Part shown: in pieces, positions 1-38,116 of the stretch | Layout: the number at the start of each line of letters is the position of its first letter | Numbering within the stretch: the first letter of the stretch is position 1 | Made by a program: the position numbers and the translations under genes | Notes under the pieces: generated by a model | Database searches by the model: none | What the model saw: the letters and a program-made list of their open reading frames with translations, nothing else | Told to the model about the DNA's origin: nothing | DNA from: an uncultured Fidelibacterota bacterium | Lineage (GTDB): Bacteria > Fidelibacterota > Marinisomatia > Marinisomatales > UBA1611 | Length of the DNA: 38,116 nucleotides | Direction: 5' to 3' | Assembly (NCBI GenBank): GCA_902611135.1 | Contig: CACLYL010000009.1 | Span: 1 to 38,116, forward strand

Positions 1-2151
1 GTTCCAAGTGAACAATTAGATATTGGTCTTCATAAAGTTGTAATTACCGCTAAATCTACATTTGGAATTGATATAGTTCCTTTAGAGTGGTCTTTCAGTG
101 CTACAAAAGGTATGAAAAATTTATCTGAATCTTTTATATATAGTGGATCTTTTAATAGTAAAGCTTCCAATAATAAAGTTTCAAATATCTCAAACAATGA
201 AGTTCAATACTCAGCTAAATTAAATACGGAATTAAGTTGGATTAAGGCGAGCTATTCTTCCAGACAAACTGATAGAGAATCAGGATTTTTACAGCCTTTA
301 AATAGATCAAACTTGACTTTAAGAATAACAGATTATTTTAACTATCAAATTGGAGATGTTTTTCCATCCATATCTCAATATAGTCTTGATGGAAAACGGA
401 TAAATGGGCAATATGTAAATGCCAAGTTTAAATTCTTAGAAATTCACTATACTTCAGGGGAGCAGGTTAGATCAGTCCAGTTTAAAGAGGGCCTAAATAA
501 AGCTTATGCAGTAAGCGATGATAATATTCAATATTTAGAAAATGGTAAACGCGTGCTCAAATTAGAAAGACGTGGATATACTTTTCCAAGAAATATCATT
601 GCTGCTAGGGCAAATGTATCATTATTCAATACGTTTAAAGGGGGCATACACTTTTATAAAGGTAAAGATGATTATAATGAGATAAATAGAACTTTTATTG
701 ATACTAAAGTGAATAATAAGAGTTATAATTGGTATGAAAGCATAATATCTTTAGATACGCTCTGGACTGGGGACTCAGTTAAGCAAACATTGACTATTAG
801 TGAACTTTTAGAAAAAACTTCTCTAGATTCATCAAGTAAACTGTTCGGAGATTCAATTTATATTAAAAAGAGAAATTGGGGGAATGGCGACCCAAAAGAG
901 AACCTCGTTCTAGGATTCGACTTTGAAACTGCTTTAGATAATAGGAGAATATTAATACAAGCAGGGTGGAATACAAGTTTTACAAATTCTAATATTTGGG
1001 CAGGCATAGCAAATAAAGATTCTTTGGATATATTGATGGATACTTTACAAGATGGAAAATTATTGGAAGAATATGATGTATCTGCACTTGGAGATTTCAT
1101 TGATGATATGGAGCCTGTTTTTACTGTTAACCCTCTTTTTATGTCACCTATATTACCCATTGATCCTATTGTTGCTCAGGAAAATATGTTAAAAGCTATT
1201 TTAAATATGCCTGCCTCAGCCTATTATGTTAGATTAAAAAGTAGTTATTCGTTTAATAATATTTTAGTCCAATATAGGCAGCACGGTCCTGAATATTTTA
1301 GTTTAGGTAATCCATATCTTGTAAATAATATTCGTGAGTTTACAATTAATAATAGATTTTCCGCTTTAGGCCGAAGACTCATGATTGTAGTAGGCTATGT
1401 TTACAAAGATAATAACTTAACTGAGATAACTGCAAACCCACTAGCAACTAAAACCCTATCGTTAAATACTACTTTAGTTCCAGGATCTGGCGCTCCCTCA
1501 TTTACCTTTAATATTAAAACTATTGGAAGACAAAACGGTATTGACACCTTGGAATATGATAAATATGACAATCCAATAGGCGATAAAAGAGAAGATTCAA
1601 GGGCATTTACTGTGATGGCATCAATAAATATTCCAGGGAATTTTAATTATTTTAATTCGACCACTTCTATTAATATTAATTCCTTAACCTATTCTGACAA
1701 TTTACAGTCTGAAAGACTAACCCTCGCTAACAAAAAGAATTACGATAACATTCCAAGATCTGATTTATTTATGTTAAAATCTGAAACTCAATCCTTATCT
1801 GGAAATTTTTCTGCTCGTTTTAATTTTCCATTAAAATTGACGATGAACTTAAATCAAACTAAAATAAAAATACCTTACTTAGATGATGAGCAAAAACTTA
1901 AAGCATCTGAAAATATTTGGAGTACATTAGGTGCTAATTTTCAATATTCTTTTCTTCAAAATAAACTTAGGTTAAATGGCGGAGCAGACTATATAACCAA
2001 TGGGCAGGTAAATAATATATATGGATTTAAATTTGGAACTGATTGGGAGGTGATAAATAAATTAACTTTAAGTTCATATATGGCTCTTCGATTAGCGAAT
2101 AAGGAAGTTAGTAATTCTGGCACAAATTTTTCTCTTAGGTACCGATTTTGA
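1..2151 (+). CDS. Outer-membrane beta-barrel protein with N-terminal Ig-like segment (5' partial)
   Basis: Frame is open from base 1 (VPSEQLDIGLHKVVITAKSTFGIDIVPLEWSFSATKG...), so the 112 start is internal. Start resembles the end of a cadherin/Ig-like domain; body is rich in alternating hydrophobic strands; ends ...FSLRYRF* with terminal Phe typical of OM barrels. Confidence 0.7.
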   Translation, partial: VPSEQLDIGLHKVVITAKSTFGIDIVPLEWSFSATKGMKNLSESFIYSGSFNSKASNNKVSNISNNEVQYSAKLNTELSWIKASYSSRQTDRESGFLQPLNRSNLTLRITDYFNYQIGDVFPSISQYSLDGKRINGQYVNAKFKFLEIHYTSGEQVRSVQFKEGLNKAYAVSDDNIQYLENGKRVLKLERRGYTFPRNIIAARANVSLFNTFKGGIHFYKGKDDYNEINRTFIDTKVNNKSYNWYESIISLDTLWTGDSVKQTLTISELLEKTSLDSSSKLFGDSIYIKKRNWGNGDPKENLVLGFDFETALDNRRILIQAGWNTSFTNSNIWAGIANKDSLDILMDTLQDGKLLEEYDVSALGDFIDDMEPVFTVNPLFMSPILPIDPIVAQENMLKAILNMPASAYYVRLKSSYSFNNILVQYRQHGPEYFSLGNPYLVNNIREFTINNRFSALGRRLMIVVGYVYKDNNLTEITANPLATKTLSLNTTLVPGSGAPSFTFNIKTIGRQNGIDTLEYDKYDNPIGDKREDSRAFTVMASINIPGNFNYFNSTTSININSLTYSDNLQSERLTLANKKNYDNIPRSDLFMLKSETQSLSGNFSARFNFPLKLTMNLNQTKIKIPYLDDEQKLKASENIWSTLGANFQYSFLQNKLRLNGGADYITNGQVNNIYGFKFGTDWEVINKLTLSSYMALRLANKEVSNSGTNFSLRYRF

Positions 2152-4700
2152 TAAATAAAATTAAAAAGTTTTTTAAAAATCATACAATTGATTTAACTCT
2201 TTTGGTAGGCTCAATTATGTTAACCTGCTTTCTTCATTGGATTGGGGTATTTGATTTTCTTGAGCTCAAGACATACGATTATAGATTTCATAAAGTTAGA
2301 GGTCCTTTAACTGGGTGGAGAGCAAGCGATTCGACTATTATAGAGAAAGGAACAGATGTGGTTTTAGTGGAGGTTGATGATGAATCATGGAGAATATTAA
2401 AAGATAAAAAGGTTCCTTGGCCATATCCTAGAGGAGATATATGGGCAAGAGTGGTTTCAAACTTGTCAAAAGCGGGTGCTAAAGTAATTGCATTTGATAT
2501 TCAGTTTGACTCACCTGATGCACGTTCTGAATATTTGAGATCCGTAAGTGATAATTTACCTTCAGAATTTCAACAATACTTGCCAGGTCATGGAGATATA
2601 TTATTAGCAGAATCAATAAAAAAGGCTCAAGATAATGGAACTAAAGTTGTTATGGATGTAAAGATGGTAAGAGAACCAACACGTATTCCTTCAACCTATA
2701 TTGCATATCCTGTCCAAGAAATCATGGATGTAAAACCAGAGACTGGCCTAATTAATGATATGTTAGATATAGATGGGTTTTCTCGCCAATATAGTTTTGC
2801 AGGTTACATGGAGCATGAAATAGAGAAAGCATATTTAACAATTGGGGTAAAATGCGTAAAAGCTTTTTATGGTATTCCTGATGAAAGCATACCAAAATAC
2901 GACATAGTGAAGAATAGTTATCGTTATGGACAATTAGTGGTACCAACATATGGTCGAACAAATAACTTTTTAGTCAATTATTATGGACCACCATCAGGTT
3001 ATAAGATACCTGGGAAAATTGATGTTAAACCTTGGGGGACATTTCCTAGGTTTTCATTATCACAAATCCTTGATACTCAGGATTATGATTTACCTGAAGA
3101 TATTGACTGGATGAGCACTTTCTTACCAGGAGAGGTACCAGATTGGATTTCAGCGATAGAAAATGAAACAGAAAGAAAAGAGATGATGGAAATGATGGGA
3201 ATTGGAACTGATTTTGATATAACACAATCACCATTTTATAATAAAATTGTAATTTTAGGAGTCTCTGTCGAAGTTCTTCATGATGTTAAATCGACTCCGT
3301 TCTATAATTATTTAGAGTTAAGTCAATTAACCCCCGGTATGGAAACTCATGCTAATGCAATACAAACCATGATTCATGGGAATTTCATCAAGGTTTTTTC
3401 TGGTAAAACAACTAGATACTTTGCTGAAAATTCTGGATATCCATTTAAAATGATTCTTTTAATAATGGGGTTGTGTCTTTTAGCATATGCTCTTTTGACA
3501 AGTTTTGATCTACATCCATTAAATGCAGGCGCTTTGATATTTGCTGAGGGTTTAATTTATTATGCTTATTCAATGGGAATTTTTACAAATGATTTGCTAT
3601 GGATTTTTAAATCTACTATTGTAAAAATCTTACCTAACTTTGTTTATGATAAGTATTATGATGTATTTAAAGTAAATTTACCAGATATAGGTGAATCCTA
3701 TATTATGCCGATAGTAGCCCCAGTCGCCGGATTGGTTTTGACTTTCAGCTCTAATATTATATTTAAATATCTAAATGAGCAGCAAGATAAAAAATTCTTA
3801 AGAGAAACATTTGGAACCTATATTGCACCTAAAGTTTTAGATAAGATGTATGAAGAGAAGCAAGCACCCACTTTGGGAGGTGTCCAAGGACATCATACTG
3901 CATTTTTCTCAGATATCCAGAACTTTTCTACATTTTCTGAGGTATTAGAACCAAATAAAATGGTTTCATTGATGAATGAATACTTAACAGTAATGTCTAA
4001 AGTTATTTTTGAAAATGAAGGAACCCTTGATAAATATATAGGTGATGCAATTGTTGCATTTTATGGAGCGCCAGCTCCTGTTGAAAATCATGAAATAAAA
4101 TCATGCTATACTGCTTTACAAATGCAAGATGCTTTGGAAAAACTGAGAGTAAAGTGGAAAAATGAAGGTGATTGGCCTGATGTTGTTTATTCAATGCAAC
4201 ATCGAATTGGGTTAAATTGCGGTAAAATGGTGACTGGGAATATGGGTTCAGAAATGAGGATGAACTATACTATGATGGGAGATACTGTAAACCTAGCTGC
4301 AAGATTAGAATCATCAGCAAAACAATATGGAGTTTATAATTTCGTAGGAGAAAATATCTACGAAAAAACAAAAAGGGAATTCGTTTTTAGATTTTTAGAT
4401 TTTGTTAAAGTAAAAGGTAAAAATATTCCTGTTAAAGTTTACGAATTGGTTAACTCGAGGAATAATATTAATAATAAAACATTGAAGCTAGTTCATCTTT
4501 TTGAGAGGGGTTTAGATAAGTATTATAAAAAAAAGTGGGAAGATGCTTTGACTCTTTTTCAAAAATCCGAAGAAATGGAAGAAAAATTTACTTCAAGAAA
4601 TACCAATCCCTCCTTAATCTATATTGAAAGATGTAAGATATTTATTGAGGATCCCCCTGGTAAAAATTGGGATGGTGTTTGGACAATGACATCTAAATAA
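2148..4700 (+). CDS. CHASE2 domain-containing adenylate/guanylate cyclase, TPR-like C-terminus
   Basis: N-terminal TM, CHASE2-like region (DVVLVEVDDESW...WPYPRGDIWARVV..L..AGAKVIAFDIQFD), three TM helices, class III cyclase domain (FFSDIQNFSTFSE, GTLDKYIGDAIVAFYGAP, MMGDTVNLAARLE). TTG start overlaps the previous stop (TTGA). Confidence 0.92.
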   Translation: MINKIKKFFKNHTIDLTLLVGSIMLTCFLHWIGVFDFLELKTYDYRFHKVRGPLTGWRASDSTIIEKGTDVVLVEVDDESWRILKDKKVPWPYPRGDIWARVVSNLSKAGAKVIAFDIQFDSPDARSEYLRSVSDNLPSEFQQYLPGHGDILLAESIKKAQDNGTKVVMDVKMVREPTRIPSTYIAYPVQEIMDVKPETGLINDMLDIDGFSRQYSFAGYMEHEIEKAYLTIGVKCVKAFYGIPDESIPKYDIVKNSYRYGQLVVPTYGRTNNFLVNYYGPPSGYKIPGKIDVKPWGTFPRFSLSQILDTQDYDLPEDIDWMSTFLPGEVPDWISAIENETERKEMMEMMGIGTDFDITQSPFYNKIVILGVSVEVLHDVKSTPFYNYLELSQLTPGMETHANAIQTMIHGNFIKVFSGKTTRYFAENSGYPFKMILLIMGLCLLAYALLTSFDLHPLNAGALIFAEGLIYYAYSMGIFTNDLLWIFKSTIVKILPNFVYDKYYDVFKVNLPDIGESYIMPIVAPVAGLVLTFSSNIIFKYLNEQQDKKFLRETFGTYIAPKVLDKMYEEKQAPTLGGVQGHHTAFFSDIQNFSTFSEVLEPNKMVSLMNEYLTVMSKVIFENEGTLDKYIGDAIVAFYGAPAPVENHEIKSCYTALQMQDALEKLRVKWKNEGDWPDVVYSMQHRIGLNCGKMVTGNMGSEMRMNYTMMGDTVNLAARLESSAKQYGVYNFVGENIYEKTKREFVFRFLDFVKVKGKNIPVKVYELVNSRNNINNKTLKLVHLFERGLDKYYKKKWEDALTLFQKSEEMEEKFTSRNTNPSLIYIERCKIFIEDPPGKNWDGVWTMTSK

Positions 4701-4724
4701 TAAAATCTAAGAATTAGAGGAAGA

Positions 4725-6284
4725 ATGGAAAATATACGTGGAGAAATCCTTTGGATAGATGATGAGATTCAACATTTAAAGCCACACATTATGTACCTTG
4801 AAAGTAAAGGTTACAATATTGATTCTACCAATAATGGTAATGATGGAGTTATTCTAGCAAAAAAAAATAAATATGATATTGTTTTATTGGATCAAAACAT
4901 GCCTGGGATGGATGGATTATCGACATTAAAAGAATTGAAAATCAATAACTCTCTTGTAACAATTATTATGATAACGAAAACAGAGGATGAATGGTTAATG
5001 GATGAGGCAATAGTTGAAAAGGTTGAGCAGTTTTTAATCAAGCCTGTAAATCCAAGTCAAATTTTTATGGCATGTAAACAAGCATTAGAAAGAGCATTAA
5101 TTCGGTCTGAAAAATTAATGAAAGATTATTTAAATGAAATTAGAAAAATAGATGATGATTTAAATTTAGATCTTGATATAGATAAATGGTGGAAACTATA
5201 CGATCGTTTGGTTGATTGGCAAATTAAATTTGATGAGCATAAAGATATGGGCATTAATCATATTTTAAATGATCAAAGTAAAAACTGTAACAAAGAATTT
5301 TCATTTTTTATTGAAAAAAATTATTGTGAATGGCTCAAATCTAAAAAAAGACCTGTATTATCAAATGATATTTTTAAGAACCATGTAATACCCCACATGA
5401 ACGATAACAAAAAGGTTTGTATGATAGTAATTGACTGTTTGAGGTATGATCACTTTAAAGTCATGAGGGAATTTTTAGAACCTTACTTTGATATGAACAT
5501 AAATTATGCATTGTCATTAATCCCAACTGCAACGGTATATTCGAGGAATGCTATATTTAGTGGACTTTTTCCTGACGAATTAATTGAAAAATATCCTGAG
5601 CAAATGCTTGATATGAGAAGAAATAGCTCAAGCCTTAATAAACATGAAGAACTTTTTTTAAACGATCAACTTAGAAGAGAAGGTTTTCCATATAAAAAAA
5701 CCCATTATCATAAAATATGGGATGTCGAGGAGGGTAATAGATTTTTAAAGAAGTTTCATGAACATTATAATAAAGATGTTATTTCATTGGTGGTAAACTT
5801 TGTTGATTTATTAGCTCATAATAGTTCACAGACTAATGTTTTAAAAGAAATCATGTATGATGATGCTGGATTTAGGAGCGCTGTTAAAATTTGGTTTGAA
5901 AATTCATGGCTGTTAAAGATTCTAAAAAAATTAAGTGAAGAAAATTATAATGTTGTAATCACTAGCGATCATGGAAGTATAAGAGTAGGAAGTAGTACAA
6001 TGGTTTCTGCAGATAAAGGAGCATCGACAGGCGTTAGATATAAATATGGTCGTAATTTAAATACTAATAGAAAAAATGCTTTAGTGATTAAAAATCCAGA
6101 GGATTATAGATTGCCTAATTTTGGGCCACAGCCTACCTATATTATTGCTAAAGAAAATTACTATTTTGTTTATCCTAACGAAGCAAAAAAATATCAAGCC
6201 AAATTTCGTAATTCTTATCAGCATGGTGGAATTAGTTTAGAGGAGATCTTCATTCCGGTAATAAACTTGAGTGGGAAAAGATAA
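4725..6284 (+). CDS. porX: PorX-type response regulator with PglZ (alkaline phosphatase superfamily) domain
   Basis: Receiver motifs ILWIDDE, VLLDQNMPGMDG, MITK, FLIKPVNP; PglZ-type metal motifs IVIDCLRYD, PTATVYSRNAIFSG, NFVDLLAHN, TSDHGSIRV, YQHGGISLEEIFIP. AGAGGA upstream of ATG. Confidence 0.9.
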   Translation: MENIRGEILWIDDEIQHLKPHIMYLESKGYNIDSTNNGNDGVILAKKNKYDIVLLDQNMPGMDGLSTLKELKINNSLVTIIMITKTEDEWLMDEAIVEKVEQFLIKPVNPSQIFMACKQALERALIRSEKLMKDYLNEIRKIDDDLNLDLDIDKWWKLYDRLVDWQIKFDEHKDMGINHILNDQSKNCNKEFSFFIEKNYCEWLKSKKRPVLSNDIFKNHVIPHMNDNKKVCMIVIDCLRYDHFKVMREFLEPYFDMNINYALSLIPTATVYSRNAIFSGLFPDELIEKYPEQMLDMRRNSSSLNKHEELFLNDQLRREGFPYKKTHYHKIWDVEEGNRFLKKFHEHYNKDVISLVVNFVDLLAHNSSQTNVLKEIMYDDAGFRSAVKIWFENSWLLKILKKLSEENYNVVITSDHGSIRVGSSTMVSADKGASTGVRYKYGRNLNTNRKNALVIKNPEDYRLPNFGPQPTYIIAKENYYFVYPNEAKKYQAKFRNSYQHGGISLEEIFIPVINLSGKR

Positions 6285-6715
6285 TGAATTTCATCTCAAA
6301 ATCGGAAAGAGATACTTTTCGTTTTGCTTCAAACCTAGCTCAAAGTATTAAAGTTGGATCTGTTGTAGCACTTTTAGGAAATTTAGGAAGCGGTAAGACG
6401 ACTTTTGCAAAGGGTTTCGCAATGGGTTTAAATATTACCGAGCATGTTGGTTCTCCAACTTTTAAGATAATTTCAGAATATGTAGGTAATCCTCATAACC
6501 TTTATCATATTGATAGTTATAGATTAGAAGACGAAAACGACTTTTTGAAAATTGGAGGAGAGGAGTTTTTGAACCAAAAAAGAGGAGTAACTCTTATAGA
6601 ATGGGCAAGCTTAATTAAAGGTATTTTACCAAAAGATACAATTTTTATATACTTTAAAAGACTATCAGAAAAAAGTACTAGGCAAATTCGAATTGAGGGC
6701 TTAGAAGATGAATAG
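6284..6715 (+). CDS. tsaE: tRNA threonylcarbamoyladenosine biosynthesis ATPase TsaE
   Basis: Walker A GNLGSGKTTFAKG; VGSPTFKIISEY; YHIDSYRL; LIEWASL. Starts in TAATG overlap with porX. Confidence 0.95.
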   Translation: MNFISKSERDTFRFASNLAQSIKVGSVVALLGNLGSGKTTFAKGFAMGLNITEHVGSPTFKIISEYVGNPHNLYHIDSYRLEDENDFLKIGGEEFLNQKRGVTLIEWASLIKGILPKDTIFIYFKRLSEKSTRQIRIEGLEDE

Positions 6716-7337
6716 GCTAATTTTATCAATTGAAACAAGTTCAAAAATTTGTAGTGTTGGACTTCTAATGAATGGAAAAAACCTTGGTTCTATTGAAAAA
6801 CTAGATAGTAGAAAGCATGCAGAGCTACTACCAGAGTTCGTAGAAAAGTTATTTGAAAACAATAAGGTTCAAGTTAAGTTGATTGATGCTATAGCTGTTA
6901 GTATAGGACCTGGTTCATTTACTGGACTTCGCGTGGGTTTAAGTTTCGCGAAGGGTATTGCATACGCCATTAAATGCCCTATTATTCCAGTACCTACTAT
7001 TTTATCCATAGCTTATAGTTTGAAAAAACACAAACCGACCAGTGGAATTATGAGATCACATGGTGAGAAAATTTTTTTTCAAGAGTTCAGATGGGAATCT
7101 GATAAACCGATTGTTAAATCTAGACCAACTTTTGGAGAATTAAATGACTTTAAAAATAAACTAGATAATTGTTTCCATTATAACTGCAGCGATATCATAA
7201 AAGCAGGCAATATCCAAGAAGCCTATCCATCTTCTATTTCTGTTGCTAAATTATCAATGTTATACTTTAAAGAATGGATAAAAGAGAATCCCTCTGATTT
7301 AACTTCAGATTATATTTATCCATATAAAACTAATTAA
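6708..7337 (+). CDS. tsaB: tRNA threonylcarbamoyladenosine biosynthesis protein TsaB
   Basis: ILSIETSSKICSVGL, HAELLP, IDAIAVSIGPGSFTGLRVGLSFAKGIAYA. Confidence 0.95.
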   Translation: MNRLILSIETSSKICSVGLLMNGKNLGSIEKLDSRKHAELLPEFVEKLFENNKVQVKLIDAIAVSIGPGSFTGLRVGLSFAKGIAYAIKCPIIPVPTILSIAYSLKKHKPTSGIMRSHGEKIFFQEFRWESDKPIVKSRPTFGELNDFKNKLDNCFHYNCSDIIKAGNIQEAYPSSISVAKLSMLYFKEWIKENPSDLTSDYIYPYKTN

Positions 7338-7356
7338 AGGATTTGTAATTTTAAAA

Positions 7357-8193
7357 ATGGCATGGTTTAGAAGAAAAGATAAAAAAATAAATAGCCCTGA
7401 AAAGAAGGAAATCCCTGATGGGCTATGGGAAAAATGCCCTTCATGTGGGGCTCTATTATATCGTCCGCAAGTTGATAAAAATCTTTCTGTCTGCCATCAT
7501 TGTAACTACCATTTTAGAGTTGATTCAGAGTTGTATTTAAAGCTGTTAATGGATGATAGCTCTTATGATGAATTATTTAATAAGATTGAATCAAAAGATT
7601 TTTTAGAATTTTCTGCTAAAAAGAAATATTCTGATCAAATCATAGATGCAAAAAATAAAACTGGAGACAAAAATGCTATAAAAGTATTTAGAGGTAAGAT
7701 GAGTGGGCATGATATTGTTTTAGGTATAATGAATTTTAAATTTATTGCTGGAAGTATGGGTTCAGTAGTCGGTGAGATTATTTCAAGATCTATAGATGTA
7801 GCTGGAGAAAAAAACATCCCATTGATTTTAGTATGTGCTTCGGGAGGCGCAAGAATGCAAGAAGGTGCAATTTCCTTGATGCAACTTGCAAAAATAAGTA
7901 CAAAACTTGCTCGATTTTCAAAATCAGGTGGTTTATATATTCCTATATTAACAGATCCAACTACAGGCGGTGTAACTGCTAGCTATGGTATGTTAGGTGA
8001 TATTATCATCGCAGAACCTGGAGCTTTGATTGGCTTTGCTGGCTCAAGAGTAATTAAACAAACTATAGGCCAAGATTTGCCTAAAGGTTTTCAAAGATCA
8101 GAGTTTTTATTAAAAAAGGGATTTATTGATAAAGTTATCCATCGGAAAGATATGAAGTCCAATCTAACAAATATCATAAGCACTCTTCAATGA
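7357..8193 (+). CDS. accD: Acetyl-CoA carboxylase carboxyltransferase subunit beta
   Basis: Zinc ribbon CPSCGALLYRPQVDKNLSVCHHCNYHF; carboxyltransferase motifs CASGGARMQEGAISLMQLAK, PTTGGVTASYGMLGDIIIAEPGALIGFAGSRVI. Confidence 0.97.
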   Translation: MAWFRRKDKKINSPEKKEIPDGLWEKCPSCGALLYRPQVDKNLSVCHHCNYHFRVDSELYLKLLMDDSSYDELFNKIESKDFLEFSAKKKYSDQIIDAKNKTGDKNAIKVFRGKMSGHDIVLGIMNFKFIAGSMGSVVGEIISRSIDVAGEKNIPLILVCASGGARMQEGAISLMQLAKISTKLARFSKSGGLYIPILTDPTTGGVTASYGMLGDIIIAEPGALIGFAGSRVIKQTIGQDLPKGFQRSEFLLKKGFIDKVIHRKDMKSNLTNIISTLQ

Positions 8194-8951
8194 ATAAACC
8201 TCGGATTTTAATCACCAATGATGATGGTATCCTTTCAAAAGGAATCTTTACTTTATGGAAAGCTTTAGAGGAATTTTCTGATGTAACAATTATTGCACCA
8301 AAAAATGACCAAAGTGGGAAAAGCCATTCTATTTCTTTGGATAAACCACTAAGAATTAAATACATATCTCTTAATGATGGTTTTGAAGGATACGCCTTGA
8401 ATGGTACTCCAGTTGATTGTGTAAAAATTGGTTTAAATAAAATTTTGAAAGAAAAACCTGATTTAATTGTTTCAGGTATCAACAAAGGAGCTAATGTAGG
8501 AAAAAATATACTATATTCAGGTACCGTAGCGGCAGCTATGGAAGGGATATTAAATGATATACCATCAATAGCATTTAGCATTAATTCATCTAATCCGAGC
8601 AACTTTAAAACTGCTAGGATAATAAGCAGGGACATAGTTCAACAATCTCTAAAAGGTAATCTATCAAATGATATCATTATAAACGTGAACATACCTAATT
8701 GTAAAATTGATCAAATAAAAGAGACAATTATCACTAAACAAGGTCATCAATATTTTGTTGATAGTTTTAAAGAAAAATTTGATTCAAAAAATAATAATTA
8801 TTTTTGGATGGAAGGTGAAATAAAAGATTTAGACAAAGATATTAAATATGATGGATATGCAGTTGCGAGTAATTATGTCAGCATTACTCCATTAAAAACA
8901 GATATAACTGCTCGCTCCCATATTAGTTTATTAAAAAATTTTTTTAATTGA
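8190..8951 (+). CDS. surE: 5'/3'-nucleotidase SurE
   Basis: ILITNDDGILSKGI, APKNDQSGKSHSIS, LNGTPVDCVKIG, SGINKGANVGKNILYSGTVAAAMEG. ATGA overlap with accD. Confidence 0.96.
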   Translation: MNKPRILITNDDGILSKGIFTLWKALEEFSDVTIIAPKNDQSGKSHSISLDKPLRIKYISLNDGFEGYALNGTPVDCVKIGLNKILKEKPDLIVSGINKGANVGKNILYSGTVAAAMEGILNDIPSIAFSINSSNPSNFKTARIISRDIVQQSLKGNLSNDIIINVNIPNCKIDQIKETIITKQGHQYFVDSFKEKFDSKNNNYFWMEGEIKDLDKDIKYDGYAVASNYVSITPLKTDITARSHISLLKNFFN

Positions 8952-10501
8952 TGGATGAATTAAAAATCAACGGTGTACTGATCCTTGATTTTGGATCACA
9001 ATATACTCAACTCATTGCTAGAAGAGTTAGAGAAGAAAATGTCTACTCAGAAGTTGTTAGTCCTAATATCAAATTATCTAAAGTGTTGGATAGGAAGCCT
9101 GCATGTATAATTCTTTCTGGTGGACCTTCAAGCGTCTATGAAAAAGGGGCTGCTAAGTTTGATTTGAAAATCTTGGAATTGAAAATTCCAATTCTTGGTA
9201 TTTGCTATGGTTTACATTTATTAGTTCAAGGCTATGGAGGTAAAGTAAAAAGTTCAGATATAGGTGAATATGGCTTAGCAACAATAAAAGTAACTAAAAA
9301 TTCTATTTTATTTGATAAAATACCAAAAGTTTCTAAAGTATGGATGAGCCATGGGGATTTAGTTTCAAAACTTCCAAGTAACTGGGATACATTAGCAAAA
9401 TCATCCAACGGTATTATTGCTGCTATATCAAATCGAGATGAAACATTTGTTGCTACACAATTTCATCCAGAGGTTGTTCATACAATTGAGGGCGCTAAAA
9501 TTATTAGGAACTTTATATTTAAAATAGCTAAGTGTAAAAGGAATTGGACAGCGAATAATTTTATAGAATCACAAACTAAATTAATTCAAAAGTTAGTTCC
9601 AAAAGGTAATGTTTTAGTAGGCGTTAGTGGGGGGGTAGATTCCTCTGTAGTTGCTGCACTTTTAAATAAAGCTATTGGTAATAGGGCAATTTCAGTATTG
9701 ATTGATCATGGACTATTAAGGAAAAATGAGGCTGAAATTTGCGTTTCTTCATTGCAAACAGGTCTGAATATAAATATACACCTGTTCGATCAATCTAGGA
9801 TATTTTTAAAAAAACTTGATAATATAGTTGATCCCGAATTGAAGCGCAAAATTATAGGTAATCAATTTATTTATTCATTTGAAAAAATAGCTAAAGATTT
9901 TAAAGATACAAAGTTTTTAGCTCAGGGTACGCTCTACCCTGATGTTATTGAAAGCGGATTAAATGAGGGTAAGAATTCTAATGTAATAAAAAGTCATCAT
10001 AATGTTGGCGGATTACCAGAAAAAATGAATTTCAGATTGATAGAACCTTTAAGAGAATTATTTAAAGATGAAGTCCGGAAGGTTGGTTTAGAATTAGGAA
10101 TTTCAAAAAAATTAATATTTAGGCATCCATTCCCAGGACCAGGTCTTGCTATCAGGATCATTGGTAAAATAACTAAAAAAAGAGTAAAAGTGCTTCAGAA
10201 AGCGGATAAAATATTCATTGATATTTTACATGAGGATAATTTGTATGAAAAAATATGGCAAGCATTTGCAATTTTAATACCTGTCAAGACTGTTGGAGTC
10301 ATGGGTGATAAAAGGACTTATGAAAATATAATTGCAATAAGATCGGTGACAAGCACTGATGGTATGACAGCAGATTGGTATCCGATGCCGCATAGAACAT
10401 TAAATAAAATCTCTAATAAAATTTTAAATTCTGTAAAAGGTGTGAATAGAGTAGTATATGATATTACATCTAAGCCTCCTGGGACGATAGAGTGGGAATA
10501 A
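8951..10501 (+). CDS. guaA: GMP synthase (glutamine-hydrolysing)
   Basis: ILDFGSQYTQLIARRVRE, GICYGLHLL, ATQFHPEV, GVSGGVDSSVVAALL, RHPFPGPGLAIRIIG, C-terminal KPPGTIEWE. ATG at 8951 (TGATG overlap) preferred over the TTG at 8948. Confidence 0.98.
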   Translation: MDELKINGVLILDFGSQYTQLIARRVREENVYSEVVSPNIKLSKVLDRKPACIILSGGPSSVYEKGAAKFDLKILELKIPILGICYGLHLLVQGYGGKVKSSDIGEYGLATIKVTKNSILFDKIPKVSKVWMSHGDLVSKLPSNWDTLAKSSNGIIAAISNRDETFVATQFHPEVVHTIEGAKIIRNFIFKIAKCKRNWTANNFIESQTKLIQKLVPKGNVLVGVSGGVDSSVVAALLNKAIGNRAISVLIDHGLLRKNEAEICVSSLQTGLNINIHLFDQSRIFLKKLDNIVDPELKRKIIGNQFIYSFEKIAKDFKDTKFLAQGTLYPDVIESGLNEGKNSNVIKSHHNVGGLPEKMNFRLIEPLRELFKDEVRKVGLELGISKKLIFRHPFPGPGLAIRIIGKITKKRVKVLQKADKIFIDILHEDNLYEKIWQAFAILIPVKTVGVMGDKRTYENIIAIRSVTSTDGMTADWYPMPHRTLNKISNKILNSVKGVNRVVYDITSKPPGTIEWE

Positions 10502-10541
10502 ATTCAAAATAATTTACATTAAATATACTTTTTTTATTTGC

Positions 10542-10958
10542 ATGAATTTTTTACTTGTCAATAGTTCGACAAAAAGGATATTGATTCTTTCTTTTACTTT
10601 TTGTTTTTTGGATGCTCAAAATCAAAAATATACTATCAATAGTTTGGTGCAAAAAAAAGGAAGTTTCTATAATAAAATGAGTAATAAGCCAATTACTGGA
10701 AAGTTATTTTTTGAATTTATGGATAATAAAAATATTATCTTATTGCCTGTAGGCAAATTGGTAGGAGGGAAAAAACATGGATTATGGACGAGGTACTGGA
10801 GCAATGGATTGAAGAAAAGTCAGGGATTTTACTTTGATTCACTAAAAGAGGAATTTTGGTATGTGTGGTCACATGATGGCTTAAAGTATTTAGAAATAAA
10901 ATATAAAGATAATCAACTAATCCACTTTACAAATTGTATCGTAGATAGCTGTGATTAA
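10542..10958 (+). CDS. Secreted MORN-like repeat protein, paralogue 1
   Basis: Signal-peptide-like N-terminus; repeats such as KHGLWTRYWSNGLKKSQGFYFDS and EFWYVWSHDGLKYLEIKYKDNQL; ends CIVDSCD*. Confidence 0.7.
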   Translation: MNFLLVNSSTKRILILSFTFCFLDAQNQKYTINSLVQKKGSFYNKMSNKPITGKLFFEFMDNKNIILLPVGKLVGGKKHGLWTRYWSNGLKKSQGFYFDSLKEEFWYVWSHDGLKYLEIKYKDNQLIHFTNCIVDSCD

Positions 10959-11600
10959 ATGTTATTAAAATTTTTTAGTTTATATCTTCTTCTTTCTTTT
11001 CTATTTTCTAATGAGAGGTATATGATTAATGAAGTAGCTAATAAAAGTGGTATTTATTATAGTAAGGCAGATGAAGATTTACTTATCACAGGAGACATAT
11101 ATTCTTATTTTGATGGCAGAGAAGTATATAATGGATTCATATCCGATGGTTATAAGGTTGGAAAATGGATAGACTATTATACTACTGGTAATAGAAGAGG
11201 CGAATTTATGTATAAAAATGGATTAATGAACGGTCCTTATACACTCTGGTATAAAAATGAAGTCAAAGGAGAGTATGGGTTCCATAAAAATAATAAAAAA
11301 GATAAATTAATAATTAAATGGGACCAAAAAGGTCAAAAACTTAGCTCAGTTACGTTTAAAGAGGATCTTTTTCATGGAGAAGTAATCTTTTTTAACTCTG
11401 ATGGAAGTGTCAAATATTCTGGTATTTACAAAGAAGGTCGTTGTGTTCACGGTACAAAAAAAAATTATAGACATAAAAATAATTTTCCAAATCCAGTTTA
11501 TGAAATTTTTAAAGACGGAAAATTAGTGAAATTAGTATGGTTAGATAATGAAGACAAAATACTAGAAACAGTAGACTGTATAAAGACAAACTGCAATTAG
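10959..11600 (+). CDS. Secreted MORN-like repeat protein, paralogue 2
   Basis: Signal-peptide-like N-terminus; repeats YKVGKWIDYYTTGNRRGEFMYKNGLMNGPYTLWYKN..., ending DCIKTNCN*. Starts directly after the stop of paralogue 1. Confidence 0.75.
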   Translation: MLLKFFSLYLLLSFLFSNERYMINEVANKSGIYYSKADEDLLITGDIYSYFDGREVYNGFISDGYKVGKWIDYYTTGNRRGEFMYKNGLMNGPYTLWYKNEVKGEYGFHKNNKKDKLIIKWDQKGQKLSSVTFKEDLFHGEVIFFNSDGSVKYSGIYKEGRCVHGTKKNYRHKNNFPNPVYEIFKDGKLVKLVWLDNEDKILETVDCIKTNCN

Positions 11601-11695
11601 CTGAATATTATATTTGTTTAAAATTTAAAGAAAAAAAATATTAAATGAGTAGGAGATGGTTGCCTTTCCTTACGTACTGTAATGCTCAAGCAAAA

Positions 11696-12190
11696 CTATT
11701 TCAATTTAATTTGTGATAAATCAAAATATATTTCATCTTTACTTAAGGAAGATTTACAAGTAAATATTAGACCTTCGGCTTTTAATTGTGGATTTGCGCC
11801 TTTAACAATAGATAGCTGAAGAGGCTTATCAATATCAATTACTTCATAAACAAGATTAGAAATGAATGATTGACCCTTTTTTACATCAAAAACAACAGAC
11901 TTTTTACTTAAAAATGGATCAATATTTGCAATCTGTTGACCTTTAGAATTATATAACTTATGGAAAAGCAACGCTGAATAATTGAAATTCTTCCTATCAA
12001 TATTTTTCACTTCAATCTTTAAGTGAATGTTGGATTCTACTTTTTTAGCTTCTATCAACTTGTACTCTACTCCATTCAAATTTTTTGAAGTACCAATTTT
12101 TAACAAAGAATGACTAGATCCATCTTGACTAAATAGCATCGAGACCAAAAGTACTGAAATAAATTTTAGGAAAGGTTTTAACATCATATA
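11696..12190 (-). CDS. Hypothetical secreted protein
   Basis: Long ORF with signal peptide MMLKPFLKFISVLLVSMLFSQ; the 12250 start in the ORF track adds 20 residues before the signal peptide, so a start near 12190 is preferred. Beta-rich body. Confidence 0.6.
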   Translation of the reverse strand, partial: YMMLKPFLKFISVLLVSMLFSQDGSSHSLLKIGTSKNLNGVEYKLIEAKKVESNIHLKIEVKNIDRKNFNYSALLFHKLYNSKGQQIANIDPFLSKKSVVFDVKKGQSFISNLVYEVIDIDKPLQLSIVKGANPQLKAEGLIFTCKSSLSKDEIYFDLSQIKLK

Positions 12191-12332
12191 ATCCGCATTA
12201 TAAGGTTGTAAGTATGTGAAATTTTTAGATAAAAATAATATCTTCGACAAAAATTAGATTATAAAAATCTCATTATCAATAGTAAATATTTAAGGAGTAG
12301 TAAAATTAATTTTTTTAGAGGCGTAATCTTTA

Positions 12333-13082
12333 TTAAAGAGTGATCTCTAAATCAGGCTCTGTCAGTTTTTTCTTTTGTACAGTAGCATCTAAATATATTT
12401 CAACTCTCCGGTTTCTAGCTCTAGCCTCTGCTCTTTTCTTACGATCCTTAATATTTTCAACCTGGATTTCAGGGCGATACTCTCCGTAACCGAGTGCAGA
12501 GAATCTAGATGCTGGGAAACCAGTGATATTCGCTAGAAGTTGCACCATACTTAGGGATCTTGCAGAGCTTAGTTGCCAATTATTTTCGAAGTTATACCCA
12601 CTAGGAAGAGGTAAATCATCTGTATGTCCCTCAACTCTAATTTCAACAAAAAGCGTATCCTTTTTATCCCTCAATCGCTTTATTAAACTTCTACGTTTTT
12701 TAACATTCACCGGATCATTTTTAGAATATATGTTGAATAATGGTGCGTTAACCGTAACTCCTCCAATATTTTGCAACAATGGTAATAACCTATCATTAAT
12801 TTTATCAGATGCCGAGGGAAAAATTTTTCCTCTAAGAGTAATTTTTACACCCTTATCTTCCCGTATTATTTCAACATTTTTATTTCTTATATTCTTTTTT
12901 AACACTTCCTCAGTTTCATCCAATAGTTTACTTATTTCTTTTTCAACTAGTTTTTCATCCTCATTTAAGATAACAAGAAGAAGCACAAAAAATGTCAATA
13001 AAAGAGTAACCAAATCAGCATACGGTATTGCCCAACGATTTGATTTGGCCCAAAGTTCGTCAGAAGATAATTTTTTACCCAT
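12333..13082 (-). CDS. MotB-like OmpA-family protein
   Basis: WAIPYADLVTLLLTFFVLLLVI (MotB TM with ion-binding Asp) and OmpA-like EGHTDDLPLP...NWQLSSARSLSMVQLL...RFSALGYGEYRP...RARNRRVEIYL. Confidence 0.9.
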   Translation of the reverse strand: MGKKLSSDELWAKSNRWAIPYADLVTLLLTFFVLLLVILNEDEKLVEKEISKLLDETEEVLKKNIRNKNVEIIREDKGVKITLRGKIFPSASDKINDRLLPLLQNIGGVTVNAPLFNIYSKNDPVNVKKRRSLIKRLRDKKDTLFVEIRVEGHTDDLPLPSGYNFENNWQLSSARSLSMVQLLANITGFPASRFSALGYGEYRPEIQVENIKDRKKRAEARARNRRVEIYLDATVQKKKLTEPDLEITL

Positions 13083-13089
13083 TTATTTG

Positions 13090-14079
13090 TTACGATCTTG
13101 CACGATTTTCATCCTCCAGTTCCAGTACAACCTCTGGAGGAACCATAGTCATCAGTTTTTCTTTAATTATTATTGGATGCTCATTTTGCTTTATGGATAC
13201 CACGCCTTCAATGATAACTTGTTTATGTAACATTTCCATTTCATCTTTACGCTTGAGTTTACCTCCCATAGGAGTGAAAATAAGATTGGCTAGAACTACA
13301 CCATAAAAAGTGGTAACTAGAGCCATCGCCATTCCTGCTAAAAGTCCAGAAAACTTTTCAGCAGTGGACTGTTCAGCTCCTGCTGAATCTCCAGCTCCAA
13401 ACCCGTTCATCATAATAACGAGTCCCATAACAGTGCCCATCATTCCAAAAGCTGGGGCATATGATGCCATATAGTTAAATAACTCTGCTCCTGCTATGTG
13501 TCGATTTTCAATTGCTTCTTTTTCATTATTCAGTAGATATCTCAATCGATCAACTTCTTTTTCATTAATGGCAATTTCAATACCTTTCCTAAAAAATTTA
13601 TTAGCCATGTTTTCCAGGTCAGCCTCCAGAGAAAGAATACCATCTTTTCTGGCCTTTGTAGCCCTTTCACAAATTCTATCAATAGTACCCACATAATCAT
13701 AGGACTCGTCTCTGAAGACAACCTGAGCTATCTTTATTATATCCGCAAAAGCAGATATTGGTAGGTTAACAAAAGTAGCTGCAATAACTCCAAAAAATAC
13801 TAAGGCTAGAGATTTTATATCGTAAAAATAATTTACATTTTCAAGAAAACCTCTTATTATACCTGGTTCTAGACCAAACATATCAAGCCTCGCTGGGCCG
13901 TCATCGCTTGCAGCAACAAAAAAACCTACGGGGTTTAATAGTATTCTGTTTATATAATATTTAAAAGTTCCCTGTTCTATTTCATGCAATCCTGGGACAT
14001 TAAAATAACCTATTCCAAAGATCACAAACAGTCCTAAAGATATTCCAACGATACTACCAAAATCTAGCTTGCTTTTCAA
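13090..14079 (-). CDS. MotA-like stator protein
   Basis: MotA/TolQ/ExbB family: LALVFFGVIAATFVNLP, ASYAPAFGMMGTVMGLVIMMNGFG, LLAGMAMALVTTFYGVVLANLIFTPMGGKL. TTG start (14077-14079). Confidence 0.88.
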   Translation of the reverse strand: MKSKLDFGSIVGISLGLFVIFGIGYFNVPGLHEIEQGTFKYYINRILLNPVGFFVAASDDGPARLDMFGLEPGIIRGFLENVNYFYDIKSLALVFFGVIAATFVNLPISAFADIIKIAQVVFRDESYDYVGTIDRICERATKARKDGILSLEADLENMANKFFRKGIEIAINEKEVDRLRYLLNNEKEAIENRHIAGAELFNYMASYAPAFGMMGTVMGLVIMMNGFGAGDSAGAEQSTAEKFSGLLAGMAMALVTTFYGVVLANLIFTPMGGKLKRKDEMEMLHKQVIIEGVVSIKQNEHPIIIKEKLMTMVPPEVVLELEDENRARS

Positions 14080-14095
14080 ACTGATACCCTACCCT

Positions 14096-14111
14096 CAACT
14101 TTTCAAAGTTG
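14096..14111. repeat. Inverted repeat CAACTTT-TC-AAAGTTG upstream of the motA-like gene
   Basis: Perfect 7-bp arms with 2-nt spacer, 17 nt upstream of the motA-like start; on the minus-strand RNA it could form a 6-bp stem with UGAA tetraloop. Confidence 0.5.
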
Positions 14112-14242
14112 TATCTTTTATTTTATAGTAATAAAAATTACTTCTATTAAACCTAAAATTAATATAAATGATAAAAAATTTCTTTATTTTTTTTAAGTTA
14201 TTGGTAATTCAAAAGTTTTTTCTATGAGAAAATTCATATAAT

Positions 14243-15154
14243 ATGATAAACATTAATAAAAATAATAATAAAATATCTTTGAACTTTTCTGGTAATTACC
14301 CTCTATTGTACCTTTTATCACTTATTTGCTCTACAACTTTAACTTCTTGTTTGTTTTTTTCTAAGCAGGAAATAAAAATTACGAAGAATGAGTTATCAGG
14401 TAAGAAAATATACCTCGTTGAACTTGGGCCAGAATATCAAAAAACTAAAAATTTTAATAAAGTTTGGTCAAAAATATATGCAAATAAATTCTATCCTTAC
14501 AGGAAACTATTGAGGAGGGAATTTGAAATTTTAGGTCAATCAAAAATTGATGGTATAAATTATTTTATAATTCAAGACAATAAAAATAAACTCTTTAAGT
14601 CTGAATTAGAAATTGATAGTGCTGGCAAAATCATAAATCCAAATTACATACTCCTAAATGAGGATTATATGAAAGCAAAAGATTTAATTAATGGATTTAT
14701 ATGGTTAAATTTTATTGATAATGAAGATACTTTTTTAACCAAATCTGAAAATAAATTTTCAAGATTTAATAAAGTAAAAGTGGTAGATATAATGAAATTC
14801 CAAAATAGTGATACAAAGTTACCACTTTGGTTACTTATCGAAGGCATTGGAGGTTATCAGGGATATTTAAGATACGATCAATCTTTTAATAATGTTGGCT
14901 ATCAAGATCATTATTTTGTTGAAGACCCGCTATTAGAAGAATGGGATAAGAAAACTATTTCTTTTATAAGATCAGGAAAATCAATATTAGGGATGACCAA
15001 GGAGCAGGTAAGAATTTCAATTGGTAATCCTGAAATTATTAATCATACCTCAAGCAGGCATGGTATTAGTGAACAGTGGGTTTATAAATTTGAAAATTCA
15101 AATAAGCAATTTTACCAGTTTGAAGGTGGAAAATTAACATTTATAAATAAATAG
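14243..15154 (+). CDS. Putative lipoprotein with C-terminal BamE/SmpA-like motif
   Basis: Lipobox-like TTLTSC after hydrophobic segment; C-terminal GMTKEQVRISIGNPEIINHTSSRHGISEQWVYKFENSNKQFYQFEGGKLTFI. Confidence 0.65.
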   Translation: MININKNNNKISLNFSGNYPLLYLLSLICSTTLTSCLFFSKQEIKITKNELSGKKIYLVELGPEYQKTKNFNKVWSKIYANKFYPYRKLLRREFEILGQSKIDGINYFIIQDNKNKLFKSELEIDSAGKIINPNYILLNEDYMKAKDLINGFIWLNFIDNEDTFLTKSENKFSRFNKVKVVDIMKFQNSDTKLPLWLLIEGIGGYQGYLRYDQSFNNVGYQDHYFVEDPLLEEWDKKTISFIRSGKSILGMTKEQVRISIGNPEIINHTSSRHGISEQWVYKFENSNKQFYQFEGGKLTFINK

Positions 15155-15163
15155 TTTGTTAAA

Positions 15164-17002
15164 ATGCTAAAAGAAAAAATAATAATGATAGCTGTTTTGA
15201 CTCTTTCTTTAGTAAAGGCTGATACTTTAGATACTACTTCCTATTATGACAAATTCAACATAGCCTTAGAATCTTTTAAACTAGGAAGATATAGGTTAGC
15301 CCAAAATCAATTTAATAAAATATTTATCCAGGATACTACGTTTGATCCAACAGTTCAAATAATGATTGCTAAAGCAATGTATTATCAAAAGGATTATGAT
15401 GGAGCTTCTAAAATTTTGAGACAACTTTTACCTAAGTTAAAAAATATTTCCTATGAAAACTATGCTAGATTAACTTTGTCAGATATATATCTGTCGAATG
15501 GGAATTATAATATAGCATATAAAAACTATTTAAAAATTCGGGCTACTCTCAAGGATTCAGCACTTATTAACGATGTGGATAATAGATTAATTTTATGTAT
15601 ATCTAATGGATTAAACGAAAATGAGGTAGAAAATCTTTTAGCAAGAGAAAAAAATAACTTCAATAGAGCAATAATTAATTTGACCAGAGCGTATATTTCA
15701 TGGCTTAATAATGACTCTTTTAATTTAAATAATGCTCTAGGTGCAATTAAATATAGATCCCTGGGTAATATATACAGAAGAATCTTTAAGAATCTAAGAA
15801 ACTTAAAAAGTAATAACCTTATAAAACCAGTTACTATAGCTGCAGTCTTGCCATTATCTGGGCCTGATTTGCAGAAAGGTAAGTCATATTTGACCGGTTT
15901 TAATAAATTTTTTAAGTCGACTGATCAAGAACTCTATTTTCGTTTATTGGTTTATGACTCAGGAGGTAATAGCATTAACACCTTGAAAATAATAAGAGAC
16001 ATTGAAGATGATAAATCAATTAAAGCAACAATTGGACCAATATTAGATGATGAGATATTAATTATTGCTGGTTTGAATCTATCAAAACCAATTTTAACAC
16101 CAAATTCTGGGTCTCTAGGTTTAGCAGAAATATCACCTAATTTATTTTTTCTTACTCCTTCCAATGAAATAATTGCTCAACGCACAGCTCAAGTTATGGT
16201 TGATTATTATGGATTTAAGAGGATTGCTGTTTTATCTCCTGCAGATAAGGAGTCAAAACTTTGCACAGACTATTTCCTAAATGAATGTAATCAATTAGGT
16301 GTTAGTCCAGTCGCTATTGAATGGTATTCAGAAAGGCCAAAGGATATTTCTAAACAATTAAAGAGTATTAGGAAAATTGCATGGAGTTTGGTAGAGGAAG
16401 AAAAAGATATAGATCAAATAATGGTAATTGATAGTTTAGATGCATTATTTGATGTTGATGTAACTGATTTCTTTTCATTGCCAGATAATGAAGAGGTTAT
16501 GGACAAAAAAGATTCATCAAAAGTCACTTTGGAAACAATCGAAGCATTTTATATACCTCTAAGAAAAGAGGAGTTAAAATATATTGGGACGCAGTTTCCG
16601 ATATATAATTTTAAGACGATTGTTTTTGGAAATGAAAATTGGTATGATATAAATCTTCTAAAAAAGGAGGAAATAGGCCCTCATTTTCAAGAGATGAAAA
16701 TCATCTCTAGGTTAATTTCCGATACTTACTCAGATGATAGAGACCTTGATATAAACTATTTTGCCTTAGCTGTCGATCAGGCTAGTCTTTTACAAAAAAT
16801 AATAAAAGAAAATTATTCAATTGACAGGCAAAATAATTTTAATACTCATTTACTTGATCCTTTTTTAGGTGAAAATATTTCCATACTCTTTCAAGGTATA
16901 AACAAAAATTCAAATGGTGCAGTTCAATTATTGAATTTTACAGATAAATTATATCCCATAGGATATTTTGATGGTAAATCAATATCTAAAATAGTAAAGT
17001 GA
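15164..17002 (+). CDS. LpoA/LivK-like periplasmic-binding-fold protein with N-terminal TPR-like region
   Basis: Signal peptide, TPR-like helices, then IAAVLPLSGPDLQKGKSYLTGFNKFF...ATIGPILDDEILIIAGLNLSKPILTPNSGS. Confidence 0.75.
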   Translation: MLKEKIIMIAVLTLSLVKADTLDTTSYYDKFNIALESFKLGRYRLAQNQFNKIFIQDTTFDPTVQIMIAKAMYYQKDYDGASKILRQLLPKLKNISYENYARLTLSDIYLSNGNYNIAYKNYLKIRATLKDSALINDVDNRLILCISNGLNENEVENLLAREKNNFNRAIINLTRAYISWLNNDSFNLNNALGAIKYRSLGNIYRRIFKNLRNLKSNNLIKPVTIAAVLPLSGPDLQKGKSYLTGFNKFFKSTDQELYFRLLVYDSGGNSINTLKIIRDIEDDKSIKATIGPILDDEILIIAGLNLSKPILTPNSGSLGLAEISPNLFFLTPSNEIIAQRTAQVMVDYYGFKRIAVLSPADKESKLCTDYFLNECNQLGVSPVAIEWYSERPKDISKQLKSIRKIAWSLVEEEKDIDQIMVIDSLDALFDVDVTDFFSLPDNEEVMDKKDSSKVTLETIEAFYIPLRKEELKYIGTQFPIYNFKTIVFGNENWYDINLLKKEEIGPHFQEMKIISRLISDTYSDDRDLDINYFALAVDQASLLQKIIKENYSIDRQNNFNTHLLDPFLGENISILFQGINKNSNGAVQLLNFTDKLYPIGYFDGKSISKIVK

Positions 17003-17676
17003 TGGATAATAATTGGTTGGATTTCAAAGATAAAATAATCAATGAACAGGTAAAAGCTGTTTTCTCATATAGAGATTTAAATATTCTAGATGTAAATGAA
17101 TTCGTATCAATAGCTAAATTTAAAGTTAAATCTGTGGCTATTCCCTTTCAAACTCACTCAATGAATGTAAAAAAAGTCTCTAAGGAGGGAAATTTTGGTA
17201 ATGTAGATGGTTTGTTTACTTTGAATAGTTCAATTATTTGTTCTATAAAAGTAGCAGACTGTATGCCCGTTTTTTTCATTCATAAAACTAAACCTTTTTA
17301 TGGCATTGTTCATGTTGGGTGGCGTGGTCTTGTTGGAGGGATATTAAAAAACGCAATTATTTTAATGAAAGTGAATAAAATAAATTTAGAGGATATACAA
17401 GTTTTTGTTGGCCCATCAATTCAAAAGTGTTGTTTTGAAGTAGGTCAGGATATTGTAGGCCTATTTAATAAAAACTTTATAAAAAATAGAAAAAATAGTA
17501 AGTATTCTGTTGATCTACACGGCTCATTGAAATTTTCTCTGGAGTCATATGGTATGAACGGCAATCAAATTGATATATTTTCAGAATGCACTTTCTGTAA
17601 TGTTAATAAATATTTCTCTTATCGTAGAGATGGAGAAAAGACAGGTAGGATGTACGGTTTGGTTGGTAAAATTTAA
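17002..17676 (+). CDS. pgeF: PgeF/YfiH family (polyphenol oxidase / laccase domain) protein
   Basis: PFQTHSMNVKKV, VDGLFT, KVADCMPVFF, VHVGWRGLVGGI, VGPSIQKCCFEVGQD, CTFCNVNKYFSYRRDGEKTGRM. ATG 17002 (TGATG) preferred over the GTG at 16999. Confidence 0.9.
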   Translation: MDNNWLDFKDKIINEQVKAVFSYRDLNILDVNEFVSIAKFKVKSVAIPFQTHSMNVKKVSKEGNFGNVDGLFTLNSSIICSIKVADCMPVFFIHKTKPFYGIVHVGWRGLVGGILKNAIILMKVNKINLEDIQVFVGPSIQKCCFEVGQDIVGLFNKNFIKNRKNSKYSVDLHGSLKFSLESYGMNGNQIDIFSECTFCNVNKYFSYRRDGEKTGRMYGLVGKI

Positions 17677-17693
17677 ACAATACGATTGTAAAA

Positions 17694-18452
17694 ATGTCAA
17701 TATTCGAAGCATTTATATTAGGAGTGGTCCAAGGATTAACTGAGTTTTTACCAATTAGTAGTTCAGGGCATTTAGTAATATTTCAATCAATCCTCGGTGT
17801 AAAAATATCAGGAAATCAATTTGAAATATTAGTTCACTTAGGGACTTTAATGAGTGTAATCCTGGTATTTAGGGACGAAATAAAAAATATTTTAATTTCT
17901 TTAAACTCAAAGCAAACAAGGAATTTTATTTTATACATAATTTTGGGAACTGCTCCAGCAGTAATAATTGGAATTGGTTTTAAAGATTTTTTTATGGAAC
18001 TATTTGATGATCAATATGCGGTAGGTATTGCTTTAATCTTCACAGGAGTTTTTTTGATAATTACCTTCTTCATTAAAGCATCTGATGAACCATATTCATT
18101 CAAAAACTCTTTTCTAATTGGTCTTGCGCAAGCTTTAGCAATAATACCAGGAATATCTAGGAGTGGTATGACAATTTCTACTGCACTGATACTTGGAATA
18201 TCTCCAAAACGAGCTGCCAGGTTCTCTTTTATTCTAGCTATTCCAGTTATTTCCGGTGCAACATTAATTACTTTTACAGAAACAAATGACTATAGCCAAA
18301 TTTTAAATTTACCTGGGTTTGTAGGTTTATTAACATCATTTTTTGTTGGCTATATATCACTAAAGTGGCTTTTAAAATGGATTGAGAGCGGTAAGCTTTA
18401 TTTATTTGGCTCGTATTGCATAGTTATTGGATTGATAACAATAAACTTTTAA
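17694..18452 (+). CDS. uppP: Undecaprenyl-diphosphate phosphatase
   Basis: ILGVVQGLTEFLPISSSGHLVI; ALAIIPGISRSGMTISTAL. Confidence 0.96.
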   Translation: MSIFEAFILGVVQGLTEFLPISSSGHLVIFQSILGVKISGNQFEILVHLGTLMSVILVFRDEIKNILISLNSKQTRNFILYIILGTAPAVIIGIGFKDFFMELFDDQYAVGIALIFTGVFLIITFFIKASDEPYSFKNSFLIGLAQALAIIPGISRSGMTISTALILGISPKRAARFSFILAIPVISGATLITFTETNDYSQILNLPGFVGLLTSFFVGYISLKWLLKWIESGKLYLFGSYCIVIGLITINF

Positions 18453-18454
18453 TT

Positions 18455-19906
18455 ATGGAAATAGTAAACGTAATTTTTTTTCTTTATTTAACCCTTTTGT
18501 TATTTATAGGGTTCGTTAGTAAAAATTTTAATCAAACTCAAGAGGATTATCTTTTAGCGGGGAGGTCTCTTAACCCCTGGGTTACTGCTTTTTCTGAAAG
18601 AGCGTCTGGAGAATCAGCGTGGTTGTTATTAGCATTGCCTGGAGCAGCAATAATTTATGGATTAGTTGAATCATGGACTGTTTTGGGAATTATTTTGGGA
18701 ATTATCTCCTCTTGGAACTTAATTGCAAAAAAATTGAGGGAGGAAACAGAAAAATATAATGCCTTAACAATACCACAGTATCTTCACCTTAGATTTAATG
18801 ACAGTTCAAATTTGATATTACTTTTTTCATCATTTATTATTTCATTTTTTTTTCTATTTTACGTTTCAGCTCAATTCTATGCTTCAGGAAAAATATTTGA
18901 ATCATTATTTGGATTAAAACCATTATATGGCATTAGCCTGGGAGCTTTTATTACTATACTTTACACATTAATGGGAGGCTTTTATGCTGTTGCATGGACA
19001 GACTTTATTCAAGGCATTTTGATGCTGGGTACATTGGTTATTCTACCAATTATAGGTTTTTTAGGTTATATAAAATCTGGTGTTGAAATTAATAATCTTT
19101 TTGAAATAGCAAATGAAACTTTTAAAAATAATAATAGTTCCTTTTTTAGCGGAAAAGTTGGCTTCTCAGCATTTGCTGCTGCGTTAGGGGGGCTTAGTTG
19201 GGGATTAGGATACTTAGGACAGCCTCATTTAGTTATTCGATACATGGCTATTCGCAACAGTAATGAAATATCAATTGCTAAGAAAATTGCAATATTATGG
19301 GCAGTTCCTGGAATATTTGGTGCTTTTTTTATTGGAGTTCTGTCTATGCATTATTTTGGAGTTGATTATTTTCTAACTACCGATCCAGAAAAAGCAATGC
19401 CTTTATTAGCAATGGAAATTCTTCACCCTATTATTGCAGGTTTATTTATATCTGGTGCAGTAGCGGCTATGATGTCCACAGCAGACTCTCAATTATTAGT
19501 AGCAGCATCTGCACTTACTCAAGATTTTTATGTCCAATATTTAGGGAAAAAAATTAAACAACATTTGCTAATTAGACTCACCAGATTAATTATTATGATC
19601 TTGGGTTTTATTGCTTACTTAATCGCATTACTTTCTTTATTTAATCAAAAAAAGATCTTCGGAGTAGTTAGCTATGCTTGGAGTGGCTTAGGTTCCTCAT
19701 TTGGTCCAGCATTAGTGATGACTTTGTGGTATAAAAAAACTACAAGGTATGGAATTATTTCTGGACTAATTGTGGGGTTCATTACGACAATTGTTTGGTC
19801 AAATTTTAAATTCTTAAATTCATTTTTATCAGAGAGGTTTATAAGTTTCGTCTTCGCATTTCTTGCGATTTATATTGTTAGTAACTTTAAAAATGATGAA
19901 AATTAA
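18455..19906 (+). CDS. Sodium:solute symporter, PutP-like
   Basis: QEDYLLAGRSLNPWVTAFSERASGESAWLLLALPGAA, TLMGGFYAVAWTDFIQGILM, ISGAVAAMMSTADSQLLVAASALTQDFY. ATG 18455 preferred over 18416, which lies inside uppP. Confidence 0.9.
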   Translation: MEIVNVIFFLYLTLLLFIGFVSKNFNQTQEDYLLAGRSLNPWVTAFSERASGESAWLLLALPGAAIIYGLVESWTVLGIILGIISSWNLIAKKLREETEKYNALTIPQYLHLRFNDSSNLILLFSSFIISFFFLFYVSAQFYASGKIFESLFGLKPLYGISLGAFITILYTLMGGFYAVAWTDFIQGILMLGTLVILPIIGFLGYIKSGVEINNLFEIANETFKNNNSSFFSGKVGFSAFAAALGGLSWGLGYLGQPHLVIRYMAIRNSNEISIAKKIAILWAVPGIFGAFFIGVLSMHYFGVDYFLTTDPEKAMPLLAMEILHPIIAGLFISGAVAAMMSTADSQLLVAASALTQDFYVQYLGKKIKQHLLIRLTRLIIMILGFIAYLIALLSLFNQKKIFGVVSYAWSGLGSSFGPALVMTLWYKKTTRYGIISGLIVGFITTIVWSNFKFLNSFLSERFISFVFAFLAIYIVSNFKNDEN

Positions 19907-20876
19907 ACAAGTTTTTGAAAATTTAAGAAATAATGTTCATGTAAATTCTTATTATTTAAAGGGAGATGATCAATTTTTACAAGAATTTTTTCCTAAATAT
20001 GTGATTGATTATACGTTCGGTAAACAACCCATAGGAAAAGTCTTTATTATCTCGGAAGAAGTTGATAAGAAAAACCAGCTCAATGAAATTTTAACAAGTG
20101 ACCTTTTTAGTTCGAAAAAGGTATTTATACTCAAAAACTTTCAAAGATTAAAGTCTAAACAGCAAGATGAAATTTTAGAATATGTGAGAAAGCCTCTTGA
20201 AAATCATCTTCTCTTTATAATTAATGATGACTTTTTCAAAAAGACCAATAACTTAAATAAACTTGAAAAGCTGATAGGGTATGTAGACGTTCAAACGCCA
20301 TTAAATTATGAAATAAAAAAATGGGTCAAATACTTTTTTAAAAAAAATGGTGTAAAGGTTGAAAATAAAGTTGTTGATACTTTAGTTGATTTAGTTGGTG
20401 ATTCTCTTAGTAATTTAAAAAATGAAGTTGATAAAATTTGTTTATTTAAAGGAAATGAAAAAAAAGTATTTTTTCATGAAATGGACTGCTTCTCATTTTT
20501 AGTTTCCAATAGACAAAGAAAAGAACTATTATTTTCTATTGCTGAGAGAAATTTCGACAAATCAATTTTATCAATGAGAGTTATCCTTGCTCAGGGTGAT
20601 TCTATGTTATCTCTCCTTTATCCTATTACAACCCTTCTACAAGAATTATTATTTGCAAAGATGAATAATGGAACATATCCAAATTATAAGGGTTATATAA
20701 ATTTACCATTATCACTTAAAAATAGAATTTTATCTTTTAAAGAATCTTACACTACAGATGAAATTGAAAAAGGTTTAATTGAACTAGGTAAAATTGATCG
20801 CAGACAAAAAACTGGAAGTAGCAATGATGAAATCGATTTATTACAATTCCTTGGAGCATTCGTTGGAACAAAATAA
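19893..20876 (+). CDS. holA: DNA polymerase III delta subunit
   Basis: YYLKGDDQFLQEFF..., KKVFILKNFQRLK, LKNEVDKICLF, C-terminal IDRRQKTGSSNDEIDLLQFLGAFVG typical of HolA. Confidence 0.85.
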   Translation: MMKIKQVFENLRNNVHVNSYYLKGDDQFLQEFFPKYVIDYTFGKQPIGKVFIISEEVDKKNQLNEILTSDLFSSKKVFILKNFQRLKSKQQDEILEYVRKPLENHLLFIINDDFFKKTNNLNKLEKLIGYVDVQTPLNYEIKKWVKYFFKKNGVKVENKVVDTLVDLVGDSLSNLKNEVDKICLFKGNEKKVFFHEMDCFSFLVSNRQRKELLFSIAERNFDKSILSMRVILAQGDSMLSLLYPITTLLQELLFAKMNNGTYPNYKGYINLPLSLKNRILSFKESYTTDEIEKGLIELGKIDRRQKTGSSNDEIDLLQFLGAFVGTK

Positions 20877-21444
20877 AAAAACTTATGTTTTTTCAGATGA
20901 ACATTTAATGAAAAGATTTCAAGATGGAGATGAGAATGCGTATGAAACTCTTGTCTCTAGATACAAGGATAAATTACATAATTTCATATATTTTTTTGTA
21001 GGCGACAAAGATTTGGCTGAAGATTTAGTTCAGGATACAATGGTAAGACTGTTTACAAAAAAGCATTATTATAAAGAAGTTGCTAAATTTTCTACATGGA
21101 TTTATACAATAGCGCGAAACTTATCTAATAGTGAACTTCGAAAGAGGAAAAATAGAAAAACCTTTACTATTAGTGAATTAAGTAAAGATAAATCAAATTA
21201 TGATTTAAAAGACGAAAAACCGGGTATAGAGCGAAGATTAGAATTGAAATATGATATAGAGCAAATTAAAATTACGATTAATAAATTATCCAGGACGTTT
21301 AGGACTGTTATAATTCTAAGGGACATAGAAGATTTATCATATGTTGATATAAGTAAAATTGAAGGTGTCCCAGTAGGGACAATAAAATCTAGAATAAATA
21401 GAGCACGATTACAACTGCGAAGAGAATTAAAAGATTTATTTTAA
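20851..21444 (+). CDS. ECF-type RNA polymerase sigma factor
   Basis: Region 2 (DENAYETLVSRYKDKLHNFIYFFVGDKDLAEDLVQDTMVRLF...FSTWIYTIARNLSNSELRKRK) and region 4 (FRTVIILRDIEDLSYVDISKIEGVPVGTIKSRINRARLQLRREL). Start uncertain (TTG 20851 or 20863, or ATG 20908); overlaps the end of holA. Confidence 0.93.
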   Translation: MEHSLEQNKKTYVFSDEHLMKRFQDGDENAYETLVSRYKDKLHNFIYFFVGDKDLAEDLVQDTMVRLFTKKHYYKEVAKFSTWIYTIARNLSNSELRKRKNRKTFTISELSKDKSNYDLKDEKPGIERRLELKYDIEQIKITINKLSRTFRTVIILRDIEDLSYVDISKIEGVPVGTIKSRINRARLQLRRELKDLF

Positions 21445-21462
21445 GAGGAGTTTAATATAAAA

Positions 21463-21984
21463 ATGAACCAATACCAATTTGAAGATTTAATCTCTGATTA
21501 TGTTGAGAACAAACTAACAATTTCTAAAAGAAAAGATGTAGAGAAGTACTTAATAGAAAATCCAAAGGATGTATTAAAAGTAAACCAAGTAAGAGAAAAT
21601 ATTTTATTCTTGAAATCTCTTCCAAAAACAAAGGTAAGTTCAGACTTTGATAGTAAGTTAAAAGATAGAATTAAAAAAGAGTCTTTAAGACCATTAAAAA
21701 AGAAAATTATTACGAAAAAGAATATATTTGGTTTTAAACCAATCAACTTTTCTTTTTTTATCTCTTTAATATTCTTCTCTGTGTTCTTGAGTTATCAATT
21801 TATAGATGAACTATTTTTGCTGGGAGACCTCTCAAAGGGAGTTTTTACAAATAATGAAATCGAAGTTAAGAAAACACCTAAAATGTTAAATCAAAGAAAA
21901 ATTACAGTACCCAGCGATTCTACTGAGATTGATCAGAAAAATAATAAAAACTTTTCTAAAAATATTAAATTAGTGAATGATTAA
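21463..21984 (+). CDS. Probable anti-sigma factor, single TM, no zinc motif
   Basis: Directly downstream of the ECF sigma; FEDLISDYVENKLTISKRKDVEKYLIENP anti-sigma-like N-terminus, one TM (FSFFISLIFFSVFLSYQFI). AGAGGAG upstream. Confidence 0.65.
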   Translation: MNQYQFEDLISDYVENKLTISKRKDVEKYLIENPKDVLKVNQVRENILFLKSLPKTKVSSDFDSKLKDRIKKESLRPLKKKIITKKNIFGFKPINFSFFISLIFFSVFLSYQFIDELFLLGDLSKGVFTNNEIEVKKTPKMLNQRKITVPSDSTEIDQKNNKNFSKNIKLVND

Positions 21985-22051
21985 TTTTCCTCTATTTTAA
22001 TTTGGTTTTTTTAGCACTCTAACCTTTTTAACTTCTGTATGAGATAATTAA

Positions 22052-23800
22052 ATGTCAACTTTAGCTAATTTTACAAAAACTCTAATAATTTCTTTCGTTC
22101 TGACACTTGTATATCTTTTTTTACCTTCGGATTTAGTTGTTCTAGGACAAATTTTAAAATATAGTATATTAATATCGATAATCATAGCTCTAATGTCATA
22201 TAAAAGTGTAATCCAAAGCGTTGAGTCGGGCATTTCTAATATAAATTCGCCAAAAAGGAAAAAAGATGGAAAATACGAATTTGAAGTTGTTTTAGATGAA
22301 AAAAAAACAACGAAAGATCTTTTTCAAAGGTTAATTATTCTGACCATTAAGGTGGCTAGTTCAATCAATAAGCATAGCCATTCAGCAATATACACCATTG
22401 ATCCAAAAATAAATTCATTTGTCTTGCAGGGAGGAAAAAAAGATGAGTTCAAGGAGTCAATATCTATCGAAAACGGGGAATTATTAAATTTTGTTTTAAA
22501 ATCAAGAAAAATTCACCAGAAAGATAATAAAGACTTATGGAACAGTTTATTTTCTGAAAATTCTTGGAAAGGAAGCGAAAGTGCAATTATTAATCCTGTA
22601 AAAATACATGGAAAAGACTTAGGCTTTATATTATGTAGAATTGATCATTTTAAAAATATTTCAGATAAGGATTTGAGTTCATTTAAAAATCTGAGTGAGT
22701 TTTTTTCGTACAATTTACAAAATTTAGATGATTTAGATTATCACATAAATCAAGAAGCTAGTAAAGATTTAATTTTAGATATCATCTCTGGATTAAATTC
22801 TAAAACGGACGAGCAAAATATTTTTGATCAATTCAGATACTTTTTTAGGACTACATTTAATTACGATAGATTAACAATATCAATTCGTAAAGAAACCAAT
22901 AATCGGAGAAAAATTGATAAAGCAATTAATTCAATTGTTAAATTGACTGATGGAATCAAAGATGAACTAGATCAAGAAACTGAATTTCCAACAAATGGAA
23001 CTCTCCATGGTCTGCCTATAATTTCAGGTAAGTCTATCTCTTCTAGCAATTGGCAAGAATCTTTCCCCAATATAGTGAGATATAGTTCAAAACAAAAAAG
23101 TAATGCAGTATATAAAACTATCTTAGGTTCTCCCATATTAGTTGGTAATCAGGCCAAAGGATCTATAGTTCTTGAAAGACTAGATGAAGTTATGTACGCA
23201 AAAAAAGAGGTAAAGAATTTGGAAAAAGTTGGCCGAATATTGGGTTCTTCCTTAGAGTGGGTAAATGAATATAATAAAATTTATGAAAATGCTACCCATG
23301 ATGGGCTCTCAGGTTTGTTGAACCATCAGACATTTAAAGAGCGTTTTAATGACGAGATTAAAAGAGCTGAAAGATTTCAGCATAAAATGAGTATAATGAT
23401 ATTTGATTTAGATAAATTTAAAAATATTAATGATACACTTGGTCACCAATACGGAGATTACATTATACAAACATGTTCAAAAATCATGAAAGATAATGTA
23501 AGAGCTGTAGATGTCGTAGCAAGATATGGAGGTGAAGAATTTGCAATTATCTTAATAAACACCAGCGTAATAATGTCAAATATTGTAGCTCAAAGGATTG
23601 TTGATACCATCGCAAATTATCCATTCAAGATGGACAATATTAAAGCCAAGATGACAATTTCAGGTGGTATGTCAGAATATCCATCCGACTCAAAAGATAT
23701 GAAAGAGTTGATTGAAATTGCTGATCAAGCTATGTATTCAAGTAAGCAAGAGGGAGGCAATAAATTTTCAATACACTCAAATATAGAAAAAAGTGGTTAA
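22052..23800 (+). CDS. GGDEF domain protein (diguanylate cyclase) with N-terminal TMs and GAF-like regions
   Basis: HDGLSGLLNHQTFKERFNDEIKRAERF, MIFDLDKFKNINDTLGHQYGD, RAVDVVARYGGEEFAIIL, ADQAMYSSKQEGGNKF. Confidence 0.93.
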   Translation: MSTLANFTKTLIISFVLTLVYLFLPSDLVVLGQILKYSILISIIIALMSYKSVIQSVESGISNINSPKRKKDGKYEFEVVLDEKKTTKDLFQRLIILTIKVASSINKHSHSAIYTIDPKINSFVLQGGKKDEFKESISIENGELLNFVLKSRKIHQKDNKDLWNSLFSENSWKGSESAIINPVKIHGKDLGFILCRIDHFKNISDKDLSSFKNLSEFFSYNLQNLDDLDYHINQEASKDLILDIISGLNSKTDEQNIFDQFRYFFRTTFNYDRLTISIRKETNNRRKIDKAINSIVKLTDGIKDELDQETEFPTNGTLHGLPIISGKSISSSNWQESFPNIVRYSSKQKSNAVYKTILGSPILVGNQAKGSIVLERLDEVMYAKKEVKNLEKVGRILGSSLEWVNEYNKIYENATHDGLSGLLNHQTFKERFNDEIKRAERFQHKMSIMIFDLDKFKNINDTLGHQYGDYIIQTCSKIMKDNVRAVDVVARYGGEEFAIILINTSVIMSNIVAQRIVDTIANYPFKMDNIKAKMTISGGMSEYPSDSKDMKELIEIADQAMYSSKQEGGNKFSIHSNIEKSG

Positions 23801-25289
23801 AAAGTTTATATTAAAATATTTTATTTTTGTTAATCTATTTTTGGTTATAGCTGGCAGAGATGACCAAGAATTAGCATTAGATTATTTCATGCAAGGACAA
23901 TTTTTATTAAATCAAGGTAATTATGCTATGGCTGCGATTGAGTTTCAGGATGCAATTCTACTTGACCCAAATGCCATTACTATCCATGTATCTCTTGCGG
24001 ATGCATACAGAAGAATAGGTAAAGTTGAGAGAGCATTAGACCATTTACAAATCGCTTTAGATATTAATCCAGATGATCTTGAGGCCATGCAAATGTTGGG
24101 AAAATTATACATTGCTGAAAACAGGATTGACGAAGCTGAAAATGTATTTTTAAGGTTAAACAAACTCGATCCTGAAAATTTAGATCATTTATATGTTTTA
24201 GCTGATATTTCTAAAGTAAAAAGAAATTGGAATAAGGCAATTGATTATTATCTAAATATTTACGATCAAAATCCTGACATTACTAGCGTTCTCCAGCAGG
24301 CTCTTCAGTTATCTTTAACAATAAATGATCTTTCCAGATCAGATGAAATTTGTGAATTAATGTTGAAAAATGACCCAATGAATATGGATATACTAGGAAC
24401 TCTCAAAGATATAGCAATTTATAATAAAAATTATCAAAAAGCATTGGATATTATTCTTAAAATTGAAAAGGAATATCCTTCTTCAATCCAAGACTATCTT
24501 CAAAAAAGTTTACTGCATGAACAATTAAATCAGCCGGATCTTGCATTGAAAACCATGTATTTAGCCTATGAAAATGATAGCTTAAATGTAAATATTTTGC
24601 AAAGAATTGTTACATTATCAATTGATCAAGACCTGAAAGAAAATGCATTGTATTATAACGAAAAGATAATCCAAAAATTTCCAAATGATTCAAAAGGCTA
24701 TGTTAATAAAGCCGTTATGTCATTGGGCGACAATCAGCCTACAGAAGCAATTAAAGATTTAATTGATATTTCAAACAAATTTTTAGATAATTTTATGGTA
24801 CAGTATTTACTTGGAACGGCATATTATCAAGTAAAAGATTACACTAATTCTGAAAAATTTTTATATAATGCCTTGATAATTTATCCTGAATCTCGAAACA
24901 CTAAGCATAATCTTGCTTTAATTTATGATATTAAAAAGGAGTGGGAGAAGTCAGATGAAATATACTTGGACTTAATTTCTTCAGACAGTCTAGATGCTCA
25001 AGCTTTGAATAATTATGCATACAGTTTAGTTGAGCGAAATATGAATATTGATTTAGCCCTAGAGCTTTCAAAAAGTGCAATTAAAATTTCACCAAAATCT
25101 GCTCCTTATTTAGATACAATAGGCTGGATTTATTTCAAAATGAATAAATATGACAAAGCATTAGATTATATAAAAGCATCATTAAACATAGATGAAAATA
25201 ATCCTACCATAAGAGAACACTTTGAACAGATAATAAAGGCTAAAGCTGAATTGGAATACTCAGAAAAACAAAGGGCAAAAAAAGATTAA
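23793..25289 (+). CDS. TPR repeat protein with signal peptide
   Basis: GTG start overlapping the previous stop; many TPR units (LDYFMQGQFLLNQGNYAMAAIEFQDAILLDPN..., VSLADAYRRIGKVERALDHLQIALDINPDD). Confidence 0.9.
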   Translation: MVKKFILKYFIFVNLFLVIAGRDDQELALDYFMQGQFLLNQGNYAMAAIEFQDAILLDPNAITIHVSLADAYRRIGKVERALDHLQIALDINPDDLEAMQMLGKLYIAENRIDEAENVFLRLNKLDPENLDHLYVLADISKVKRNWNKAIDYYLNIYDQNPDITSVLQQALQLSLTINDLSRSDEICELMLKNDPMNMDILGTLKDIAIYNKNYQKALDIILKIEKEYPSSIQDYLQKSLLHEQLNQPDLALKTMYLAYENDSLNVNILQRIVTLSIDQDLKENALYYNEKIIQKFPNDSKGYVNKAVMSLGDNQPTEAIKDLIDISNKFLDNFMVQYLLGTAYYQVKDYTNSEKFLYNALIIYPESRNTKHNLALIYDIKKEWEKSDEIYLDLISSDSLDAQALNNYAYSLVERNMNIDLALELSKSAIKISPKSAPYLDTIGWIYFKMNKYDKALDYIKASLNIDENNPTIREHFEQIIKAKAELEYSEKQRAKKD

Positions 25290-25884
25290 ATCTAAAATAT
25301 TTTATGTTCTTTTAATTTCTCTACTTCTAGGTTGTATTAACACTGATTTATCTAAAAGTTCAAAGAGAACTCAAAAAAAAAGTAATGTTCAGTTACTAAG
25401 AAATAAAAGTTTTAAAGGCTCAGGAAAAATCCAAATAGGAGATAAATCTTCAAGGAGAATACCATTTTCATATATTACAAGAAATGATAGCTCTTTAATT
25501 TATATAAAGGATGTATTTGGGAGATCAGTTTTTTTAATAGGTATTTCTAAAAATAACATTCTTTTAAAAGATATTAGAAAAAATAAAATGATAGATAAAA
25601 AAAATCTTAATATTAATTGGGGTATATTCCGGAGTGAATACCTCAGCTTTTTGAAAATTTTTTCTAATCACAGATTAGAGGAACCATATATAAGTGATAA
25701 TTTTAACATCCAATATGATAGTATTTCTTACATTTTTAGACAAATTGAAGAAATAGCCCCTTTAAGCTTATTTAAAGATTTAAAAAGTAACGATAATATT
25801 AATTTTATTTTGACACTTGAGAAAAATAATGTTAACGATAAATCATTTGATTATTTAAAAATTTGGAAAAACTTGGAGAATTAA
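25285..25884 (+). CDS. Putative LolB/DUF4292-like outer-membrane lipoprotein; non-canonical start
   Basis: The listed ORF (25588) is internal. The frame is open upstream to stops at 25231-25236 and encodes KSKIFYVLLISLLLGCINTD... (lipobox LLGC), then GSGKIQIG..RRIPFSYITRNDSSLIYIKDVFGRSVFLI. No ATG/GTG/TTG before 25588 in this frame; ATT at 25285 overlaps the TPR gene stop. Confidence 0.7.
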   Translation: MKSKIFYVLLISLLLGCINTDLSKSSKRTQKKSNVQLLRNKSFKGSGKIQIGDKSSRRIPFSYITRNDSSLIYIKDVFGRSVFLIGISKNNILLKDIRKNKMIDKKNLNINWGIFRSEYLSFLKIFSNHRLEEPYISDNFNIQYDSISYIFRQIEEIAPLSLFKDLKSNDNINFILTLEKNNVNDKSFDYLKIWKNLEN

Positions 25885-25885
25885 A

Positions 25886-26830
25886 ATGAAATTATCTATT
25901 GTAATACCAGTATTTAATGAGCTTGAATCATTACCCAAGTTAGTTATTGAATTAAAAAAAGTTTTAAAAATATTTGACAGCTGGGAAGTCATTTTTGTGG
26001 ATGATGGTTCATCAGATAAATCTGACAGATGGTTATCTGAATTATCGCAAAAAGAAGATAACTTTTATCTAATCCAATTTTATAGAAATTACGGAAAGTC
26101 AGCAGCACTCTCCGAGGGCTTTAAAGCCGCATCAGGCCAATATATAATCACTTTAGATGCTGACCTGCAAGATGATCCTGAGGAAATAAAAAATTTGGTA
26201 AATAAATTAGATGAAGGTTGGGATTTAGTTTCTGGATGGAAAAAGAAGCGCCTTGACCCCCTGAACAAAACATTACCGTCAAAAATTTTTAATTTCGTAA
26301 CGAGATTATTTACCGGAGTCAAAATACATGATTTTAATTGCGGGATTAAGGGGTACAAGCAATCAGTAATAAAATCATTGGATATTTATGGCGGACGCCA
26401 TAGATATATACCTGCTCTTGCAGGACATAAAAAATTTAAAGTTACTGAAATTGTGGTTAATCATCGAGAAAGGGAGTTTGGGGAGACTAAATATGGTGGA
26501 AGCAGGATATTTCATGGATTTTTCGATTTAATTACTATTTTATTTCTGAACAAATATAACAAGCAGCCTCTACATTTATTTGGATTTATTGGTTTAATAT
26601 TCCTCACAGGCGGGATAATTAGTGAAAGCATTTTATTGTATTATAAATATGCATTAGGACACTTTTTTAAAGATCATGTTGCTTTACTGATGTTTGGAGT
26701 AATGTTAATAGTAATTGGAATTCAATTTTTCTCTATTGGATTATTAGGAGAACTTTTCATAAAGTATAACCAACATAGTGATTCACGCATAAGAAAAACA
26801 ACTTTTAAAAATAAAAATTTTCAATCTTAA
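25886..26830 (+). CDS. GT2 family glycosyltransferase (DPM1/ArnC/GtrB-like) with C-terminal TMs
   Basis: LSIVIPVFNELESLPKL, VIFVDDGSSDKSD, YIITLDADLQDDPEEI, DFNCGIKGYK; two C-terminal TM segments. Confidence 0.93.
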   Translation: MKLSIVIPVFNELESLPKLVIELKKVLKIFDSWEVIFVDDGSSDKSDRWLSELSQKEDNFYLIQFYRNYGKSAALSEGFKAASGQYIITLDADLQDDPEEIKNLVNKLDEGWDLVSGWKKKRLDPLNKTLPSKIFNFVTRLFTGVKIHDFNCGIKGYKQSVIKSLDIYGGRHRYIPALAGHKKFKVTEIVVNHREREFGETKYGGSRIFHGFFDLITILFLNKYNKQPLHLFGFIGLIFLTGGIISESILLYYKYALGHFFKDHVALLMFGVMLIVIGIQFFSIGLLGELFIKYNQHSDSRIRKTTFKNKNFQS

Positions 26831-26846
26831 AAAAAATGAATCTTTT

Positions 26847-27605
26847 ATGATTTTTAAATCTAAATTGAAACAGCCTATAAACTTTATAGTTTGTGGCACT
26901 CAAAAAGGCGGCACTACTGCGTTAGATTATTATTTGCGCTCGCATCAAGAGATTTGTATGGCTCTTAAAAAAGAAGTCCATTTTTTTGATAATGATAATT
27001 ATTTTAAATACGAAAAAGTTGATTATGAGTTTTATCATGAATTTTTTAGGCCTCAAAAAAACCATAAAATAATTGGAGAATGTACTCCTATTTACATGTT
27101 TTGGAAAGATTCTATGAAAAGGATTTATGATTATAACTCAAAGATAAAAGTTATTATAATTTTAAGAAATCCAATTGAAAGGGCCTACTCTCACTGGAAC
27201 ATGGAGGTTCAAAGGAAGAGAGAACACAGGACATTTTGGGATGCCATTAATAAAGAGGTAAATAACCTTGGTGATGATTCAAACAAAAGTAGAACTTTTT
27301 CATATCTAGAACGCGGATTTTACTATTCACAAATTATGAGAATCTACAAATACTTTGGAAAGAATCAACTTCTTTGTTTGAAAAGTGAGTCATTAAAGAA
27401 AGAGCCCCATCTAGTTTTAGATGAAATAGCTAACTTTTTAAAGATATCAAAATTCATTAAAGTAGAAAAAATTGATGTCCATTCAAGAAAATATAAATTT
27501 TCATTAAAAGTAGATGAGCGAAACTTTCTAAAAAGACTTTTTGAAGTTGATATATGTCAGCTAGAAAATTTGATTGGATGGGATCTATCTGCTTGGAAAA
27601 ATTGA
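26847..27605 (+). CDS. PAPS-dependent sulfotransferase (heparan-sulfate-type, Sulfotransfer_1-like)
   Basis: 5'-PSB loop FIVCGTQKGGTTALDYYLRSH, KEVHFFD, GECTPIYMF, IIILRNPIERAYSHWNMEV. Confidence 0.92.
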   Translation: MIFKSKLKQPINFIVCGTQKGGTTALDYYLRSHQEICMALKKEVHFFDNDNYFKYEKVDYEFYHEFFRPQKNHKIIGECTPIYMFWKDSMKRIYDYNSKIKVIIILRNPIERAYSHWNMEVQRKREHRTFWDAINKEVNNLGDDSNKSRTFSYLERGFYYSQIMRIYKYFGKNQLLCLKSESLKKEPHLVLDEIANFLKISKFIKVEKIDVHSRKYKFSLKVDERNFLKRLFEVDICQLENLIGWDLSAWKN

Positions 27606-27606
27606 A

Positions 27607-28635
27607 TTGAATAACCAAGTTAAAATAAGCATTATAACACCATGTTATAACAGGGCCAATGAATTACTTCATCTATTGGAATCTTTGGCTGATCAAACAA
27701 TTGATAAAAATCTTTTTGAATTAATTATTTGCGATGATGGCTCAACGGATACTACGACAAAACTAATTAATAATTGGCAAAAAAAAAATTTTTTTAAAAT
27801 AAAATATTTAAAACAAGAAAATAAAGGTCCAGGGGCTGCAAGAAATCTAGGATTAAAAAATAGTGATGGCGATTTAATTGCATTTATAGATTCTGATTGT
27901 GAGGCAGACATTAATTGGCTAGATATAATATATAAATCATATAAAAGAAATAACTTTGATGCTTGTGGTGGTCCGGATGGATCAAAAGAGAACTTTACAA
28001 TATTACAAAAAGCTATTGACTACTCGATGACTTCTTTTTTCACAACTGGTGGTATGCGAGGGCATAGTAAAAGAATGATTGCTACTTTTTATCCTCGAAC
28101 ACACAATATGGCTGTTAAAAAATCATTATATCAAAAAATTGGAGGGTTCGGGAGCCTCAGACATGGTCAAGATATTGAATTTAGCAATAGAATGATAAGG
28201 TCAGGCGCTTATGTGAAATTTTTAAAAGATGCAATCGTATATCATAGAAGAAGAACTTCTTTAAAACAGTTCTTTAAGCAAGTTTTCAATTGGGGTGTTG
28301 CGAGAATTAACTTATATATGTTGGATCACAAAATGCTTGAATTAGTACACTTCTTACCCTCTTTTGCTTTAATTGGCAGTGTAATAACTGTATTTATATC
28401 AATGTATTTGAACTTCTCACTATTTCAATTAGTTATGTTCTTCATCTTACCGTTAAGTTTTGTTTCGTTTTTAGGTTGTTATCAGAAAAAAGATTTTAGA
28501 ATATTTCCTCTTTTATTTTTAGTTATACCCATTCAAATATTTGGATATGGTTTAGGCTTTATTAAAGCTTATATCTTAAGAGTCTTATTAAAAAAATCAG
28601 AATTCACTGGTTTTGTAAAAAACTATTACAAATGA
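27607..28635 (+). CDS. GT2 family glycosyltransferase with C-terminal TMs
   Basis: ISIITPCYNRANELLHLLESL, LIICDDGSTDTT, GPGAARNLGLKNSDGDLIAFIDSDCE, YHRRRTSLKQFFKQVFNWG. TTG 27607 preferred over 27574, which lies inside the upstream sulfotransferase. Confidence 0.9.
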   Translation: MNNQVKISIITPCYNRANELLHLLESLADQTIDKNLFELIICDDGSTDTTTKLINNWQKKNFFKIKYLKQENKGPGAARNLGLKNSDGDLIAFIDSDCEADINWLDIIYKSYKRNNFDACGGPDGSKENFTILQKAIDYSMTSFFTTGGMRGHSKRMIATFYPRTHNMAVKKSLYQKIGGFGSLRHGQDIEFSNRMIRSGAYVKFLKDAIVYHRRRTSLKQFFKQVFNWGVARINLYMLDHKMLELVHFLPSFALIGSVITVFISMYLNFSLFQLVMFFILPLSFVSFLGCYQKKDFRIFPLLFLVIPIQIFGYGLGFIKAYILRVLLKKSEFTGFVKNYYK

Positions 28636-29366
28636 TTGTTATTGTACTGGGAATGCATAGAAGTGGAACGTCAACTATTGCTGGGATTTTGCATTTAAAT
28701 AATATATTGATGGGAACTTATCAGAACTTCTGGCCAAGACCTCTTATGCAAAATCCAAAAGGCTTTTATGAGAATTATGATTTTAGGAAGATTAATGATA
28801 CGATCTTAAAAAAGCATAATTACGATGTAAAATCTTATAACTCAAATATTCCCATGGTTAATTTAAATGAATCTTTAACATTAAAAATGATTAAGTTATT
28901 AAAAAAGTATTCTAAAAAATATTCCTCATGGGGTTGGAAGGATCCAAGGACATGTTTAACAATTTTTAAATGGTATGAGGTAATGAAATCTTTGGGTCTT
29001 AAAGATCAGCTTAAAATTGTATATGTATCAAGAAATGCATCATCGGTAGCTAGATCATTAAACAAAAGAAATAACCTTGAAATTGGGAAAGGTTTAGCTT
29101 TATGGGCGGAATATTCCAAAAGAGCATTAGATTTTTGTGAGGTAATTAATGTCCCAGTCTTTTATTGCTCTTTTGAACATTTATTAAAATCTCCAGAAAA
29201 AGCATGTTCACCATTGTTTAAGTTTTTAAATAAGGAAATAGATATAAATGTTCTAAATAGCTTTGTTGATAAAAAAATAAGTAAAAATAGTATGGGAACT
29301 AACTTTAACCTACCAAAATCGATTAGTAAACTAGAAAATAGAATAAATGACCTCGTTTCTAAATGA
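28632..29366 (+). CDS. Sulfotransferase family protein (second, distinct type)
   Basis: IVIVLGMHRSGTSTIAGIL at N-terminus, GWKDPRTCLTI, IVYVSRNASSVARSLNKRN. ATGA overlap. Confidence 0.8.
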   Translation: MIVIVLGMHRSGTSTIAGILHLNNILMGTYQNFWPRPLMQNPKGFYENYDFRKINDTILKKHNYDVKSYNSNIPMVNLNESLTLKMIKLLKKYSKKYSSWGWKDPRTCLTIFKWYEVMKSLGLKDQLKIVYVSRNASSVARSLNKRNNLEIGKGLALWAEYSKRALDFCEVINVPVFYCSFEHLLKSPEKACSPLFKFLNKEIDINVLNSFVDKKISKNSMGTNFNLPKSISKLENRINDLVSK

Positions 29367-30271
29367 AACAAAAAAATATTACCATACTATCTGTTAGTTT
29401 TTATTCATACTCACATCTGAAAAGATTATTTGAAAATGTAATGAAAAAAGCTAGAAAACCCTGTCAAATAAAATTGGTTATTGTAGATAACACAAATGGT
29501 AAAGATACTGGATTAAAAGAACTAGAATATTTAGCTAGTGATATCAATATTATTAAAAATAATGGAGAAGGTTTACAACGCTCAATTTCTCATGCCTCTG
29601 CATTGGATAAAGGATTAAAGTATGTTGATACAAAATACTGTTTAATTATAGATCCAGATACTTATATTTTTAAAAGTGATTGGGATACTTTTTGTCTGAG
29701 CAATTTACTTGAAAAAAATGTCGTAATTGGTGCACCTTATCCAGAGTGGAAAATAGGCAAAGTACATGATTTTCCAAGTGTGATTTTTATGTTTTTTAGA
29801 ACTAATGAAATCAAGAATCTCAGGAAGAATTTTTACCCATTTCCAACTTTTTATAGATCTTTGTATAACTTTATTTTTAGAAAGATAAATCGGTTAGGTT
29901 TCATTGCTAATAAAAGGTTTATGAATAGATATATTTGGTTAAGGTCTATAACCGGTTTTATGGAAGATTTATTTGGAATTACATCTCCGGATACAGGAAA
30001 TAAAATAATAAAATCTTTTCATAAAAAAAATTTTACGTCTATTACATTTAATGCTATATACGGTTCGGATATCCATGTAAAACATTCAAAAAATTTATCA
30101 AGCATGGCTAAAGAGTTTGAATTATACTTTTACAGGAAAGAACCGATTTTAACGCATATGTACTCGTCAGGTGTCTTTCATTGGAAAACTAAAAAGGGAT
30201 CCGATATTAATTATTGGAAATTACTAATCAATAAAATCGAAAAAAATTATCATGAAATTAATGAAAAATAA
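29363..30271 (+). CDS. Glycosyltransferase-like protein (divergent GT2)
   Basis: ILSVSFYSYSHLKRLFENV, IKLVIVDNTNG, LDKGLKYVDTKYCLIIDPDTYIF. ATGA overlap. Confidence 0.65.
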   Translation: MKQKNITILSVSFYSYSHLKRLFENVMKKARKPCQIKLVIVDNTNGKDTGLKELEYLASDINIIKNNGEGLQRSISHASALDKGLKYVDTKYCLIIDPDTYIFKSDWDTFCLSNLLEKNVVIGAPYPEWKIGKVHDFPSVIFMFFRTNEIKNLRKNFYPFPTFYRSLYNFIFRKINRLGFIANKRFMNRYIWLRSITGFMEDLFGITSPDTGNKIIKSFHKKNFTSITFNAIYGSDIHVKHSKNLSSMAKEFELYFYRKEPILTHMYSSGVFHWKTKKGSDINYWKLLINKIEKNYHEINEK

Positions 30272-32570
30272 ACATTTAATAATTATAGTGATTATGCCTT
30301 TATTATTTCTTTATAAAATGGTCTTTTTAGGAGAAATAATTACCACAAATGATGAGTATGAAAGACATCCTATTAATGAATGGCGAGATAATTATTTCAT
30401 AGAGAATGATGATATCCCTCAATGGTTTCCAAATATATTTTCAGGGATGCCTTCGTATGGGGGATATATTTTTAATAATGGAGATCCTACAAAATTTATA
30501 AGGAGTATAATTTTGTTTAACCCAGGACTGAAGGTCTGGTTCTATCTATGTATATCAGCGTTGGGGATGTTTTTGTTATTGAGGATGACTGGGACATCTA
30601 AAAATTCCTCCTTGTTCGGGGCTTTAGTTTCATCATTGACCCCATATTCATTTGGTTTAATTAATGCAGGACATTTGAATAAAATTTTCGCAATGGCTTA
30701 TATACCCTGGGTTCTATTGGCAGGCTTTAGCTTAATAGGGAAATTAAAAACTAAGTATATCTTTTTTCTTGCGTTAGCAAATTCTTTACAACTTTGGGTT
30801 AATCATCCTCAAATTTCATATTACACGTGGATGGTCCTTGGTTTTTATTTTTTTTGGAAAACAGGGCTTGATCTTAAAAACAAAAATTTTAATTTTAAAG
30901 ATAGTGGTTTGAAACTATTATACATTAAAGGGAGTATTTTAATTTCACTGCTATTGGTAAGTGATCCATATTTAGATATATACAAATTTCAGGGTGAATC
31001 AACTAGAGGAGCAAAATCTGTCTTAGATCAAACAAATCAAACGAGCAGGGGAGCAAGTTGGGCTTATGCTACACAATGGTCTTTTCATCCAAAGGAAATG
31101 ATATCTTTTATTTATCCATATTACTTTGGTCTACAGAACACTCAAGACCTAAAAAAAGGAGCTTATTGGGGATATATGACGTTTACCCAATCTACACATT
31201 ATTTGGGTATAATTGCTATTTTATTGGCCATTTTAGGTCCACTGTTGAAAAAACCTGATAAATTTGAAATATTTTTTTTGGTAGTAACCATATTAACAAT
31301 TTTTACTGGTTTTGGTTCTCATTTTCCCGTTTTATACAGACCTTTCTATGAACTTTTTCCTTTCTTTTCAAAATTTAGAATTCCATCAATGATTTATGTT
31401 CTACTGTCTGTTTCAGTACCAATTTTAGCATCCAAGAGCATAGATTCTTTAATTAAGTATATTGATGACAAATTAATATTTAAGAAATTATTTTATGTTT
31501 CTACCTCTGTTTTAGTTTTAACTATCTTTCTTCTGTTTGCAGGTGAATCATTGCTAAGTTTTATGAAGTCTTCCGAAAGTTTAAGGTATAGTCAAGATCA
31601 AATTTCATATTTAAAAAATGCCAGAGTTAATCTTTTTAATAAAGGTCTAATTTTATGCATTATTGTGGTAAGTAGCTTTGTTTCACTGTGTTGGTTATTT
31701 AAAAATAAACAAATTAAAAGAAGCTATTTTTATTACCTTATAATTGCTCTGAGCTTAGCTGATATTTGGTATGTTAGTTCTGAGTTCATGAATTTAAAGC
31801 CAAAAAAAAATATGGATAAACTTTTTAAATCAGATTCAGTAATAAGAAAAATCCAAGAGGATATGGACTATTTCAGAGTCTTTCCTGCAGATGAGATTAG
31901 GTCAAATAAATATAGCTATTGGAATATAGAAAGTATTGGCGGTTACAGACCGATCAAATTAAGAAATTATGAAGATTTAATGAACGCTAAAGGTTTTAGC
32001 AGACCGCATGTTTTAAATATGTTAAATGTAAAATATGTAATCACTGGAAAAAAAATAAATAATACAGACTTTGAAAAAGTTGAAGGTATTAGCAACCTTT
32101 ATGAAAATAAGAAAGTTCTTCCAAAAGCATGGTTTGTTGGTAAGATAAAGAATGTTAATTCTCAAAGAGCATCTTTGAAGGAAACACTATTATCGAGTTT
32201 TGATCCATCAGATGAGGCTGTAGTCTTAAATTATGAAGGTCCCCAACTTCCAAATAAAGTTGATGGGAGTGTTGAGGTTAAATTGAGAAAAGAAAATCAA
32301 ATAATATTAAAAACTAATTCCCCTACCGGAGGACTAATGGTTCTATCAGAGACCTATTATAAGCCAGGTTGGAAAGCTACCATTAATGGTAGTCACTCAA
32401 AAGTTTACCAAACTAATCATATATTGCGTTCTGTATATGTTCCTGAAGGGAAAAATGAGATCATATTTTGGTATGATACCTCTTTGTTCAATAAATCTCG
32501 CACTTTGTCTAGAATATCCCTTTTGATTGTTTTATTTTCAATGGGTATGCTTTTTAGAAAAAAAGATTAG
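30252..32570 (+). CDS. YfhO family multi-TM membrane protein
   Basis: About a dozen hydrophobic segments; DWFPNIFSGMP-like QWFPNIFSGMPSYGG, C-terminal SETYYKPGWKATINGSHSKVYQTNHILRSVYVPEGKNEIIFWY. Confidence 0.88.
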   Translation: MKLMKNKHLIIIVIMPLLFLYKMVFLGEIITTNDEYERHPINEWRDNYFIENDDIPQWFPNIFSGMPSYGGYIFNNGDPTKFIRSIILFNPGLKVWFYLCISALGMFLLLRMTGTSKNSSLFGALVSSLTPYSFGLINAGHLNKIFAMAYIPWVLLAGFSLIGKLKTKYIFFLALANSLQLWVNHPQISYYTWMVLGFYFFWKTGLDLKNKNFNFKDSGLKLLYIKGSILISLLLVSDPYLDIYKFQGESTRGAKSVLDQTNQTSRGASWAYATQWSFHPKEMISFIYPYYFGLQNTQDLKKGAYWGYMTFTQSTHYLGIIAILLAILGPLLKKPDKFEIFFLVVTILTIFTGFGSHFPVLYRPFYELFPFFSKFRIPSMIYVLLSVSVPILASKSIDSLIKYIDDKLIFKKLFYVSTSVLVLTIFLLFAGESLLSFMKSSESLRYSQDQISYLKNARVNLFNKGLILCIIVVSSFVSLCWLFKNKQIKRSYFYYLIIALSLADIWYVSSEFMNLKPKKNMDKLFKSDSVIRKIQEDMDYFRVFPADEIRSNKYSYWNIESIGGYRPIKLRNYEDLMNAKGFSRPHVLNMLNVKYVITGKKINNTDFEKVEGISNLYENKKVLPKAWFVGKIKNVNSQRASLKETLLSSFDPSDEAVVLNYEGPQLPNKVDGSVEVKLRKENQIILKTNSPTGGLMVLSETYYKPGWKATINGSHSKVYQTNHILRSVYVPEGKNEIIFWYDTSLFNKSRTLSRISLLIVLFSMGMLFRKKD

Positions 32571-32574
32571 CAAC

Positions 32575-33744
32575 ATGCGCAGATATAAGTATGTTATCAA
32601 TATTAAAGCAAGCCTATTTATTTTTGGAATAATATTAATTATACTATTTTTATATTATACTCGATTATTAATAAATGAATTAAGAGATGACAATAAAGAA
32701 ATTGTTCGGCTATATGCTGGAATGATTGCAGATGTTGTAAAAGACGATAGTGATGCAAATCTAGATTTTGTTTTTGAAAATATTATTAAGAAAGTCAAAT
32801 TTCCTATTATTCAAACAGATAATGATAAAAAAATTCAAATGTGGAAAAATCTGCCGCATTTTGCATCAGATATAGATAAAAGTGAACAAAGATTGAAGTT
32901 TATGCAAATTATGGATAGAGTGAATGAACCCATACCTCTTATCTATAGAGATAAAATTTTAGGCGATATTACATTTGGATTTTTACATTATGGTGATAGT
33001 TTATTTGTTCAAAAGTTACAAAATTGGACGTATATAGTGGTCATCGTGATTATTCTATTTATATTTGTTGGACTTTTAGGTTTTTCCTTTATTAGAAATA
33101 ATGAGAAAAATAGTATATGGATTGGGATGGCTCGAGAAACGGCCCATCAATTAGGAACTCCGCTCTCTGCATTAATTGGATGGAAAGAGTGGCTAATGGA
33201 ACATCCGGAAAAGATTAAAAAAATTCTACCGGAAATGGAAAGTGACTTGGATAGGTTAAACCAAATTGGAAGACGTTTTAGCAACATGGGTTCAACTCCT
33301 GAATTTGAGATGCTAAACTTTTCTCATAGGATGATATCGGTTATAGAATATCTGGAAAAAAGGTTGCCAACATTAGGTAAAAAGGTCAAACTGAAAAATA
33401 ATATAGATCCAGATATAAATATAAAAGCAAATGGTTCACTCTTAGCATGGTCTATAGAAAACATTATAAGAAATAGTATTGATGCAATTAACCAAGAAAA
33501 TGGTGAAGTTAAAGTTAGCTTAAAGAAGGATCAAAAAATTATTATACGTGTCGAGGACAATGGATGTGGCATTCCTAGAAAAGATTGGCGAAATATTTTC
33601 AGGCCTGGTTTTAGTACAAAAAAAGCTGGATGGGGCCTTGGTTTATCCCTTTCCAAAAGAATAATTCAAGATATTCATGGAGGAAAGCTTCATGTATTAA
33701 AATCAAATATAAATGAAGGAACTGTCATTCAGATCATACTTTAA
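32575..33744 (+). CDS. Membrane sensor histidine kinase
   Basis: Two TMs flanking about 120 aa; H-box GMARETAHQLGTPLSALIGWKEWL; N-box SIENIIRNSIDAIN; VEDNGCGIP; FRPGFSTKKAGWGLGLSLSKRI. ATG 32575 preferred over 32527. Confidence 0.93.
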   Translation: MRRYKYVINIKASLFIFGIILIILFLYYTRLLINELRDDNKEIVRLYAGMIADVVKDDSDANLDFVFENIIKKVKFPIIQTDNDKKIQMWKNLPHFASDIDKSEQRLKFMQIMDRVNEPIPLIYRDKILGDITFGFLHYGDSLFVQKLQNWTYIVVIVIILFIFVGLLGFSFIRNNEKNSIWIGMARETAHQLGTPLSALIGWKEWLMEHPEKIKKILPEMESDLDRLNQIGRRFSNMGSTPEFEMLNFSHRMISVIEYLEKRLPTLGKKVKLKNNIDPDINIKANGSLLAWSIENIIRNSIDAINQENGEVKVSLKKDQKIIIRVEDNGCGIPRKDWRNIFRPGFSTKKAGWGLGLSLSKRIIQDIHGGKLHVLKSNINEGTVIQIIL

Positions 33745-33790
33745 ATTATTGTTTGTTTTAGGTAATTTTATACAAAACTAGAGGACATTA

Positions 33791-34126
33791 ATGGATATTT
33801 TATTTGCAAATGCTCAGTCCACACAAAATAGTGGTGGAGGGTTAGCAGCATTTTTACCTTTCATCCTTATTATGTTTATAATTTATTTTCTAATGATTCG
33901 TCCTCAGACTAAAAGACAAAAGCAAAAGGAATTGATGAGAGATTCTTTAAAAAAAGGGGATAAGATTGTAACAATTGGTGGTATTCATGGTACAATTCAA
34001 GGTTTTAAAGAAAAAAACACTTTAGTCCTGGTAAAAATCGACAATAATACAAATATTACTATTAATAAAACCGCAGTTACTGGATTATTTGGTCAGGTAC
34101 AAGATTCAGAATTTCAACAAAGTTAA
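33791..34126 (+). CDS. yajC: Preprotein translocase subunit YajC
   Basis: FILIMFIIYFLMIRPQTKRQKQKELMRDSLKKGDKIVTIGGIHGTI. Confidence 0.95.
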   Translation: MDILFANAQSTQNSGGGLAAFLPFILIMFIIYFLMIRPQTKRQKQKELMRDSLKKGDKIVTIGGIHGTIQGFKEKNTLVLVKIDNNTNITINKTAVTGLFGQVQDSEFQQS

Positions 34127-34180
34127 TTTGATTAAATTTAATGGAATCCAAAAAAATATAATTTTCTAAATAAATTAATT

Positions 34181-35101
34181 ATGAAAATTATTTTTATGGG
34201 CAATCCTGAATTTGCAATTCCTACTCTTTCAAAACTCATTGATAGTAGACATGAAGTTGTCGCAGTTGTTTCTAACTGTAAAAAAAATATCGGAAGGAAT
34301 AATAAAAAATCTTTTACCCCAGTTGGAAATTATGCAAATGAAAAAAAAATACCGCTTATTACTCCCAATTCATTGAAAAGTTTGGATCTTAGAAAAAAAC
34401 TACTTTCTTTTAATCCTGATATATTTGTAGTTGTTGCATACAAAATACTGCCACCATCACTAATTAATCTACCAAAATTTGGTTCATTAAATTTGCATGC
34501 ATCCTTATTACCAAAATATAGAGGAGCTGGTCCCATACAATGGGCACTAATAAATGGAGATAAAACTACAGGTGTTACAATATTTCAAATTAGTTCAAAG
34601 GTTGACACTGGCCAAGTATTGGATAAGGTAGGGGTCAAAATAGAGGAGGAGGATAATATGTTTACGTTGGGTATGAGATTATGCACAATTGGAGCAGATC
34701 TAATGCATAGTGTTCTAAATAATTTAGAGAGCGGAAATTTAAAAAGAGAAAGTCAAGATGTGAATAATATTAGTTTTGCTCCAAAAATAACAAAAGAAAT
34801 GTTAATTATTGATTGGAGTTTGCCCGCTCAAAGGATTCATAATTGGGTCAGAGGACTATCACCGTGGCCTGGGATGTACACAACCTTCCAAGGTAAAAAA
34901 ATAATTCTTTTTAAAACAAAAGTTATTGATGGAACTGCAAATATAGGTGAAGTAATTATTAAAGAAAATGAATGTTTTATTGGTACAGGTTATAAACTTT
35001 TATCTATTTTGGAGATTCAAAAAGAAGGAAAAAAAAAGATGCCAATTAGAAATTTTTTGATGGGCTTTTCTTTCCCATCAGGCTCTATTTTCGGAAAATG
35101 A
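34181..35101 (+). CDS. fmt: Methionyl-tRNA formyltransferase
   Basis: KIIFMGNPEFAIPTLSKL, LNLHASLLPKYRGAGPIQWALINGDKTTGVTIFQ, APKITKEMLIIDW, RIHNWVRGLSPWPGMYT. Confidence 0.97.
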   Translation: MKIIFMGNPEFAIPTLSKLIDSRHEVVAVVSNCKKNIGRNNKKSFTPVGNYANEKKIPLITPNSLKSLDLRKKLLSFNPDIFVVVAYKILPPSLINLPKFGSLNLHASLLPKYRGAGPIQWALINGDKTTGVTIFQISSKVDTGQVLDKVGVKIEEEDNMFTLGMRLCTIGADLMHSVLNNLESGNLKRESQDVNNISFAPKITKEMLIIDWSLPAQRIHNWVRGLSPWPGMYTTFQGKKIILFKTKVIDGTANIGEVIIKENECFIGTGYKLLSILEIQKEGKKKMPIRNFLMGFSFPSGSIFGK

Positions 35102-36405
35102 AAAAGGATAAAAGATTCCTTACAGTTAAGGTTTTGAATAAATTCGATGAAAGTAATAAAAAGTTGCAATTAGTACGAAATCAAATATTGATCAATTTAA
35201 ATTCAAATGAAAGATCTTATGTAATAGCATCAACTAATGATATCACGCGCCTAAAAGGAAGACTTGATCTGTTGATTTCTAAAATTTCAAATAAGAAAGT
35301 AGATCAAATTAATATTAAATTATTAAACATTTTACGTTTAGGGTTTTATGAAATTCTATATTGTAAAAAAACCCCAAATTATGCAACTGTTAGTTCATTA
35401 GTTAACCTAGCAAAATCAACCGCAAATAAAAAAGCTTCTGGATTTATTAACTTTATTTTAAGAAAATTAATTTCAGAAACTAAAAAGAGAAGTCCTTTCG
35501 AAAGTTATAAAAAATTCTCAGATTGGAATTCCTTTCCACAATGGATACAAAAAAGGTGGAAAAAAAACTTTGGCAAAGACAATTACTTGCTTTTGATGAA
35601 CCACTTTAACACAAAACAAGGCTTATATGTAAGGATAAATTCAAACATAGGATATGAAAAAATAGTAGGTAGTTTAGATGATAAGGATCTATCGTATGAA
35701 GTCTTTAGTCAAAATTTTATTAGATTAAACAAAGGCATAAAAAAAATTCTTAAATCAAATCTATTTAAACATGGTTTAATTTCCATTCAGGATCCAGCTG
35801 CTGGTGCTGTTGTTAATTTGTTAGATCTTAAGGAGGGTGATACTGTTTTAGATGTTTGCGCAGCTCCAGGAACTAAATCTATTTTTATTTCAGAGATTAT
35901 TGGGTGTAAAGGTAAAGTATATGCTTATGATTGTAATGAGCAACGAATAGAAACTGCAAAAAATGATTTATCAAGAAATGGTTTAAATAATATAATTTGG
36001 GAACAAAAAGATGCTAAAATAGATATTTATCCAACTTCAAAAAAAATCTTGGTAGATGTTCCTTGCACTGGGACTGGTGTAATTGGTAAAAAACCAGATA
36101 TTAAATGGAGACGAAATCCACGCGATATAGAAGAGATGGCTAAACTACAATTTCAAATATTACAAAACATGTCCAAATTTTTGGAAATTGGAGGTATTAT
36201 GATTTATTCTACATGTTCAATGGAAAAGGAAGAAAACTGGGATGTAGTTGAGCTATTTTTAAAATATAATGTTAATTTTAAACTGGTAAAGATAACAAAT
36301 TTTCAATATCCTGAATGGATAGATTCTAATGGATGTTTAATGACGATTCCTCATATACATAAAGTTAGTGGCATATTTGCCGCAAAATTAAATAAATATG
36401 CCTAA
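35098..36405 (+). CDS. rsmB: 16S rRNA (cytosine-5-)-methyltransferase RsmB-like (NusB + NOP2/Sun)
   Basis: NusB-like N-terminus; IQDPAAGAVVNLLDLKEGDTVLDVCAAPGTKSIFISE, DVPCTGTGVIGKKPDIKWRR, YSTCSMEKEENWDVVE. ATGA overlap with fmt. Confidence 0.95.
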   Translation: MKKDKRFLTVKVLNKFDESNKKLQLVRNQILINLNSNERSYVIASTNDITRLKGRLDLLISKISNKKVDQINIKLLNILRLGFYEILYCKKTPNYATVSSLVNLAKSTANKKASGFINFILRKLISETKKRSPFESYKKFSDWNSFPQWIQKRWKKNFGKDNYLLLMNHFNTKQGLYVRINSNIGYEKIVGSLDDKDLSYEVFSQNFIRLNKGIKKILKSNLFKHGLISIQDPAAGAVVNLLDLKEGDTVLDVCAAPGTKSIFISEIIGCKGKVYAYDCNEQRIETAKNDLSRNGLNNIIWEQKDAKIDIYPTSKKILVDVPCTGTGVIGKKPDIKWRRNPRDIEEMAKLQFQILQNMSKFLEIGGIMIYSTCSMEKEENWDVVELFLKYNVNFKLVKITNFQYPEWIDSNGCLMTIPHIHKVSGIFAAKLNKYA

Positions 36406-37156
36406 AAAAGTATTAACCTATTTATTGAGCATAACTATTTTTAGTTTGATTATGTTATTTTTAGCTGATTTATTAGTAATGCCATTTTACGTAAGAATGG
36501 GGTCTGGGAAGTACATGGTAAATGTAATTGGTAAAGAATTGTCATACGGTAAAAAAATTTTAAAAAAAGAAAATTTCAAACCAATTGTATCGGATACTCT
36601 ATTTTCTGCGGTTTATAAACCTGGTGAAATTGTTGATCAATATCCGGAACCAAATAGAAGAGTTAAAGACGGTAGAACTGTTCGTTTGAAAATTGCCCAA
36701 CCAGAAAAAATGGTTACACTGCCAGATTTAATTGGAAGATCGCTTCGAAGTGCAGAATTAGCTCTTATGCAATCTGGATTAGAAATAGATACAGTTTATA
36801 AAGAATATAATTCAGATGTCCCAGAAGGTAATGTTACCTGGCAGTATCCTAGAGGTGGAGATCTATTAAGCAAAGGTATGGGGCTTCATTTGACAATTAG
36901 TTTGGGTGTTCCCCCAAATTTTTTCCAAGTACCTAACCTTTTTGGTTTAAGTAAGAAAAAAGCAATAGCTGATTTAGAGAAAGCTGGCTTTGGGCTTGGG
37001 AAGGTATTCTATAGACAAAATGAAGATTTAATTCCATACACAGTTCTAGATCAATCAATTTCCGCAGAAACTGTTCTAGAAAAAACAACTCAAATCAACT
37101 TAACTGTAAGCGTGCTGGATATGCAAGATATCTTTAATCAAATGATCGATAGATGA
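36398..37156 (+). CDS. PASTA-domain membrane protein without kinase domain
   Basis: N-terminal TM then three PASTA-like repeats (VIGKELSYGKKILKKENF..., LPDLIGRSLRSAELALMQSGLEIDTVY..., VPNLFGLSKKKAIADLEKAGFGLGKVFY...). Confidence 0.9.
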   Translation: MPKKVLTYLLSITIFSLIMLFLADLLVMPFYVRMGSGKYMVNVIGKELSYGKKILKKENFKPIVSDTLFSAVYKPGEIVDQYPEPNRRVKDGRTVRLKIAQPEKMVTLPDLIGRSLRSAELALMQSGLEIDTVYKEYNSDVPEGNVTWQYPRGGDLLSKGMGLHLTISLGVPPNFFQVPNLFGLSKKKAIADLEKAGFGLGKVFYRQNEDLIPYTVLDQSISAETVLEKTTQINLTVSVLDMQDIFNQMIDR

Positions 37157-37728
37157 ATTCAAAAGAATTTTACAGGAAATTATTACATATTTCGTCCTGT
37201 TCTATAGCTTTAAGTTATTTATGGTTTTTTAAAGATAGGTCAATAATGTTAATAATAGTTGGCACATTAACCATAATGTCAATTGTTATTGAACTTTTAA
37301 GGAAAAAGAGTAATTATATTCAAAAGATCTTTGAAAGATATTTTAATTTCATGTTAAGAAAAAATGAAATTAAAGGATCTTTTACAGGGGCAACATGGCT
37401 ACTTTTAGGTAATTTTTTAACTATTTTTATCTTTCCTATTTTTGTTGCAGTGCCAGCACTCCTTTATTTATCAATCGGAGATGCTATAGCTGCATTGGTA
37501 GGTAAAAATTTTAGAAGATTTACAATTGGTAGAAAAAGTCTAATAGGTTCTTTTTTTGGCTTTTTATGTGGATTAATATTTGTCAGTTTAGTTAATAAAG
37601 TTTTACCATTTTATGTAGTCATGTTTGGATCGATAGTTGCTATGATTACAGAAATCTTGCCTATTGCGATTGATGATAATCTATCAATTCCCTTGTTGTC
37701 AGGATTGACAATAATGATATTAACATGA
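37153..37728 (+). CDS. DGK1/dolichol-kinase/VTE5-like membrane lipid kinase or phosphatidate cytidylyltransferase family
   Basis: EFYRKLLHISSCSIALSYLWF, IKGSFTGATWLLLGNF, LYLSIGDAIAALVGKNFRRFTIGRKSLIGSFFGFLCG. ATGA overlap. Confidence 0.82.
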   Translation: MNSKEFYRKLLHISSCSIALSYLWFFKDRSIMLIIVGTLTIMSIVIELLRKKSNYIQKIFERYFNFMLRKNEIKGSFTGATWLLLGNFLTIFIFPIFVAVPALLYLSIGDAIAALVGKNFRRFTIGRKSLIGSFFGFLCGLIFVSLVNKVLPFYVVMFGSIVAMITEILPIAIDDNLSIPLLSGLTIMILT

Positions 37729-38116
37729 ACTTTTTAAACCCCATAGTGTTTTGGTTGCTAGGATTTATTTTAGTTCCGATTATAATTCACTTTATAAATC
37801 AATATAATTCAAAAAAGTTAAGATTTAGTACCGTTAGGTTTTTAAAAACACTAGAATCTAGCTCAATTAGGAGATTTAGGTTAAAAGAACTTCTTTTATT
37901 ATTCATTAGAATAATAATCATAATATTATTGATAGTGCTTTTTTCAAGACCAGTAACAAAGGGTTTTTTGCCCGATTGGATAAGTAGCAATCAAGAAACT
38001 ATGTCTTTATTTATTTTAGACAATTCCGCAAGCATGAGTAAAAGTAATGATGACCTTTCTAATGTTGATCAAATTAAATCAAATGCGATAGCAATTTTAC
38101 CTTCCATTAACCCTGA
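37725..38116 (+). CDS. BatA-like protein (N-terminal BatA region plus start of a VWA domain), 3' partial
   Basis: Open to the window end, absent from the ORF track: MNFLNPIVFWLLGFILVPIIIHFINQYNSKKLRFSTVRFLKTLESSSIRRFRLKELLLLFIRIIIIILLIVLFSRP...MSLFILDNSASMSK. Confidence 0.8.
   Translation, partial: MNFLNPIVFWLLGFILVPIIIHFINQYNSKKLRFSTVRFLKTLESSSIRRFRLKELLLLFIRIIIIILLIVLFSRPVTKGFLPDWISSNQETMSLFILDNSASMSKSNDDLSNVDQIKSNAIAILPSINP

Follow-up and report, generated by a model that had tools for sequence, protein, structure and literature searches.

NsrA of Sinorhizobium meliloti is an outer-membrane-associated receptor with a predicted barrel, which is required for signalling via the inner-membrane CHASE2 cyclases CyaK and CyaD1/D2, with cAMP as the output (PMC7529298, PMC13001267). 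In P. gingivalis, the genes of the PorXY-SigP cascade are found at the distant locus numbers PGN_2001, PGN_1019, and PGN_0274 (PMC4800418). PorX from this species hydrolyses cyclic and linear oligoadenylates (PMC11320123), and its crystal structure was solved with pGpG bound (PMC10951265), while F. johnsoniae PorX is active on bis-pNPP. For the reference PorX, the nucleophile and the residues that form both zinc sites have been described (PMC10951265). In one study, the zinc-driven conformation of PorX outweighed catalysis in the function of the type IX secretion system (T9SS) (PMC11320123). The locus described here bears on the route by which envelope information reaches T9SS control.

We analyzed a stretch of 38,116 nucleotides (the window), which is contig 9 of a 1.36 Mb Ca. 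Marinimicrobia genome estimated to be 58% complete. The locus resembles the NsrA/CyaK-CyaD systems in that the gene for a predicted outer-membrane barrel is tied to that for a predicted CHASE2 adenylate cyclase. Unlike in the NsrA systems, the barrel, a FecR-domain protein, and a third protein, upA, are encoded with one cyclase, beside porX. As in PorXY-SigP, there is a PorX equivalog whose active site is intact, accompanied by a candidate kinase and a candidate ECF sigma factor, and the phylum has SprA. However, the candidate kinase and sigma factor genes are located within 28 kb of porX rather than at distant loci, and the cAMP unit stands at the head. An outer-membrane barrel plus a periplasmic FecR domain is also reminiscent of FecA-FecR-FecI, but the FecR protein here looks periplasmic and does not resemble an anti-sigma factor of the membrane. 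The output encoded beside it is a cyclase, and no TonB-receptor domain was matched in the barrel. Our literature search found no paper with both PorX and CHASE2. Co-mentions of PorX and adenylate cyclase come from T9SS papers, at least one of which employs a cyclase in two-hybrid assays. For Ca. Marinimicrobia, the same search yielded no paper describing PorX or the control of the T9SS.

Gene content of the window

The genes from the barrel to guaA, and those for the sigma factor, the probable anti-sigma factor, the diguanylate cyclase, and the kinase further along, are all on the + strand. ORF calling places the predicted outer-membrane beta-barrel, which has an N-terminal Ig-like region, at 1..2151, where the contig end truncates it on the 5' side. 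The CHASE2-class III cyclase, a predicted adenylate cyclase, follows at 2148..4700, and porX, encoding a response regulator with a PglZ phosphodiesterase domain, at 4725..6284. An earlier sequence-only reading had noted a 4-nt overlap between the first two genes and a short gap before porX. The ORFs confirm this: the overlap is TTGA at 2148-2151, and the 24-nt gap (4701-4724) contains a GAGG ribosome-binding motif. In a promoter scan, sigma-70-like sites were about as frequent as in shuffled sequence, so the scan speaks neither for nor against porX having its own promoter. An Rfam scan across the window gave no match. Downstream are tsaE and tsaB (t6A tRNA modification; 6284..7337), which are conserved neighbours of porX, and the housekeeping genes accD, surE, and guaA (7357..10501). 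Positions 10542-11600 encode, side by side, two small proteins that look secreted, contain similar motifs in repeated form, and lack a Pfam match.

The same reading had identified the first three products as an outer-membrane barrel, a CHASE2-class III cyclase, and a PorX-type protein, and the sequence evidence supports each identification. The cyclase product matched the Pfam families CHASE2 (1.9e-31) and Guanylate_cyc (1.6e-22). The full class III catalytic set is present (D589, D633, K629, T708, N715, and R719), and all six residues are invariant among 12 diverse orthologues. In class III cyclases, the two aspartates serve metal binding, the lysine and threonine specify adenine, and the asparagine and arginine act in the transition state. 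Since K629 and T708 are adenine-specifying residues, the enzyme is expected to make cAMP. A long insertion of repeats like 'D.NGNG.WD..EPF.D' is present in the CHASE2 loop of the cyclase at L060:4157-7510 (minus strand) and of its relatives in f16. These repeats resemble calcium-binding repeats, and none were seen in the window cyclase.

The barrel product (1-2151) had no Pfam domain match, and its identity is supported by features shared with its orthologues. Full-length orthologues start with a signal-peptide-like segment and are 836-962 aa long, a length by which the window barrel is missing about 200 N-terminal residues. A C-terminal Phe was present in 15/15 aligned barrels. Amphipathic beta windows exceeded the shuffle mean in the same 15/15, while a non-barrel control was at the shuffle level; the window barrel has 37 such windows versus 25.6 +/- 3.8 in shuffles. 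With one sequence as input, AlphaFold gave no usable model of the window barrel (pLDDT 26.6), and the sole match of the barrel profile against the PDB was a weak one between the N-terminal region and part of peptidylarginine deiminase.

The PorX product matched Response_reg (1.6e-21) and PglZ (6.6e-19) in Pfam and scored 601 bits against the NCBIfam equivalog model T9SS_RR_PorX (NF052313), the cut-off of which is 300. Alignment to 8ted located the phospho-acceptor D56, the nucleophile T270, and the metal ligands D237, D361, H365, D415, H416, and H500. Judged by its sequence, the window PorX is a true member of the family with a complete set of catalytic and phospho-acceptor residues, and phosphodiesterase activity and T9SS control are its putative functions.

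A four-gene unit and its adjacency to porX

In relatives, the complete barrel is preceded by a FecR-domain protein (~225 aa; Pfam FecR) and by upA, a secreted-looking protein of ~390 aa with no family matches. The order upA, FecR-domain protein, outer-membrane barrel, CHASE2 class III cyclase was unbroken in nearly every neighbourhood read, including those distant from porX. The barrel and the CHASE2 cyclase form one unit: the genes are conserved together, overlap or nearly so, and move together through Ca. Marinimicrobia. The coupling of the two genes proposed from the window extends to the phylum, and the barrel tied to the cyclase has the terminal Phe and predicted amphipathic strands expected of an outer-membrane protein. 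By comparison with these relatives, the window barrel corresponds to the unit's third gene in truncated form, and the fecR-like gene and upA, which are missing from the window, would sit beyond the contig end. A motif scan of named genomes led to Ca. Marinimicrobia AG-457-F09, in which the gene order is the same (L133), with a PorX 58% and a partial cyclase 73% identical to those of the window. In a longer stretch of AG-457-F09 (L310), the barrel, cyclase, porX, and tsaE genes follow one another, and its cyclase is 76% identical to the window cyclase across the full length. Identities of this size are like those between genomes of one family, and on this basis the window is assigned to Ca. Marinimicrobia.

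To assess how widely the adjacency is conserved, we used 149 genomes distributed evenly across the phylum, many of them incomplete, and assigned orthology by similarity and synteny. A cyclase was called directly upstream if it was <400 nt from porX on the same strand. PorX was found in 130/149 genomes. The cyclase was directly upstream of porX in at least 75 genomes from 13 families, and within 8.4 kb, not directly upstream, in at least 7 more. In at least 18 genomes it was elsewhere or on another contig, in some cases owing to contig ends. No orthologous cyclase was among the matches listed for at most 26 genomes, which is an upper bound. Recurrence in at least 75 genomes of 13 families indicates that the adjacency is not due to chance. 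It is not confined to close relatives and holds phylum-wide, as the sequence-only reading would require. The unit was located apart from porX in part of f23, in G096, G049, and f11, and in part of f8. In f28, f13, and the remainder of f23, PorX is kept and the four-gene unit was not found.

Por_Secre_tail, a T9SS sorting domain, occurs in some of the very large proteins of f8 and f12 (L086, L097) whose genes precede porX directly or separate it from the unit. The large L086 and L097 proteins also bear lectin-like domains, and the L097 gene sits between the unit and porX. In G033, a 195-aa gene between the cyclase and porX (L051:7268-7855) looks like a Y1-type transposase.

SprA, the T9SS translocon, was detected in 147/149 genomes, whereas the 58% complete genome to which the window belongs gave only a weak match. 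In the reduced clade f15, PorX, the kinase, the unit, and cNMP-binding proteins are all missing while SprA is kept, which indicates that SprA and PorX are separable in Ca. Marinimicrobia. The f15 genomes are generally reduced (G038, G065, G073, and others are 0.8-1.0 Mb), so this joint loss is weak evidence of a functional tie.

Outside the phylum, no cyclase was found upstream of porX in ~65 named loci, mostly from Bacteroidota and with short upstream stretches. PorX was present in 57/61 Ignavibacteria-class and 57/60 Latescibacterota-group genomes, and at 30 loci from each, no cyclase was located in the ~1.5 kb before porX. Latescibacterota-group loci (L277-L305) usually have, directly in front of porX, a gene for a histidine kinase whose H-box is GMAKETAHQLGTPLSSL. 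The gene tsaE is commonly next after porX in Bacteroidota, Ignavibacteria-class, and Latescibacterota-group loci.

A kinase, a sigma factor, and a diguanylate cyclase in the porX block

We compared nine genomes from eight families and found a syntenic block with the order porX-tsaE-tsaB-accD-surE-guaA-...-bacA-holA-ECF sigma-GGDEF-TPR-glycosyltransferase-...-kinase, although individual genes, surE among them, are absent from it in some of the genomes. The block comprises ~30 genes, including housekeeping genes, mostly on the same strand, and largely covers positions 6284-38116 of the window. The ECF sigma factor gene (20794..21444, true start probably ~20827), a candidate SigP-like output, was syntenic in 9/9 compared genomes, with products 49-54% identical. 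It is followed by a gene for a small single-TM protein (21463..21984), which has no family match and, from reading of its sequence, is a probable anti-sigma factor. Next is a diguanylate cyclase with an intact GGEEF motif and RxxD inhibitory site (22052..23800), which is syntenic phylum-wide.

A PorY-like sensor histidine kinase with the H-box ARETAHQLGTPLSAL is encoded at 32527..33744 (true start probably ~32575). It belongs to the same family as the kinase adjoining porX in the Latescibacterota group, and this family was found in 121/149 Marinimicrobia genomes, nearly always as a single copy. The families listed included no PorY- or SigP-specific model, and both the kinase and the sigma factor are candidates by synteny. 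Together with porX, they make up a candidate PorY-PorX-sigma set within one cluster. We considered whether the cyclase replaces the kinase of PorX and rejected this because a PorY-like kinase is syntenic with porX. The window kinase is probably PorX's own, which would make the cyclase an additional input at the porX locus. The barrel, cyclase, and porX had been presented as a module; its genes are real, but upA, the FecR-domain protein, the kinase, the ECF sigma factor, and the diguanylate cyclase had been overlooked.

Readings of the gene order

From the window alone, it had been proposed that these genes could form an envelope-to-nucleotide circuit in which the PglZ domain of PorX hydrolyses the cyclase product, with maker and cleaver in one transcription unit. 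The envelope-to-nucleotide half agrees with the barrel-cyclase unit and the NsrA precedent. The cleaving half does not fare as well, and we consider it the least probable of the readings discussed here. The active-site residues of PorX are wholly conserved, its homologues are metal-dependent phosphodiesterases, and the P. gingivalis protein cleaves cyclic and linear oligoadenylates. However, K629 and T708 predict cAMP, whereas the known PorX substrates are oligonucleotides, and cAMP hydrolysis by PorX was not found in the PorX literature searched. In addition, porX occurs without a nearby unit in f28 and f23 and without an adjoining cyclase in other phyla. The nucleotide partner could instead be the diguanylate cyclase (22052-23800), with PorX cleaving or sensing c-di-GMP or pGpG. 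The intact GGEEF and RxxD motifs, the phylum-wide synteny within the porX block, and the pGpG in the P. gingivalis PorX crystal are consistent with this. Against it, the gene is ~16 kb from porX amid unrelated genes, and binding in a crystal is not equivalent to a cellular role, which leaves this reading unlikely as well.

A stronger competitor is that the gene order is simply inherited. In that case, the unit and porX would head a slowly rearranging block while being functionally unrelated, as porX is to tsaE, accD, and guaA. The block from porX to the kinase is syntenic in eight families with its housekeeping genes included, porX-tsaE is kept even between phyla, and the cyclase-porX junction is broken in several lineages with the unit staying intact. 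However, the adjacency lasts in 13 families despite the evident mobility of the unit, the genes found between the unit and porX, or replacing the unit there, sometimes encode T9SS cargo, and PorX and the unit are both missing in f15. Inherited order is a serious minority explanation, and we favour over it, as somewhat more probable than its negation, that an NsrA/CyaD-like envelope-to-cAMP sensor is co-located with a PorXY-sigma cascade, so that two inputs converge at one locus. The arrangement is real and ancient, and any action of cAMP and PorX on each other is hypothetical.

If two inputs do converge here, a four-gene trans-envelope cAMP sensor would head a phylum-wide regulatory cluster built around porX. 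The upA protein is predicted to be secreted, the FecR protein periplasmic, the barrel outer-membrane, and the CHASE2 adenylate cyclase inner-membrane. The barrel, aided by the FecR and upA proteins, may convey the status of the outer membrane or its cargo to the CHASE2 domain in the periplasm, to which the cyclase would respond by making cAMP. PorX would be phosphorylated by the PorY-like kinase (32527-33744) and work with the T9SS motor and sigma-factor control. The cAMP and PorX branches are encoded at one locus and are probably co-transcribed in the window, and we propose on this ground that cAMP envelope sensing and PorX-controlled secretion are set together. The branches would meet on surface biogenesis and not as a maker and cleaver pair. 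Whether the unit's cAMP signal, sensing outer-membrane or secretion state, also feeds PorX-controlled secretion as a second-messenger input to the T9SS is a more specific suggestion, which we make tentatively and rate as rather doubtful. If true, a cAMP input to T9SS control would be hard-wired at one locus across a largely uncultured phylum. Concrete candidate partners for such control lie in one conserved block: the predicted sensor that links the envelope to cAMP, PorX with its probable cognate kinase, the ECF sigma factor, and the diguanylate cyclase. The readers of the cAMP signal would be CRP/cNMP-binding proteins encoded elsewhere, and cNMP-binding proteins were found in 136/149 genomes of the phylum.
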